58,785 nucleotides of DNA from Candidatus Zymogenaceae bacterium (GTDB taxonomy: Bacteria; Desulfobacterota; Zymogenia; Zymogenales; Zymogenaceae): contig JAFGFE010000007.1 of the NCBI GenBank assembly GCA_016931225.1, positions 1 through 58,785 on the forward strand, written 5' to 3'. How positions within the stretch are numbered: position 1 is the first letter of the stretch; each line of letters starts with the position of its first letter. Positions 1-58,785 of the stretch are shown here, piece after piece. The notes below the pieces were generated by a model. That model made no database searches and was not told where the DNA came from. It saw nothing but the letters and a program-made list of their open reading frames with translations. The position numbers and the translations under genes were made by a program.

Positions 1-21
1 ATCCTCCTTCAACTTTTTGAG

Positions 22-342
22 TTGTTTGCCAGGAGGTATCTGACCACCTTTCTTTTCAACTGTCAAGTCAAGTTAATCTTGTCACATCTTAATACAAATA
101 ATGTGATACCATTAACTGTAAAAGGTGTTCTATTCTTTTCCGCAGCCGGTTCTGAATCTACCGCATTATTGGACGACAATGAGCAACGAGAAACTTATCC
201 GGGGCCGCAAAAACGTGACACGATCACATGCAGCGTCTCGCTTGAAGAAGCAGAAGAAATGTCTGGACAAACGGTCAACTTGGTTGTAGTAAACTCTGGA
301 GAGAATCATTTTTCTTATAAATTCGATTTCCCAGAGCTTTAA
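22..342 (+). CDS. Hypothetical protein at the left edge, possibly the 3' part of a longer gene
   Basis: This frame stays open to the left edge, so the TTG at 22 may not be the true start and the gene may begin outside the window. The N-terminal half has no recognisable pattern. The last 45 residues (from KRDTITCSVS to the end) alternate polar and hydrophobic residues like the strands of a small beta domain. I recognise no family. The base composition is more AT-rich than the following genes, which could mean a recently acquired or decaying gene. An AGGAGG at 31-36 is not followed by a good start codon. It converges on the peptidase gene. Coding status is uncertain. Confidence 0.3.
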   Translation: MFARRYLTTFLFNCQVKLILSHLNTNNVIPLTVKGVLFFSAAGSESTALLDDNEQRETYPGPQKRDTITCSVSLEEAEEMSGQTVNLVVVNSGENHFSYKFDFPEL

Positions 343-362
343 TTTTCGCCCGCCTGAAAACC

Positions 363-398
363 ACACGAGCCCCCATCCATACGAAGGGGAGCTCGTGT
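363..398. terminator. Hairpin between convergent genes
   Basis: Arms acacgagc (363-370) and gctcgtgt (391-398) pair, extended by cccc (371-374) against gggg (386-389) with one bulged base. It sits between the ends of the left-edge ORF and the peptidase gene. No clear U-run follows on either strand, so it is a weak bidirectional terminator candidate. Confidence 0.4.
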
Positions 399-544
399 AT
401 ATCGGAAAGTTATTCTGTTCATTTACCGGCCGGATGAGTTATTCATGAGCCGCCCAGCCTCCCGGGAGCCTCGCCGTCTTTTCGCCCGGGCGTACAGGCT
501 CCGCACATGACCGGGGACGCATCGGGAACAACAGGAGATCTCGT

Positions 545-1939
545 TCAGGTCAGGATATATCCATCCCGCGGCGGTCCGGGGATTCTGATGTCGTCAGGGT
601 CCCGATCCATGATCGCCTGAATCATCTGGTCATACGCCCTTGTGGCCGGGATGATCTCGTCCGCGGCGATCTTGTCCCAGGTGTCCTCGGCGGCGTTCCA
701 GTAAATCGGGGCGGAGATGAGGCTGATCACCGGCAGTCCGGCCCGGTTGTACGCCGACGCGTCGGTGGGCACTCCCAGGGGGGTGTCGGTGGGAAGCAGC
801 GTGGTCCGTCTCAGGTTGTGGGTTATCACCGCGTCTTTCGCGATCTCAACCAGGGGACCCGTATCGGTCACGAAGAGTCCCCGGGGCTGGATGTCTCCGT
901 TGGGAACCAGGGCTCCCGATGGGTCTATGATGTATTCACGGGCGAAGTGCTCGATGTGCAGATCACACACGAAATTATGAATCATGTCATCTACATGCCT
1001 CCCGATATACGCCCGGGAGCCGATGACCACCAGGCACTCGGCGGCGTCCAGCACGAAGGCCAGCGTCAGCTTCGGTTTTACGGCGGCGTATTTTTTTGCG
1101 AGGGCCAGCACCGCGGCCACACCGGCGGTGTCCTCGGTGGCGCCGGACCACATGGAATCGTGGTGACAGGCCACCTGGAGGATACGGTCGCTCTCTCCCG
1201 GCACCAGGCTGATGATGTTCCGGGTCAGCGCCGACCGTGTGTGTCCCGTCAGGGTCAGGACGGCCCGCGCCTCCCCGGCCGAAAGCAACTCCTGTAAGGC
1301 CTCTCCCTCCGACTTTTTCAGGCCCACGCCGGGGATCGACCCCATCCGTCCCGTAAACGGATTAGTGCCGTCGTAACAGAGATACGGGGTGATATCGAAG
1401 GGAAACACGCTGATGATGCCCGCCGCCCCGGCCGCCGCGGCGGCGTCATAGGCCCGACGTTCCTCCTCCACCAGCCAGCTCATGATCTGGGATTTCCCGG
1501 CGAGGGTGCCGTCCGGGTCGTGAACGTAATGGGCGATTTCCCGCATCATATCGTAGGGGAGCTCGCCGTGGGCGTAGGTGACAAGGGCCACGGCACCGGT
1601 GAAGTCTTCTTTGGTGAAGTCCTCGTCGGTGCCGCTCCCGGCGTCAAGGATCTTCCCGGTGATACCCCCGGGCGGGGTGAAGGCGCCGTAGGATATGGGC
1701 TGGGGTGAAAAGCCCCGGGTTCCCCCCGGTCCCTGGACCGTCAGCATTACGTGATCGTGAAACCACCCGGTAAAGGGCACATCCTCCGCCCAAACCCGGG
1801 GAAGCCCCAGACCCTTCAGAACGCCCAAAAGATACGCCTCCGCCCGGGCGCCGGCAGCCGTTCCGGGGCGCTTCATCCCCATGTCATAGAGATCCGCCGC
1901 CCAGCCTAACATCTCGTCCAGGTTGAATACCCCCGTCAT
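545..1939 (-). CDS. M28-family peptidase-like protein, metal site atypical
   Basis: A 464-residue protein of the M28 (aminopeptidase/glutamate carboxypeptidase-like) zinc hydrolase family. A PA-like insert (about residues 95-235) precedes the hydrolase core. HHDSMWSGATEDTAG (259-273) matches the first zinc-ligand block, giving H259 and D270 as ligands. In the next block, usually EE followed by GxxGS, the sequence reads AECLVVIGS, so C302 takes the place of the second Glu. The last ligand block, usually YHT..D, reads YWNAAED, placing N415 where His is expected. It may therefore be a weakened or differently metallated enzyme. No signal peptide is visible, suggesting a cytoplasmic role. Its ATG overlaps the tsaC stop (ATGA), so it is the last gene of the ttcA-tsaC operon. 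The ligand alignment is from memory of the family. Confidence 0.8.
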   Translation of the reverse strand: MTGVFNLDEMLGWAADLYDMGMKRPGTAAGARAEAYLLGVLKGLGLPRVWAEDVPFTGWFHDHVMLTVQGPGGTRGFSPQPISYGAFTPPGGITGKILDAGSGTDEDFTKEDFTGAVALVTYAHGELPYDMMREIAHYVHDPDGTLAGKSQIMSWLVEEERRAYDAAAAAGAAGIISVFPFDITPYLCYDGTNPFTGRMGSIPGVGLKKSEGEALQELLSAGEARAVLTLTGHTRSALTRNIISLVPGESDRILQVACHHDSMWSGATEDTAGVAAVLALAKKYAAVKPKLTLAFVLDAAECLVVIGSRAYIGRHVDDMIHNFVCDLHIEHFAREYIIDPSGALVPNGDIQPRGLFVTDTGPLVEIAKDAVITHNLRRTTLLPTDTPLGVPTDASAYNRAGLPVISLISAPIYWNAAEDTWDKIAADEIIPATRAYDQMIQAIMDRDPDDIRIPGPPRDGYILT

Positions 1940-2598
1940 GGCCGCTCCTTGTTTTGTGTGTGACGTATTGATGCGTCATTGGTCCGAAACATCTCCAGGA
2001 AATCAACATCCCCCGCGCCCCGACGAATCAGGGAGGGGGGGGTTGTCATAAAGGAGATGACCGTCGACGGTTCGCCGACGATATTCCCGGCGTCGATGAT
2101 CAGGTCCACCTCGTTCGAAAACCGCCTTTTGATCTCTTCCGGAGCGGTGAGCGGCGCATCGCCGGTACGGTTGACGCTGGTGGTGATTACCGGGGCGCCG
2201 AACTCCCTCGCGATGGATCGTGCCAGGTCGCAATCCGGTATCCGGACGCCCAGCCCCACTCCGGGTCCGATCACCCCGTCGGGAAGCCGCTCTTTCGAGG
2301 GGAAGATGAACGTATAGGGTCCCGGCAGCCGTTCCAGCGCCGGTGCGTACTCGGCCCGGACACGAACGAACCTGACGAGATCGTCGATGTCCGCACACAT
2401 GACGGAAAAGACGAGACCCGTTTTTCGCCCCTTTATTTTCATCAGGCGGGCCACCGCCTGCCGGTTCCGGGCGGCGGCGCCGAATCCGTAGAGGGTGTCC
2501 GTGGGATAGACGATAATCCCCCCCTCCCGCAGCGTTGCGGCGGCGTTTGCGACGGCCCGTCGTCTTTCCGTGTGTGCGTCAATGATCATCATCGACAT
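1936..2598 (-). CDS. tsaC: L-threonylcarbamoyladenylate synthase (Sua5/YciO/YrdC family)
   Basis: Makes threonylcarbamoyl-AMP from threonine, bicarbonate and ATP for the t6A modification at position 37 of ANN-decoding tRNAs. The family signature is clear: IIVYPTDTLYGFGAAARN (28-45), KIKGR, and SVNRTGDAP near the end of the core. At 220 residues it is the short TsaC/YrdC type without the C-terminal Sua5 domain. The start overlaps the end of ttcA by 20 bases, and its stop overlaps the next start by 4 bases, so the three genes are probably translated from one message. Several in-frame ATGs cluster at the N-terminus (residues 1, 3 and 4), so the exact start is open. YciO-type paralogs look similar, and no other TsaC candidate is in the window. 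Confidence 0.9.
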   Translation of the reverse strand: MSMMIIDAHTERRRAVANAAATLREGGIIVYPTDTLYGFGAAARNRQAVARLMKIKGRKTGLVFSVMCADIDDLVRFVRVRAEYAPALERLPGPYTFIFPSKERLPDGVIGPGVGLGVRIPDCDLARSIAREFGAPVITTSVNRTGDAPLTAPEEIKRRFSNEVDLIIDAGNIVGEPSTVISFMTTPPSLIRRGAGDVDFLEMFRTNDASIRHTQNKERP

Positions 2599-3364
2599 CC
2601 GATCCGGTATCCAACAACCTCTTGTCCAACAGGTGTTTCGGGTCCACGTTGGCGAGGGCCCGCATGATGCTTTTTACGATCCGGGGATTCTCCCTCTTGA
2701 GATCACTCACAAGGGCGCGCATGGAGGCCCGCCGGGAGGTCGTCTTGTCGTGAAAGGGACAATTATCAATAATCGGGAAGCCCGCCTCCCGCACGTATGC
2801 CTCGATCTTGTATTCCGGCGTGAGTATCATCGGCCGGATGACGGTATGGGCGCCGTCATCGGTGATATATTTCGGCGAAAGCGACCTGATCTGGCCCGCA
2901 TAGAAAAGATTCAACAGCAGCGTCTCAATTGCGTCCTCCCGATGATGGCCCAGGGCGATCTTGGTAAAGCCGCCCGCCTTCGCCCTGCCATAGAGCGCCC
3001 CCCGGCGCATTCGGGAGCAGAACCCGCACGGATTCGACCCCGGCTTCACCTTCATCTGCATCAATTGATATATACCCGTGGGGAGGATTTCGTGCTCGAC
3101 GCCGAGATCCGAGAGACAGGCTTCGATCAGCTCTGTATCGGCCTCGGTCTCCGGAAACGCCGCATCAACGTGCACCGCGAAGAGCGAGAAGGGAATCGGC
3201 GCCTTCTTTTTCAGACGCATCAGGGTTGTCAGCAGCGCCCAGCTGTCCTTGCCGCCCGAAACCGCCACCAGCACACGATCGTTCGCCTCGATCATTGAAT
3301 ATTCAATCACCGCCCGTCCCACGGTGCTGTCAAGGGCCTGTTCACACTTTTTTATCTGAGACAC
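2579..3364 (-). CDS. ttcA: tRNA 2-thiocytidine biosynthesis protein TtcA-type ATPase
   Basis: A PP-loop ATPase predicted to thiolate a tRNA base, for TtcA the 2-thiocytidine at position 32. The PP-loop is SGGKDS (36-41). The Fe-S cysteines typical of TtcA are present as C113-x-x-C116 (NPCGFCSRMRRG) plus C202. The conserved GHHREDAIETLLLNLFY block (139-155) follows. The start is GTG, with little Shine-Dalgarno signal. A good sigma70 promoter lies just upstream at 3395-3423. It leads the operon with tsaC. At 261 residues it is a little shorter than E. coli TtcA. Related TtuA-type thiolases use zinc knuckles, which I do not see here. Confidence 0.9.
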   Translation of the reverse strand: MSQIKKCEQALDSTVGRAVIEYSMIEANDRVLVAVSGGKDSWALLTTLMRLKKKAPIPFSLFAVHVDAAFPETEADTELIEACLSDLGVEHEILPTGIYQLMQMKVKPGSNPCGFCSRMRRGALYGRAKAGGFTKIALGHHREDAIETLLLNLFYAGQIRSLSPKYITDDGAHTVIRPMILTPEYKIEAYVREAGFPIIDNCPFHDKTTSRRASMRALVSDLKRENPRIVKSIMRALANVDPKHLLDKRLLDTGSDVDDDH

Positions 3365-3394
3365 GGAAGAAAACCGAAGTAAACGTACCCGGAC

Positions 3395-3423
3395 ATGGTA
3401 TACGTATTGTGCGGTTTTGTCAA
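3395..3423 (-). promoter_or_regulatory. Sigma70-type promoter for the ttcA operon
   Basis: On the minus strand: TTGACA (3423-3418), a 17-base spacer, then TACCAT (3400-3395). The predicted start of transcription is about 24 bases before the ttcA GTG. Confidence 0.6.
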
Positions 3424-3474
3424 AAATATTTCCGAATCATACCGGTTCATATACATTCATGATGAAAAAACGGA

Positions 3475-3503
3475 TTGACGGAAAGGGTGACGTGGAGTAC
3501 CAT
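3475..3503 (+). promoter_or_regulatory. Sigma70-type promoter for the lipoprotein gene
   Basis: TTGACG (3475-3480), a 17-base spacer and TACCAT (3498-3503). It is divergent from the ttcA promoter within the 312-base gap and leaves a leader of about 165 bases before the ATG at 3677. The rest of the gap holds no recognisable gene. Confidence 0.45.
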
Positions 3504-3676
3504 ATATACAGTACGGCGTGTAACGCCGGACGTCCAACCGTTTCATCATGCATCGCATACTCTTTTTATTGTAAGTGCATATTTCACTCGGCGGCGGCGC
3601 CGGGGGTTCTTCTTCCCATCCAATTTCGGGCGGGAACCGTCTGTGCGCCGCATATCCGACTGTGAGGGCGCGAACA

Positions 3677-4780
3677 ATGGAGACATCCCGTGCATCGAGC
3701 GAAACCAAAGGGAGAGTGTCCCTTCATCCCGGCAGACTCCCGATTGCCCTTTTTCTTGCGGCCCTGATCCTCACACCCGGCTGCTCCCCGTCCACGGACC
3801 GCACCGATCGCCTCTTCTCCGCAGTCCCGACCAGGTATTACGAATCAGTGGAGATATCGGACATCGAGGCGGCCCAGCGGCTCTTGGGGATTGCTCCGGT
3901 GGATCATCTGTCACCCCTCCGGGACAAGCTTGATTTCTTCTCGAACATCGGCAGGTTCACGTTTTCCATGGCGGAGCTTTCGTACCTCCTGGGAGAAGAG
4001 GCGCCCCTGGGATTCGACCCAGGGGATTTTCGAGCCCGATCGCTCGCCAGGACCGAGTCGTTCGCGGTGACGGTGGTGCTGGGAGACTTTGATCGGGATA
4101 GAATCGTCGAGAATCTCTCTCATGCCGGTTTCGAGGGCACCGAACACCGGGGGCATGTCGTCTATTCCCTGCCCTGGTCGGAGGCGATCGGTATGGGCGG
4201 ACTCCCCCTCTCCTTTTCCAACCTGGTGTTTCTGGACAGAGACCTCATCGCCCACGCCCCGACGGAACGGCTCCTCATGGACTACCTGGATCGCCTGGAA
4301 ATCCGCACCCTGGCGGAAGATGAAGACATCGCGACCATCACCGATCGGGTGGAACGAGACGGGGCCTACACGGCCCTCTTCATCGGGTCGAGTATCACCA
4401 TGACCTCGATGTACGATGAAGCGGAGCGGCTCTTCATCCGGGAGCCCGAGGATTGGGGACTCCCGGAGTACCGCCTGCATCCGTACACCTACTACGCCTT
4501 CGCCGTACGTCCGAGAAAGACGGGGAACGACACGATCCAGGATATCACACTGATACTCTACTACCAGGATGAAACCTCCCCGGCCGAAGATCGGGAGCTG
4601 CTTTTCCGGGGGCTGACCGAGGGGATCAGCGTCTCCCGGAACGCCCCGTTTTGCGAGCTGTTCAGTGTCGAGGAGGTGGACGTGACCGGCCGCATGCTCA
4701 CGGCGCGTCTTTTTTCCATCGATGATTTCGACATCGAGGTGCTCATCCGGCTCGCCGACCTCCCGTTTCTCGTCTACTGA
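3677..4780 (+). CDS. Putative lipoprotein of unknown function
   Basis: I chose the ATG at 3677 because it gives a normal export signal: a charged N-terminus, a hydrophobic stretch (LPIALFLAALILTPGC) and a lipobox-type cysteine. An upstream in-frame start would add 34 unlikely residues. The mature protein (about 330 residues) is mixed alpha/beta with no motif I recognise. It has features of a periplasm-facing protein with no further membrane segment. The C-terminus is strongly hydrophobic (LIRLADLPFLVY). It is followed after about 57 bases by a secreted M48 protease on the same strand, so the two may share a message and an envelope role. Confidence 0.75.
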   Translation: METSRASSETKGRVSLHPGRLPIALFLAALILTPGCSPSTDRTDRLFSAVPTRYYESVEISDIEAAQRLLGIAPVDHLSPLRDKLDFFSNIGRFTFSMAELSYLLGEEAPLGFDPGDFRARSLARTESFAVTVVLGDFDRDRIVENLSHAGFEGTEHRGHVVYSLPWSEAIGMGGLPLSFSNLVFLDRDLIAHAPTERLLMDYLDRLEIRTLAEDEDIATITDRVERDGAYTALFIGSSITMTSMYDEAERLFIREPEDWGLPEYRLHPYTYYAFAVRPRKTGNDTIQDITLILYYQDETSPAEDRELLFRGLTEGISVSRNAPFCELFSVEEVDVTGRMLTARLFSIDDFDIEVLIRLADLPFLVY

Positions 4781-4837
4781 ATCCTTTTGTTCGTTTCCGT
4801 ATCAAAAGAATATGAAGAAAGGAAGAAACGAGACACC

Positions 4838-5677
4838 ATGAAACACATATTCACCCGGATATCCGTCGTACCGATATCGTTGATGATCACGGTTCTTTTG
4901 ATCGCCGCATCGGGCGTCCGGATCGCCGCCGGTCAGGATTTCGGTTTCGATTTCGACGACTTCAACCTCGTCTCCGTTGAAGAGGAGATTGAGATAGGAA
5001 AGGAGCTGTCCCGGGAGATCGAAAAGGAGTATCAGCTCTACCCCGACAGCGAGGTCCAGAGATACGCCCGGGAACTGGGCGCCCGGATCGCTCCGCACGC
5101 ACCCAATACCGACAACATCCCCCTGTCCGTCAAGGTGATCAAAGACGACGAGGTCAACGCCTTTACGATTCCGGGCGGTTACATCTACGTCAACTCGGGC
5201 CTCATCAGAAGGGTGGACACGGAGGCGGAATTGGCCGGTGTCATCGCCCACGAGATGGGCCACGCCGTCAAGCGTCACGGCACCGAGCAGCTGACCACAA
5301 TCATGGGCATCAATCTCGTCATGGGGCTCTTGCTGGGGAGCGACGCACCGGACTGGCAGTACCTGGTGGGGGATCTCTTTTCTTCCGTGGGGCTTTTGGC
5401 CTACGGCAGGGATAACGAGCTGCAGGCGGATCGGCTTGCGGTGAGGATTTCCCACGCCGCAGGTTACGACGCCGCCCAGTACCTCACCTTCATGTACAAG
5501 CTCCAGGAGATGGAGGACTCCGAGCCGTCGGCCCTCACCGAGCTTTTTTCCACCCATCCCTCCACGTCCGAGCGGATTTCCACCGTCAAGGCGGAAATCT
5601 CCCAGCTCGACTCGAAAAACACGCGACCCATCGTCAACACCCGCTCATTCGACACCATGAAACGACGGATACGATAG
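4838..5677 (+). CDS. M48-family zinc metalloprotease, exported
   Basis: A zinc-dependent endopeptidase of the M48B (BepA/YggG-like) type, which in Gram-negatives acts in the periplasm on misassembled envelope proteins. The start at ATG 4838 gives a 279-residue protein with a signal peptide (hydrophobic 10-31, AAG cleavage region). The catalytic HEMGH motif is at 138-142 and the third ligand E194 lies in DNELQADRLAV. The THPSTSERIS motif near the C-terminus is typical of the family. It lacks the C-terminal TPR region of full BepA, so it resembles the short LoiP/YggG form. It probably shares a transcript with the upstream lipoprotein. Confidence 0.9.
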   Translation: MKHIFTRISVVPISLMITVLLIAASGVRIAAGQDFGFDFDDFNLVSVEEEIEIGKELSREIEKEYQLYPDSEVQRYARELGARIAPHAPNTDNIPLSVKVIKDDEVNAFTIPGGYIYVNSGLIRRVDTEAELAGVIAHEMGHAVKRHGTEQLTTIMGINLVMGLLLGSDAPDWQYLVGDLFSSVGLLAYGRDNELQADRLAVRISHAAGYDAAQYLTFMYKLQEMEDSEPSALTELFSTHPSTSERISTVKAEISQLDSKNTRPIVNTRSFDTMKRRIR

Positions 5678-5708
5678 GTGACACGCCTTTTTTAGTGTAT
5701 CCCTCCCG

Positions 5709-6878
5709 TTACGAGTCGGCGTGTTCCGGGGTTTCTTCGGGTCCCCTCCCTCCTCCCCGGGAAAAAGACGCCGCCGTCGCCGCCCCGTAGACGACCAGGG
5801 CCGCGGAGATGGAAAAGAAGAGGTAGCGATAGTCAAACCAGTCCATCATCACCGACAGAAAATAGGGCCCCGCGATGGCTCCTATGGAAAATCCCACGGA
5901 CATGTACGCCGCCCCCTGGGTGACATATTCCTCGGAGATGTCGTCTCCGAGGACGGCCATGCCCACGGGATACGTGGTGCTGACGATGCCACCTGCAAAA
6001 AACGTGGCGATCATCAGCGGCACGGGGCCCTGAAACCAGGGACAGAGGAAGAACCCTATCGCCCCCGTTATGGCCGTTACCGTCAGGAAGAGATGCTTGT
6101 TGGTGCGGTCGGCGACCATGCACAGCGGATACTGCAGGATAATCCCTCCCACGAGAAAGGAGGTCACGATCAGGCCCATCTGGGACAGGAGAAATCCGCC
6201 GTTTTCCAGGTAGAGGGCGATCAGCCCCAGGATCCCGTCATAAATCAGGCCGAAGATCATCGCGGAGATGATGGGGATGATGATGGCCAGAGGAGACAGG
6301 GGACGACGACCCTCCCGTTTCGGCGGGGTGTAGGGCTTCAGCAGGATGATGATCGTCAAAAGGGGCAGGGCGCATACCGCGGCCCCAATGTAAAAGGGGA
6401 GCTTCTCCCCCATCTCGTAGAGTCGAAACCCCATGATCGGCCCCAGGGCGCTGCCTGCGGCGATGGCCACGCCGTAAATGCCCATGTTGCGCACCCGTCT
6501 TTCCGGGTCGCTCAGGGCGATGATGTACGCTTCGGTGGTCACGAAGATAAAACCCATGAGCAGGCCGTATATAGCCCTGAGAAAAAAGAAATGCCCGATG
6601 CTTCGGGCGGCGGCGTACAGAAAAATGATGATGCACAGAAACATCATGCACCAGATCAGCACGTTTTTACCGCCGACGCGATCGATGGCCGGAGGAGTCA
6701 GTAGGGAAGAAACCAAGGCCGCGCTGTTGGCCACCAGAATGGACAGGCCCACCAACGTCACCGTGGCGCCGATCTTCTCCATCGCCAGGGCGAGAATCGG
6801 CATGCTGACGCCCATGGAAAGCCCCATGATGCCGATGGAGAGAAATGCCGGCAAGAGTGATGTTCGTTCCCGTGTCAT
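5709..6878 (-). CDS. Major facilitator superfamily transporter
   Basis: An inner-membrane transporter of 389 residues with about 12 hydrophobic segments in two halves separated by a charged loop (KPYTPPKREGRR, about residue 185). The loop between helices 2 and 3 carries the MFS motif A variant (AIDRVGGKN). The substrate cannot be told from the sequence; the architecture resembles drug or sugar efflux members. It lies downstream of a hairpin that probably ends the preceding gene's transcript. It converges on the M48 protease gene with about 30 bases between the ends. Confidence 0.85.
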   Translation of the reverse strand: MTRERTSLLPAFLSIGIMGLSMGVSMPILALAMEKIGATVTLVGLSILVANSAALVSSLLTPPAIDRVGGKNVLIWCMMFLCIIIFLYAAARSIGHFFFLRAIYGLLMGFIFVTTEAYIIALSDPERRVRNMGIYGVAIAAGSALGPIMGFRLYEMGEKLPFYIGAAVCALPLLTIIILLKPYTPPKREGRRPLSPLAIIIPIISAMIFGLIYDGILGLIALYLENGGFLLSQMGLIVTSFLVGGIILQYPLCMVADRTNKHLFLTVTAITGAIGFFLCPWFQGPVPLMIATFFAGGIVSTTYPVGMAVLGDDISEEYVTQGAAYMSVGFSIGAIAGPYFLSVMMDWFDYRYLFFSISAALVVYGAATAASFSRGGGRGPEETPEHADS

Positions 6879-6931
6879 CGTCTTGTGTTACCCGCTTCGT
6901 TCAGTCGCACGTCCCGTATTGAGTGTCCTCG

Positions 6932-6965
6932 ACAAACGGCGCCCCCTCTCAAGGGCGCCGTTTGT
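6932..6965 (-). terminator. Strong hairpin after the repeat-protein gene
   Basis: Perfect 13-base arms acaaacggcgccc (6932-6944) and gggcgccgtttgt (6953-6965) with an 8-base loop. It lies downstream of the gene ending at 7050 and upstream of the MFS start. The 3' arm on the minus strand ends in TTTGT, so there is only a partial U tract. Confidence 0.55.
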
Positions 6966-7049
6966 TTCCACAGGATCAGGACCATCTCCGTTCCGATAGT
7001 CACGGACGGCCGATTCGCATCGGCGCATGCGCCGTGCAGACCCTCTTTT

Positions 7050-7790
7050 CTACTGTACCATAAATGTAATCGAGGTCAACTCTCTTCCGTTCGAATCGTT
7101 ATCGTTCATCCGAAAATCATAGCTGCCGATCATGGCCGGGGCGGTGAATGTCAAGGTGCCCGAGGTCATTCCCTTCATGTAGTGGTATTCAATGTCGTTC
7201 ATGTCGTTCGTCGATTCATCGCCGTGGGACACGCTTGAGGGAACAATCCCGATCCACCCGCTGTCGGGAAGCCCCGGGGGCGCGGTAAAGGTGACGGTGA
7301 TGCTCTCTCCGGGAGAGAAGACAGTCTTAGCGAGGGAGATCGACACACCACCTACTCCTGTTCCTCCCCCTCCGCCCCCTGGAGTGACGACAGTAAACGT
7401 GGCGGATTTCAGCTCCACACCATCGGAATCGGTATTATGCATGCGAAAATCATAGGTGCCGGGTGTGGTGGGCGCGGAAAATGTCAGGGTTCCCGATGTC
7501 AGCCCGTCGAGGTATCGATAGGAGATATCGTGCTGGTCGTTCACCGATTCGTCTCCGTGGGGGATATTGGAGGGAATAATGCCGATCCACGCATTTGTGG
7601 GAAGCCCCGCCGGCGCGGTAAAATGAAGCGAGATGGCCTCCCCCGGGGCGAATTCGAGCTTGTCCATCCACAGCGACGGACCGGTGGTCTGGGCGTTGGC
7701 CGGAACGACCGACAGCATCCCCACACACAGAACGGCGAAGGCCGAAAGAATCACCTTCGCGACGGTTTTCATACAAACAAACGGTTTCAT
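7050..7790 (-). CDS. Secreted protein with two tandem beta-sandwich-like repeats
   Basis: Starts at an ATG preceded by GGAGGTATAT. A Sec signal peptide (about 1-34, ending ANAQT) is followed by two homologous domains of about 97 residues (39-135 and 149-246), joined by a glycine-rich linker. Each repeat contains the same blocks: FxPGE, FTAPxGLP, WIGIxPSxxxHGDES, a D-I-x-Y-x-Y segment, TSGTLTF, and YDFRMxxxDSxGxEL. The WIGI-P core resembles WIGLYP-type immunoglobulin-like (SKICH-like) domains, though that is only a resemblance. No enzymatic motif is seen. Conserved acidic residues (HGDES, DSDG/DSNG) could bind calcium. Location is periplasmic or extracellular. Function unknown. Confidence 0.8.
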   Translation of the reverse strand: MKPFVCMKTVAKVILSAFAVLCVGMLSVVPANAQTTGPSLWMDKLEFAPGEAISLHFTAPAGLPTNAWIGIIPSNIPHGDESVNDQHDISYRYLDGLTSGTLTFSAPTTPGTYDFRMHNTDSDGVELKSATFTVVTPGGGGGGTGVGGVSISLAKTVFSPGESITVTFTAPPGLPDSGWIGIVPSSVSHGDESTNDMNDIEYHYMKGMTSGTLTFTAPAMIGSYDFRMNDNDSNGRELTSITFMVQ

Positions 7791-7819
7791 ATATACCTCC
7801 TCAGTGAAAAGAATGTGTG

Positions 7820-9418
7820 TTATATTCCCGCCCGCCCGTCACCCAGAAGGACGCGGGCGATAATGCGCTTCACTCCGTCCCGAAGGGATTCGGATGTGTC
7901 GATCCTGACGGTGTGCGGCCGCTCACCCTCGTTCGGCGCCTGGACGAAGGTCTTCTGCCGCCTGAACACCTCCACGGTGGCGTCGGATGCGTTTTTCGAC
8001 CACATCCGCCCCTCGATACGCTTCTCCACCAGGTCGTCCGTGCACACGGCGTGGACGATGAGAAACCGCGCCCCCAGGTCTTCGGTCATGCACCGGACCC
8101 GCTCCCGTTCGTCTTGTTTCAGGTACGCCCCGTCCAGGATAACGGATTGTTTTTTAAGCAGGCGCTCCTCGGTTCTCACCAGCATCTCCCGATACGTCTC
8201 CTCGTGCATGCGGGGTGTATAGATGCCCTGGTTGAAATCGCTGTACTGGTGGGACGAGGGATCGATACCGGCGATCTCTTTTCTGACCTCGTCGGTGGAT
8301 ATCACATCCCACCCCAGTTCCTCTGCCACAGCCCGTGCCAATGCGCTTTTACCCGTCCCGGAAAGACCGGTCATCACGATCACGAAGGGCATGCGGGGCC
8401 AGACGGCGTAATGATGTGCCAGGGAAAAGTAGGCGGCGGCGTCTTGTTTTGCCCTTTCTCTCTCTTCGGTCGGCTCATCGGTATCCGCCCAGATGAAGCT
8501 TTCCACCTTACCCCGAACATAGGCGGTATAACAGGTATAAAAGGGGAGGAGGCGCGGGAGTTCATCGTCGCCCGAGCGGTTCCGGTATTCCGAGACAAAC
8601 AGGCTCGAGAGGGACGGGTGGAGATGAAAATCAAGGTCCATCGCCAGAAAGGCCATGTCTTCGGCCACGTCCTTCATGCGGAAACGCTCATTGAACTCGA
8701 TACAGTCATAAATATGTATCGATTCACCATCAATGCAGATGTTTCGCGAATGGAGGTCCCCGTGGCCCTCCCGGATGAAGCCGCCGTCCACCCTTCTTTC
8801 GAACGCGTCCCGGTTTTCATTAAAAAAGGCGTCGGTGTATTCCCGAATATCCTCGAATTGCTCGCGGGTAACGGTTTTCCCTATGAACGCTTCTGTTTGG
8901 GTGAAGTTTTCGTCGGTGTTTTCCCGTATGGAGTCAATGCTCCCGTATTCATCCACGCTCTTTCCTGTGAGCGCGGTCCGATAAAACGGATCCAGGATGC
9001 CGGCGATGCGCCGTATATGATCCGGTGTCACGAGATCGGCGTCCAGCATGACGTTCATCATGCCGCCGGCGGGAAGTCGTTTCATCTCGACCGCGTAATC
9101 GATAATCTCCCCCCCGCCGTTTATCTTGATATCCTCTCCCCGCTTCGTAACCGCGACCACGCCCCGATATATATCCGGGCAGAGCCGTCGGTTCAGACGC
9201 ACCTCTTCTTCGCAGTAGAACTTCCGTTTTGAAAGCGTCGAGAAATCAAGGAAACCGCGACTCACCGGCTTCTTCACCTTATAGGCCAGATCTCCCGCGA
9301 GAAAGACAAGAGAAATCGGCGTCTGCACCGACTCCACGCCCGGAGGTGAGTGGGGATAGGCCCCGGGATCGGAGAGACCCGAAAGAAGCATGTGGATATG
9401 ACGATGTGTTGGATCCAT
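7820..9418 (-). CDS. Fused aminoglycoside-phosphotransferase-like and P-loop kinase protein
   Basis: A two-domain protein of 532 residues from the ATG at 9418; a further in-frame start at 9502 would add 28 Arg/Gly-rich residues. The N-terminal domain resembles the APH/choline-kinase fold (COG2187 type): AYKVKKPV (45-52), the catalytic-loop motif HGDLHSRN (219-226) and DCIEF (238-242). The C-terminal domain has a Walker A motif GLSGTGKS (351-358) and resembles gluconate-kinase-like or chloramphenicol-phosphotransferase-like P-loop kinases (COG0645). This fusion is known in many bacteria, but its substrates are not established. It follows a PfkB-family kinase on the same strand, possibly in one transcript. 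Confidence 0.85.
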   Translation of the reverse strand: MDPTHRHIHMLLSGLSDPGAYPHSPPGVESVQTPISLVFLAGDLAYKVKKPVSRGFLDFSTLSKRKFYCEEEVRLNRRLCPDIYRGVVAVTKRGEDIKINGGGEIIDYAVEMKRLPAGGMMNVMLDADLVTPDHIRRIAGILDPFYRTALTGKSVDEYGSIDSIRENTDENFTQTEAFIGKTVTREQFEDIREYTDAFFNENRDAFERRVDGGFIREGHGDLHSRNICIDGESIHIYDCIEFNERFRMKDVAEDMAFLAMDLDFHLHPSLSSLFVSEYRNRSGDDELPRLLPFYTCYTAYVRGKVESFIWADTDEPTEERERAKQDAAAYFSLAHHYAVWPRMPFVIVMTGLSGTGKSALARAVAEELGWDVISTDEVRKEIAGIDPSSHQYSDFNQGIYTPRMHEETYREMLVRTEERLLKKQSVILDGAYLKQDERERVRCMTEDLGARFLIVHAVCTDDLVEKRIEGRMWSKNASDATVEVFRRQKTFVQAPNEGERPHTVRIDTSESLRDGVKRIIARVLLGDGRAGI

Positions 9419-9594
9419 GGGTGTGTACGAATCCCCCCTGTTCGGTGCGTATCCGGAAGGCGGCCGCACGATGCCCACCCGGCGCCTCCCGGTCCGATTC
9501 ATCCAGCCGGTATGGGGCCTCTCGGCTCGCTTTCCGTGTGTTGATATTATATCCCGTGTTTGCGTCTGTGAGAAGGGGGGAGGTTTTTTTTGTG

Positions 9595-10614
9595 TCAGTC
9601 TTTCAGAAACGGGGCGATTTCGTCGACGAGGCTCCTCTCGACCCGGGCGCCGGGGCTGGCAACCACCTGGGCGGCGATATACGAGGCGATTTTCCCCGCC
9701 TTCTCCATCTCGATGCCCCGGGCGAGGGAAAAGAGTATTCCGGCGGCATAGGCGTCTCCGGCGCCGTTCGTGTTATCCACCGACGTCTTGTAGGCGTCGA
9801 AGACCCAGTAGTCGTCATCGGCCTTGACGAGACTTCCCTTCTCTCCCAGCTTGACAACGGCGACCTCGCACATATCATAAATATCGTGCAGGGCCTCCAG
9901 ATCATGTTTTCCGGTAAATGCGTGGGCCTCCATTTCGTTGACGAATACAATATCGGCGTAACGCTTCACGATATCCGTAATCGATTCGAGATTTCTCCCC
10001 ACAAGGGCCGGATCGGCGAGGTCTATCGATACCTTCGTTGAGTTCTCTATCGCGATCTCCATCGCATGAATACAGGTGTCCTTCAGGGCCGGGTCTTCGA
10101 GCTGGTACCCCTCGATGTGCAGGATGCGGCTTCTCTTTATGTCTTCCTCGAAGACATGATCGCGACGAAACGACAGCGCCGCCCCCAGGTGCGTGGCGAA
10201 GGTCCGCTCCGAATCGGGTGTGATGAACGTGATTGCGTGGCCGGTGGTTTTTGTGTCATCCCGAGACAGGCGCGACACCACCCCGTGCTCCACGGTCTTC
10301 TGCTCGTAGATGCCGCCGTGCTCGTCGTTTCCCACGGTCCCCAGCATGACGGCCGTACCGCCCAGGGCGCATATCCCCGCCAGCGTGTTGGCGCTGCTGC
10401 CGCCGGGGGCGGTTTTGACAGAATAGGAGCGCATCATCTCGAGGATTTTTTTGCTCTGCTCCTCGTCGATCAGGTGCATCTCCCCCTTTTTCAGGTCTAT
10501 CTCCGCCAGCACCCCGTCGTGTACCTCGAAGATGAAATCCAACAGCGGGCTGCCGATGCCCGCCACGTCAAAGGTCTTCGCCGATTCGGCGGTGCTGCTG
10601 TTTGCTGTGCTCAT
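9595..10614 (-). CDS. PfkB-family carbohydrate/nucleoside kinase (adenosine-kinase-like)
   Basis: A ribokinase-fold kinase of 339 residues from the ATG at 10614. It has the N-terminal GIGSPLLDF block, the substrate-side GGSSANTLAG glycine motif, a lid region, and the C-terminal PfkB signature DNTNGAGDAYAAG with the catalytic Asp of GAGD. The pattern, including TVGNDEHG and DTKTTGHAITFITPDSERT, is most like the bacterial adenosine kinase-like subgroup, which phosphorylates a nucleoside or sugar with ATP. Ribokinase or fructokinase activity cannot be excluded. It lies 66 bases downstream of the HDAC-like gene and probably belongs to the same operon. Confidence 0.85.
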   Translation of the reverse strand: MSTANSSTAESAKTFDVAGIGSPLLDFIFEVHDGVLAEIDLKKGEMHLIDEEQSKKILEMMRSYSVKTAPGGSSANTLAGICALGGTAVMLGTVGNDEHGGIYEQKTVEHGVVSRLSRDDTKTTGHAITFITPDSERTFATHLGAALSFRRDHVFEEDIKRSRILHIEGYQLEDPALKDTCIHAMEIAIENSTKVSIDLADPALVGRNLESITDIVKRYADIVFVNEMEAHAFTGKHDLEALHDIYDMCEVAVVKLGEKGSLVKADDDYWVFDAYKTSVDNTNGAGDAYAAGILFSLARGIEMEKAGKIASYIAAQVVASPGARVERSLVDEIAPFLKD

Positions 10615-10680
10615 GGTGCTCACATATGCGTTCCCGAAGACGGAAGGCAAGACCCTTTCATCCGCCCGGGCGTATCGCTC

Positions 10681-11859
10681 TCAGTAAAACAGTTCGTCGA
10701 AGAATCCCCTCTTCACCTTGATCTTGTGCATGGGGAAAATCGTTCTTCTAATGTCCCTGACGCTGTTCTGGGCCGCGGTCATCACCTCCTGCTTTCGCCA
10801 TTCCCCCATGCGATAGGGATCGTCCAGGAGGCCGGAAAGCTGAAAGCCCTCGACCTGGGCCTTTTTTAGAAAATCCTCGGGCAGCTCGTCGGGCAGGTCG
10901 ATGTCGTTCAGAAGCGCCCACACCAGCGTCCAGAGCCGGGCGGTGTTGAACTCGTTATAACCGCCGCCCCCCAGGCAGAGCCATCGCGGCGCCTTTTCGC
11001 GCATTTTTCTGACGGCGTGGAGGAATCCCTCGCTGGTCAGGTTCATGTTCGCCAAAGGATCGGTGTGCATCATATCGCAGGCCACGAGGCTGACCAGCAC
11101 GTCCGGGTTGTACTTGTCGATCAGGGGCTCGAATACCTGGTCGAAGGCCCAGATGAATGTGGCGTCGTCCGTGCCGTACCTGAGCGGTATGTTGACGGAA
11201 AAGCCCTTTCCCTTGTCCTCTCCGATTTCTTCGGCAAATCCGGTGCCGGGAAACAGAGACCTGCCGCTTTCGTGAAATGAAAGGGTCATGACCTTATTCG
11301 TGTCGTAAAAGGCGGCCTGGACCCCGTCTCCGTGATGGGCGTCGATGTCCACGTACATGACCTTGAGTTTCTTTGACAGAAAATACTCGATGGCCACCAC
11401 GACGTCGTTGATGAAGCAAAAACCGGAAGCCTTGTCTTTCATGGCATGGTGCATGCCGCCGGCCATGTTGAACGCCCGCTTGACCTTTCTTTCGCCGACG
11501 AGCCGGGCGGCGGTCATGGTGCAGCCCAGCACCGTCAGTGAAAAATCATACAGGCCCGGAAATACCGGGTTGTCTCCGGGTCCCATTCCGTATGGTGTAT
11601 AGCGCTCCTTGAAAACTCCGTTGTTGGCCTCCCTGAGGACGGCTAGATACTCGTCGGTATGAAACGCTCTCGCCTCTTCCTCGTCGGCTTGGGTGGGCGC
11701 CTCGTACACGGCGTTTTCCAGGGCATCAAGCTTGAAGGCCTTGATCAAATCCAGGGCGTAGCTGACCCGCTCCCACTTGATGGGATGACCGGGGCCGTAG
11801 TTGAACCGATGGAAGCCGTCGGGGAGAATGAGGGCCGTTTTTATTTTTTTCTTTGCGAT
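10681..11859 (-). CDS. Histone-deacetylase-family amidohydrolase with apparent AUC start
   Basis: A zinc-dependent deacetylase of the AcuC/HDAC family. The core motifs are present: DIDAHHGDGV (His-His pair and metal ligands), SFHESGRSLFPGTG, and the downstream GGGGY block. The first ATG/GTG/TTG in frame is the TTG at 11748, but coding clearly continues upstream. The 37 codons back to 11859 include the family's N-terminal block YGPGHPIKWERV. Just before them stands GGGAGG, five bases ahead of an ATC codon, and no canonical start lies between. I therefore place the start at this ATC (392 residues), either a rare AUC start or a base change from ATG. It lies downstream of amrB and upstream of the PfkB kinase. 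Confidence 0.85.
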   Translation of the reverse strand: MAKKKIKTALILPDGFHRFNYGPGHPIKWERVSYALDLIKAFKLDALENAVYEAPTQADEEEARAFHTDEYLAVLREANNGVFKERYTPYGMGPGDNPVFPGLYDFSLTVLGCTMTAARLVGERKVKRAFNMAGGMHHAMKDKASGFCFINDVVVAIEYFLSKKLKVMYVDIDAHHGDGVQAAFYDTNKVMTLSFHESGRSLFPGTGFAEEIGEDKGKGFSVNIPLRYGTDDATFIWAFDQVFEPLIDKYNPDVLVSLVACDMMHTDPLANMNLTSEGFLHAVRKMREKAPRWLCLGGGGYNEFNTARLWTLVWALLNDIDLPDELPEDFLKKAQVEGFQLSGLLDDPYRMGEWRKQEVMTAAQNSVRDIRRTIFPMHKIKVKRGFFDELFY

Positions 11860-11930
11860 GGGAACCTCCCTATAATGCCCCGTGTGATCTTTTGTATCGG
11901 GGTTTTTTCTACGCCGTACGCAAACGGAAT

Positions 11931-13169
11931 TTATTCCCGACGTGTAAACTTCATACCCGCAAAGGTCACCGTGGAGTTATATTCATCCATGCTCGTCAGG
12001 TCGTAGTTGAGCAGCACCCCCCTGGCCTTTTCCAGCACCCTGAGCATCACATACAGTGCCGAAAAACCGCAGATGCGCCGGGCGTCGTCATCGGATGCGA
12101 TGTGGTCCAGGAACCGTTCGCCGTCCCCCGCTTCGAGAATCTCTATCATCATACGATCCCTTTTCTGTATGACCTCAAGGTCCTCGGGGGACAGCGGCTT
12201 GTCGTCTCCATACTTGACGCCCACGTGGGCAAAATCCACCGATGCGATCAACACAACCCGGCCGTTGAAATCCGTTATCGCACCCCTCAACGCGTCGATA
12301 AAGCGATCGATCCTCTCCCGGACCTCGGGAAATTGATCCGACGACAGCACCTGGTGGGGGAAAGACGCCAGTATCGGGGCGATGAAAAACCGCCGATCCT
12401 TCAATACGTATTTCAAAAACACCGTCTGAAATTCAATGGTATGCTCGGTGCGGTGCAGCGCCTCCCCGTCGAACAGCGCATCATCGTATCTCTTGTTCAG
12501 ATCACTCATGAACTCCTGATGGGTTTCGACCGTTCCCAGGGGCGTAATAAAATCCTTGGAGGTGCCGGCGAAGAAACGCTCAAGTCCCTCATGCCCGATG
12601 CCGAGAATCACGTAGAGGTCCGCCGGTTCGTCCTCCACAAGTGCGCCGTAGGCATGAGCGAAGCTGGGGCCGCCGGCGTTGATGCTGATGTGGGGGGCGA
12701 CGATTGCGACCGTCTCGTCCGCATTCTTTTTCAAAGACTCCAGATCCACCGCCGCCCGGGAAAAGTACCCGTCGAATTCACGGACAAGCTCCTTCGGGTC
12801 TTCGCTGTATCCGCTGCCGGCATGAACCGGGTGCCTCACGCGAGAGGCATAGAATTCCTCATCCACGGTGCGCTTGTGCCGAAGAAACCGCTCGCTCAAA
12901 AGAAAGTGGTGCTCGTCCAGCTCCTCTGCGATAAAGCGGATATTCTCCGCGGGAACGTCTCCTCCGTACTGCTCCAAGAGCTTGGCTCTGATATCCTCAA
13001 TGGTATTCGTGCCGGTAAAATGCTGGATGACCGCCAGGGCGTCCCGGGGCAGGGCGATAATCTCTCTGGCGTAGAGATGAGGATCCCTGAGGGCAACGCC
13101 GGGCTGGCCGGAGAGATCCACGGCGAACATATCGACGCTTCTGATTTTCGGGTATTCGTATTTTGACAT
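11931..13169 (-). CDS. amrB: AmmeMemoRadiSam system protein B (MEMO1 family) with N-terminal extension
   Basis: MEMO1-family protein, structurally related to extradiol dioxygenases, whose bacterial role is unsettled. The Memo domain occupies about residues 110-412, with APHISINAGGPS (158-169), VLIASVDFAHVG and a CGFSALYVMLRVLE-type block. About 100 residues precede it, including a helical PqqD-like winged-helix-type stretch (about 25-98). The start at 13169 is preceded by AGGA; an ATG two codons upstream (13175) is possible. The usual radical-SAM (AmrS) and AMMECR1 (AmrA) partners are not in the window. It heads a minus-strand series with the HDAC-like protein and two kinases, under a good promoter at 13235-13263. 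Confidence 0.85.
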   Translation of the reverse strand: MSKYEYPKIRSVDMFAVDLSGQPGVALRDPHLYAREIIALPRDALAVIQHFTGTNTIEDIRAKLLEQYGGDVPAENIRFIAEELDEHHFLLSERFLRHKRTVDEEFYASRVRHPVHAGSGYSEDPKELVREFDGYFSRAAVDLESLKKNADETVAIVAPHISINAGGPSFAHAYGALVEDEPADLYVILGIGHEGLERFFAGTSKDFITPLGTVETHQEFMSDLNKRYDDALFDGEALHRTEHTIEFQTVFLKYVLKDRRFFIAPILASFPHQVLSSDQFPEVRERIDRFIDALRGAITDFNGRVVLIASVDFAHVGVKYGDDKPLSPEDLEVIQKRDRMMIEILEAGDGERFLDHIASDDDARRICGFSALYVMLRVLEKARGVLLNYDLTSMDEYNSTVTFAGMKFTRRE

Positions 13170-13234
13170 GCCCATCCTGGACACACCGGGGAAACGCTCC
13201 CGGCGGTATAATATAGTAAAACCGCTAACGTATC

Positions 13235-13263
13235 TATGTATCACACGAATCTGAGAGGGTCAA
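13235..13263 (-). promoter_or_regulatory. Sigma70-type promoter for amrB
   Basis: Minus strand TTGACC (13263-13258), 17-base spacer, TACATA (13240-13235). It gives a leader of about 60 bases and is divergent from the beta-CASP gene promoter. Confidence 0.5.
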
Positions 13264-13299
13264 GGCGAAAAGAGGGGACGGAAATACCTGTGGTTGTTC

Positions 13300-13328
13300 T
13301 TGCGCGGGAGTTTGTGCTCTGCTATGAT
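13300..13328 (+). promoter_or_regulatory. Sigma70-type promoter for the beta-CASP nuclease gene
   Basis: TTGCGC (13300-13305), 17-base spacer, TATGAT (13323-13328), about 40 bases ahead of the GTG start at 13371. This promoter argues against earlier in-frame starts. Confidence 0.5.
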
Positions 13329-13370
13329 GGTCTTTCAAACAAAAACGACTCACAAAAGGGAGATGTACCA

Positions 13371-14978
13371 GTGCGTATCACGTTTCTCGGAGGCGCCAGA
13401 ACCGTCACCGGCTCGTCGTTTCTCATCAGCACCAATCATGGGAACCTCATGGTCGATTGCGGGATGTTCCAGGGAAGACGGGACCTCGTACGGCGTAATT
13501 ACCTCGAGGCCATGTACGACCCCCGGGAGGTCGACGCCGTTGTCTTGACCCACGCCCATATCGACCACAGCGGCCTGATCCCGAAACTGGTTCGGGAGGG
13601 ATTTCGGGGATCGATCTGGGCCACCAAGGCCACGGCCGATCTCTGCGAGCTGATGCTTCTGGATTCCGCCCATATCCAGGAGATGGAATCGGATTGGATG
13701 ACCAAGAAGAACCTCAGAATGGGGGAAGAACCGGTTGCTCCCGTCTACACGGTCCAGGATGCGAAACGATGTCTGGGGTCGTTCTCCCGGGTCTACTATG
13801 ACGAGGAATTCGAGCCGATTCCCGGATTCCGGGTGATCTTTCGGGACGCCGGGCACATCATCGGATCGGCCATTGTGGAGATGTGGGTGACCGAGGAAGA
13901 GACCGAGAAAAAGCTCGTCTTCTCCGGAGACCTGGGGGTGGTCGACCAGCCCATCATCAAAGACCCCAGCGTGGTCACGAGCGCCGACTATCTCTTCATT
14001 GAATCCACCTACGGCAACCGACTGCACCGAACCAAGGATGAAAGCAGGGACGAATTCAAGGAGGCGATCCTGGAAACCACCGTCCGGGGCGGGAAGGTCG
14101 TCATTCCATCCTTCGCGGTGGGCCGCACCCAGGAGATGCTTTACTACCTGGGGGAATTCGCCAGGGAAGGGGTGCTCCCGGACATCCCGATCTACGTCGA
14201 CAGCCCCATGGCCACCTCGGCGACGCAGATCGTCAAGGAAAATCCCCAGTGCTTCGACGATGAAACCCATGCCCTCCTCACCGCCGGGGAAACGCCGCTT
14301 ACGCCGCCGAACCTCATCTTTACCCGGAGCACCGAGGAGTCCATCGCCATCAACAGGAAACCGGGCCCCGCCATTGTCATCTCCGCCAGCGGCATGTGCA
14401 CCGCGGGGCGCATCAAGCATCACCTGCGCCATAACCTGTGGCGGCCGGAGGCGTCGGTGATCTTCGTGGGCTACCAGGCCGAGGGGACCCTGGGGCGATT
14501 GATCGTCGGCGGCGCGGAGAGGGTGCGCATCCTCGGTGAAGACGTCCAGGTAAACGCGAAGATACACACCATCGGAGGATTTTCCGCCCATGCGGACAGA
14601 GACGGGCTGATCTCCTGGGCGTCCTACTTTCGGGGAAGCGCCCCCCATTGCTTTGTGATTCACGGGGAAGAGCGGGCATCGTTAGCGTTTCGAGACGCAT
14701 TGGAGAGCGAGCTCAATTTCACGGCCCTTGTGCCCCGGTGGGGGGAGAGCGTCTCGATCGCCCCCGACGGGAAGGTGGAGTCTCTCTCCGTCACCGAGCC
14801 GGGAGAGCGGATCGCCCTGGAGGGAAGCAGGACGGAAAAGGACCTCTTCTTCATCCGGGACCGCATCGATCGGCTGCTGGAGGAGGGGGCATACACAGAC
14901 AAGACCGCCTTCTACGAGCGGGTCCGCCAGATCAAGAAGCTCGTTCAGGACCTGGAGGGCTTTTCCGGGGTAGAATAA
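13371..14978 (+). CDS. Beta-CASP metallo-beta-lactamase RNase/exonuclease family protein
   Basis: An MBL-fold hydrolase with a beta-CASP insert, the architecture of CPSF/RNase J-like RNA-processing nucleases. I chose GTG at 13371 because GGGAGA lies 8 bases upstream and the fold begins at once (RITFLGGARTVTGSS); 535 residues. Metal motifs: HAHIDH (61-66), DAGHIIGSA, and the late HTIGGFSAHADRDGL block. The beta-CASP motifs A-C appear as FIESTYGNRLH, SASGMCTAGRIKHH and the final His of the HADRD/FVIHGE region. It belongs to the YSH1/COG1236 group common in bacteria and archaea. The substrate is inferred from family to be RNA. It converges on rdgB. Confidence 0.9.
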   Translation: MRITFLGGARTVTGSSFLISTNHGNLMVDCGMFQGRRDLVRRNYLEAMYDPREVDAVVLTHAHIDHSGLIPKLVREGFRGSIWATKATADLCELMLLDSAHIQEMESDWMTKKNLRMGEEPVAPVYTVQDAKRCLGSFSRVYYDEEFEPIPGFRVIFRDAGHIIGSAIVEMWVTEEETEKKLVFSGDLGVVDQPIIKDPSVVTSADYLFIESTYGNRLHRTKDESRDEFKEAILETTVRGGKVVIPSFAVGRTQEMLYYLGEFAREGVLPDIPIYVDSPMATSATQIVKENPQCFDDETHALLTAGETPLTPPNLIFTRSTEESIAINRKPGPAIVISASGMCTAGRIKHHLRHNLWRPEASVIFVGYQAEGTLGRLIVGGAERVRILGEDVQVNAKIHTIGGFSAHADRDGLISWASYFRGSAPHCFVIHGEERASLAFRDALESELNFTALVPRWGESVSIAPDGKVESLSVTEPGERIALEGSRTEKDLFFIRDRIDRLLEEGAYTDKTAFYERVRQIKKLVQDLEGFSGVE

Positions 14979-15017
14979 CCGGGATGTCCCGTCACATCGC
15001 CCAGGACAGGGGGTATC

Positions 15018-15638
15018 TCACGTATTGTCGATGAATGTCACAAGCCTGGCGGCACACGCCTCAATGGCCCTGCGGCGATGGCTGATCCGGTTCTTCTGTT
15101 CATCCGTCATCTGGCCGTAGGTCTTGTTTAGGGGGAGATAAAAGAAGAGCGGGTCGTACCCGAAGCCGTTCGTCCCCAGCGGCGCGGCGGCGACGTATCC
15201 GTGACACTCACCTACGACCACCTCCTCTTTACCTTCCGGAGAGACGATCGCGACGGCCGCCCGGAAGGAGGCCCTCCTTTCGGCCTCGGGGACGTCCTTC
15301 ATCATCTGAAGGAGCTTTTCGTTATTGGCGCGGTCATCCGCAGACACGCCCGCGAACCGGGCGGAGTAGATGCCCGGGGCGCCGCCCAGCGCGTCGACGA
15401 CGATGCCGGAGTCGTCGGCGACGGAGATTTTGCCCGTATGTGCCGCCGCGGCCCTCGCCTTTATCAGGGCGTTCTCCGAAAAGGTCGCCCCGTCTTCAGG
15501 CACGTCGGGAAAGCCGGGAAAGTGAGACAGGTCGAGGAGGGTGATCCGGTCCGAAAGCCCCATCTGATCGAATATATCGGCGAAATCCCGGACCTTGCCC
15601 CTGTTTTTCGTGGCAAGCACCACCTCAATCTTCGACAA
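15018..15638 (-). CDS. rdgB: XTP/dITP diphosphohydrolase (non-canonical purine NTPase)
   Basis: HAM1/RdgB-family pyrophosphatase that removes dITP, XTP and ITP from the nucleotide pool. The start is TTG at 15638, preceded by GGGGGGA, giving 206 residues that begin [15 protein letters not shown]; the ATKNxGK motif is the family N-terminus. Further motifs: [23 protein letters not shown] and the C-terminal SHRRRAI. A farther in-frame ATG at 15767 would only add rph sequence read out of frame. The start lies inside the end of rph (14-base overlap), so the two are translationally coupled, a common pairing. Confidence 0.92.
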
Positions 15639-16416
15639 TGATCCCCCCCAGCGCCTCCCGCTGCTTTTCGATGAGATTCTTGATGCCGGTCTCGGCGATG
15701 GAAAGCATCTCGTCAAAGGTCTTTCTATCGAACGGCGTCTCCTCGGCGGTACCCTGTACCTCCACAAAGAGGCCGGATCCCGTCATGACGAAGTTCATGT
15801 CCACCTCAGCCGATGAATCCTCTCCGTAATCGAGATCGAGGAGGATGCGACCGTTCACCACGCCGGCGCTGACGGCCGCCACGTAGTCTTTCAGGGGAAA
15901 CCTGGAGATGATTCGCTCTTTCTTGAGGGTCATCAGGGCGTCGGCAAGGGCGACGAATCCGCCGGTGATGGCCGCCGTGCGGGTCCCGCCGTCGGCGCTG
16001 ATCACATCGCAATCGACCCAGATGGTTCGCTCCCCCAGGGCCTTCATGTCCACCACAGCCCTGAGCGCCCGGCCGATGAGCCGCTGTATCTCCATGGTCC
16101 TGCCCCCGGCCCGCCCCTGGGTCACCTCCCGGGTCATTCGGCTGTCGGTGGAGCGGGGCAGCATCCCGTATTCGGCGGTCACCCATCCCTCACCGCTTCC
16201 CTTCAAAAACGGCGGCACTCGCTCCTCCACCGAAGCGGTGGTAATAACCCGGGTCTTGCCCATCTCGATCAGGGCGCTCCCCTCGGCGTGGGGGATGTAG
16301 TTTCTCTGGATGACAATGGGCCTGATGACGTGGGGCTGACGACCGTCGGCCCGCACACCCGTTCCGGAGGGGGCGGCGGGGCCGTGGGAATCGACTTTCA
16401 GAAACTTGTATTTCAC
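15625..16416 (-). CDS. rph: Ribonuclease PH
   Basis: A phosphorolytic 3'-5' exoribonuclease that trims tRNA 3' ends. The family pattern is complete: [50 protein letters not shown] (active-site region), the basic R-x-M-x-R block and [18 protein letters not shown]. The GTG at 16416 gives 263 residues, with about 20 residues before the point where most family members start. A GTG at 16356 matches that usual start (VRADGR) but has a poorer ribosome site. A promoter at 16446-16475 serves either start. It is followed by overlapping rdgB. Confidence 0.95.
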
Positions 16417-16445
16417 GATTCAATCCGTTCCGTCGATAAATATGT

Positions 16446-16475
16446 ATGATAAAAAAGATCGTGAAGCGTTGTCAA
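16446..16475 (-). promoter_or_regulatory. Sigma70-type promoter for rph-rdgB
   Basis: Minus strand TTGACA (16475-16470), 18-base spacer, TATCAT (16451-16446). The predicted start of transcription is about 23 bases before the GTG at 16416. Confidence 0.65.
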
Positions 16476-16540
16476 GGGTGAAAATCGGGGAATCCCGCTT
16501 TTTTTCCATCCCCCGCACCAATCCGTGGAATCGATGGATG

Positions 16541-16570
16541 AAAAAACGGGGGACGGACACGGTCCCCCGT
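16541..16570 (-). terminator. Rho-independent terminator of the peptide ABC operon
   Basis: Nine-base arms acgggggac (16546-16554) and gtcccccgt (16562-16570) with a 7-base loop, followed on the minus strand by six T. It is placed about 100 bases after the last gene of the importer operon. Confidence 0.75.
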
Positions 16571-16669
16571 TCATACACGGACCGGTGATCGAAGAACGAT
16601 CGATTCCTGTTATCGAAACGGGACGCGGCCGCCCCGGGTGGATGGATTCCCCGGCGTTGTAAGGTTGCC

Positions 16670-17659
16670 CTATCGGATCAGCCGGCAGGCCGCCCGGTGC
16701 GTGGGCGAGATCTCCACCATGTCCGGGAGGATACTGCTGCACTGCTCATCCGCGATGGGACACCGGGTATGAAAACGGCATCCCGGGGGTGGATTCACCG
16801 CCGAGGGGATTTCGCCCCGGGGAATGGCGTGTTGTCTCCTCGCCGCCGGGTCCGGCACCGGCACAGCAGTTAGCAGCGCCTGGGTGTAGGGGTGTTTGGG
16901 ATTTCCGAACACCTCGTTTATAGTACCGATCTCCACGATGACCCCGAGGTACATGATCGCAACCCGATCGCAGACATACTTGGCGGTGGCGAGATCGTGG
17001 GTGACGAAGAGATAGGTAAGGTTGTACTCCTCCTTGAGCTTGAGCATCAGCTCCAGGATCAGCGCCCGAACGGACACATCGGCCATGGCGATGGGCTCGT
17101 CGGCCACGACCAGTTTCGGATTCACCGCCAGCGCCCGGGCCAGCACCACCCGCTGTTTTTGCCCCCCGGAGAGGAGATGCGGGTATCGCCGGGCAATGTC
17201 GTGCACCGGGGTGAGGGCGACGCTCTCCATGACCTCGGCGATGCGCTCCCGGCGCTGCTTTTTGGTCCCAAAGTGCTGCACCGCCAGGCTGTGACCGATA
17301 TTCTCCGCCACGGTCATCCGCGGATTGAGGGAGGCATGGGGATCCTGAAAGACCATCTGCATGTTGGGACGAAACCGCCTGAGTTTTCTCCCGGAAAGCC
17401 CGGTGATATCCAGGCCGTCGAACGTGATCGTTCCATCCGTGGCGTCCAACAGACGCATGATCATCCGCCCGGTGGTCGTCTTGCCGCAGCCGCTCTCGCC
17501 GCACAGGCCCATCACCTCGCCCTTTTGTATCCGAAACGAGACGTCATCCACCGCCCGGACGAAAAGCTTCTCCCGGGTGAGCAGTCCCTCGATAATACTC
17601 GTCGAAAGGGGGAAGTATTTTTTCAGATTCTGAACTTCCACCAGGTTCTTTTCGCTCAT
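16670..17659 (-). CDS. dppF: Dipeptide/oligopeptide ABC transporter ATP-binding protein (DppF/OppF type)
   Basis: One of two ATPases powering the peptide importer. Start ATG 17659 after GGGGAGGGG; 329 residues. Walker A GESGCGKTT (54-62), signature LSGGQKQRV, Walker B VVADEP, and the C-terminal oligopeptide-transporter extension with a Cys-rich stretch (PGCRFHTRCPIADEQC). After Walker B the sequence reads DEPIAMADVS where relatives usually have DEPVSALDVS, a mild change in the D-loop. The start overlaps the dppD stop by four bases (ATGA). It is the last gene before the operon terminator. Confidence 0.93.
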   Translation of the reverse strand: MSEKNLVEVQNLKKYFPLSTSIIEGLLTREKLFVRAVDDVSFRIQKGEVMGLCGESGCGKTTTGRMIMRLLDATDGTITFDGLDITGLSGRKLRRFRPNMQMVFQDPHASLNPRMTVAENIGHSLAVQHFGTKKQRRERIAEVMESVALTPVHDIARRYPHLLSGGQKQRVVLARALAVNPKLVVADEPIAMADVSVRALILELMLKLKEEYNLTYLFVTHDLATAKYVCDRVAIMYLGVIVEIGTINEVFGNPKHPYTQALLTAVPVPDPAARRQHAIPRGEIPSAVNPPPGCRFHTRCPIADEQCSSILPDMVEISPTHRAACRLIR

Positions 17660-18627
17660 GCCGTCCCCTCCCCGTACAGGAAACACTCCACACGCCTGCC
17701 GTTGTTGGTGATGCCCCTCGGCTCTTTGATCCGACAGATATCCATCACTTCCGGACACCGGGGATGGAATGAGCAGCCGGTGGGGGGATCGATGAGGTTC
17801 GGCGGCGAGCCGGACATGGTAAAGAGTTTCGTCTGGTCGATCTTGATGTTCGGTATCGACGCCAACAGCCCCCGGGTGTAGGGGTGCAGGGGATTCTTGA
17901 AGAGGTTGAACACATCCCCCTCCTCGACGATGGTGCCGGCATACATCACCGCAACGCGATCAGCCAGCTCCGCGACGATACCCATATTGTGAGTGATCAG
18001 AAGAATCGTCAGGTTGAATTCCTCCTTCAGGTCGTTGAGGAGGTCCAGGAAATGCGCCTCGACGATGACGTCCAGGGAATTCGTCGGCTCGTCGGCGATG
18101 ATAAGCCTCGGGTTGAGAATCAGCCCCAGGCCGATCATGATGCGCTGTCGCATGCCGCCGGAGAGCTGGTGGGGATATTCGTGGAGCCGGGAGCGGGAGA
18201 TGCCCAAATGCTCCACGAGGGTCTCGATGCGCTTGAGAGCGAGGCTTTCACTCACCCCGTTTTCGTGGGAGGCGATGGTTTCCAGGAAATGGCGGTCGAT
18301 ACGAACGAGGGGATTGAGAGACGTCATGGGGTCCTGGAAGACCATCGCGATGCGGGATCCCCTGATTGCGCGCATCTCGCTTTCCTTTTTCGTCACCAGG
18401 TCCTCACCCTCGAAGACGATCTTCCCGCCGGCGATGCCGCCGGGAGGACGAACCAACCGGAGAATCGAAAGGCCAAGGGTCGATTTGCCGCAGCCGCTCT
18501 CGCCGACCAGTCCCACCACCTGCCCGGTGGGGAGGTCGAGGCTCGCCCGGTCGACGGCCTTCACGGTTCCATCGAACGTGGAATAATGTATGGACAGCTC
18601 TTTTAGAGAAAGAATCGGTTCGTTCAC
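17656..18627 (-). CDS. dppD: Dipeptide/oligopeptide ABC transporter ATP-binding protein (DppD/OppD type)
   Basis: The partner ATPase of the importer, 323 residues from a GTG at 18627 with AAGGAG six bases ahead. Walker A GESGCGKST (42-50), signature LSGGMRQRIMIG, Walker B LIIADEPTNSLDV, and the C-terminal extension with PTGCSFHPRCPEVMDIC. The GTG shares its first G with the TAG stop of dppC, indicating tight coupling. An ATG 36 codons upstream would lie entirely within dppC and is not needed. Confidence 0.93.
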   Translation of the reverse strand: MNEPILSLKELSIHYSTFDGTVKAVDRASLDLPTGQVVGLVGESGCGKSTLGLSILRLVRPPGGIAGGKIVFEGEDLVTKKESEMRAIRGSRIAMVFQDPMTSLNPLVRIDRHFLETIASHENGVSESLALKRIETLVEHLGISRSRLHEYPHQLSGGMRQRIMIGLGLILNPRLIIADEPTNSLDVIVEAHFLDLLNDLKEEFNLTILLITHNMGIVAELADRVAVMYAGTIVEEGDVFNLFKNPLHPYTRGLLASIPNIKIDQTKLFTMSGSPPNLIDPPTGCSFHPRCPEVMDICRIKEPRGITNNGRRVECFLYGEGTA

Positions 18628-19499
18628 TAGTGCTCCTTCAGCCGCGGGTTGAGTATCTCGTTGAGGCCCTCGCCGATCATGGTGAACGACAGGGCTACCA
18701 GGGTAATCATCAGGCCGGGAAAGGTGACAATCCACCAGGTGCCCAGGGGCACAAAGACCTTCCCCTTGGAGAGGTCGATACCCCAGTCCGGCAGATCCGG
18801 CGGCAGGCCAAGCCCCAGATACGACAGGCCGGCCTCTGTGAGGATCGCGTCCGCCACGTTCAGGGAGAACACCACCGCCAGCGAGGCGATGACGTTTGGA
18901 AAAATGTACCGCACCATGATGGTAATCGCACGGGCGCCGATGGACCTCGCCGCCTCCACATAGATCTCCTCTTTGACGGAGAGAACCTGCCCCCGGACCA
19001 TCCGAAAGTAGGTGGGGATGTAGATGACGGCGATGGCGAGAGAGATGTTGATGACGCCGGGCCCCAGCATGGCCGCCATGACGATGGCCAGGATCAGCCC
19101 CGGAAAGGAATAAATGGAGTCCATCACCAGGGCGAGTATCCGGTCCAGCTTGCCGCCGTAGTAGCCGGACACCAGCCCGATGGGAATCCCCACAAAAGCG
19201 GAAAAGAGCGCCGCGGTGATGGAGACCAGAAGGATCGTCCGGGAACCGTGGAGTATCCGGGAATAGACGTCGAATCCCAGGTTGTTGGTCCCCATGATGA
19301 AGTCTTTACCGGGGGGGGTAAAGGGATCGCCCACGCTGGCTAGGGGGTCGTAGGGCGCCAAAAACGGCGCGAAGACCGACATGAAGATGATCACCGAGAG
19401 AATGATCCCGCCCACGACGACAATATACCATTCGGCCCGGTGCTTTTTGCCCATCGTGATGAAGAAACGAAACGGTTTTCTGAGAATGTGAGTGAACAT
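18627..19499 (-). CDS. dppC: Dipeptide/oligopeptide ABC transporter permease (DppC/OppC type)
   Basis: Inner-membrane permease of 290 residues. It has the N-terminal OppC region with one membrane helix (VVGGIILSVIIFMSVFAPFL), the GTNNLGFDVYSRILHG segment conserved in this family, and five further hydrophobic segments. The EAA loop for contacting the ATPase is EAARSIGARAITIMVRYIFP. It heterodimerises with the DppB-type permease encoded 12 bases upstream. Confidence 0.93.
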   Translation of the reverse strand: MFTHILRKPFRFFITMGKKHRAEWYIVVVGGIILSVIIFMSVFAPFLAPYDPLASVGDPFTPPGKDFIMGTNNLGFDVYSRILHGSRTILLVSITAALFSAFVGIPIGLVSGYYGGKLDRILALVMDSIYSFPGLILAIVMAAMLGPGVINISLAIAVIYIPTYFRMVRGQVLSVKEEIYVEAARSIGARAITIMVRYIFPNVIASLAVVFSLNVADAILTEAGLSYLGLGLPPDLPDWGIDLSKGKVFVPLGTWWIVTFPGLMITLVALSFTMIGEGLNEILNPRLKEH

Positions 19500-19511
19500 G
19501 GCCGCCTCCCC

Positions 19512-20558
19512 TCAATACCGGACCCGGGGGTCGATGAATGCGTAGATGATATCGACGACCAGAGATATGGACGCCACCAAGAGCGCGATGAAGATGATCG
19601 TACCCTGTATGGCCGGGAAATCCCGGTAGTTGACCGCCTCCACCAGATAGCTCCCCATGCCTGGCCAGGAAAAGGTGGTTTCGGTCAGTACGGCCCCGGC
19701 CATGAGATAGGCGAACTGCAACCCCATCATGGTCAGCACCGGGACGAAGGCGTTTTTGAGGGCGTGACGATAGACGACCTTTCTTCTCCTGACGCCCCGG
19801 GCGTCGGCGGAGAGGATATAGTCCTGCTTGAGGACATCGAGCATGTTGGCCCGTGTCAGGCGGACGAAAATCCCCGACAGGACAAGCCCCAGGGTCATGG
19901 CGGGAAGGGTGAGGTGAAACAGAGAGTTCACCACCTGCTTCCAGCTCCCGGTGATGATGCCGTCCAAAACGAAGAGCCCCGTGATCACCTCAGGAGATAT
20001 TCGGGCACTGATACGCCCCGCGATGGGAAAGGCGAACCGCCCCCCGGTGATGTCGTTCAGCCACACCCCGAAAATGATCTGGAGCATCAGCCCCAGCCAG
20101 AAGATCGGTATGGAATATATTGCGATGCCGTATAATCGAATGGAATAATCCGCGACGGTCTTCCTTTTTTCGGCGGCGAATGCCCCCGAAAATATACCCA
20201 CCCCGAAGGCGATAAAAAGCCCGAAAATCGTCAGCTCCAACGTTGCCGGAAAGTAGAGTTTGAGCTTTTCCCAGACCGGGACCTTGTAGTAGGTGGAGAC
20301 TCCCAGGTCGCCGTGCAGGAGGTCGCTCAGGTAGTCGACATACTGGTTGTCCAGCCCGAAGCTGATGACGGGTTTGTCCAGACCCAGCTGGTGGCGCATC
20401 TCCTCGATCATCTCCGGGGTCCCCTTGGGTCCCAGCATGGCGATGACCGGATCTCCGGGCATCACCCGGACGATGAAGAATACAATCGTCAGCAGTATGA
20501 GGATCATCGGGATTGTGAGGAAAAGGCGCGTGATGATATATGCCAAGAGAGATCTCAT
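19512..20558 (-). CDS. dppB: Dipeptide/oligopeptide ABC transporter permease (DppB/OppB type)
   Basis: Inner-membrane permease of 348 residues from ATG 20558, chosen because the usual first helix (MRSLLAYIITRLFL) begins there. It shows the large periplasmic loop after helix 1 (VMPGDPV, YVDYLSDLLHGDLGVS) and an EAA-type loop ADARGVRRRKVVYRHALKNA. It sits between the binding-protein gene and dppC in one operon. A hairpin at 20586-20610 lies in its upstream gap. Confidence 0.93.
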   Translation of the reverse strand: MRSLLAYIITRLFLTIPMILILLTIVFFIVRVMPGDPVIAMLGPKGTPEMIEEMRHQLGLDKPVISFGLDNQYVDYLSDLLHGDLGVSTYYKVPVWEKLKLYFPATLELTIFGLFIAFGVGIFSGAFAAEKRKTVADYSIRLYGIAIYSIPIFWLGLMLQIIFGVWLNDITGGRFAFPIAGRISARISPEVITGLFVLDGIITGSWKQVVNSLFHLTLPAMTLGLVLSGIFVRLTRANMLDVLKQDYILSADARGVRRRKVVYRHALKNAFVPVLTMMGLQFAYLMAGAVLTETTFSWPGMGSYLVEAVNYRDFPAIQGTIIFIALLVASISLVVDIIYAFIDPRVRY

Positions 20559-20585
20559 GATGAAAACCTTGCGGGTTGGAAGAAA

Positions 20586-20610
20586 GGGGGAAGGCAGGAC
20601 GCCTTCCCCC
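20586..20610 (-). promoter_or_regulatory. Intra-operon hairpin after the binding-protein gene
   Basis: Perfect 10-base arms gggggaaggc (20586-20595) and gccttccccc (20601-20610) with a 5-base loop. It lies between the binding-protein stop and the permease start. The minus-strand flank is TTTCTT rather than a full U-run. Such hairpins commonly make the binding protein more abundant than the permeases, by partial termination or by protecting the upstream RNA; that role here is inference. Confidence 0.5.
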
Positions 20611-20630
20611 TGTGGATTCAATAGATGCAG

Positions 20631-22220
20631 CTATTCACGATAGACGGTCTTGTAGTTGAAAATCATGGTCGGGGCGACCTTGATGCCGGCGATATCCGGC
20701 TGGGTCACCAGGAAGAGTTTGCCCTGGAAAATCGGGGCGGTCGGCACTTCCAGCGCCCAGTAATCCTGAGCGTCCTCGTACAAAGCGACCCTGTCTTTTT
20801 CCTTGGGGGCCACCTGAGCGCCCAGGAGGTACTCGTCCATGACCGGATCCTGATAGAAGATGCCCATGCTGTCAGACGCCGTGGACAGGGCGAAGGGGGA
20901 TGTATAATCATCCGGGTCGATGTAGTCCGGATACCATCCCAACAGGAAGGCGCCCATGTTCCCGATGTCGAAGTTGTCGACATAGGTTCCCCACTCGGCG
21001 CTCTTGAGTTCCACCTTCATCACGCCTGTGGCCTCCAGACCCTGCTTCAGGATAAGGGCCATGTCGGATTCGGTGTCACCGTAATGGGTGGGAGTGTACC
21101 ACAGCTCGAAGGAGAAGGGATTTTCCTCGTTGTATCCCAATTCCGCCAGGAGCTCCTTGGCCTTCTCGACGTTGTACTCGCCCCAGGTCTCCTTGAAGGA
21201 ATCCTTGTGACCCCACATGCCAATGGGCACCATGGAATAGAGCGGCTCGACGGTATTGAGGAAAATCTTTTCGGCGACGGATGTCCGATCCAGAGCGCAC
21301 GCCACCGCTTCCCGGAGGATCTTGTCGCTGAAGGGATCGCCGTTGCAGACAAAGCAGAGGTAGCGAATGTAGGCGCCCGCGGCCTCAACCACCTTCAGCT
21401 CCGGATTCTGCTTGAGATCCGCGATGTCGGTGGGATTGAGGGACTTCCACGCGATATCGATTTCGCCCTTTTCGACGGCGAGCCGCATGGTGGTGGCGTC
21501 CTTGTAGTATTTCATGATGATCTTGTCGTTCTTGGCCGGTTCGCCGTAGTAGTCAGGATTTTTCACCAAGACCAGCTCCACCTCCCGCACGAAGCTCTCT
21601 ACCTTGTAGGGTCCGATGGCAACCAGCTCGGAGGGATCGGTGACCACCTCGTCGGCCGGATAGATATTGGGGCTCACGGGAAAATAGGGAACGGACGCGA
21701 CCAGAGCCGGAAAATATGCGAAGGTGCCTTTCAGTATGAACTTGACGGTATATTCGTCGACCACTTCCACGCTCTCGACGAAGTCATCCACCAGCCAGGA
21801 GGGATCTCCCTTGGTGGTGATGACCCTGTCGATGGAGTACTTCACCGCTTCGGCGTTGAAGGGCGTGCCGTCGGAAAAGGTCAGGCCCTCGCGAAGCTTG
21901 AAGGTATACTCTGTGCCGTCATCGGAGACTTCGGGCCACTCTGCGGCGAGTCCCGGAACCAGCTCGGTGGTGCCGGGTTCGTAGGTCAAAAGTCCAGATG
22001 CGATGTTCTGAAAAATCTCCCAGGTGTAGAAGTCATAGGCTTCACCCGGGTCCAAGTCGGTCACCTTGTCGGTGGTACCGATGATGATAACCGACTCCTC
22101 CATCGGCTCATCGGGCCCATCAACAGGAGCCGGCTTCTCGCAGCCTGCCAACAGGGCGCCGAAGAGGGCCAGCCCAAGGATCAGGGCGAGAATCGTACAT
22201 TTTGAAGAAATGCGTTTCAT
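20631..22220 (-). CDS. Peptide ABC transporter substrate-binding lipoprotein (SBP family 5)
   Basis: The periplasmic receptor of the importer. Start ATG 22220 after AGGAGG; 529 residues. The signal ends in a lipobox (ALFGALLAGC, Cys27), so it should be lipid-anchored. Family 5 features include TDKVTDLDPGEAYDF, YTFKLREGLTFSDGTPFNAEAVKYS and a REAVACALDR block. The ligand could be di- or oligopeptides; nickel or other ligands occur in the family and cannot be excluded. It is the first gene of the operon, under the promoter at 22325-22354. Confidence 0.92.
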   Translation of the reverse strand: MKRISSKCTILALILGLALFGALLAGCEKPAPVDGPDEPMEESVIIIGTTDKVTDLDPGEAYDFYTWEIFQNIASGLLTYEPGTTELVPGLAAEWPEVSDDGTEYTFKLREGLTFSDGTPFNAEAVKYSIDRVITTKGDPSWLVDDFVESVEVVDEYTVKFILKGTFAYFPALVASVPYFPVSPNIYPADEVVTDPSELVAIGPYKVESFVREVELVLVKNPDYYGEPAKNDKIIMKYYKDATTMRLAVEKGEIDIAWKSLNPTDIADLKQNPELKVVEAAGAYIRYLCFVCNGDPFSDKILREAVACALDRTSVAEKIFLNTVEPLYSMVPIGMWGHKDSFKETWGEYNVEKAKELLAELGYNEENPFSFELWYTPTHYGDTESDMALILKQGLEATGVMKVELKSAEWGTYVDNFDIGNMGAFLLGWYPDYIDPDDYTSPFALSTASDSMGIFYQDPVMDEYLLGAQVAPKEKDRVALYEDAQDYWALEVPTAPIFQGKLFLVTQPDIAGIKVAPTMIFNYKTVYRE

Positions 22221-22324
22221 AAAGCCTCCTTGTAGTATTGAGTTCCCCTGCAATACCGCCGCATGTAAAAACTCACGCCTGCGACGATTGCCACGGAAAA
22301 TCCCAGAATGCTCTTTGATGATTG

Positions 22325-22354
22325 AGTATATTGAGTTTTAACCCTTTTTGTCAA
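22325..22354 (-). promoter_or_regulatory. Strong sigma70-type promoter of the peptide importer operon
   Basis: Minus strand TTGACA (22354-22349), 18-base spacer, TATACT (22330-22325), in an AT-rich intergenic region. The leader to the ATG at 22220 is about 100 bases. Confidence 0.7.
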
Positions 22355-22447
22355 TAAAATTTTATACTTATTACACACAACAGACGACAATTACATGGTT
22401 CCCACGTGTTTTGTTAAAATTTTTCGCTTCTCCCCATCAGATTATCC

Positions 22448-22477
22448 TTGACACACACAAGCCCTCGACAGTTTAAT
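22448..22477 (+). promoter_or_regulatory. Sigma70-type promoter for the acyl-CoA synthetase gene
   Basis: TTGACA (22448-22453), 18-base spacer, TTTAAT (22472-22477), divergent from the importer promoter. The ATG at 22525 follows about 40 bases after the predicted transcription start. Confidence 0.65.
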
Positions 22478-22524
22478 GGTATGATACTCTGTTTTTCTTT
22501 CATATCTGTTCTTCGAGCGGAAAT

Positions 22525-23943
22525 ATGAGCACACAGGATTTCTGGGACGCGGTCTTCACACCGAAAACAGCGGCGGTTGTCGGGAAAACCGGCTCCATGA
22601 AGGGCGGCTATATGTTCGTCAGCGCCCTGAGGACGTTCGGGTTCACCGGAACGCTCTATGTGGTCTCCACCGACAATGAGGGAGGCCTGGGATACGACAC
22701 CTATGACCGCATTGATGATCTGCCGAACGGCATCGACTATGCGATACTTGCGGTGCCGGCGATCCAGGTGCCCGACGCCGTCCGGGGGCTGGCGGCGAAA
22801 GGGGTGCGGATCGTCCATGTTTTTTCCTCCGGCTTTTCGGACCTGGAGAATGCTGAAGGTAAAAAAAGAACCGATGCCCTCATGACCGCCGCCCGTGAGA
22901 CAGGCGTCCGGATCATCGGCCCCAACTGCCTGGGCGTGTTCTCCCCCACATCACGGCTCACCTATCCCCCCGGCGTGTTCCCACAGGAAAAGGGGCGTAT
23001 CGGATTCGTCTCCCAGAGCGGCGGGAGCGCCCAGTCCCTGGCATGGTCCGGGAAGCACCACAAGATGTTTGTCAGCAAGGCGGTGAGCCTCGGCAACTCC
23101 GTCGACCTCTCCGTTGAGGACTTTCTGGCCTATCTCATCGACGATGACGAAACGGAGATCATCGCCCTGTACCTGGAGGGGACGGCGAACGGACGGCGCT
23201 TGGCCGAGCTTTTATCCCGGGCGTCGAAGAAGAAACCGGTGGTGGTGCTGAAGGTGGGGCTGACCGAGGCCGGGGAACGGGCGGTGAGCTCGCACACCGG
23301 CATCATGGCGGGATCCGGCCACCTGTGGGAGGCGGCGCTCTCCCAGAGCGGGTCGGTGACGGTGGCGACCTTCGACGAGCTGACGGAGACCCTCTCGGCC
23401 CTGGACAAGCTCACCGGAAGGCCGAAGACCGTCCCCCCGGGCATCCGGGTCGCTCTGATCAACCGGGGCGGCGGTGAGGGGGTGATCGCCGCGGATGTGC
23501 TGCCGCGCATGGGGATTCACGTCCCGTCGTACACGGATAAGACCGTCAAGAGGATCGCCGATCTCATCCCGGACGCAGGAACCGGATTCAAGAACCCGCT
23601 GGACTTCTCGGCGGTGGGGGGATATCCGGGGATATTCGAGAAGATGCTCGACATCATCGACGAGGACGAGGCCACCGACGCGATCATATACCAGCATCAC
23701 ATCGAGTTCGCCCACCTCTTTCGCGAAGGATACAACCGCTACCTGATGGAGGCGATCGCCGACTTCAACGACCGGTCGAGAAAGGCGCTGTACGTGGTGC
23801 TGCCGCTCTACTATTCCGGTGAGGAGTGGCTCGAGTCATTTATGTACCTGACCGGGCGGGGGGTGCCGGTATCGCCCGCCATCATCCCCGCCGCTCACGT
23901 GGTGGCGAACGTCTCCGCCTGTCTCAATCGTAACAGGGACTAA
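22525..23943 (+). CDS. ADP-forming acyl-CoA synthetase, alpha-subunit type
   Basis: Resembles the alpha part of ADP-forming acetyl/acyl-CoA synthetases (succinyl-CoA-synthetase-like), which convert acyl-CoA, ADP and phosphate to acid, CoA and ATP. It has an N-terminal CoA-binding Rossmann domain (AAVVGKTGSMKGGY), the conserved GPNCLGVFSP block, FVSQSGGSAQSLAW, and a ligase-CoA domain whose SSHTGIMAGS carries the His expected to be phosphorylated. At 472 residues it is an alpha-type protein without the ATP-grasp beta subunit, which is not nearby. A partner encoded elsewhere, or a PAT-like regulatory role, is possible. It is monocistronic with its own promoter. Confidence 0.8.
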   Translation: MSTQDFWDAVFTPKTAAVVGKTGSMKGGYMFVSALRTFGFTGTLYVVSTDNEGGLGYDTYDRIDDLPNGIDYAILAVPAIQVPDAVRGLAAKGVRIVHVFSSGFSDLENAEGKKRTDALMTAARETGVRIIGPNCLGVFSPTSRLTYPPGVFPQEKGRIGFVSQSGGSAQSLAWSGKHHKMFVSKAVSLGNSVDLSVEDFLAYLIDDDETEIIALYLEGTANGRRLAELLSRASKKKPVVVLKVGLTEAGERAVSSHTGIMAGSGHLWEAALSQSGSVTVATFDELTETLSALDKLTGRPKTVPPGIRVALINRGGGEGVIAADVLPRMGIHVPSYTDKTVKRIADLIPDAGTGFKNPLDFSAVGGYPGIFEKMLDIIDEDEATDAIIYQHHIEFAHLFREGYNRYLMEAIADFNDRSRKALYVVLPLYYSGEEWLESFMYLTGRGVPVSPAIIPAAHVVANVSACLNRNRD

Positions 23944-24036
23944 GGGGAGGCATGAGGGAAGAAAGATCGTAAGAGAGGGAAGGGGGGCGGGCGAGGCGGC
24001 GCTGTTCTTTCATATACTTCGTATCATAACGAAATC

Positions 24037-24068
24037 GGGGCGGGTGAGCGTGAAACGCCACACGCCCC
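24037..24068. terminator. Hairpin in the convergent gap (proximal)
   Basis: Arms ggggcg (24037-24042) and cgcccc (24063-24068), with possible extra inner pairing gtg/cac. It lies between the acyl-CoA synthetase gene and mdh. No U-run is seen. Confidence 0.35.
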
Positions 24069-24091
24069 AATGTATGTATCCTCAAAAGGTA

Positions 24092-24112
24092 AGGGGCGCT
24101 TTCCACGCCCCT
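24092..24112. terminator. Hairpin in the convergent gap (distal)
   Basis: Seven-base arms aggggcg (24092-24098) and cgcccct (24106-24112), followed by GTTT on the plus strand. It can serve the acyl-CoA synthetase gene, with the mdh-icd transcript arriving from the other side. The rest of the 290-base gap (23944-24232) shows no gene. Confidence 0.45.
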
Positions 24113-24232
24113 GTTTCCTGTTTATATTCATGTCGCCGTCACACTTCCGGGCCGCCCCGGGAAACCGCTCCCCCATATCTCTTCAGAATAAGAAAACAAG
24201 AATATTCCGGCGGCTTCCCCTCCTTCGGGGTA

Positions 24233-25162
24233 TCATCGAATAAGGTCGATCTGCTTTCTGACCTCCTCGGCGGAGGCGACGAGCATCGCCCGCTCCTCGC
24301 GGGAGAGGTCGATTTCTATGATCTCCTCCAGCCCCCGGCCGGACAGCTTCACCGGCACCCCCAGGTAGATATCCTCGATGCCGTATTCACCTTGGAGACA
24401 GGCCGACGCCCCCATGACCCGCTTTTGGTCTTTGAGGTAGGCTTCGGCCATCATCACCGCCGACGCCGCCGGAGAGACATAGGCGCTGCCGTCCCCCAAC
24501 AGCCCCACGATCTCACCACCGGCCTTCCGGGTCCGCTCCACCAGCCGGTCTATGGTGCTTTTCTCCATCAGACTGGAAATCGGCACGCCGGAGACCGAGG
24601 CGCACCGGACGAGCGGCACCATGCCGTCCCCGTGTCCTCCCAGAACCAGGGCATGTACGTCTTTCACCGAGACATCGAGCTCCATCGCGATGAAGGCCCG
24701 GAACCGGGCGCTGTCCAGGGCGCCGGCCATGCCGACGATCCGCCGTCGATCGAACCCAGTGGTCTCCTTCACCAGCCACGCCATCACATCCAGGGGGTTG
24801 GTCACCACGATGACGAAGGCGTCGAGTGCGTACTTCTTTATATCTTCCGCCACGGAGCCGACGATTTTGGCATTGACGTTCAGAAGATCGTCCCGGCTCA
24901 TTCCGGGCTTTCGGGCGGAGCCGGCGGTGATGATCACCACGTCCGCCCCGGAAAGAGACGCGGCGCTCCCGCCGCCGGTGACAGACACGTCGAAGCCTCC
25001 CACCGGGGATCCCTCCAGGATATCCAACGCCTTGCCCTTCGGCATATCCTCCATGATATCGATGAGGACGACGTCCCCCAATTCCTTTGTGGCGGAAAAC
25101 AACGCGCAGGATTCCCCCACGTGCCCGGCCCCCACCACCGCTATCTTATTCCGTTTGGGCAT
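24233..25162 (-). CDS. mdh: Malate dehydrogenase (LDH-like type)
   Basis: NAD-dependent interconversion of malate and oxaloacetate. The nucleotide fold starts at once with GAGHVGESCA (11-20); the Asp of LIDIMED should bind the NAD ribose. GSARKPGMSRDDLL is the mobile substrate loop, and GGHGDGMVPLVR carries the catalytic His. Length 309 fits the family. Two ATGs are adjacent; 25162 is better spaced from the GGAGG. The gene lies 14 bases after the icd stop, so icd and mdh form a TCA-cycle operon. Confidence 0.93.
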   Translation of the reverse strand: MPKRNKIAVVGAGHVGESCALFSATKELGDVVLIDIMEDMPKGKALDILEGSPVGGFDVSVTGGGSAASLSGADVVIITAGSARKPGMSRDDLLNVNAKIVGSVAEDIKKYALDAFVIVVTNPLDVMAWLVKETTGFDRRRIVGMAGALDSARFRAFIAMELDVSVKDVHALVLGGHGDGMVPLVRCASVSGVPISSLMEKSTIDRLVERTRKAGGEIVGLLGDGSAYVSPAASAVMMAEAYLKDQKRVMGASACLQGEYGIEDIYLGVPVKLSGRGLEEIIEIDLSREERAMLVASAEEVRKQIDLIR

Positions 25163-25176
25163 CATCTCCTCCCCGG

Positions 25177-26415
25177 TTACTTATCCATGTTTTCCACGAT
25201 GGCGTTCGCAAATCCGGAGCAGGAGACCTTCACGGCCCCCTCCATCTGCCGCTCCAGGTCATAGGTCACCCGCTTTTCGGCCACGGCCCCTTCGATGCCC
25301 CGCCGTATCAGGTCCGCGGCTTCGGTCCATCCCATGTGATCGAGCATCATGGCCGCCGAGAGAATCAGGGAGCTGGGGTTGACCTTGTCCTGGCCGGTGT
25401 ATTTCGGCGCCGTGCCGTGGGTGGCCTCGAAGAGCGCCGCCTCGTCGCCGATGTTGGCGCCCGGAGCCATCCCCAGGCCGCCGATCTGGGCCGCCAGGGC
25501 GTCGGAGAGGTAATCTCCGTTGAGGTTTGGGGTGGCGATGATGGAGTACTCCGCCGGGCGCAGCAGGACCTGCTGGAACATGGCATCGGCGATACGGTCC
25601 TTGATCAATACCTTTCCCTTGGGGACATCACCCGAAAGCTCCGATTCCTGAATCGTCACATCACCGAACTCTTCTTTTGCCAGCTCAAATCCCCACTCCT
25701 TGAAGGCCCCCTCGGTGAACTTCATGATGTTTCCCTTGTGCACCAGGGTAACGGAATCCCGACCGTGGGCCAGGGCGTAGCGAATCGCCCGGCGGACCAG
25801 GTTTTTTGTGCGGCTTGTGCTGATGGGCTTGATGCCGATTCCCGCATCCTGCGGAATGGTAACATTGAACTCCGTATCCAGAAGATCGATCATTTTTTTC
25901 GCATCAACGCTCCCCCTCTCCCACTCGATGCCGGAATAGACGTCCTCCATGTTCTCCCGAAAGATCACCATGTCCACCAACTCGGGGCGCTTGACCGGGG
26001 AGGGGACTCCGGGGATGTATTTCACCGGCCGCACACAGGCGTAGAGATCCAACACATGGCGAAGGGTCACGTTGAGACTCCTGATGCCCCCACCCACCGG
26101 CGTGGTCAGGGGACCCTTGATGGCCACCCGGTATTCCCGGATGGCGTCGAATGTTTCCTTCGGCAGCCATTCACCGAGGTCCTCTTTCGCCTTCTCGCCC
26201 GCGGGCACCTCAAACCAGACGATTGTCCGCTTTTGGTCATACGCCAGTCTCACCGCCGCGTCCACCACAATCTCTGTGGCGTTCCAGATATCCGGGCCGA
26301 TGCCGTCGCCCCGGATGAAGGGGATGATCGGATTATCGGGGACGACGAGGGCGCCGTCTTTTTGTATGGTGATTTTTCCCCCGCCTGAGGGAGGTGCATA
26401 GTCGTGTGCGCTCAT
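25177..26415 (-). CDS. icd: Isocitrate dehydrogenase (NADP type)
   Basis: Oxidative decarboxylation of isocitrate to 2-oxoglutarate. The 412-residue length and the motifs match the bacterial Icd group: [14 protein letters not shown], the substrate-binding serine region [32 protein letters not shown] and [18 protein letters not shown], whose residues select NADP. ATG preceded by AAGGAG. It is followed directly by mdh and lies 160 bases downstream of a LeuD-type gene. That gap is GC-rich with partly self-complementary segments (for example ccctgaa near 26477 with ttcaggg near 26530) but no clear terminator. Confidence 0.95.
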
Positions 26416-26574
26416 ATAATCTCTTTCTCCTTTTGTGCTGCTGATTGAGAGATGTGTGTTTGAGACTGCGTGCGGCCCTGAATCGACCGGGAACGCCGTG
26501 ATGGGGCCCGCGCCGCTTTCGGCCCTTTCAGGGTCCCGCTCGGTCGGCCCGGGGTCCGGTCCCGTCCCGGGATT

Positions 26575-27084
26575 TCACCCCACAGACAGGTCCCCGTGCT
26601 TTTTCACATGATCCACCAGCCCCCCATCACTGAGGATTTTCTGCATCGAGGCGGGAAGCGGCGGAAAGGTGCGCTCGAATCCCCGGGTGACGTCCGTAAG
26701 AACCCCCCGCTCGAGGTCGATCTCGAGGGCGTCCCCCTCCTCTATGCCGTCGGTATCGAGCATGATGACCGGAAGTCCCACGTTGATGGCGTTTCTGAAA
26801 AATATCCGGGCGAACGATTTGGCGATCACCGCCCCTACCCCCGCCATCCTGATAATCCGGGGGGCGTGCTCCCGGGACGAGCCGAGGCCGAAGTTTCCGC
26901 CCGCCACCACGAAATCCCCGGGGGCCACGGCCCCGGCGAAGTCGCTCCGTGCATCCTCCAGCACGTGTTTCGCCAGCTCCGGCAGGTTGGAGCGGAGGTG
27001 GAAATACCGCCCCGGGGCGATGTGATCGGTGGAGATGTCGTCTCCGAACAGAAAGGCCTTCCCCTGTAATGGTGTGCTGCTCAT
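26575..27084 (-). CDS. leuD: Aconitase/3-isopropylmalate dehydratase small subunit (LeuD family)
   Basis: Swivel-domain subunit of a hydro-lyase acting on isopropylmalate, homoaconitate or related substrates. Typical blocks: FGDDISTDHIAPGRY near the N-terminus, FVVAGGNFGLGSSREHAP (glycine-serine substrate loop), AKSFARIFFRNAINVGLP and GIEEGD. Length 169 is normal. The catalytic large subunit (LeuC type) is not in the window. It starts 22 bases after mlaD and precedes icd-mdh, so its substrate could belong either to leucine synthesis or to a citrate/methylcitrate-type isomerisation. Confidence 0.88.
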   Translation of the reverse strand: MSSTPLQGKAFLFGDDISTDHIAPGRYFHLRSNLPELAKHVLEDARSDFAGAVAPGDFVVAGGNFGLGSSREHAPRIIRMAGVGAVIAKSFARIFFRNAINVGLPVIMLDTDGIEEGDALEIDLERGVLTDVTRGFERTFPPLPASMQKILSDGGLVDHVKKHGDLSVG

Positions 27085-27106
27085 GGTTTTTTCGCTGACT
27101 CCTTTT

Positions 27107-27976
27107 TTACTCTTCGTTTTCCTCGATCTCCGTCTCCTCCAGGGCCTCCTCCCCCTTTTTCGTGGTGATGTTCACCACCGCCTTCAGCGCCTTGCTCCGT
27201 TTCGCCCCACCCAGGATGATCTTCAAATCTTCATAGGCCGACGGATCGTTGACCAGGGCGCCCAGGGTTCCCTCACCCTCGTCTATCTTGGTGAGGATAC
27301 TGTCCAGACGGGAGAGAGACGAATCCAGGCTGCTCAGGGATTCCTCGGTGGTGCTCTTTCCGCCGTAGATCAGGGCGTGGAGCGTCCCCTCGCCCTCCCG
27401 GACCTCGGAGACGATCTCATCGATGTTCGTAAGGATCGACGCCACGTTTTCCCCCGACTCCTCCTCCTTCATGAACACCAGAAGGGAGTCCAGGGATTCG
27501 GTGATGCTCTCGATGTTTTTCACGATCTTATCGCCCCGGTCCAGAAACGCGTACATCTCAATCGGGTCCGTCGATTCAATATAGTCGCCGTCGCCCAAAA
27601 CCGACTCGTGGGAGCTGCCCATGGTGATGGAGATGTATTTATCCCCCAGAACGCCCATCGTCTTGATGCTGGCCACGCTGTCTTTCCGAATGCGCTCCTG
27701 GACCCGGGAATCGAGGCGCAGCTCCACCCCCAGCATCTTCGCGTCGATGTCCGACAGAAACCATATCCTCGATACGGTGCCAACATCCACACCCGACAGC
27801 CTCACCGGCGCCCCCTCCCTGAGGCCCGCGACGTCGGTGAAGTTTGCATACAGGTCGTACTGGGACTGAAAAAGCTGCTCCTGGCCGCCGATGGAGAATA
27901 TCATCACAAACGCCAGCACGATGCCGATGAAGATAAATATCCCCACCCGTATTTCCTGAAAGGTCTTCTTCGCCAT
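27107..27976 (-). CDS. mlaD: MlaD-type MCE-domain lipid transport protein
   Basis: Periplasmic substrate-binding component of an Mla-type phospholipid ABC transporter. An N-terminal membrane anchor (VGIFIFIGIVLAFVMIFSI, 11-29) is followed by the MCE domain (about 38-115; VRLSGVDVGTV is its hallmark) and a long helical C-terminal region (about 130-289) with regularly spaced Leu/Ile, as in MCE proteins whose helices form a hydrophobic tunnel. An AGGAGG stands six bases before the ATG. At 289 residues it is longer than E. coli MlaD. Third gene of the operon after mlaE and mlaF. Confidence 0.92.
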   Translation of the reverse strand: MAKKTFQEIRVGIFIFIGIVLAFVMIFSIGGQEQLFQSQYDLYANFTDVAGLREGAPVRLSGVDVGTVSRIWFLSDIDAKMLGVELRLDSRVQERIRKDSVASIKTMGVLGDKYISITMGSSHESVLGDGDYIESTDPIEMYAFLDRGDKIVKNIESITESLDSLLVFMKEEESGENVASILTNIDEIVSEVREGEGTLHALIYGGKSTTEESLSSLDSSLSRLDSILTKIDEGEGTLGALVNDPSAYEDLKIILGGAKRSKALKAVVNITTKKGEEALEETEIEENEE

Positions 27977-27988
27977 GAAATCCTCCTG

Positions 27989-28729
27989 TTACAACTCCCC
28001 GATATTTCCCTGTATGAAATCCTGCACCAGCGGGTTGTCCGACGCGTTCATCTCATCGATGGTTCCCACCGCAGCGATTTGTCCCCGGTAGAGCATCGCC
28101 ATCCGGTTGGACACCATGAACGCCGAATCCATATCGTGGGTGACCACGATGGACGTGACCGATAAGAGCTTCTGCAGCTCGATAATCAGATTGTTGATTC
28201 GCTTCGCGTTCGTGGGATCGAGGCCGGTGGTCGGCTCGTCGTAGAGGATGATATCCGGGTCGTAGGCGATGGCCCGGGCCAGCCCCACCCTCTTTTTCAT
28301 CCCGCCGGAGAGGTCCGCGGGCATCATCTGTTCGATATCCGGCAGTCCCACCATCTCAAGGCACCGGGCCACCTTTTCGGCGATCTGTTCATCCTCGAGG
28401 TCCGTATGCTGGCGAAGGCCGTATGCCACGTTCTCGCCCACGGTGATGGAGTCGAAAAGGGCCGCGCCTTGAAAGAGCATCCCGACGCTTTTCCTGACTT
28501 CCACCAGCTCCTTTTCCGCAAGGGGAACGATATTTGTCCCGTCTATTGTGATGGAACCCTCGTCCGGCTTGATGAGACCCAAGAGCATCTTGAGCATGAC
28601 GCTTTTACCGGTGCCGCTGCCGCCGATGATGGTAATCGTCTCGCCCTTTTTAATGTCAAGGGACAATCCCTTATATATCACGTTATCGTCAAAGGCCTTT
28701 ACTATGTTCTTATATGATATATAGGCCAT
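27989..28729 (-). CDS. mlaF: Mla-type ABC transporter ATPase
   Basis: Cytoplasmic ATPase of the lipid transporter, 246 residues. Walker A GGSGTGKS, signature LSGGMKKRV, Walker B IILYDEPTTGLDP, switch His in VVTHDM. Preceded by mlaE with a 3-base gap and followed by mlaD 12 bases later. The ATPase together with MlaE and MlaD makes a standard MCE transporter core. Confidence 0.94.
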   Translation of the reverse strand: MAYISYKNIVKAFDDNVIYKGLSLDIKKGETITIIGGSGTGKSVMLKMLLGLIKPDEGSITIDGTNIVPLAEKELVEVRKSVGMLFQGAALFDSITVGENVAYGLRQHTDLEDEQIAEKVARCLEMVGLPDIEQMMPADLSGGMKKRVGLARAIAYDPDIILYDEPTTGLDPTNAKRINNLIIELQKLLSVTSIVVTHDMDSAFMVSNRMAMLYRGQIAAVGTIDEMNASDNPLVQDFIQGNIGEL

Positions 28730-28732
28730 TGC

Positions 28733-29518
28733 TTACGCCTGAAAGAGAATCATAAATATCTTCGTCAGAAAGAGGTCCGCCACCAGTATCGACAGGCAGA
28801 TGTTCACCACCGATTCTGTGGTGGCTTTTCCCACGCCCACCGTCCCGCCGCGGGTATTGAATCCCTTGTAACACCCCACGATGCCGATGATGATGCCGAA
28901 AAAGGCGGATTTCCCCAGCCCCCCCAGAAAATCACTGATCTCGAGGATGTCGTTGACCTGGCGCAGATAGAATACCGGAGTCACGTCCAGCTCCAGCATG
29001 CTCACCACCATGCCGGAGATGATCCCCACTTCAATTGCGAATACCGTGAGGATCGGGAGCACGATGGCGCATGCCAGGATTTTCGGCGTCACCAGCTCGC
29101 GGATCGGGTCCGCCCCCAGGGAGCGGATGGCGTCCACCTGCTCGGTCACCTGCATGGAGCCCACCTCCGCTGTTATTCCTGCGCCCACGCGCCCTCCCAC
29201 AAGAAGACCCGTGAGCACCGGGCCCAGCTCCCTGACGAGAGATACGGCAAGCACGTTCGCGGCGAAGGACTCCGCACCGAACCGCTCCAGCGAAAAGGCC
29301 ATCTGCAGGGCCATGACGGCGCCTGTAAAGAGGGCCGTGATCGTGGCCACGAGGATCGACTGAATTCCGGTGTATTCGATCTGGGCGATGACGACATGCG
29401 GCCGAAACGGCGGGGTCACCAGAGCGGCGCACGCCCGAAAGAACATGCGGGATGTCCCATCTATATAGGTGATGCTCATCAGCGCCCAGTGTCCGAGCCT
29501 TTCAAAAAACGCCCGCAT
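28733..29518 (-). CDS. mlaE: MlaE-type ABC transporter permease
   Basis: Inner-membrane permease of the lipid transporter, 261 residues, with about five hydrophobic segments. Family hallmarks: SLVRELGPVLTGLLVGGRVG and AEVGSMQVTEQVDAIRSLG, then a YKGFNTRGGTVGVGKATT block near the C-terminus. Start ATG at 29518, 3 bases after the lipoprotein-like gene's stop. Confidence 0.94.
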   Translation of the reverse strand: MRAFFERLGHWALMSITYIDGTSRMFFRACAALVTPPFRPHVVIAQIEYTGIQSILVATITALFTGAVMALQMAFSLERFGAESFAANVLAVSLVRELGPVLTGLLVGGRVGAGITAEVGSMQVTEQVDAIRSLGADPIRELVTPKILACAIVLPILTVFAIEVGIISGMVVSMLELDVTPVFYLRQVNDILEISDFLGGLGKSAFFGIIIGIVGCYKGFNTRGGTVGVGKATTESVVNICLSILVADLFLTKIFMILFQA

Positions 29519-29521
29519 GTG

Positions 29522-30148
29522 TCACCTTCCATCGAGAAACATGAAACCGTCAACCACCGCCTCGAAAACCGACCGGCTCTCCTCGGCATACCGGGGGGGG
29601 CTCCACAACACCAGATCATACACATATCCCCCATATCGGGACACAGAGGCGAAGAACACCAGGGGCGTCTCCTCGAAGGTGCCGCGAAGCCTGATGAACA
29701 CCGCCGGGACTCCACCCGACTCTCCCGCCAGTGTGGCGGATGTGAGGGATTCGATGACCTTGTCCTCCACGTAAAAAAAGAGGTGACGGGCGATATACTC
29801 CAGGGTCGGCGGCTCGTCCATGTGGGCGTATCGGTCCTTCGAGGCGCGAATCATCATGGAAACGCCGGTTCCCCGGTCGGTCAGCGTGAGAATCGTATCC
29901 GACGCCGAAACCCGCTCGAAATCATCCTCGGGAATCGTCAGAGTAAAGCGGTATCGTTCGGAGGTGAAGGTCCCCCCATCGGTCACGATCATGGTCGTCA
30001 CGGCGCAGCCGACACACAAGAGGAACGACAGGAGGAAGACGAAGCCCCCCCTCACCCTTCGGCGACGGCTGTTCCGCCCCGATTCTTCGTGCGAGGCGGT
30101 CTTGACGTTCGGTATCACGTTGTCACCATCTTTCGTATGATCGGACAT
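29522..30148 (-). CDS. Putative lipoprotein or membrane-anchored protein at the head of the mla operon
   Basis: A highly basic N-terminus (SRRRRVRGG) leads into a hydrophobic stretch FVFLLSFLLCVGC that could be a lipoprotein signal or a membrane anchor. The remaining 160 or so residues look like a compact alpha/beta domain (FTLTIPEDDFERVSASD, LTLTDRGTGVSMMI); I cannot name it. Translation could begin at ATG 30148, ATG 30160 or GTG 30121; none has a good ribosome site. A -35/-10 pair (TTGTAT at 30179-30174, TATATG at 30156-30151) would favour the GTG. Position just ahead of mlaE suggests an accessory part of the lipid transport system. Confidence 0.7.
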   Translation of the reverse strand: MSDHTKDGDNVIPNVKTASHEESGRNSRRRRVRGGFVFLLSFLLCVGCAVTTMIVTDGGTFTSERYRFTLTIPEDDFERVSASDTILTLTDRGTGVSMMIRASKDRYAHMDEPPTLEYIARHLFFYVEDKVIESLTSATLAGESGGVPAVFIRLRGTFEETPLVFFASVSRYGGYVYDLVLWSPPRYAEESRSVFEAVVDGFMFLDGR

Positions 30149-30223
30149 AGCATATAACATATTATCGGTATAAATACAACCAGCCGGACTATAAGACCCG
30201 AATATACCGGTATCTGTTCCCGG

Positions 30224-30814
30224 TCAGCCCGCCTGTATCAGTAATATGCCGTCGAAAATACCGTGAAAGAGCATCGCCGCCCCGAGTCCCGCGAGGGTGA
30301 TGCACACACGCCCCTCCCGCCTTTTTGCGCCCACCCCCAGGGCGTAGCCGATGGCGGCCCCGCATATTCCGTGCACCGGAACGGAGAGAAACGCCCGGAA
30401 GAGCCCCGCGGTGAATCCAAGCTCCATGACGAACAGGATATTCTCGGCCGTGGCGAATCCCATCGCCGCCGCCACGCCGTACATCACCCCGTCCCGGGAT
30501 GTCGAGATACTGTTCGGCCGCCTGAGGTCGGGCACCAAGGCCAGGAACCGGGAAAGCTCCTCGGTGGGCGCCACCACACAGAAGGCGATCGCCAGCGCCC
30601 GGGGGATCGTTCCGGCCACGATGTTCTGAATATGCGGCACCGCGATCCCCTCGATGAGGGCGGCCGGCACAACCACCGCACATCCCAAAAGAAACGTCAA
30701 TAGAATCGGCAGAGTCGCTTCCCGCCTCCCGGCGCTTAAAACATGATACACGAACCAGAGGATGAAAAAACCGGGCGCCGTGGAGACGACAAACAGCTCG
30801 ACAAACAAGGCCAC
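30224..30814 (-). CDS. PrsW-family intramembrane protease-like protein (short)
   Basis: Polytopic membrane protein of 196 residues in the PrsW/CPBP-related glutamic protease group. The diagnostic EE pair is in APTEELSRF, with later conserved YGVAAAMGFATAENILF and the His motif AMLFHGIFDGILL. PrsW cleaves anti-sigma factors in Bacillus; targets here are unknown. It is a paralog of the gene at 31788, sharing APGFFILW near the N-terminus and YGVAAA-GFAT-ENI in the core. It lies about 90 bases downstream of the MBL hydrolase gene on the same strand. Confidence 0.85.
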   Translation of the reverse strand: MALFVELFVVSTAPGFFILWFVYHVLSAGRREATLPILLTFLLGCAVVVPAALIEGIAVPHIQNIVAGTIPRALAIAFCVVAPTEELSRFLALVPDLRRPNSISTSRDGVMYGVAAAMGFATAENILFVMELGFTAGLFRAFLSVPVHGICGAAIGYALGVGAKRREGRVCITLAGLGAAMLFHGIFDGILLIQAG

Positions 30815-30903
30815 TTCCCACGCCTTTTACTACATAAAACCGTATTATTATAACAGGTTTTATTTGGTCTGCAATAAACGAGTCGATTTTCGGGAATCGA
30901 TCC

Positions 30904-31686
30904 TCAGTGGACCAGGGCGACCATGTCCGTTCCGATCTCGACGGTCACGAGGTCCCTGGCAACGATGAGAGAGCCGGAAAAGCGCGACGCCACCACGGCA
31001 TCCAGATTCACCGACTCTACCGGGGGATAAAAGTGGGTCAGAATGAGCGTTCCGACGCCGGATCGCTCCGCCAGCTCGGCGGCCTCGAGGGGAGTCAGGT
31101 GTCCGGGAACCTTCATGTCGTCCGGGAAGGAGCACTCCAGAATCAGGGCGTCGGCCTCGGACGCAAGAGAGATAAGGTCTTCGGACCAGTCGGTATCGCC
31201 GGAATAGACCAGCGACGCCCCGTCCGCCTCCAGACGAAAGGCCAGGCTCTCCGGATTATGAGACACCGAAGAAAAGCCGACGGTCACATCACCGATCCGA
31301 TACTCCTCTCCGGGTAAAGCTTCAATCAGCTCCAGTGCGTATTGCTCCGGGACGATCCATCCGTCGTACGCGGTCTTGAGATTCTCATAAAACGCATTAA
31401 GTCCCACACCGCCGATCACCGTCAGGTCGTGCTCCCGGATGGATCCCATCGCGTATTTCGACGCAAAGAGATAGGGCACGAGCCCGGCGGAGTGATCCGG
31501 GTGAAAGTGAGACATCAGCACCGCATCGATATCCCGAACGCCCACGCCGACCTCGGTGATTCTTCTGAGCGGGTCCGTACCCATGTCTAAAAGAATCGTG
31601 GCGTCTCGTGTTTCTACCAGGTAGGAGGGAGATGATCGCGCGGGAGACGGGACGATGGTGCCGGAGCCGAGGATAACGAGCTTCAT
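30904..31686 (-). CDS. MBL-fold hydrolase, RNase Z-like
   Basis: A 260-residue metallo-beta-lactamase-fold protein. The N-terminus MKLVILGSGTIVPSPARSSP resembles the RNase Z/ElaC group; the metal motif is SHFHPDHSAG, with later Asp in YSGDTDW and His in LILTHFYPP. It lacks the exosite arm expected of a true tRNase Z, so a general phosphodiesterase role is as likely. The ATG at 31686 has no Shine-Dalgarno and lies about 7 bases beyond a good -10 box, so the mRNA is predicted to be leaderless. Confidence 0.88.
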   Translation of the reverse strand: MKLVILGSGTIVPSPARSSPSYLVETRDATILLDMGTDPLRRITEVGVGVRDIDAVLMSHFHPDHSAGLVPYLFASKYAMGSIREHDLTVIGGVGLNAFYENLKTAYDGWIVPEQYALELIEALPGEEYRIGDVTVGFSSVSHNPESLAFRLEADGASLVYSGDTDWSEDLISLASEADALILECSFPDDMKVPGHLTPLEAAELAERSGVGTLILTHFYPPVESVNLDAVVASRFSGSLIVARDLVTVEIGTDMVALVH

Positions 31687-31692
31687 ACACGC

Positions 31693-31721
31693 ATTGTATG
31701 GCGTTATGGGCGCAAGTACAA
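31693..31721 (-). promoter_or_regulatory. Sigma70-type promoter of the MBL gene, predicting a leaderless mRNA
   Basis: Minus strand TTGTAC (31721-31716), 17-base spacer, TACAAT (31698-31693). The initiation point, about 7 bases on, coincides with the ATG at 31686. Confidence 0.55.
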
Positions 31722-31729
31722 TAAAAAAC

Positions 31730-31758
31730 TTGTGTAACAGCGGAAAAAAAGCTATGGT
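31730..31758 (+). promoter_or_regulatory. Sigma70-type promoter of the PrsW-like gene
   Basis: TTGTGT (31730-31735), 17-base spacer, TATGGT (31753-31758), back to back with the MBL promoter. The ATG at 31788 follows with GGAGA upstream. Confidence 0.5.
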
Positions 31759-31787
31759 GAATCCACATCCGGCTCACAGAACGGAGA

Positions 31788-32717
31788 ATGAAACACGTGT
31801 ACCTGCCTCTTCTGGTTCTGGCGGTGGCCCCCGGCTTCTTCATCCTGTGGTATATATACATACAGGATCGATACGAGCCGGAACCGAAAAAGCTCATCTT
31901 CAAGGTGTTCCTGTGGGGGGCTGCTTCAACCGTCCCGGCCATCATCGTCGAGTTACTCTTGGAAAAGGCGCTGCCCGTTTCCGGAACCGCAACTCTCCTG
32001 GGGGCCTTCGTGGAGGCGTTCATCATCGTCGCTCCCATCGAGGAGCTCTGCAAGATGTCCGCCACGTATGTTTCCACATATCGCTCCCATGAATTCAACG
32101 AAGTGATGGACGGCATCGTCTACGGTGTTGCGGCGGCCATCGGATTCGCCACGATAGAGAACATCTTCTATGTCTTGAGCATGGGGGCGGGCGTGGGCGT
32201 TTTACGGGCGCTTTTCGCCGTGCCCGGCCACGCCATGTGGGGGGCGATCATCGGCTTTTATCTAGGAATGAAGAAAATGCATCCCGAAGCCTCCCACCGA
32301 TACATTCTGGCCGGATTCATCGTCGCCGTCCTCTTTCACGGCGTATATGACTTCGTCCTGTTCACCGCGTCTCCCCTGGGATTCCTGATCGTTCCAATCA
32401 TCATCTGGCTCTACTTCGTCTACAAGAAAAGACTTCGTTCGGCCCAGAAATCATCCCCCTTCCGGAACGGGCGGGACACATCCCGGTACGAGAACATACC
32501 GGATCGCTATTCTCCCCGGGGGATCATGAAAGTGTCGGCGGCGTTTGTCCTCTTCCTTGCGGCGGTGATGATCGCCGTGGGCGCCGTGACGTACCTCAAA
32601 GACGGAGGCGTCTGGCAGGCCCGATATACCGTGCTCTTTCTCTCCACGACGGTCGTCCCGGTTGTGGTCGGCGTCATACTGGCATGGTCGGCGAAAAAGG
32701 ACACCCTTTCCGCCTGA
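31788..32717 (+). CDS. PrsW-family intramembrane protease-like protein (long)
   Basis: Polytopic membrane protein of 309 residues. The PrsW glutamic-protease hallmarks are present: APIEELCKM with the EE pair, the YGVAAAIGFATIENIF helix, and HGVYDFVLF with the expected His and Asp. The DRYEPEPKKL stretch after the first helix is typical of PrsW. After residue 230 there is a polar, arginine-rich linker and two more hydrophobic segments (KVSAAFVLFLAAVMIAVGAV and the last 30 residues) that the short paralog lacks. It may cleave a membrane-bound anti-sigma factor or similar; no substrate candidate lies next to it. Confidence 0.87.
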   Translation: MKHVYLPLLVLAVAPGFFILWYIYIQDRYEPEPKKLIFKVFLWGAASTVPAIIVELLLEKALPVSGTATLLGAFVEAFIIVAPIEELCKMSATYVSTYRSHEFNEVMDGIVYGVAAAIGFATIENIFYVLSMGAGVGVLRALFAVPGHAMWGAIIGFYLGMKKMHPEASHRYILAGFIVAVLFHGVYDFVLFTASPLGFLIVPIIIWLYFVYKKRLRSAQKSSPFRNGRDTSRYENIPDRYSPRGIMKVSAAFVLFLAAVMIAVGAVTYLKDGGVWQARYTVLFLSTTVVPVVVGVILAWSAKKDTLSA

Positions 32718-32844
32718 CGAAAGAGACCCTCCACGTCGGGAGAGGCATGCGAAGACCGCCGGAAGAATCCCGGCATGTTGCGTACATATATAATATGGTT
32801 GCAACTGTAATTACGACACACCTCATTCAGGGAGAAGACAATTC

Positions 32845-33609
32845 ATGAAGTTTTTTCGATACATTCCTGTGCTTTTGATCGTCATCATCTGCATTCCGAT
32901 AGCGGCCGCGGCCGACGACATGGTTTTGGTGCCGGTGGAGGATCTCGCGGTTATCGTCGATGATCCCGGCGACATCCCCGCTCCCTTCTTCATCGATCGG
33001 TATGAGGTTACCAACGCCGAGTTCGCCGCATTCCTTCGGGATGTCGCGCCGAATACCGAGGAGCCATGGCGCACGTGGATAAACGGAGAGGACCCGAACT
33101 TTAAAATCGACGTCGAATCCGAATCCTTCGACGTAATGGTGGGATTCGATACCTTCCCTGTGGTGACGGTGACGCTCGAGGGCGCCGCCCGGTACGCCGA
33201 GTGGGCGGGAAAAAGCCTTCCCACAAATGCACAGTGGGATGCGGCGGCGATACTCGGCGACTCCCTCACCTCCTGGCTGGAGGCGAATTCCGAAGGGTCC
33301 ACCGAATCCCCTTGTGACCCGGAGGAGCCCGGCCCCGTGCCTGTGGGAAGCTACTCCCCGGATGATCTGGGCCTTTTCGACATGATCGGCAACGTGTGGG
33401 AGTGGACGACGGACGAGTACGAAACCGAATATCTCTCCTTCATGCCGACCCTGGGCCTCTCCCCCGCCGCCGGACCCTCGCTGTCTGTGGTCAGGGGGGG
33501 CGGCTTTCTGCTTGATCCCGGTGACATTACCGAATACCCCGCGGCGGCGGCCAGTCCCACGTCCCGATTCGGGAATATCGGCTTTCGCTGCGTTCGGGAG
33601 ACGGACTGA
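32845..33609 (+). CDS. Exported FGE-sulfatase (SUMF1)-fold protein, probably non-catalytic
   Basis: A signal peptide (about 1-23, ending AAAADD) precedes a formylglycine-generating-enzyme-type domain: FFIDRYEVTNAEFAAFL, PVVTVTLEGAARYAEWAGKS, LPTNAQWDAAA, LGLFDMIGNVWEWTTDEY, VVRGGGFL and GFRCVRE. These are the structural blocks of the fold. The paired active-site cysteines of true FGE near the C-terminus are not seen; the only cysteines are one in SPCDPEE and one in GFRC. A protein- or ligand-binding role, as in many bacterial members, is more likely than sulfatase activation. GGGAGA stands 9 bases before the ATG. Confidence 0.85.
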   Translation: MKFFRYIPVLLIVIICIPIAAAADDMVLVPVEDLAVIVDDPGDIPAPFFIDRYEVTNAEFAAFLRDVAPNTEEPWRTWINGEDPNFKIDVESESFDVMVGFDTFPVVTVTLEGAARYAEWAGKSLPTNAQWDAAAILGDSLTSWLEANSEGSTESPCDPEEPGPVPVGSYSPDDLGLFDMIGNVWEWTTDEYETEYLSFMPTLGLSPAAGPSLSVVRGGGFLLDPGDITEYPAAAASPTSRFGNIGFRCVRETD

Positions 33610-33706
33610 TCCTCCACGCCCGGGCGATGCCTACATATCCGGGGTGATCCCGCCGTACGGGCGGTGCGCTGCGGGACCTTTCCCGAGGGACCCTCGGGAT
33701 ATATAA

Positions 33707-33745
33707 AAAACGGCGATGGCGGCCTCGACCGTCCATCGCCGTTTT
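33707..33745. terminator. Bidirectional rho-independent terminator
   Basis: Perfect 13-base arms aaaacggcgatgg (33707-33719) and ccatcgccgtttt (33733-33745). With A-rich and T-rich flanks it can stop both the FGE-fold gene and the convergent paralog operon. A second small hairpin (cccgagg/cctcggg) lies just before it near 33682-33698. Confidence 0.75.
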
Positions 33746-33771
33746 CATTTCACCTCATACATCGATGTGCG

Positions 33772-35781
33772 TCACGTCTCCCGCTTCACGGCGGCGCGCA
33801 CGCTCCTGAAAGCCATCTGAACGCCCTTCAGCACACCAAAAAAGAGAAGCAGTATCACAAACAATACGCACAGGCGATATATCCCGGTTTTCAGGTAGGT
33901 TGCCGTCACGCGGCTCTCCTCGGACAGCACGATCAGCTTCACAAAGCGGTAGGAATCCCCCCGGAGGGGCAGCTCGAACATGGCCGTCTCCTCAGGCAGC
34001 GCGGACAGCTCGTCGCCGGTGAGCACCTGCTTTTTGTTCACGTATTCCTCAAGCTCGGATTGGCGCTCGTAGACCTCCTTCCTGAGCTTCAGGTTTTCCT
34101 GAACGAACTCCGACGAGGTGTCCGGAGCGACGATCTTCTCGAAATGCTTGATGGGCTCCATGTCCCCGCCGAAACGCACATACTTCCTGTTTTCAGGAAG
34201 ATAGAGGGTGGCCATCATCTCCGCCACCGGGACGTTCAACACCGGCATGGGAAGCGTCACCTTCCCGACGACGCCGATCTCGTGAACCGGAACAAAGATG
34301 ACCGTCTCCACCACTATCGGTTCATCGAAAGCGGTCCGTTCCAAGGGAAGGGGGATCAGCACCGTGCCGTCCGGGTCTTTGGAGACGTTGGTGGGGCGAC
34401 CGGAGACCGCCGCCGACCAGAAATCCCCCCCCTCGGGCAGGGTCATCCTGAGATACTGAAGCCCCCTGTTTCGGACATAATAATGGGTGCGCATGACCAG
34501 CTTTCCGTCATCGGTGACGATGCCCACCGTGTTCGCCGAATCGATGAATCCCACGATGACCGGCAGGAACTCCCCCCTGGTGACGGAGACCGCAAGCTCC
34601 CACTCGTCGTCGGTGTGACGGTATCCGAGAATGGGCGGAAGATCCGAGAGGACAAGCAGGATATCCGGCAGTTCCGACGGGTCCTGGGGCCTCAAATTCT
34701 GTGCCTCGTGCTCGGAAATCTCGAACCCGGCGTCGGAGACGATGGAGACGAACCCCGTGTTTCGCTTCGTACCCCGAGGCCTGACCGCCGGGACGGAGAC
34801 TATCTCCTCCCCATCGACATACGCCCGCTCCATCAGGATCGTCAGGGCGAACGTGCCCTCGATCTCAAACGCGGTGGTGACCGATAACATCGGCGCGCCG
34901 TCCCCTTCACCCTCGTCCTCGCTCCACGCACGGATCCCCTCGCCGACGACGTCCACCAAGTCGAACTCCCCGGGGAGCTCGACGGTGAACGATGTCTCCG
35001 GGGCGTCCCGCACCTCGAATACGACCGAGGCCGTCAGGTACAGCGCCTCGTCGGCCACATCCAACAGCATGTAGGTCTGGGCGAGAAGGGTCGGCTCCAC
35101 GGTGATCTCGTCCTCCCCGCCATCGCCGACCGCCTCCTCGGGCCGGGGTGCGGCAACGGTGTAGGAAATATCAACGCGGTTAAAGCTGCCCAGGGCGGTC
35201 TCAACCTTTCCTTCGGATTCAGACAGGGTCACGCCGCCGACGGTGACGTTGGTAAGCCCCGTGTCGAAGCTCAAGAGACCCGAGGCCGACGCCGACACCG
35301 GCACATTAAAAAAGATCGAATGCATGCCCGGGTCGTCCGGCGCCGAAACATAGAGGGTCGCCCTGACGGTCCACGTCCCCTCTCCCCTCACCAGGGCGTA
35401 TATGCCGTCGGATTTCACCAGGGTGGGGGCGTCCTTCCCGTTGACGACAAGATCCGTGGGGGAGACACCCTCGCCGCAGACGAAGACCTCGTGCCACTCA
35501 TCCCCGTAGGTGACGGCGGTTATGTCCGCCGTCACCGTCAATAATCCCGGCACAAGCCTCATGTCGTAGGCGGCGTCCTTGACCGTAACCGTCACCGGAG
35601 GAGGCGGCTCGGGCGGAGGCGGGGTGACCGTCAGTTCGTCGATGAACTTTTTGAACTCCTCCCAGGGAATGGTGATGTCCGTGTCGGACAGCACCGGCAC
35701 ATCACTCTCCCGGGCCGGGGTCGTCATGGACAACACCGACACCAGAATTGCTGCGAGAACAGCGATACATATCCGTTTCAT
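33772..35781 (-). CDS. Large exported membrane-anchored protein of unknown function, paralog 1
   Basis: A 669-residue protein. A signal peptide (about 1-23) is followed by the motif IPWEEFKKFIDEL, a proline-rich spacer (TPPPPEPPPPV), and a long series of beta-rich domains. Near the C-terminus there is a helical segment (KLRKEVYERQSELEEYV), one membrane helix (about 632-655) and a short basic tail. This arrangement suggests a periplasmic body anchored in the inner membrane. It is clearly homologous to the upstream gene; shared blocks include GEGxRxW, LxLPExxxxWSxxVSGRP, DGTxLIPL and ATLYLPE/WTLYLPE. No enzyme motif is recognised. It starts 6 bases after its paralog's stop and ends at a bidirectional terminator. 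Confidence 0.85.
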   Translation of the reverse strand: MKRICIAVLAAILVSVLSMTTPARESDVPVLSDTDITIPWEEFKKFIDELTVTPPPPEPPPPVTVTVKDAAYDMRLVPGLLTVTADITAVTYGDEWHEVFVCGEGVSPTDLVVNGKDAPTLVKSDGIYALVRGEGTWTVRATLYVSAPDDPGMHSIFFNVPVSASASGLLSFDTGLTNVTVGGVTLSESEGKVETALGSFNRVDISYTVAAPRPEEAVGDGGEDEITVEPTLLAQTYMLLDVADEALYLTASVVFEVRDAPETSFTVELPGEFDLVDVVGEGIRAWSEDEGEGDGAPMLSVTTAFEIEGTFALTILMERAYVDGEEIVSVPAVRPRGTKRNTGFVSIVSDAGFEISEHEAQNLRPQDPSELPDILLVLSDLPPILGYRHTDDEWELAVSVTRGEFLPVIVGFIDSANTVGIVTDDGKLVMRTHYYVRNRGLQYLRMTLPEGGDFWSAAVSGRPTNVSKDPDGTVLIPLPLERTAFDEPIVVETVIFVPVHEIGVVGKVTLPMPVLNVPVAEMMATLYLPENRKYVRFGGDMEPIKHFEKIVAPDTSSEFVQENLKLRKEVYERQSELEEYVNKKQVLTGDELSALPEETAMFELPLRGDSYRFVKLIVLSEESRVTATYLKTGIYRLCVLFVILLLFFGVLKGVQMAFRSVRAAVKRET

Positions 35782-35787
35782 GGGCGC

Positions 35788-38148
35788 CTACTCCCCCGTC
35801 TCGTCGGCCTTTTTCGTCTTTTTGGACTTCGCGGCAACAGCCTCCTTATTCTGCTGATCCCGCTTCTCGCGATGAAGGGCGATGGAGCGCTTCGCGGCGA
35901 CGACTGCGTCTCTCGCCAGAAATACCGAGCCTCCAACCAGTCCCCAGAACACGCCCCAGCCGGGGAGACCGCCCCTGAGGATGAAGACGATATGTAAGAG
36001 CACAATCACTCCCACGGCACTCGCTAAAGCGATGGTCTTGTCTTTGTTCAGATAGAGTTTTCGTTTCCTGACCATAGACCTGATCCCCACGATGATCACG
36101 CCGAAGACGACCGCCCAGGCGATGACCTCCAGCATTTCCACCCAGTGAATAAGGTCCCTGCTCTGATAGCGGATCTTGACGGAGGAGACGTCGTCCGGAT
36201 TGACGATGACCTTTCGATAGGACATGCTGTGGCCGGTAAACGGGATGTCAAACCGAACCGGCAGCACCCCCTTCATCCCCCGGCCGGTCTCGCCGCCCAG
36301 GGATTCCAGACCCTCGGTGTAGATGTTCTTTTCCATGTATACCTGTGATTCGGGCATCTCTGCGGGCATATCGGCGTCCCATTCCCCTTCGACACCGGAA
36401 TAATCCATCATCTCGTCGGCATAGATGGAGGGGGCCTCCTCCACGCTGCGCATGGCGCCGCCGACCATGCCGAATTCCTTGTCCTCCCTGATCGGCGTCG
36501 GGCCGGGACCGCCGTAGTAGTCCATGTCGTCGCCGGTGTCCTTGTATACATATTTCTCCGGCAGATAGAGGGTCCAGATCAGCTCGTCCACCTTCATATT
36601 CACCAGGGGTGCGGTGAATCCCCGGCGTCCGAACACGCTGCTTAAATCCTTCGTCTCGGTGAAGTAGATGACCTCAACGTCGAACGAGGAGAGCCCCCCG
36701 TTGCCGTAGCCCGTGCGCTCGGAGCGATCGAGAGGGATGAGGATGGTGCCGTCCTCGTCCATGGCCGGCTTCACCGGGCGGCCGGAGACGTAGGTGCTCC
36801 ATATGGTGGTGTTTTCCGGAAGCTCAAGCTTCATGAACTGTCGGGCGTTGTTGGCCACCTCAAACACCGCCCGGGTGACGAAATCGCCCCGGCGGGTCAG
36901 CAATGACTTCAGCTCGGCCCGGCTGACATTGGCGTCGATGACCTCGATGTCCTCAAACGTGCTCACCGCCAGTATCAGGGAATAGGGATGCGTGATGTAC
37001 TTGTATGAATAGAAAATCGGGGTGTCCGACGCGCTGACGAGACCGCCCGGCAGCTCCGTGACGTCCAGCATCGCCAGGTTCTCCAGACGTACCTCCTCAA
37101 CGCCCACCCGGGTGGCGGCGGTCACGGCAAGATAGCCCTTCTCCCGCACCACGTCCAGCACCTCTATCTGGGGAACGGAGACCTCCGCCGTGGTGTCTTC
37201 CATGTTTTTTTCATAGAGCACCGCCAGGCTGAAGTCGCCGGTCACCTCGTAGCCGGCGGCGACGGTCACCTTCACCCGGTCGCCTTCCTTTTCGGTGTTC
37301 CACTCCCGGACCCCCTCGCCCTGGACATCGATGATGTCGATATCGGTGGGCACGAGAAACGAAAAGGATGTCAAAGAATCGTGGAGGATCTCGTAGTTGA
37401 TGGTGGATACCCCCACCAGGAATCCCTCTCCCACGGAGATGAGGGTATCGACCTGGGCCTGAACCCGAAGCTCTCCGGAGGTGCCCTCCTCGAACTCCGA
37501 CCGCCAGGATATCGACACCCATGTGCCCGCAGGCAGGACCGCGTCCACGGTGGTGGACGTCCCGGTCGGGCTTGTGGTCAGGTAGCTTGCGGGCGAGACT
37601 TCGAACTCAAGATCGGGCTCCCCCACGGAAAACCGCACCTTTGATGTGGCCACTTCCGGCACGGAGATCTCCACCGAGTCGTTGCCGTACCCCTCGTAGA
37701 TCGGCGCGTAGAGCGTCAAAGACAATATGTGCGACCCCGGCTCGTCGGTGATGAGGGTGTAGTACCAGTCGGCAACCGTCAGCGTCACCGGCCTTCCGTC
37801 CATGGTCACATCACCGATGGCCGTATCAGACGGAAACAGCGGCACCTCCACCCACTCGTCCTCCGCCAGAACGTTGAGGGCCAGCGTCACGTCGAACACC
37901 GCGTTGTCTCCCACCACCCGGCCCGTATACTCGGCTTCCGACAGGGTGAAGTTCATGGGCGGGGCGGGAGGCCCGGGCGGCACCGGCGGCGGAGCTACCA
38001 GCTCCTTGATGAGCTCCTTGAAATCGCTCCAGGGTATGGAGACGGCGCTGTCCGGAAGGTCGGGAAGCGTCTCCTGGGCTAAAACAGACATCGGCACGAC
38101 CAGTGCGAGGATGATCGCTGAAATGATACATATTTTATTCTTTTTCAT
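35788..38148 (-). CDS. Large exported membrane-anchored protein of unknown function, paralog 2
   Basis: A 786-residue protein from ATG 38148, with GAGG seven bases upstream. It has a signal peptide (ending VLAQE), the motif IPWSDFKELIKEL, a proline-rich spacer (PPPVPPGPPAPP), and then the same beta-rich domain series as paralog 1. It adds an acidic, Met/Glu-rich insert (about residues 540-610) that paralog 1 lacks. The C-terminus has hydrophobic segments (VIAWAVVFGVIIVGI, then two more) and a strongly basic tail (KSKKTKK). Similar uncharacterised proteins with an IPW-x-x-F motif and Pro-rich spacer occur in several bacterial phyla, as I recall. Function unknown. Confidence 0.85.
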   Translation of the reverse strand: MKKNKICIISAIILALVVPMSVLAQETLPDLPDSAVSIPWSDFKELIKELVAPPPVPPGPPAPPMNFTLSEAEYTGRVVGDNAVFDVTLALNVLAEDEWVEVPLFPSDTAIGDVTMDGRPVTLTVADWYYTLITDEPGSHILSLTLYAPIYEGYGNDSVEISVPEVATSKVRFSVGEPDLEFEVSPASYLTTSPTGTSTTVDAVLPAGTWVSISWRSEFEEGTSGELRVQAQVDTLISVGEGFLVGVSTINYEILHDSLTSFSFLVPTDIDIIDVQGEGVREWNTEKEGDRVKVTVAAGYEVTGDFSLAVLYEKNMEDTTAEVSVPQIEVLDVVREKGYLAVTAATRVGVEEVRLENLAMLDVTELPGGLVSASDTPIFYSYKYITHPYSLILAVSTFEDIEVIDANVSRAELKSLLTRRGDFVTRAVFEVANNARQFMKLELPENTTIWSTYVSGRPVKPAMDEDGTILIPLDRSERTGYGNGGLSSFDVEVIYFTETKDLSSVFGRRGFTAPLVNMKVDELIWTLYLPEKYVYKDTGDDMDYYGGPGPTPIREDKEFGMVGGAMRSVEEAPSIYADEMMDYSGVEGEWDADMPAEMPESQVYMEKNIYTEGLESLGGETGRGMKGVLPVRFDIPFTGHSMSYRKVIVNPDDVSSVKIRYQSRDLIHWVEMLEVIAWAVVFGVIIVGIRSMVRKRKLYLNKDKTIALASAVGVIVLLHIVFILRGGLPGWGVFWGLVGGSVFLARDAVVAAKRSIALHREKRDQQNKEAVAAKSKKTKKADETGE

Positions 38149-38296
38149 TGCCGACCTCACATGCAATAAATAAAAGGATTGCTTTCTCTTACGACAAAAA
38201 AACCGTGGGATTGTTCGTTAAAAAGTGAGTTTTCCGGGTGTGTACACCATTTGTATCATGTTTACACGCCGTATTCAAGGACGATACAGATTGCGG

Positions 38297-38325
38297 TTGA
38301 AACGGCACGGATATCCGGCTATAAT
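38297..38325 (+). promoter_or_regulatory. Near-consensus sigma70 promoter of the HIT-lysC operon
   Basis: TTGAAA (38297-38302), 17-base spacer, TATAAT (38320-38325). It is followed by a leader of about 50 bases with AGGAGG before the ATG at 38381. It is the best-matching promoter in the window. Confidence 0.8.
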
Positions 38326-38380
38326 TGGCGCCGACAAAAAGGTTTTTTCCAGGAACGGAAAATAAAAGGAGGGACTTTCA

Positions 38381-38731
38381 ATGGCGGGATGCCTGTTTTG
38401 CAGCCTGATAGCGGGAGAAAGGGACACCCAGGTCGTGTACGAAAACGACTCGGTGTTCTGTTTTGAGGATATCAACCCCCAGACGCCGGTGCACGTGCTG
38501 GTTGTGCCGAAAGAGCACTTTCAGGACCTCAACGAGCTGGCGGAGGCGAAGAAACTGTCGCTCATTGGTGAGATGTACGCCGGGGCGCTGGAGGTGGCCA
38601 GGATAAAGGGTATCGACAAGAAGGGGTTTCGAACGGTCATCAATAACGGAAAAGAGGCGGGACAGGTCATCTGGCATCTGCACATGCACGTGCTGGGGGG
38701 GAGGCAGATCGGCGACGGCATGGCCGGCTGA
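38381..38731 (+). CDS. HIT-family (HINT type) nucleotide hydrolase
   Basis: A 116-residue histidine-triad protein. [10 protein letters not shown] carries the two N-terminal Cys of the zinc-type HINT group. [19 protein letters not shown] is the conserved central block, and [11 protein letters not shown] is the catalytic triad. HINT proteins hydrolyse aminoacyl- or other phosphoramidates of AMP. It has a strong promoter and ribosome site, and aspartokinase follows 29 bases later in the same transcript. Confidence 0.95.
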
Positions 38732-38760
38732 GGCGGAGAGAACACATTAAAGGGCGCGTC

Positions 38761-39984
38761 ATGACAAGCGAGACATACCGGGTGGTCGTCCAGAAGTACG
38801 GCGGCTCGTCGGTGGCCGATCCGGAAAAGTTAAAGGCCGTCGCCCGGCGCATCATAGAAACGAAGGAAAAGGGATTTCGCGTGGTGGTGGTGGTCAGCGC
38901 CATGGGCGACACTACAAATAAACTCCTCGATCTTGCGAAGGAGGTAGTCACCACCCCCACCGCCCGGGAGCTGGACATGCTGCTGTCGGTGGGAGAGCGC
39001 ATCTCCATGACACTCCTCTCGATGGCCCTGAACGAGGCGGGGCACCCCGCAAAATCGTTCACCGGCTCCCAGAGCGGCATCATCACCGACACCACCCACT
39101 CCAACGCCCGGATCATCGAGGTGCGCCCCCAGCGCATCCTGGAGGCCCTGGATGCCGGCCTCATCGCCATTGTCGCAGGATTCCAGGGGGTGAGCCTGGA
39201 GCGGGAGGTGACCACCCTGGGGAGGGGCGGCTCGGACACCTCGGCGGTGGCCCTGGCGGCGGCGCTGGAGGCGGAGTTCCTGGAAATCTGCTCGGATGTG
39301 GACGGGGTGCTGTCGGCCGACCCCCGCATCGTGGACGACGCACGCAAGATCGAACGCCTCACCTTCGAGGAGATGCAGGAGATGGCCGAGGCCGGGGCCA
39401 AGGTTCTCAACTCCGCCGCCGTGGCGTACGCGAAACAGGCGGGTATCACCATCCACTCGGTCTCCACCTTCGGGGGCGGCACCGGCACGGCGGTGGCGGA
39501 TTTCGAGAACGATCACCGCACAGGCCGGGTTCGGGGCGTGGTGTACGAGCGGAATATTATCTTCGTCGCATCGAAGCGGCGATTTTCCATGGACGAGATC
39601 ACCGCCGCCCTCGATTATCTCGACGGCAGGCACGTGGCCTACAAGCAGTTCGACCTGGGAATACAGACCGACGACGGCTACGAGTTTACCTTCATTCTGC
39701 CTCTGGAAAACCTCCACGGCTATGAAAACATCAGGGATGAGCTGTCCCGAAGGTATCCGGACGGAATCACGTTCTTCGAAGGGAGGGGGACGGTATCCCT
39801 CATCGGCGAGGGCATCATCAACGACGGGACCAACCTGAAGCGGGCGGTGACGGTCCTGACCAACGCAGGCATAGACATCCACGACATCCACACCTCCCGG
39901 TTTCGCATCAGCGTGGTGGTGGAGCGGGATCGCCTCGACGAAGCGGTACGGCTCCTCCACGCAGCCTTCCCCGACCAGGAATAG
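38761..39984 (+). CDS. lysC: Aspartate kinase
   Basis: Phosphorylates aspartate as the first step of lysine, threonine and methionine synthesis. The N-terminal kinase motif [16 protein letters not shown] is at 9-24. Catalytic blocks [12 protein letters not shown] and [16 protein letters not shown] follow, and [19 protein letters not shown] is near the end of the kinase domain. Two ACT-type regulatory units occupy about residues 265-407, so feedback control by an end product is likely. Length 407 matches monofunctional aspartokinases. It sits between the HIT gene and the sulfatase gene on one transcript; no lysine riboswitch is evident in the leader. Confidence 0.94.
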
Positions 39985-40045
39985 CGGGCCGGCTTTCACG
40001 ACCCTACACCTCCGGCACCGATCGGAACACATTCTGGAAGCGATC

Positions 40046-41479
40046 ATGACCGAACAGCCTCGACCCAACCTGATATACATCTTCGCAGATCAACTGGGAA
40101 GAAACCACCTGGGCTATGCCGGGGCGCGGAACGCCCGCACCCCCCACATCGACCGCATGGCACAAGAAGGGGTAGATTTCACACACGCCGTCTCCACCAT
40201 GCCGGTCTGCTCGGCGTACCGGGCGTCCCTTTTCACCGGGAAATACCCGACCACCACCGGCATGGTCATCAACGAGCTGAGGATGAACCCGAACCACCGG
40301 GCAATCGGACATGTGCTGACCGATGCCGGCTATGAAACCGGGTACATCGGGAAATGGCACCTCTACGCCAACCAATTCGCCCGGCACCACAGGGCGGAGA
40401 ACAGCTTCGTTCCGCCGGGTCCCCATCGGCTCGGATTCGACGGCTACTGGGCCGCCTATAACTTCAACCACACCTACTGGAACGCGTACTATTACACGGA
40501 CACCCCCGAGAAATTGTACTACACAGAAGACCCGAAATCTCGCGTCTATGAGCCCACGGGCCAGACGGATCTCGCCGTCGATTTCATCCGAAGGGCCGCA
40601 CGGAGGGACGCCCCCTTCGCCCTATTTCTCTCATTTGGTGTGCCCCACGATCCCTGGCGGGCGAAGAACGCGCCGCCGAGGGAGTTCCTCGAACCGTTTC
40701 TGGATCTCGATTTTCCAAATCCTCCCAACTACCGCGCAAAAAACGACCCATACGCCGATCTATGGGGGCGGTTTCTTCCCGGCGCAAGGAGACACCTCCT
40801 CGACTGGCGGCGGGTCTACTACGCGATGAACGCCAATCTCGACTGGAACCTCGGGCGGCTCCTCTCGGCGCTGGATGATGCGGGCCGTACAGAAGACACC
40901 GTCGTGGTGTTCACCTCGGACCACGGGGAGATGCTCGGCGCCCAGGGGAGGAGAAACAAGAACACATTCTATGAGGAAGCCTGCCGGGTCCCCTTCATCA
41001 TCAGACGACCCGGCTCGATCCCGGCGGGACACACGAGCGCCGCCTGCCTCGGAACGCCGGACATCATGCCGACGCTGCTCTCCCTTCTCGATCTCTCCAT
41101 TCCTTCGGAGGTCGAGGGGATTGACCTCTCACACTGTGTTTTTGGACAGCCCGGGCCGGAGCCGGAGGCCGCCCTGATGCAGAACCTGGGGGCCTGCGCG
41201 ATTTTCAGGGACGGGTACGAGTGGCGGGGTGCCAGGGACACGCGATTCACCTACGCCGTCTACCGGAGAGACGGCGCGGAGCACCTCTACGACAACATCG
41301 AGGACCCCTTCCAGACGACCAACCTGGCGGATGACCCCGCATATTCGAAAGAAAAAGTTCGTCTCAAAGAATGTATGTACAACAAAATGGCCGAGCTCAA
41401 CGACACCTTCGAGACGTCAAGCTGGTATCGAAAACACTGGATCGAGGGAAGAAATATCATGAGGGGAGCGAAGGGATGA
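40046..41479 (+). CDS. Sulfatase-family hydrolase
   Basis: A 477-residue alkaline-phosphatase-superfamily sulfatase. The active-site signature is CSAYRASLFTG with C55 as the residue to be oxidised to formylglycine, i.e. the C-x-A-x-R variant of the usual C-x-P-x-R. The metal-binding start reads YIFADQLG (D15), IGKWHL is conserved and FTSDHGEMLGAQG carries the second Asp-His metal site. There is no signal peptide, so it is probably cytoplasmic, acting on a sulfated sugar or aryl sulfate; phosphonate or phosphodiester hydrolases in the family are an alternative. It follows lysC by about 60 bases. Confidence 0.9.
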   Translation: MTEQPRPNLIYIFADQLGRNHLGYAGARNARTPHIDRMAQEGVDFTHAVSTMPVCSAYRASLFTGKYPTTTGMVINELRMNPNHRAIGHVLTDAGYETGYIGKWHLYANQFARHHRAENSFVPPGPHRLGFDGYWAAYNFNHTYWNAYYYTDTPEKLYYTEDPKSRVYEPTGQTDLAVDFIRRAARRDAPFALFLSFGVPHDPWRAKNAPPREFLEPFLDLDFPNPPNYRAKNDPYADLWGRFLPGARRHLLDWRRVYYAMNANLDWNLGRLLSALDDAGRTEDTVVVFTSDHGEMLGAQGRRNKNTFYEEACRVPFIIRRPGSIPAGHTSAACLGTPDIMPTLLSLLDLSIPSEVEGIDLSHCVFGQPGPEPEAALMQNLGACAIFRDGYEWRGARDTRFTYAVYRRDGAEHLYDNIEDPFQTTNLADDPAYSKEKVRLKECMYNKMAELNDTFETSSWYRKHWIEGRNIMRGAKG

Positions 41480-41524
41480 GGTCTGCGGTTTGTGACACGG
41501 TGAAATAAAAGAAAAACCCTTATA

Positions 41525-43339
41525 ATGGTCAAAAAAACACAATATGCCCTTTTCATCGGTTCGGCAATATCAGGATTTGAGACGGCAAATATGCCGACAG
41601 TCCCATCTGTCAAAAAAGGCATATTGTCAAGTATCGAGGAATCCTTCTTACATGTACCTCCAAAAAACATAAAATCGATGGTCGACGATCTAAAGACAAC
41701 AGAGTCTCAGCTTTATACCATGTATCAAAGCATGGCTTTTGAGGCTTTGGTAGAAGTCGTATATGAAACAAATCCAGAACTCTCAGTGAAACTCCTGCAA
41801 CTCTATTCCCAAGATGTGAATGTGGGAAGGTCAACAAAAACACCACGGTTCAATACACTCCATCAAGCAATAGCAAAAATTGTGAGAAACGGGACCGTAC
41901 CGGTGATTTATAAAACCAATTTTGATGAATGCATTGAATGCGCCATAGAAAGCGATTTGAAATGTGTGAGAAAGATAACAAAAATCATCGGGAATCATTC
42001 AGCGGTAAAAATTACATTCCCTGATATTGAAGATTTTAGAATGATCAAGCTTCATGGAACCGCATCGCGGCTCAATGATCAAGAAAGTATCGGAGAACTG
42101 GCCGCTCAATACAAAGACATTGCGAAAAGCCTCCCTGAAACAGTTCAAAGAGAACTGCATAACGATCTGAATATGTACCCGTTCAGATTCATTGGATACG
42201 GTGGCGTCGATTTTGATATAAACTTGGCCCTTAAAAACATCAACAGAAACAGCATTACGGATGATACACACATCTGGTTTGATAGGGTAGAAGAAAATGG
42301 CTACATCCGTGATCCGTCATTAGCTACAGAACGATTGAAGGAAAAGACAAAAAATCTAATAAAGGCGAAAACTGAATATATAAATTTGAGAGATGGACAA
42401 AACGCTGTTTTAAACTGGGCTGATATTAAAAACAGCGGAGAACTTGCATTCTCAGAAGATAACGTACCGTCGCTTCCTTTCACAAAAAGAGATTCGTGGG
42501 AATTGTTGGGAAGAATTCTTGAATACCTTCAGGCACCTCAAAGCAGAGAAGTCTTATTAACTGCTTCAAGATTATATGATGCTGAAAAGAAGATACCGTT
42601 GGAACTGCTCTCCCTCAACGGCTTTATGCATAACGGAGAATATAAAAAATTTGTTTCTCATGCTTTCAGGTGTCTTTTGAATAATTCATTGGACGAAAAA
42701 CAAAAGATTGAACTGCTCACACAATCGTCTCTCTCAAGCACCCTGGGATTTCTTCTTGGCTATTTTTTAATCTCGCACTTTTTCCTTGGATTGATGCTAT
42801 TACGGCACCGGTTATCTAAAAAACCCTATGAAATCTATCATTTGATTGCGAAAAGGATTCTTTATCACAATATCCAGCGAATCATTCTCGTACTTCCGTC
42901 CCCGATAAAACCATGTTTGAAGTTCTTTTCTCGGGTACAATATACACTGGAAAAACAGATTCGAGAAAAAGGATATCTGAGGGAATCTTCATATACAAGA
43001 AGGGAAGCCTTGAAGATGAAATCTCATCATATCCTTCAAAAGAAAAAACTGAGCCGCCGACAAGACGATCTCGAAGAAGAATATGGAAGTATCTTGGAAA
43101 ATATGAGCGATTTAGAGATAGAGTTGTCGGTCATGGGGGCTGAAACCGGAACTATCAATGTCCTGCGCGATATGGCAGAGTTTGCAGGGGGAATGAATGA
43201 TTTCGGTACGGCAGAGTACTATGCGAAGCGCACAAAAGAGTTGGCCGAATCGATTCCCGGACATGAAGTAGATGTTGAGAAGGCAATAACGATCCTAAAA
43301 TCTCTTCATGAGAGACACACAACGGGACATCGAAATTGA
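41525..43339 (+). CDS. SIR2-like domain membrane protein, candidate NAD-consuming defence effector
   Basis: A 604-residue protein with a divergent SIR2-like Rossmann domain: YALFIGSAIS (7-16), VIYKTNFDECIECAI (127-141) with N132, KLHGTA (175-180) with H177, and RFIGYGGVDFDINLAL (221-236). The Asn and His match the pair required for NAD hydrolysis in SIR2-type antiphage NADases. A membrane segment (about 405-426) follows, then a basic region, a coiled-coil-prone stretch (500-530) and a short TPR-like helical end (545-580). The gene is AT-rich (about 40% GC in sampled lines against 60-70% nearby) and its codons differ from its neighbours, so it looks acquired. The ribosome site is weak. Assignment to defence is inference. 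Confidence 0.7.
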   Translation: MVKKTQYALFIGSAISGFETANMPTVPSVKKGILSSIEESFLHVPPKNIKSMVDDLKTTESQLYTMYQSMAFEALVEVVYETNPELSVKLLQLYSQDVNVGRSTKTPRFNTLHQAIAKIVRNGTVPVIYKTNFDECIECAIESDLKCVRKITKIIGNHSAVKITFPDIEDFRMIKLHGTASRLNDQESIGELAAQYKDIAKSLPETVQRELHNDLNMYPFRFIGYGGVDFDINLALKNINRNSITDDTHIWFDRVEENGYIRDPSLATERLKEKTKNLIKAKTEYINLRDGQNAVLNWADIKNSGELAFSEDNVPSLPFTKRDSWELLGRILEYLQAPQSREVLLTASRLYDAEKKIPLELLSLNGFMHNGEYKKFVSHAFRCLLNNSLDEKQKIELLTQSSLSSTLGFLLGYFLISHFFLGLMLLRHRLSKKPYEIYHLIAKRILYHNIQRIILVLPSPIKPCLKFFSRVQYTLEKQIREKGYLRESSYTRREALKMKSHHILQKKKLSRRQDDLEEEYGSILENMSDLEIELSVMGAETGTINVLRDMAEFAGGMNDFGTAEYYAKRTKELAESIPGHEVDVEKAITILKSLHERHTTGHRN

Positions 43340-43418
43340 CATATTAAAACATACTAAATAATAGAAAATCAAGAAACGTTATCGGCGGGCAGAGGCGTTA
43401 TAGAATCTCCCTCCACTA

Positions 43419-43664
43419 TTACGGCTGCACGTTTCCATTCCCCAGCAGAAAATACAAGAGCAGCACCACCCCCATCAGGATGATGATGATCGCGCAGGCC
43501 CGGGGGCCCACCCCGATCGGGTTCATGGCCGGGGGGTCCACGTCTTCGGATCTTTCACCGGCAAACACCAGGTTTTCGCCGCAGTACGGACAGCGGCTCA
43601 TTCCCTCCTCCACGGCGCCGCCGCATGCGGGACACGCCCTCTTTTCCTCTTCTCGGTAGGTCAT
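43419..43664 (-). CDS. Small zinc-ribbon membrane protein
   Basis: An 81-residue protein with a four-cysteine zinc ribbon at the N-terminus (C11, C14, C25, C28; ACPACGG and CPYCGENL). An acidic linker and one C-terminal membrane helix (IIIILMGVVLLLYFLL) follow. The ribbon should face the cytoplasm. Such ribbon-plus-helix proteins are common and mostly unassigned. The ATG overlaps the TGA of the upstream membrane protein gene by one base, showing coupling. Confidence 0.75.
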   Translation of the reverse strand: MTYREEEKRACPACGGAVEEGMSRCPYCGENLVFAGERSEDVDPPAMNPIGVGPRACAIIIILMGVVLLLYFLLGNGNVQP

Positions 43665-43855
43665 CAGAACTCACCAAACACGCCGAAAAAACAGGCAGCC
43701 CCCGCCGCCATCGTCAGGAGCGCAGCAACCCAGATGGCCGCTTTGACGATCTGTGTGTTTTCGGTCATGCGCTGTGCGATGATGCGCGGCAGCACCACCA
43801 TATCGAACACGCCGGTACACACAAGAACAATGCCCAATAACTTGTACATTTCCAT
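43664..43855 (-). CDS. Small two-helix membrane protein
   Basis: A 63-residue protein with two hydrophobic helices (LLGIVLVCTGVFDMVVLP and AAIWVAALLTMAAGAACFF) joined by a short polar turn. The pattern is that of a compact hairpin membrane protein. No family recognised. It is coupled to the zinc-ribbon gene downstream by a one-base overlap and lies 22 bases after the 97-residue gene. A second start two codons inside is possible. Confidence 0.65.
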   Translation of the reverse strand: MEMYKLLGIVLVCTGVFDMVVLPRIIAQRMTENTQIVKAAIWVAALLTMAAGAACFFGVFGEF

Positions 43856-43877
43856 GTTTTTGTCCCGAAGAAGTGTT

Positions 43878-44171
43878 CTATGATCTCGTCACCACGACCC
43901 TTGTTTCTCGGTCGGTGTCGACACCCTTGAGGTGCTTGAGGGTCGCTTTCAGTGTATCGGCGACAATTACTTTCGCGAATCCGGTAAACTCCACCGGCGC
44001 GCCGTCCGATATGATCTGGAGATCGTCCTTGTGTATGATGAATTCCAGCCTTTTTGGATCGTCCACACCCCTAAGAGTTGAGGCCGCCGCGTAAAAGACC
44101 GCCGCGATATACTCTTCGATGAAGGGATTGAGGGGAACGTTTGAATCGTCTACGACGGCTTTCGTGCTCAT
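43878..44171 (-). CDS. Small conserved-looking cytoplasmic protein
   Basis: A 97-residue soluble protein with alternating strand and helix patterns (NPFIEEYIAAVFYAAAS; RLEFIIHKDDLQIISDG; FAKVIVADTLKATLKHLKG) and GC-rich codon use like the housekeeping genes. I do not recognise it. It begins 24 bases after the end of tRNA-Arg on the same strand and has no obvious ribosome site or promoter of its own, so it may be transcribed with the tRNA and the two small genes that follow. Confidence 0.65.
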   Translation of the reverse strand: MSTKAVVDDSNVPLNPFIEEYIAAVFYAAASTLRGVDDPKRLEFIIHKDDLQIISDGAPVEFTGFAKVIVADTLKATLKHLKGVDTDRETRVVVTRS

Positions 44172-44195
44172 AGTCAGATGTGCCGGTCAAGGAAA

Positions 44196-44271
44196 TGGTG
44201 CGCCCGGCAGGACTTGAACCTGCGGCACCAGCGTCCGGAGCGCTGTGCTCTATCCCCTGAGCTACGGGCGC
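44196..44271 (-). tRNA. tRNA-Arg (anticodon CCG)
   Basis: Acceptor arms GCGCCCG and CGGGCGC pair. The D arm is GCTC/GAGC, and the anticodon arm CAGCG/CGCTG closes the 7-base loop CTCCGGA with CCG as anticodon. The T arm carries the GTTCAAGTC loop. The 3' CCA is encoded in the DNA (44198-44196). It reads CGG codons. Confidence 0.95.
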
Positions 44272-44299
44272 AATACAAAACTCCCTTTAAGGTACTTAA

Positions 44300-44326
44300 A
44301 TTATCATACCCTTTTCGGTTAGTCAA
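44300..44326 (-). promoter_or_regulatory. Possible promoter of tRNA-Arg
   Basis: Minus strand TTGACT (44326-44321), 15-base spacer, GATAAT (44305-44300), with TATGAT overlapping it at 44308-44303. The short spacing makes this tentative. Confidence 0.35.
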
Positions 44327-44483
44327 ACTTTCTTTGATATTTATCAAGCGATCCGTGAGTGCATGCCGTTTTGATTTTGATAAAACCAGCCTGTTACTAT
44401 CAGACAAACACCTATCATAAAGTTACCTTTTGTCTGATATAAATATCATCCAATTTCTCAAAGAAAAATCAGACCCCGCCTGA

Positions 44484-44512
44484 TTGTCGAAAAAGGCGTC
44501 AGAGAGTAGAGT
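44484..44512 (+). promoter_or_regulatory. Sigma70-type promoter of the CoA-transferase operon
   Basis: TTGTCG (44484-44489), 17-base spacer, TAGAGT (44507-44512). The predicted transcription start is near 44519, just ahead of the palindrome at 44538. Confidence 0.4.
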
Positions 44513-44537
44513 ATGAGCGCGAAAAAGTATAGGGATT

Positions 44538-44554
44538 GGAGACAAATTGTCTCC
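44538..44554. promoter_or_regulatory. Perfect palindrome, candidate operator
   Basis: GGAGACAAATTGTCTCC: two perfect 8-base arms around one base, about 20 bases after the predicted transcription start and 28 bases before the CoA-transferase ATG. It could be a repressor site or an RNA hairpin near the ribosome site. The matching regulator is not identified. Confidence 0.45.
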
Positions 44555-44581
44555 TCTGACGACCAAATAAGGAGTGGGATT

Positions 44582-45535
44582 ATGAAAACAAAATGTACAG
44601 TCTGTGGAAAAAAACAGGCAAGAACGGTATGTGACAACTGCGGAGCGGAAATATGCGGCGACTGCTGCAAGCTGGAGGTATGGGGCTGCGGTGCAGAAGA
44701 TTTGACCGCCCGCTATTTTTGTCCGACCTGCAAAGAGGATCCGGATGTCAATCCGTGGGGGGCTTTCAGTAACACGGACAGCAAGAAAACGGCTGTCTCA
44801 AACAAACGGGTATACGTTGAAAGGGAAAAGGCGCGAAGCAACGGAAAAAAATTATATGCAACGTGCAAAGATGCGCTGGCCGGGATACGTGACGGCGCAA
44901 TTATCATGATCGGAGGATTCACAGGAAGGGGGATGCCGTCAAATCTTCTCCTTGCCCTGCGTGATATGGGGCCGAAGGATCTTACCGTCATCCTAAACGA
45001 CGCAAGCGGAGGATGGAAAAACCCCATAGACGTGGGTATTCTCATTCAGGCGGGGATGGTCAAAAAGGTTGTCACCTGCTTCGCCGTGTTCGGGTCGCCC
45101 AAAAAAGTGAGCGTGCTTGAGAGCGCGGCAATGGAGGGCCAAGTCATTGTCGATCTCGTGCCCCAGGGAACTCTCGCGGAACGAATCCGGGCAGGCGGTG
45201 CCGGCATCGGCGCGTTTTATACTCCTACGGGGGTCGGTACGGAAGCTTCCGTAGAAAAGGAAACCCGTGAAATTAACGGTCGTGAAATGCTGCTCGAATA
45301 TCCGCTCAAAGCGGATTTTGCACTGATCAAGGCATATACTTCCGATACGCTGGGAAACCTCGTATACAGAAAATCAGCACGCAATTTCAACCCGATAATG
45401 GCCATGGCGGCACAGACGACCGTAGTGGAAACCGAGAACCTCGTCGAACCGGCTGCCCTTGACCCGGATAATATTATAACACCATGTGTATACGTAGATC
45501 GTGTTGTTCACGTTCGAGAAGGGAGGTATAATTAA
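44582..45535 (+). CDS. CoA-transferase subunit A with N-terminal zinc-binding domain
   Basis: A 317-residue fusion. The first 50 or so residues hold ten cysteines (C5, C8, C17, C20, C25, C28, C29, C36, C47, C50), a B-box/double-ribbon-like zinc domain. From about residue 85 it is a class I CoA-transferase alpha subunit: GAIIMIGGFTGRGMPSNLL (CoA-site GGF..G), VDLVPQGTLAERIRAGGAG and TPTGVGT. The enzyme moves CoA between carboxylic acids such as acetoacetate, acetate or butyrate. Start ATG 44582 after AAGGAG; the earlier in-frame ATG at 44513 overlaps the promoter and palindrome. Subunit B follows within a few bases. Confidence 0.88.
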   Translation: MKTKCTVCGKKQARTVCDNCGAEICGDCCKLEVWGCGAEDLTARYFCPTCKEDPDVNPWGAFSNTDSKKTAVSNKRVYVEREKARSNGKKLYATCKDALAGIRDGAIIMIGGFTGRGMPSNLLLALRDMGPKDLTVILNDASGGWKNPIDVGILIQAGMVKKVVTCFAVFGSPKKVSVLESAAMEGQVIVDLVPQGTLAERIRAGGAGIGAFYTPTGVGTEASVEKETREINGREMLLEYPLKADFALIKAYTSDTLGNLVYRKSARNFNPIMAMAAQTTVVETENLVEPAALDPDNIITPCVYVDRVVHVREGRYN

Positions 45536-45539
45536 GACC

Positions 45540-46199
45540 ATGAAGGAAAGAATGTCAAAAGAACAGATGGCCAGACGCGTGGCGCGGGAGCTGAAAGATG
45601 GATTTTGTGTCAATCTCGGCATCGGAATGCCCATGCTGGTTTCATCGTATTTACCTCCCGGAGCACAGGTCCTTTTCCAAGCCGAAAACGGGGTGCTGGG
45701 GGTCGGCTCTCATGCTCCTCAGGGAATGGAAGACAAAGACCTCGGAAATGCAGGGGACGAAGACATCATGGTGATTCCAGGCGCATCATTTTTCGACAGC
45801 GCGGAATCATTCGCCATGATTCGGGGAGAACATCTCGACGTTTCAGTGCTCGGCGGGTTCCAGGTCTCTGAAAAAGGAGATCTCGCCAACTGGAAGCTTC
45901 CCAACAGGAAGGTTGGAAGCTACGGCGGGGGGATGGATCTCGCCTCCGGCGCCAAAAAAGTCATCATCATGATGAAACACACGACCCCGCAAGGAGAAGC
46001 GAAGATTGTGACCGAATGTACATACCCGCTCACCGCCCGGCGGTGCGTATCGATGGTTGTGACCGATGTGGCGGTCATCGAAATTACGGAAAAAGGATTG
46101 CTCCTTCGGGAAACGGCCCCGGGATGGACAATAGAAGATGTCCAGGAGATTACCGGCCCGCGTCTCATTACAGATGCGGCTATTGAATGGGCTGCCTAA
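45540..46199 (+). CDS. CoA-transferase subunit B
   Basis: Beta subunit of the class I CoA-transferase. It carries the catalytic Glu in LFQAENGVLGVG; other blocks are CVNLGIGMPML, GGFQVSEKGDLANW and KKVIIMMKHT. About 219 residues. Starts at 45540 (GGGAGG 13 bases upstream) or 45552 (AAGGA four bases upstream) are both reasonable. It follows subunit A by four bases and is followed by the convergent response-regulator gene. The substrate cannot be fixed from sequence; 3-oxoacid and acetate:butyrate-type enzymes look alike. Confidence 0.93.
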   Translation: MKERMSKEQMARRVARELKDGFCVNLGIGMPMLVSSYLPPGAQVLFQAENGVLGVGSHAPQGMEDKDLGNAGDEDIMVIPGASFFDSAESFAMIRGEHLDVSVLGGFQVSEKGDLANWKLPNRKVGSYGGGMDLASGAKKVIIMMKHTTPQGEAKIVTECTYPLTARRCVSMVVTDVAVIEITEKGLLLRETAPGWTIEDVQEITGPRLITDAAIEWAA

Positions 46200-46270
46200 G
46201 GGATGAAACGGCGGTAAATTCTTTTTCCGGATGGAGAAATTCCCGATGTCGATGAAGGGACATACGACGA

Positions 46271-46915
46271 TTACTCTATCAGTTTGTTCTTCACTGCATA
46301 CAGGATAATCTCGGCGTTGCTTTTCATCTTCATCTTTTCCAAAATGTGGGAGCGGTAGGTGCTGATGGTTTTGACGCTCAGATGCAGAATCTCGGCGATT
46401 TCCGAAACGGTCTTTCCGGATGCGATAAGCTGCATGACGTGATGTTCGCGATCGGATAGGGTTTCGTGGGGCAACTTCGTTATGTCCGTGTCCAGATAGT
46501 TGGCCAGCTTTTCGCCAAGGGACGCGGTGATGTAGCGTGCGCCTTCGGAAATCTTCCGAATGGCGGAAATCAATTCATGGGGTGCGCTTTCCTTTGTCAG
46601 ATAGCCGGCCGCTCCCGCCCGCAATGCCCGGATGGCATATTGCTCTTCGGGGTAGATGCTGAGAATAAGCACGGGGAGTTTTGGACAGTAGGCTTTCAAC
46701 TCCCGGAGGACTTCCAGGCCGTTCTTTCCGGGCATTGAAATATCCAGCAGTACAACATCGTATTGTTTCTTTTTAATACATGCGAGGACTTCCTGCCCGT
46801 TTCCCACTTCATCCTCAACAACGAGATCGGGCGTCTCTGAAAGAACCTGCTTGAAACCTGCGCGGACAATGGGGTGATCGTCGGCAATAAGAATCTTGAT
46901 CTTTTTCCCTGTCAT
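46271..46915 (-). CDS. NarL/FixJ-family response regulator
   Basis: A 214-residue transcription factor. The receiver domain has the acidic pair ADDHP and phospho-acceptor D58 in LLDISMPGKNG. The C-terminal LuxR-type HTH reads LSDREHHVMQLIASGKTVSE followed by IAEILHLSVKTIS. It overlaps the upstream kinase by four bases (ATGA), so the kinase is its partner. It faces the CoA-transferase operon end to end and its targets are not known; that operon's palindrome is one possibility. Confidence 0.94.
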   Translation of the reverse strand: MTGKKIKILIADDHPIVRAGFKQVLSETPDLVVEDEVGNGQEVLACIKKKQYDVVLLDISMPGKNGLEVLRELKAYCPKLPVLILSIYPEEQYAIRALRAGAAGYLTKESAPHELISAIRKISEGARYITASLGEKLANYLDTDITKLPHETLSDREHHVMQLIASGKTVSEIAEILHLSVKTISTYRSHILEKMKMKSNAEIILYAVKNKLIE

Positions 46916-48003
46916 GATGTTTCTCCTGTCTTTGGCAAGGGGATGCTGATCGTTATGGTGGTGCCCCGTCCGCTTTTCCCGACAATGGCCTCCTTTCCTC
47001 CCCAGTGATAGACCCGTTCTTTTATTCCCAGCAAACCAAATGAATTTGGTTTTTCCATCTGATGATGTGTGATGCCCTTGCCGTTATCCTTGACAACAAG
47101 CTCGAGACGGTCGTTGGTTGTCTTCAGGCGGACGGTTACTTTCGTAGCCTCGGCGTGACGCTGCACGTTCGTCAAGGTTTCTTGAAAAATGCGAAATACC
47201 GTCGTCGTCAAATCCGGATCGATTTCTATATCTTCCGGACTGAAGGATACTTTACAGTCGATGCCGGTGCGTCTGGAAAACTCCTCAGCTTGCCAGGCGA
47301 TGGCCGCTGTCAGGCCGAGATGATCGAGCATGCCCGGACGCAACCCCATATAAATCTGCTTGACGGTCTTCATTGTCAGATCAACGAGGGAGGAGAGGCT
47401 ATGAACTCTGTCCGACAGCACCGTCTGCTCGGCCGGGAGCTTGTTTTTCAGCAGGATGATGTCCGTATTCATCGCCGTCAGAAGCTGCCCCAACTCATCG
47501 TGCAACTCACGTGCGATGCGGGTTCTTTCTTTTTCCCGGATAGATTGAAGGTGCGCCGATAATTTTCGCAGCTGCTGCCTTGACAGCTCAAGTTCTTGTA
47601 CCGCACGTTTCCGGTCCGTAATATCCTCATATGTAATAACCACTCGTTTTTCTTTTAATTTTTTGCCGATTCGCGCAGCGTTGATCATGCACTCTATTTT
47701 CGTACCGTCTTTCCGTACACAGGGGAACTCCATGCTGGCAACAGGCTTCTTTTCGAGAACGGAATAGAGTTTACCGGCGATCCTTTCATAGTCCTTTTCC
47801 GTTCGGTACAAAAGCCGGGTGTTTTTGCCGATCAGTTCATCGGATATCCAGCCGAATACAGACGTGACCCCCTGATTGACAAAAATAATCCTCCTGTCCT
47901 GCAACCCGATGACGGCGTGAGGTATCGCTTCCAGGATGGATGCCTCTAATGCCTCCATCTCGGCGATTTCACTGCGCGCCTTTATTAATTCTTCAATATA
48001 CAT
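46912..48003 (-). CDS. Cytoplasmic PAS-domain sensor histidine kinase (HisKA_3 type)
   Basis: A 363-residue NarX/DegS-like kinase without membrane segments, so it senses an internal signal. A PAS domain (about 20-130: AVIGLQDRRIIFVNQGVTSV and PCVRKDG) is followed by a coiled helix and the dimerisation domain with H168 in RIARELHDELGQLL. The ATPase domain has FRIFQETLTNVQRHA (N box) and VVKDNGKGI (G1 box), then GLLGIKERV. The PAS pocket residues do not reveal a haem or flavin. It is coupled to the downstream response regulator. Confidence 0.94.
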   Translation of the reverse strand: MYIEELIKARSEIAEMEALEASILEAIPHAVIGLQDRRIIFVNQGVTSVFGWISDELIGKNTRLLYRTEKDYERIAGKLYSVLEKKPVASMEFPCVRKDGTKIECMINAARIGKKLKEKRVVITYEDITDRKRAVQELELSRQQLRKLSAHLQSIREKERTRIARELHDELGQLLTAMNTDIILLKNKLPAEQTVLSDRVHSLSSLVDLTMKTVKQIYMGLRPGMLDHLGLTAAIAWQAEEFSRRTGIDCKVSFSPEDIEIDPDLTTTVFRIFQETLTNVQRHAEATKVTVRLKTTNDRLELVVKDNGKGITHHQMEKPNSFGLLGIKERVYHWGGKEAIVGKSGRGTTITISIPLPKTGETS

Positions 48004-49040
48004 GGATTATTTTGGTTTTATCGACGAGCGATTGTTAGTGATAAGAACTTCCTTTTTTGGGAGAGATGTATGGTCATGTCAATCACATTGTTGCAATTGG
48101 TTTTTTGGATGTTGCCTCTTTAGTTTTTATATATCCTATCCGTCACACCGAACATAATCCGGCCGGCGCTCGCCTCATTCGTAAAGAAGTTGTTCATCGG
48201 TCCGGACGATATGGTTCCGGATAGAAAGGACGCGATCGTTGTCAGGGCGCCTGAAGATTGAGGGATCGTCCTCTTTCGGATGTTCATCAACGATCGGAAC
48301 GAAACTGCCAAGCTTCAGGAGTATCAGTGAGGTATTACCTGAACGCTGCTCAAATAGTGGCGGAAAATATGTGAATGTCTGAGAAAAGCGGTTTCCCGCT
48401 ACCAACGACCCTGATGGAAACAGACGGTTATGACGTATGCAACAGCCTGTTTTTCTATTTTCCCGCCCTCTTCAGTAGCCAGAAAACCACCTAAATCCGG
48501 TAATTATCGTTACCAACTTTTCGCGCTCTCTTCTTCTGGTCTTGCCGAGAATTTGTGCCATAAATAGATTAGCATACCTTCATAAGGCCGCCGCCGCCCC
48601 TTCTTCTCCTCCCTCTCTCGATTTCCATCGACGGGGCGGCCCCGCCCGCTTGGATGCGAGACGAAACATCCACGATCTGGAATATCACAACCCCGTTCGA
48701 TAGTGCGCCCCTGAAAAGAGGCATTTAGAGCGGCTTGAACGGGGTTCCCTTCAGTACCGACGACGAAGACATGTCGTTATTTTGATAACACATTTCAGGC
48801 CGTGTGTCAATATACGAATGATCCCGACGAAAAGAGAGAGTCATCGCCGTTTTTTCCCGGGACATACCGAGTCGAGGGTGCTTCCCCACTGTTCTCCCGC
48901 CACAGGCCCGAACGCCGTCGTCGTGTGTCCCCGGTCTACACCCGGCCGATCGCCCGACAGGTGTTTCCTCACCCCCCTTACCCCCCCCCATCCCCCTTCC
49001 CAGCTCCCCCGGACGTCTTCACCGATGCCCGAAAGAGTTA
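48004..49040. other. About 1 kb without a convincing gene; possible decayed ORF at 48175-48470
   Basis: No frame here gives a protein I would defend. On the minus strand from about 48470 to 48175 there is an open stretch without a good start, reading FTYFPPLFEQRSGNTSL then VPIVDEHPKEDDPSIF. A neighbouring frame (48311-48120) continues with NEASAGRIMFGVTDRIYKN, as if a frameshift separated two parts of one old gene. I recognise no family. The rest (48470-49040) is C/T-rich with no clear repeats, RNA gene or terminator. Confidence 0.4.
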
Positions 49041-49069
49041 TGGCAAAATGAACAGAAACGGTCTACAAT
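49041..49069 (+). promoter_or_regulatory. Possible sigma70 promoter of the DUF169 gene
   Basis: TGGCAA (49041-49046), 17-base spacer, TACAAT (49064-49069), about 45 bases before the ATG. The -35 box is weak. Confidence 0.35.
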
Positions 49070-49118
49070 AGCGGACGACGGACAGCGCTTTTCACGTTTG
49101 GTTTTATGGAGGAATATC

Positions 49119-49868
49119 ATGGATATGACCCTGCATGCGGAGTTCACCGCCCGATGGAAGAAGTACTTCAACAAAGCGGAGCTCCCGATGATCTTCTTCT
49201 ATACCGACGACATCAAAGATATCAAAAAGGCCAAGACCTCTTCGGGACATCGATGCCTCATCTCCGACCTCGCCAATGTCAGGAAGGGCACGCCCCTGGC
49301 GTTCGATGAGGAATCCGTCGTCTGCTACGGAGCAAAGCGCTATCTCGGCTTCTCCCGCACGATCATGCCCAACTTCGAATATTTTCTGTCCTGCGGCATT
49401 CCCGGAGAGATGGAGGGGGAGCGATACAAAAAATCGCCGGAGATCGTCAGGGAGATAATGGAGAATTCCCGGGAGTTCACCGCCCCGGCGAAGTACATCG
49501 TCTTTAAACGGTGGGACGCCGTTGACGATGATGACAATCCTTCGGTGGTGGTATTTTTCGCGGTCCCCGATGTGCTCTCGGGGCTGTTTACGCTGACCGG
49601 CTTCGACGAGGTGGACAACAACAGGGTGTTTACCCCCTTCGCGGCGGGCTGCGGCTCCATCGTGTCCTTTCCATACCTGGAGACGGAGTCGGAGAGCCCC
49701 CGGGCGGTCATCGGCATGTTCGATGTTTCGGCCCGGCCCTCGGTTCCGAAAGATACCCTTTCGTTCGCGGTGCCCATGAAGAAATTTGAGACCATGATAG
49801 CGAACATGGACGAGAGCTTTCTGATCACCGACTCGTGGCGGAAGGTACAAAGGAGGATCGATCGGTAG
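49119..49868 (+). CDS. DUF169-family protein
   Basis: A 249-residue protein starting at ATG 49119 after GGAGGA. It fits the DUF169 pattern: an N-terminal KAELPMIFFYTDD stretch, a conserved cysteine-containing RCLISDLANVRKG segment, CYGAKRYLGF, and a central PAKYIVFKRW region. DUF169 proteins are widespread in anaerobes and archaea and have no settled function; the conserved cysteines suggest a metal or cofactor. The next gene, for a binding protein, has its own promoter, so the two need not be co-transcribed. Confidence 0.85.
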   Translation: MDMTLHAEFTARWKKYFNKAELPMIFFYTDDIKDIKKAKTSSGHRCLISDLANVRKGTPLAFDEESVVCYGAKRYLGFSRTIMPNFEYFLSCGIPGEMEGERYKKSPEIVREIMENSREFTAPAKYIVFKRWDAVDDDDNPSVVVFFAVPDVLSGLFTLTGFDEVDNNRVFTPFAAGCGSIVSFPYLETESESPRAVIGMFDVSARPSVPKDTLSFAVPMKKFETMIANMDESFLITDSWRKVQRRIDR

Positions 49869-49884
49869 TAGATACCGAAGGCGA

Positions 49885-49913
49885 TTGTCCACCGAACGTC
49901 CGTGTGCTACAAT
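49885..49913 (+). promoter_or_regulatory. Sigma70-type promoter of the binding protein-enzyme I operon
   Basis: TTGTCC (49885-49890), 17-base spacer, TACAAT (49908-49913), about 85 bases before the GTG at 50004. Confidence 0.5.
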
Positions 49914-50003
49914 AATCGGAATAAACGAACCCGTCGGGGAAGGATGACAGAGATAATCCCCGAAGGATTCACCCTCTCAACACCCCGATCAGGAGCATTT
50001 GCC

Positions 50004-50987
50004 GTGAAAAAGGCCGTGTTCTGCCTTATCGTCGCCGCCGTCCTTCTCCCGGCGGTCGTCCACGCCCAGGAACATCACCCGGTCAACGTCGTCGTGTCCC
50101 CGTGGATCGGCTACGGACCGCTGTATATCGCCGAAGAAAAGGGCTTTTTCGACGACGTCGATGTGGAGATATCCATCATCGCCGATACCGACACCCGCAT
50201 CGCCCGGCTCATGGGGCGATACGCCCAGATCGTCGCCGCTCCGGCGGGTGCCATGGTCAGAAAGAGCAGAAAGGAGCTCGATTTCCGGGCGTTCATGGTC
50301 ATCGACGAATCCAACGGCGGCGACGGCATCGTCGCGGTGCCCGGGTGCGGGTCCATCAGAAACCTCGAGGGGAAGAAGGTGGCGATGGAGCTTTTTTCTC
50401 CCAGCGAGTTCTGGCTGGACATGCTCCTCGAGGAGCGGGACCTGGAAAAGTTGAAAGACGAGATGGAGTTCGTCAATCTGGAGGGCCTCGACGCGCTTGA
50501 CGCCATGCGGCGGGGAGACGTCACGGCGCTGGTGGGAAGGGAGCCGTTTCTCTCCGGCGCCCGCCGGGAGCTCAATGCGGAGATCCTGGCCACAAGTAAT
50601 GAGACCCCCGGGATGGTGGTGGACGTGCTGTTCACCCAGGCAGACACCATCGAGCGGCGGGGGGACGACCTGGCGGCGGTGGTCCGGGGCGTGTACCGGG
50701 CGGTCCGCTGGATGGAGGACAATCCCACGGCATCCAAGACCATCATCAAAAAGTACCTGGGCGAGCACTATAAGGTACGCGCCGATTTCGACAACACGTT
50801 CAACGCCGTCTCATTCTACGGCAGGGACGACAACATCCGATACTTCGGCACCGAGGACGATCCGGGGGCGTTCGAGGACACCCTGGACGACGTGATCGAC
50901 TACTGGAAGGACCGCGGGGAGCTCTCCTGGAATCCCGACCCGGAGGATTTCATGAATTTTTCCCTGATTACGGCGCCCGAATCGTAA
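50004..50987 (+). CDS. NMT1/SsuA-like substrate-binding protein
   Basis: An exported receptor of 327 residues, from GTG 50004 with AGGAG eight bases upstream. Signal peptide KKAVFCLIVAAVLLPAVVHA. The mature start (NVVVSPWIGYGPLYIAEEKG) is typical of the nitrate/sulfonate/thiamine-precursor binding family, and EEKGFFDDVDVEI, LEGKKVAMELFSPSEF and LVGREPFLSG fit the fold. No permease or ATPase for it is in the window. Its TAA overlaps the ATG of an enzyme I gene by one base, so the two are coupled, an uncommon pairing. The ligand is unknown. Confidence 0.85.
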   Translation: MKKAVFCLIVAAVLLPAVVHAQEHHPVNVVVSPWIGYGPLYIAEEKGFFDDVDVEISIIADTDTRIARLMGRYAQIVAAPAGAMVRKSRKELDFRAFMVIDESNGGDGIVAVPGCGSIRNLEGKKVAMELFSPSEFWLDMLLEERDLEKLKDEMEFVNLEGLDALDAMRRGDVTALVGREPFLSGARRELNAEILATSNETPGMVVDVLFTQADTIERRGDDLAAVVRGVYRAVRWMEDNPTASKTIIKKYLGEHYKVRADFDNTFNAVSFYGRDDNIRYFGTEDDPGAFEDTLDDVIDYWKDRGELSWNPDPEDFMNFSLITAPES

Positions 50988-52774
50988 TGGAACGGCCACA
51001 CATCCCCCCGAACCCGCCGGGAGCACCGGAGGAGAAGACCATATCCGCGCACATCGAGCTCGTCGGTCTCGCCGCCTCGTCCGGCGTCGGGATCGGCACC
51101 GCCCGGCTTCTCGAGAGGAAACCCGCCGCCGTCGGCGTCTTTTCCGTGGACGACAGAGCCACTGAAAGGGAGCGGTACCTGGCGGCGATTAACCGGGTCG
51201 GCGAGCAGCTGAGCGCCACCGCCGCCGAGGCGGAGGCGCGATTCGGCGGCGACGAGGCCCGAATATACCATGCCCAGGCGGAGCTGCTATCCGCCACGCT
51301 GTTTCAAACGGGCATCCCGGATACCATTCTTGAAAAGGGAATAAACTCAGAAGCCGTCATCCGGGAGGAGATACGGCTCCTCGAGGAAAAAAACCACACA
51401 CAGCCCGACGGATCGCCGCCTCCCGGCATGTCGGATATCACGGATATCCTCCGGCAGATCTCTTTTGCCTTGATTCACGACAATCCCCACTGCCTGATTC
51501 TCGAGGAGAACTCGGTGATACTGGCCGACGAGCTCTTGCCGTCCGACATGATTCTCATCAATGGGGACGTCGTGGTCGGCCTGATCACGGAAAAGGGAGG
51601 CCCCTACTCCCACGCGGCCATCATGGCCCGCTCCCTGGGAATTCCGGCGGTGATGGGGGTGCCGAACGCGATGGAAATCATTCAGTCTGGAGATCAGGTC
51701 GTCGTCGATGGATCCCGGGGCAGGGTGCTGATACATCCGAACAGCGATGAGCTCGATACATATACACAGCAAATCGTCCGGGACCGGACCAGGCGGGACG
51801 ATGAAAAAACGTTCGCCACGCTCCCGGCGGTCAGTAAAGATGGAGTGACCGTTTCGCTCCTCGCCAACGCCGGAAGACCCGACGACGTCAGGAGCGTCCT
51901 GAAATCGGGCGCCGGGGGCATCGGTCTGTTCCGCACGGAGCTTCCCTTCCTGATGGGGGAGCATTTCGTCTCGGAGGATGAGCAGTATGAACTCTACCGA
52001 CGGGTGGTGAAGGGCATGAATGGTCTCCCGGTGACCTTTCGCACCCTGGATATCGGGGGAGATAAAATCATACCGGGGACTATTAGCGAGCTCGAGGCAA
52101 ACCCGTTTTTAGGGCTCCGCTCCGTCCGCTTTTCCTTAAAACACCCGGCCCTGCTGACCGCACAGCTCCGAGCGATCATCCGGGCCGCAGCATTCGGTCC
52201 GGTGGACGTGATGTTTCCCATGGTGACGACCACGGGTGAGATGGATCGACTCTCGGAATTCTTTCACCAGGTCACGGACGACCTGGCCCGGAAAGGCATC
52301 GTTCCCGAAAGGACTCCCCGCATGGGCGTGATGATCGAGGTGCCGAGCGCCGCTATCCTTTCGGAAAAGCTCTTTTCCCGGGTGCAGTTCGCCAGTATCG
52401 GCACGAACGATCTCATCCAGTACCTCCTGGCCGTCGACCGGACAAACCGTGACGTCAGCCACCTCTACTCTCCCTTCGACCCGGCGGTGCTCACAACGAT
52501 CCGGGATGTGGCGCGGGCGGCACAGGAGACCAATACCGAGCTGTCGATATGCGGCGAGGCCGCCGCCGACCCGCTCTCCGCCGTCGTCTTCGCATCCTTC
52601 GGCATCTCGATTCTCTCCATGGAGCCGATATCGATCGCCGGGGTGAAGCGGGCCGTGCGGGCCGTGGATCTCTCGGAGGCGGGCAGGATCGTCGAGGAAG
52701 CGATGACCCTGGATAGCGCCCGGGAGGTGCAGGAGTATCTCGAACGGGAGTTGGATATCGATGCGCCCCGCTGA
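50987..52774 (+). CDS. ptsI: PTS enzyme I family phosphotransferase
   Basis: A 595-residue PEP-protein phosphotransferase. The N-terminal HPr-binding and swivel domains lead to GGPYSHAAIMARSLGIPAVM with the phosphorylated H209; relatives usually have T before the SH, here Y. The C-terminal PEP-binding barrel shows GIGLFRTELPFL, RTLDIGGDK, LGLRSVRFSL and SIGTNDLIQYLLAVDRTN, plus the catalytic C522 in ICGEAAADP. The first 25 residues (Pro-rich) are an extra. Neither HPr nor a PTS permease is encoded nearby. Translational coupling to a periplasmic binding protein is unusual, so a regulatory PTS-like role is possible. Confidence 0.92.
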   Translation: MERPHIPPNPPGAPEEKTISAHIELVGLAASSGVGIGTARLLERKPAAVGVFSVDDRATERERYLAAINRVGEQLSATAAEAEARFGGDEARIYHAQAELLSATLFQTGIPDTILEKGINSEAVIREEIRLLEEKNHTQPDGSPPPGMSDITDILRQISFALIHDNPHCLILEENSVILADELLPSDMILINGDVVVGLITEKGGPYSHAAIMARSLGIPAVMGVPNAMEIIQSGDQVVVDGSRGRVLIHPNSDELDTYTQQIVRDRTRRDDEKTFATLPAVSKDGVTVSLLANAGRPDDVRSVLKSGAGGIGLFRTELPFLMGEHFVSEDEQYELYRRVVKGMNGLPVTFRTLDIGGDKIIPGTISELEANPFLGLRSVRFSLKHPALLTAQLRAIIRAAAFGPVDVMFPMVTTTGEMDRLSEFFHQVTDDLARKGIVPERTPRMGVMIEVPSAAILSEKLFSRVQFASIGTNDLIQYLLAVDRTNRDVSHLYSPFDPAVLTTIRDVARAAQETNTELSICGEAAADPLSAVVFASFGISILSMEPISIAGVKRAVRAVDLSEAGRIVEEAMTLDSAREVQEYLERELDIDAPR

Positions 52775-52780
52775 CACACG

Positions 52781-52793
52781 GCCCCGTCGGGGC
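52781..52793. terminator. Small GC hairpin after the enzyme I gene
   Basis: Arms gcccc (52781-52785) and ggggc (52789-52793) with a 3-base loop, directly after the stop codon. No U-run is present, so it is weak. Nothing else is recognised in the gap up to 52967. Confidence 0.25.
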
Positions 52794-52967
52794 GCCCTTC
52801 ATTACACCCCTTTCGAAAAGAACCGGTCACCATACTCATTCTGACACGACGGGATGGGGCGTTCGGGGTGAACGACAACAGTTTCTCTTTAGGGTCTTCG
52901 CCGGTCCCCGTTCGATAACGCCGTCGGAAGCGGGAAAGGTGGGGGAAAACGCCGACGCTTGTCGATG

Positions 52968-53732
52968 TTAGAAGACGACCTGTTTACCCACCTTGATGCC
53001 GATGTCTCCGTGAGCAAAGGGGCGGTCGTGTCCCGGAACGATGACGCCGTCCTCCGAGAGGAGGAGGTCGACGCTTCGACGGTGGGCGTCGAGATCGAGA
53101 TGCGGCTCGAAGCCCACGGCGTCCCCGTTGATAACCTTTCTCTGGCTCAGAGCGTCTCCGGCGATGACCAGACGAGTCGTCTCGCCGTGAAAAACGTATG
53201 ACGTATGGTACGGCGTGTGCCCCGGCGTCTCCAGCACGGTTATCTCACCGGGGAGGACGGGATTATCCTCCAGCCAGGTAAAGTCCTTCTCGAAATCGTT
53301 CCACCATTGACCCAGCACGTCATCCACATGATCCTCCAGGCCCCGGGTCCGGTCGGAGACGATATCATCGGGCAGATGGGGAAAGTCGCCTCTGACAAAT
53401 TCCATTCGGTCCGTCGCCTCGGCGAAGCGGGTCAGCCAGTCCCGGGAAAACAGGAACTCATCCTTCCGTGCGATCTTCACCGCGGCGGGGAATCGGTCGT
53501 TGGCCCCGGCATGGTCGCCGTGGAAGTGGGTGTTGAAGACATGGGTGACATCTGAGGGCGTATGTCCGAGACGCGCGAGCGCGCCCACCAGTTCGTCGCC
53601 CCCGTACAGCCCCGTATCGAAGAGTATCAGGTTGTCCCGGTGCCTGACGAGGGTGCTCAGACACGGCAGGCGAACGGAGCGCCCTTCGAAGAGGATCGGC
53701 ATCGATGTGATAATAAAGTACGCGTGCGGCAT
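52968..53732 (-). CDS. MBL-fold hydrolase, AHL-lactonase-like
   Basis: A 254-residue metallo-beta-lactamase-fold protein. The main metal motif is NTHFHGDHAGAND, with a later His in ETPGHTPYHTSY, Asp in VIAGDAL and a final His in IVPGHD. The arrangement of long LFDTGLYGG start and PGHTPGH-like block resembles N-acyl homoserine lactonases and other quorum-quenching or lactone hydrolases, but the family is broad and the substrate open. The ATG follows a -10 box by only a few bases (promoter 53741-53769) and has no ribosome site, so a leaderless mRNA is predicted. Confidence 0.87.
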   Translation of the reverse strand: MPHAYFIITSMPILFEGRSVRLPCLSTLVRHRDNLILFDTGLYGGDELVGALARLGHTPSDVTHVFNTHFHGDHAGANDRFPAAVKIARKDEFLFSRDWLTRFAEATDRMEFVRGDFPHLPDDIVSDRTRGLEDHVDDVLGQWWNDFEKDFTWLEDNPVLPGEITVLETPGHTPYHTSYVFHGETTRLVIAGDALSQRKVINGDAVGFEPHLDLDAHRRSVDLLLSEDGVIVPGHDRPFAHGDIGIKVGKQVVF

Positions 53733-53740
53733 AATAGAAT

Positions 53741-53769
53741 ATGGTATACTAGCGACCGGACGATGTAAA
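53741..53769 (-). promoter_or_regulatory. Sigma70-type promoter of the AHL-lactonase-like gene, predicting a leaderless mRNA
   Basis: Minus strand TTTACA (53769-53764), 17-base spacer, TACCAT (53746-53741). Initiation is predicted at about 53734, two bases before the ATG at 53732. Confidence 0.5.
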
Positions 53770-53802
53770 GACGTTTCACAAATCTTTTTTTAAAAAACGA
53801 CC

Positions 53803-54399
53803 ATGTTCAATCGCCCCGACAAGACTGTTTTCTCACAGATCCCAAAAGACCCGGGGAACAGTTCGTCGATCAGCATCCGACGGTACACGCCCGGCGACGG
53901 CAATAATGTGCTGTCTGTGATGAAACGGGTGTACATCGACGAATTTGGCTGGCAATACGCCTTTCTTCGCGGGGCGGTAAAGACCCTCAGAGACATGCTC
54001 CTGACCTACGATCCGAAGCGTGAGCTGTTCCTGCTGGCGGAAACAGACATCGGGCCTGTGGGTGTCATGTTTTTGAAGAGAAAATCAGACCGCATCGCGT
54101 TCCTTCGGTGGCTGACCGTCACCCGGGAGGTCAGAAACCGCGGCCTGGGGAAGGCCCTTATTGAGTGCGCCGTCGGATTTTCCCGGCATGCCGGCTATGA
54201 CTCCCTGGACCTTGTCACCGTCGACAGATTAACGCATGCACGGGAGTTTTACCGCCACCAGGGATTCATCGAAACCGACCGACGAAGGGACACCGTCTGG
54301 GAGATGGACATGGAGCTCTGTTTTTTCACCCGGGATCTACGGGAAGAGGCGAAACCGAGCGCCGACGGCACGGCGGAAAAGAGCCCCGCCGAAGCGTGA
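53803..54399 (+). CDS. GNAT-family N-acetyltransferase
   Basis: A 198-residue protein. The acetyl-CoA-binding motif A is LRWLTVTREVRNRGLGKAL (R-x-x-G-x-G form). The motif B region is HAREFYRHQGFIETDRRR, ending in WEMDMEL. The N-terminal 25 residues and the C-terminal acidic/alanine tail are variable extras. The YIDEFGW segment is typical of a GNAT subfamily acting on small molecules, but the substrate cannot be given. It is divergent from the MBL gene across a 70-base gap. Confidence 0.88.
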   Translation: MFNRPDKTVFSQIPKDPGNSSSISIRRYTPGDGNNVLSVMKRVYIDEFGWQYAFLRGAVKTLRDMLLTYDPKRELFLLAETDIGPVGVMFLKRKSDRIAFLRWLTVTREVRNRGLGKALIECAVGFSRHAGYDSLDLVTVDRLTHAREFYRHQGFIETDRRRDTVWEMDMELCFFTRDLREEAKPSADGTAEKSPAEA

Positions 54400-54712
54400 C
54401 CGCCGAAACGACACCCACACATCTGTGCACCATGAGCCAAATACAGAATCCGTGATCCCTTCGACGTCGAGACACGACGCCGTACGGCCGTGACGACCGA
54501 CCTCTTCACCCCACAGACAGGCGATATCACAAATGAACATCAATATTTTTTTCTTTTATTTTCTTCTGGAATTCCCCGTCGCGACTTGCTACAATCTCAC
54601 TTTAATTCGGGAAGGTTGATCCCGGCGGCTTACTTTTATTCGATTTCAAAATAAACACTCAGGAAACAAACAACAACATATATCGTTTATTACCTGAAAG
54701 TGAGGAGACGAC
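54400..54712. other. Intergenic region before the acyl-CoA dehydrogenase gene
   Basis: No gene is recognised in these 313 bases. The second half is AT-rich. TACAAT at 54590-54595 could be a -10 box, but the matching -35 position (TGGAAT at 54567) is poor. GTGAGGAG stands just before the ATG at 54713 as the ribosome site. Confidence 0.4.
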
Positions 54713-56578
54713 ATGAGCAATTACGTTGTTGACGAACGAGACCAGAAGTTTGTCCTGCACGAGCAGCTGGAAATCGAGAAACTGACCGAAAACGAAATGT
54801 ACGCGGATTTTTCAAAAGACGTCTTCGAAATGGTGATGGAGGAAGCCAGAAAATACACCGTCGATATTCTCGAACCGGCGGTAGCCGAGGGGGAAAAAGA
54901 GGGATGTCGCCTGGAAGACGGGCAGGTCTTTGTTCCGAAATGTTTCGAGGAGGCCTATCGCCTCTATAACGAGGGCGGCTGGATGACCATGGGCCATCCC
55001 CCGGAAGTGGGGGGTCAGGGAATGCCTCAGACCCTGAACGCCGCCGCCCGGGAGTACTTCAACTGTAATTTCCCGTTTCTGTCATACGTGGGTCTCACCG
55101 AAGGCGCCGCCCACCTTATCGCCTCGGCCGGCACCGACGAGCAGAAGAAGAAATACATGGAGCCGATGTTCGCCGGGACATACTCCGGCTCCATGGTCCT
55201 GACGGAGCCGGGAGCCGGCACGGACGTGGGGGCGCTGAAAACGAGCGCCAAAAGGAATCCCGACGGCTCATACTACATCACCGGCACGAAGATGTTTATC
55301 ACCGCCGGAGACTGCAACCTGGGTGAGAACGTCATCCACCCGGTCCTGGCCCGGATCGAGGGGGCGCCGGCGGGCACCAAGGGAATTTCGCTGTTTCTGG
55401 TTCCGAAGTTTATCATCAACGACGACGGCAGCCTGGGCGAACGAAACGACTGGATAGTGAGCAACATCGAGAAGAAGATGGGCATCAAGGCGTCCGCCAC
55501 ATGCGTAATAAACTTCGGCGACAACGGGAAGTGCTACGGCGAACTGCTGGGTGAGGAAAACCAGGGCATGAAAATCATGTTCATCTTGATGAACGAAGCC
55601 CGCCTGGGCGTGGGGATACAGGGACTGGCGGCGGCCTCCCGGGCCTATCTCTACGCGGTGAAGTACGCCAAGGAGCGGCTCCAGGGATCGGACCTGGCCA
55701 ATTTCAGGGATCCCGATGCTCCGAGGGTCCCCATCATCAATCACCCGGACGTCCGCCGCATGCTTCTGTGGATGAAGTCCCATGTGGAGGGTCTCAGGGC
55801 GATGTCCTATTACACCGCGATGTGTCAGGACAAGGCGCTCTGTCTTCCCGATGAAGCCGAGCGGGAAAAATGGCACGGTATGCTGGAGGTCCTTACCCCC
55901 ATCATCAAGGCCTACGGCTCGGACACCGGCTTCAAGGTGGCGGATCAGGCCATCATGGTGCACGGCGGCTACGGATACACCACTGAATATCCGGTGGAAC
56001 AGATTCTGAGGGATGTCAAGATCGCCGCCATCTACGAGGGCACCAACGGCATTCAGTCTCTGGACCTGGTGGGCAGAAAGATCGCCCAGAGGAAGGGGCA
56101 GAACTTCGCAAACCTCCTGGGAGAGATATACGCATTTATCGCCGAAAACGAAAAGAACAAGAAGGTGGGTGACCTGGTCGCCAAGATGAAGGTCTCCGTC
56201 GATACATTATCGGAAATCGCAGGTTTCTTCGCCAAGTGCGGCAAGGAGGGCAAGTTCCTGGTGCCGGTAGGCAATGCATATCCGTTCTTGAATCTCTTCG
56301 CCAAGGTGCTGTCAGGCTGGATGCTCGCGTGGCAGGCGGTCATCGCGTCCGAGAAGCTGGACACTCTCGCCAAGGATAAGGGCGTCGATCCCTCGGACTG
56401 GGGGGCATGGGCGGCCTTCATGAACGACAACACGGACGCCGCATTTTACTCAGGCAAGGTCTCCGCGGCGAAGTACTTCATCTACAACGTCCTGCCGGAG
56501 GTCGGCGCCATCGCCGAGGCAATCAAGAGCGAAGATATGTCCATCATGGAAATCAACGCGAATTCCTTCGCCTTTTAA
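54713..56578 (+). CDS. Acyl-CoA dehydrogenase (long, about 600-residue type)
   Basis: FAD-dependent dehydrogenase introducing a 2,3-double bond into an acyl-CoA; electrons normally go to ETF. 621 residues. MVLTEPGAGTDVGALKTSA (161-179) is the FAD/substrate block, and YYITGTKMFITAGD follows. E442 in IYEGTNGIQSLDLVGRK sits where the catalytic base is expected for the long subgroup. The C-terminal 120 residues or so form the extra helical domain of this subgroup. ETF genes are not nearby. It stands alone between a long leader and a strong terminator. Confidence 0.92.
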   Translation: MSNYVVDERDQKFVLHEQLEIEKLTENEMYADFSKDVFEMVMEEARKYTVDILEPAVAEGEKEGCRLEDGQVFVPKCFEEAYRLYNEGGWMTMGHPPEVGGQGMPQTLNAAAREYFNCNFPFLSYVGLTEGAAHLIASAGTDEQKKKYMEPMFAGTYSGSMVLTEPGAGTDVGALKTSAKRNPDGSYYITGTKMFITAGDCNLGENVIHPVLARIEGAPAGTKGISLFLVPKFIINDDGSLGERNDWIVSNIEKKMGIKASATCVINFGDNGKCYGELLGEENQGMKIMFILMNEARLGVGIQGLAAASRAYLYAVKYAKERLQGSDLANFRDPDAPRVPIINHPDVRRMLLWMKSHVEGLRAMSYYTAMCQDKALCLPDEAEREKWHGMLEVLTPIIKAYGSDTGFKVADQAIMVHGGYGYTTEYPVEQILRDVKIAAIYEGTNGIQSLDLVGRKIAQRKGQNFANLLGEIYAFIAENEKNKKVGDLVAKMKVSVDTLSEIAGFFAKCGKEGKFLVPVGNAYPFLNLFAKVLSGWMLAWQAVIASEKLDTLAKDKGVDPSDWGAWAAFMNDNTDAAFYSGKVSAAKYFIYNVLPEVGAIAEAIKSEDMSIMEINANSFAF

Positions 56579-56620
56579 GCGGCGGAGTCGATACGACTCG
56601 TCGCCCGTATTAAAAAACCG

Positions 56621-56658
56621 CGCCCCCGTTTCACGATCTGAAACGGGGGCGTTTTTTT
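56621..56658 (+). terminator. Strong rho-independent terminator of the acyl-CoA dehydrogenase gene
   Basis: Perfect 13-base arms cgcccccgtttca (56621-56633) and tgaaacgggggcg (56639-56651) with a 5-base loop, followed by seven T (56652-56658). The rest of the gap to 56905 shows no gene. Confidence 0.88.
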
Positions 56659-56905
56659 GTCTGCTCTCTTTCGATACCGGATGCGTCCGGCACGGGGCGG
56701 TTTCCCCGGCGTGTCAGGTCAATCCCGGCGCACGGGAACCCCGAAGGGTCTGACGGAAGAGATGGATGTATTCATGTGTAATTGTCTGTCTGCAATGTGA
56801 CATCGTTCGACCGGTCGGCGCGGCGCCCGTTCTCTCCTCCCTACTCCCCCCTTTCCCCCTTCATTCCATCCCTCACTTCACACCATACGTCAGCCCCGCC
56901 GGCCT

Positions 56906-57667
56906 CTATTCGCCCACGATCTCCAGCGCAAGGTTCAGATAGGCCTGGGCCCCCCGGGAGTTGATATCCAAAAGGATGGCGGGTTTTTTCTCCATGGGCG
57001 CCTCCGCGAGCTTCACGGTTCTGGGCACCATCGTTTTGAAGACCTTGCTCCCCAGGGCGTTTTTTATATCCTCGGTGATTTTTCTGCCCAGTTTGGTGCG
57101 ACTGTCCACCATCGTCAGCAGTACACCCTCAATGGAGAGTTCCGGGTTGCTCTCCTTCGCGACCTTTGTGGCGGTCTTTATCAAGCGGCCGATACTCTCT
57201 CGGGAAAAATACTCCGCCTGAACCGGTATAAGAATGGAGTCCGCCGCTATCATGCTCGAGATGGTAAGCGCTCCCAGAGATGGGGGACAATCGAGGATAA
57301 TATATTCATAGTAGGATCGGACGTCGTCGAATATCTGCTTGAGCCTGAATTTATCCTTTTTGGCCACCCCCTGAATCACATCCTCCTCGTCGGACGTGCG
57401 AACATTCGACGGAATGACGTCAAGGAAGCGAATATCGGTATGTTTTACGGCATCGGAGAGGGACGCGTTCAGAAACAGCACGTCATACATGCCGAAAAGA
57501 GTATCGTTTTTTGTGAGTCCAAAAGACAGGGATATGCCGCACTGGGGATCCATGCCCACCACGAGCACCCTTTTTTCCAGGGCGGCCAGACTTGCGGCCA
57601 GATTGACCGACGTGGTTGTTTTGCCCACCCCGCCCTTTTGACTGACTACGGCGATGATTCGCGCCAT
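56906..57667 (-). CDS. ParA/Soj-family ATPase
   Basis: A 253-residue deviant-Walker ATPase. KGGVGKTTTSVNLAASLA (11-28) holds the signature lysines, VVGMDPQCG is the A' region, and IILDCPPSLGAL is the Walker B. It matches chromosomal ParA/Soj in length and blocks such as IPVQAEYFSRESIGRL. No parB or parS-like gene follows; the upstream neighbour, about 50 bases away, is a helix-hairpin-helix protein. It could position DNA or another cargo. Confidence 0.93.
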   Translation of the reverse strand: MARIIAVVSQKGGVGKTTTSVNLAASLAALEKRVLVVGMDPQCGISLSFGLTKNDTLFGMYDVLFLNASLSDAVKHTDIRFLDVIPSNVRTSDEEDVIQGVAKKDKFRLKQIFDDVRSYYEYIILDCPPSLGALTISSMIAADSILIPVQAEYFSRESIGRLIKTATKVAKESNPELSIEGVLLTMVDSRTKLGRKITEDIKNALGSKVFKTMVPRTVKLAEAPMEKKPAILLDINSRGAQAYLNLALEIVGE

Positions 57668-57716
57668 CTATCAACTCTCAGAGATAGTACGTGAAGATAC
57701 GCGCCCGTTGCGGCGT

Positions 57717-58785
57717 TTATTTCTCTTTATCAAGAAGCTCCGAAAGGGATGAGGCCACTGTATCGATCTCAATGGTTTTTCCCTTCAGTATTCTTCGTGT
57801 TTCCTCATCCAGAACGCCGACGGTGGAGGCCCGTTCAATGATCCTCCCCACCTGGCTATACAGCTCGTCAAGCTCGCCCCATCGGGACATCAGCATGTTC
57901 AGGATTTCCATCTTCGGATCGGTTTTCCCGGCGCCCTGCACCTCGGCGGATCGTTTAAATTTTTCCAGTTCCGAAATCAGCCGGGTATGGGCGGTGCGGA
58001 TGATGTCGAATAACGCATCTTGACGGTCATCGGACCCCTGTCCCAGGCCGCCCGCCGCCTCCGACACCCTGCCGGCCTCCTCGCCGATATCGGAAAATCC
58101 CATATACCGGCTCACGGCGGCCAGGGACCGGGAAACGTCGATCAATTCCTCCACGTGCACGGGCACGGGAGGGGTCTGCCCCATGGAATCGACGAGGCGA
58201 CCGATATGCGCCATATATGTACGAAATCGCTCGATGAACATTATCAAGAGCTCCGGGTCATCATCGAGGCGTGACTCCTTCTTTTTTTTCACCGCCCCGG
58301 AGAACGGCTCGTGGTTCAGAGGATCGGAAAAGAATGCCTCGATCTCCGCCTCAAGCTCCGCCGCGGTTTCCGGGTCGGAGATTGGAAATGATGGAGGGGA
58401 GGGCTCCGGTTCCACCTTTACCTTCGGCCGGGAAGGCGGCATGATCTCCATATCGATAAACCGCTCGGGATTCAGATAGTCGGCGATATCCCTGGCAAGG
58501 GAAAGGCTGATGCCCTCGATCCTGAAAAGCCGGGCCACACTGGCCTCGGCAAGCGCCGAGAGGGAGGTGAAACCGGCCCGGAACAATATGCGGGCGCGCT
58601 CCTCTCCCACCCCCGGTATCTGTGTAAATCGACGTATGGCCGATTCTTCTTCCGCCGCCGGGACTCCGGGAGCGGGCGCCTCCCCGGTTTCAGACATACG
58701 GGGTAAATCCGCGATCAGCGCTTCGAATTGCTCCTTGAACTCAAACAGCCGCCGATCCAGCGCTCCCTCACCCTCAAGGATCGTC
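57717..58785 (-). CDS. Helix-hairpin-helix protein, 5' end beyond the window
   Basis: The reading frame is open to the right edge. Upstream of an internal ATG (58697) the codons still look coding (LDRRLFEFKEQFEALIADLPR), so the real start is probably outside the window. Visible are a coiled-coil-like start, two helix-hairpin-helix units (about 27-80 counted from the ATG: IPGVGEERARILFRAGFTS and IEGISLSLARDIADYL) as in DNA-binding or Rad51-N-like domains, a proline-rich acidic linker, and a long alpha-helical C-terminal half (about 150-326) of coiled-coil type. Function unknown. It probably forms an operon with the ParA-like gene after it. Confidence 0.7.
   Translation of the reverse strand, partial: TILEGEGALDRRLFEFKEQFEALIADLPRMSETGEAPAPGVPAAEEESAIRRFTQIPGVGEERARILFRAGFTSLSALAEASVARLFRIEGISLSLARDIADYLNPERFIDMEIMPPSRPKVKVEPEPSPPSFPISDPETAAELEAEIEAFFSDPLNHEPFSGAVKKKKESRLDDDPELLIMFIERFRTYMAHIGRLVDSMGQTPPVPVHVEELIDVSRSLAAVSRYMGFSDIGEEAGRVSEAAGGLGQGSDDRQDALFDIIRTAHTRLISELEKFKRSAEVQGAGKTDPKMEILNMLMSRWGELDELYSQVGRIIERASTVGVLDEETRRILKGKTIEIDTVASSLSELLDKEK

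Follow-up and report, generated by a model that had tools for sequence, protein, structure and literature searches.

The window analysed here, a stretch of 58,785 nucleotides from a Candidatus Zymogenaceae bacterium, contains two neighbouring genes, A and B, which the initial annotation read as diverged duplicates and as two partners of one envelope complex. The locus raises the question of what kind of protein A and B are, and whether they work together or were each retained for a task of their own.

Two adjacent genes of an uncatalogued family

A and B lie on the same strand, separated by a gap of 6 bp, and are paralogous, with 167 of 561 positions identical by BLASTP (30%, E 6e-54), a similarity far above chance. 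The two adjacent frames of 669 and 786 residues are indeed where the initial annotation placed them, although "giant" overstates proteins of this size (Table 1). In A, the parts run from a signal peptide through a PWSDF helix, a Pro linker, a beta body, a Met/acidic stalk and a juxtamembrane beta pair to about three transmembrane (TM) helices and a basic tail. Alignment to A and hydropathy reveal the same order in B, but with a shorter stalk, a single TM helix and a short basic tail. This common order, from signal peptide through basic tail, had been recognised before, as had the VSGRP, DGT(I/V)LIPL and LYLPE blocks, all of which fall inside the A-B alignment. C-terminal membrane helices had been ascribed to both proteins, which holds for A and not for B with its one helix. 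Judging from the model of A and from hydropathy, the first TM helix is followed in A by a TM hairpin-like pair and a long basic helix, and in B by the basic tail alone. The prediction that both proteins are exported and membrane-anchored is strongly supported.

The Met/Glu-rich segment previously taken for an extra insert of A turned out to be A's version of a stalk that connects the beta body to the membrane in every relative, with a length of 66-154 residues. As the stalk spans 106 residues in A, 76 in B and ~118 in most singletons, it is rather B that carries the shortened one. In the model of A, pLDDT falls below 50 at residues 553-599 and 617-628 of this segment. Within the IPW(S/E)(D/E)F helix, P39, W40 and F43 are invariant in an eight-row alignment of the pair and its relatives. 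In most relatives outside Zymogenaceae, two further repeats resembling the IPWxxF helix follow it, making three in all; one is kept in Zymogenaceae, and the helix is absent from those Altiarchaeal rows that extend to the N-terminus.

Comparison of A and B with Pfam, NCBIfam and PDB sequences gave no meaningful match, the profile search returning chance-level hits only, and no recognised enzyme domain was found in either protein. A and B belong to an uncatalogued family that matches nothing in Pfam or NCBIfam. Both are rows of the A1 profile, against which they score 995 and 887 bits, and both show the features by which we describe the family: signal peptide, beta body with conserved N, Q, W, PL and P, stalk, beta pair, TM segment and basic tail. 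A literature search under the host name of the family (Zymogenaceae) found nothing.

Table 1. Features of the A-B locus, with positions in the window.
Feature	Position	Strand	Description	Basis
Gene A	35788-38148	minus	786 aa, upstream member of the pair	ORF and translation
Gene B	33772-35781	minus	669 aa, downstream member of the pair	ORF and translation
A, signal peptide and disordered mature N-terminus, ~residues 1-26	38071-38148	minus		Hydropathy peak from residue 6
A, SIPWSDFKELIKELV helix region, residues 37-51	37996-38040	minus	Single retained copy of a three-repeat module	
B, TIPWEEFKKFIDE helix region, residues 37-49	35635-35673	minus		Translation, alignment
A, domain D1, residues 64-218	37495-37959	minus	M1-aminopeptidase-N-terminal-like beta domain	VIA match to E. 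coli PepN
A, domains D2-D3, residues 227-540	36529-37470	minus	Ribophorin I/Ost1-like beta region	Foldseek and VIA
A, stalk, ~residues 541-636	36241-36528	minus	Mostly disordered	Met/acidic-rich composition
A, C-terminal membrane helices and basic tail, residues 664-786	35791-36159	minus		Model helices, hydropathy
MlaD, Mla-type ABC ATPase, MlaE, small lipoprotein-like gene, metallo-beta-lactamase, PrsW cluster	27107-32717			
Second, shorter PrsW-like frame beside the Mla/PrsW cluster	30224-30814	minus		By eye
Exported SUMF1/FGE-like protein (PF03781)	32845-33609		Convergent with A-B	
Sulfatase-like frame	40046-41479			By eye
SIR2_2-domain protein	41525-43339		604 aa; could be a defence-type gene	PF13289, E 2e-9

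The pair is conserved in Zymogenaceae

All four genomes of the class (Ca. Zymogenaceae) that were examined carry A and B in the same order; the side-by-side duplication and divergence originally proposed are confirmed and, in these genomes, fixed. In two loci (L015 and L017) the genes overlap by ~11 bp. Between two genomes of the same genus, dN/dS was ~0.06 for A and ~0.075 for B, ratios that are rough since synonymous sites are near saturation and that resemble those of the MlaE, PrsW and metallo-beta-lactamase genes nearby. Both genes are under strong purifying selection, and the low ratios together with the conservation of the pair indicate that both are kept.

Beyond the SUMF1-like gene, with which A-B is convergent, lie genes for PrsW, a metallo-beta-lactamase, a small lipoprotein-like product and MlaE/F/D. 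This cluster, including A-B and the SUMF1-like gene, is retained in three of the four Zymogenaceae genomes, and such proximity would suit a periplasmic role of A and B in a lipid or stress pathway of the envelope, together with the neighbouring Mla-type lipid transport and PrsW cluster. We nevertheless consider this improbable. The convergent orientation makes a transcript shared with the rest of the cluster unlikely, and in one genome (G001) the metallo-beta-lactamase is the only one of these neighbours within the 16 kb read around the pair. Moreover, no neighbour is common to several lineages outside Zymogenaceae, where just the family itself and coincidental genes were found. Near one Zymogenaceae pair there is also a big frame (L016:49-4014), which by eye resembles the inverse-autotransporter type, a beta-barrel with a repetitive passenger.

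Predicted structure of A

The AlphaFold model of A, based on a 59-row alignment of the family (A4), has a mean pLDDT of 81 and a pTM of 0.48; confidence is low at residues 19-35 and mostly above 90 in the beta body (residues 64-540). In a Foldseek search, the top matches were yeast and human Ost1/ribophorin I (best E 6e-9), followed by integrins, inter-alpha-inhibitor heavy chain 1, PIG-T and M1 aminopeptidases. We discounted the integrin matches, whose TM-scores are low, as reflecting generic beta-domain chains. Using VIA, residues 64-218 of A superposed on the N-terminal domain of E. coli PepN (Z 13.9, rmsd 3.1, 151 residues) and show the N-terminal saddle beta domain fold of M1 aminopeptidases. 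Residues 227-737 superposed on RPN1 29-523 (Z 14.2, 365 residues) with an rmsd of 23.5, which means that the single domains agree with those of ribophorin I and their arrangement does not. Profile comparison of D2 with D3 gave a weak match (probability 57%), and the internal repeat comparison of D1, D2 and D3 was weak too. The model strongly supports the view that the beta body of A opens with a domain like the N-terminal one of M1 aminopeptidases and continues with a beta region like that of ribophorin I/Ost1. Prediction of B, carried out without an alignment, gave a pLDDT of 39 and was unusable, so the fold of B is taken from its sequence similarity to A.

Like ribophorin I/Ost1, a non-catalytic oligosaccharyltransferase subunit, A is predicted to be an exported protein with a beta-rich extracytoplasmic region and a C-terminal TM anchor. 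Ost1 is built from a pair of similar beta domains in the lumen and a single TM helix (PMC7226087), whereas A has one more beta domain (D1) and extra TM helices in addition to its different domain arrangement. The C-terminal end of Ost1 forms a ribosome-binding helical bundle in an Asgard archaeon and in humans (PMC11417166). This four-helix, cytosolic bundle has no clear counterpart in A or B.

At the sequence level, the Ribophorin_I profile (PF04597) had no match in A or B at E 1, was absent from the 25 families listed for the 59 A4 rows at E 5, and had no match in five carrier genomes at E 1. Likewise, the four Zymogenaceae genomes, two of which are drafts (88-89% complete), yielded no STT3 (PF02516) match at E 0.001 or better, and just 3 of the 34 carrier genomes had one above the curated cut-off. 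An Ost1-like fold combined with these negative results points to a likeness in fold, and not to membership of the ribophorin I family. Thus, although Ost1/RPN1 are the best structural matches of A, and although an STT3/AglB-like gene lies ~3 kb upstream of the Altiarchaeales member in L075, on the other strand, we regard it as quite improbable that A or B is a bacterial counterpart of ribophorin I serving as accessory subunit of a protein-glycosylating enzyme or translocon. Published searches, too, confine OST1 to eukaryotes and to TACK and Asgard archaea (PMC11417166).

The likeness of D1 to the N-terminal domain of M1 aminopeptidases (PepN, LTA4H), with superposition over ~150 residues at ~3 A and Z ~14, raises the further possibility that A, B or both are enzymes of an unrecognised kind, the more so as the function of A and B is not known. 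This seems very improbable indeed. The part of M1 aminopeptidase that is matched is the non-catalytic N-terminal domain only; unlike the peptidases, A has no catalytic domain and is membrane-anchored, direct reading found no HExxH in A or B, and neither protein has a Peptidase_M1 match. Over the 59 relatives, only N, Q, W, P, L and P residues are invariant; no His, Cys, Asp or Glu is, although two glutamates (E313 and E349) come close.

Two other resemblances are weaker. PIG-T, a subunit of GPI transamidase that has been described as a scaffold (PMC9098846), shares luminal beta lobes with A and gave a weak Foldseek match (E 2.5e-4), but with a low TM-score and no detected sequence relationship. 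For proteins of the VIT-vWA type, to which inter-alpha-inhibitor heavy chains belong, the match of A to ITIH1 was weak (E 4e-5, 248 columns), whereas Pfam finds no VIT or vWA domain in A or B.

Relatives are widespread, patchy and mostly single

In the host phylum, a family member was found in 9 of 395 genomes sampled, the four Zymogenaceae among them. A scan of genome contigs yielded 49 loci, with record titles that include Latescibacterota, KSB1, Calditrichota, Zixibacteria, Aminicenantes, WOR-3, Delongbacteria, Gemmatimonadota, Wallbacteria, Planctomycetota, Deltaproteobacteria and Altiarchaeota, and others too; some of these titles are doubtful, since near-identical proteins occur under different phylum names. 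Such conflicts affect L053/L054 (Uhrbacteria versus Delongbacteria) and L065/L066 (Clostridia versus an unnamed bacterium), which points to assemblies that were mis-binned or mislabelled. Among genomes of the phylum to which G397 belongs (record title Latescibacterota), 4 of 80 carry the family; the class of G416 (record title Aminicenantes) has 8 carriers among 142, one of them on a weak match only, and the phylum of G417 (record title WOR-3) has 7 among 147. Occurrence outside Zymogenaceae is thus patchy, the four groups that were searched having carriers in about 1-6% of their genomes. From these searches, the family seems to be scattered across many bacterial phyla and a few archaea (Altiarchaeota), a distribution more like that of an accessory than of a core machine. 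In the Altiarchaeal loci (L073:4700-6991 and L075:10977-15299), a VIT-vWA protein gene lies directly downstream of the family gene of L073, and an alpha-2-macroglobulin-like protein is encoded one gene beyond that of L075.

The initial annotation had asked whether homologues always come in pairs, and had held that homologues commonly occurring singly with a known unrelated function would speak against a partnership. Outside Zymogenaceae, the majority of the carriers examined, several single-chromosome assemblies among them, have just a single copy genome-wide, so pairing is not essential to the family; none of these singletons has a known function.

The gene has repeatedly doubled and fused

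Further adjacent pairs occur in L063, L065, L066, L069 and L070 and in the WOR-3 genomes G417, G549 and G551, the tandem copies being separated by gaps or overlaps that are mostly tiny. In L059 and L060, two family units are joined in one frame of ~1770 aa, and in Wallbacteria (L081:4818-14276 and L082:4818-14315) four units, set apart from one another by hydrophobic stretches, occupy ~3150 aa. In L081, a YfhO-family gene is found downstream.

A tree of 57 rows resolves the Zymogenaceae pair, the WOR-3/Aminicenantes pair and the two-unit fusion as three separate duplications, and by this measure the gene has doubled independently at least three times. Constraining all first copies to one clade costs 206.7 log units (AU p ~5e-67), a figure to be read as strong rather than exact, since the tree is a quick one with two long branches and the constraint was picked after viewing it. 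Within pairs, the membrane part differs: A and B have ~3 and 1 TM helices, respectively, and in the WOR-3 and fused forms the hydropathy peaks number 2 in one partner and 4 in the other, a difference that specialised subunits would be expected to show. The repeated doubling and self-fusion suggests that copies may work together as parts of one non-enzymatic scaffold.

A tentative model for A and B

We favour, albeit tentatively, a reading in which a non-catalytic scaffold sits on the outer face of the cytoplasmic membrane and has A and B, expressed together, as two of its subunits. That they are partners in one complex is supported only indirectly, by the independent duplications, the closely spaced tandems and the two- and four-unit fusions; contact between A and B is something we infer mainly from the recurrence of pairs and fusions. 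An ancestral single gene would have formed a homo-oligomer, which duplication may then have turned into a hetero-oligomer in the Zymogenaceae lineage and, separately, in others, with the units fused covalently in some lineages. If Ost1 and PIG-T are a guide, the beta domains could keep client proteins or partner enzymes close to the membrane. The PWxxF helix, carried by its Pro linker, may be a peptide used for docking, and the basic tails, which are short, would lie on the cytoplasmic side.

Pairing and fusion are no proof that A and B touch, and the abundance of singletons is the main counter-argument to such contact being essential. It is quite possible that A and B have separate functions. 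More specifically, the duplicates may not touch at all, each acting alone or as a homo-oligomer, with a second specificity gained and adjacency kept for co-regulation. Singletons as the commonest state of the family fit such an account, as does the faster divergence of B (stem branch of 2.35 versus 0.72 for A), which also has fewer TM helices. Recurrent independent tandem pairs and covalent fusions in at least two lineages are, however, easier to explain if the copies work side by side, and we therefore see non-contact as the less likely course, if a serious one.

To conclude, a family that lies outside Pfam and NCBIfam nevertheless spans many bacterial phyla and Altiarchaeota. A and B might exemplify widespread but patchy prokaryotic ribophorin-I-like membrane scaffolds, whose working form contains several copies of the unit and whose genes have repeatedly passed from single to tandem to multi-unit chain, possibly as remote kin of the oligosaccharyltransferase and GPI-transamidase scaffolds; this broader view is speculative and we think it rather unlikely to hold. 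Singletons, tandem pairs and two- and four-unit fusions form a natural series in which the change from a protein built of like units to one of unlike units can be studied. Shared ancestry behind the likeness to ribophorin, if real, would bear on the origin of the scaffold subunits in eukaryotic membrane glycosylation complexes.
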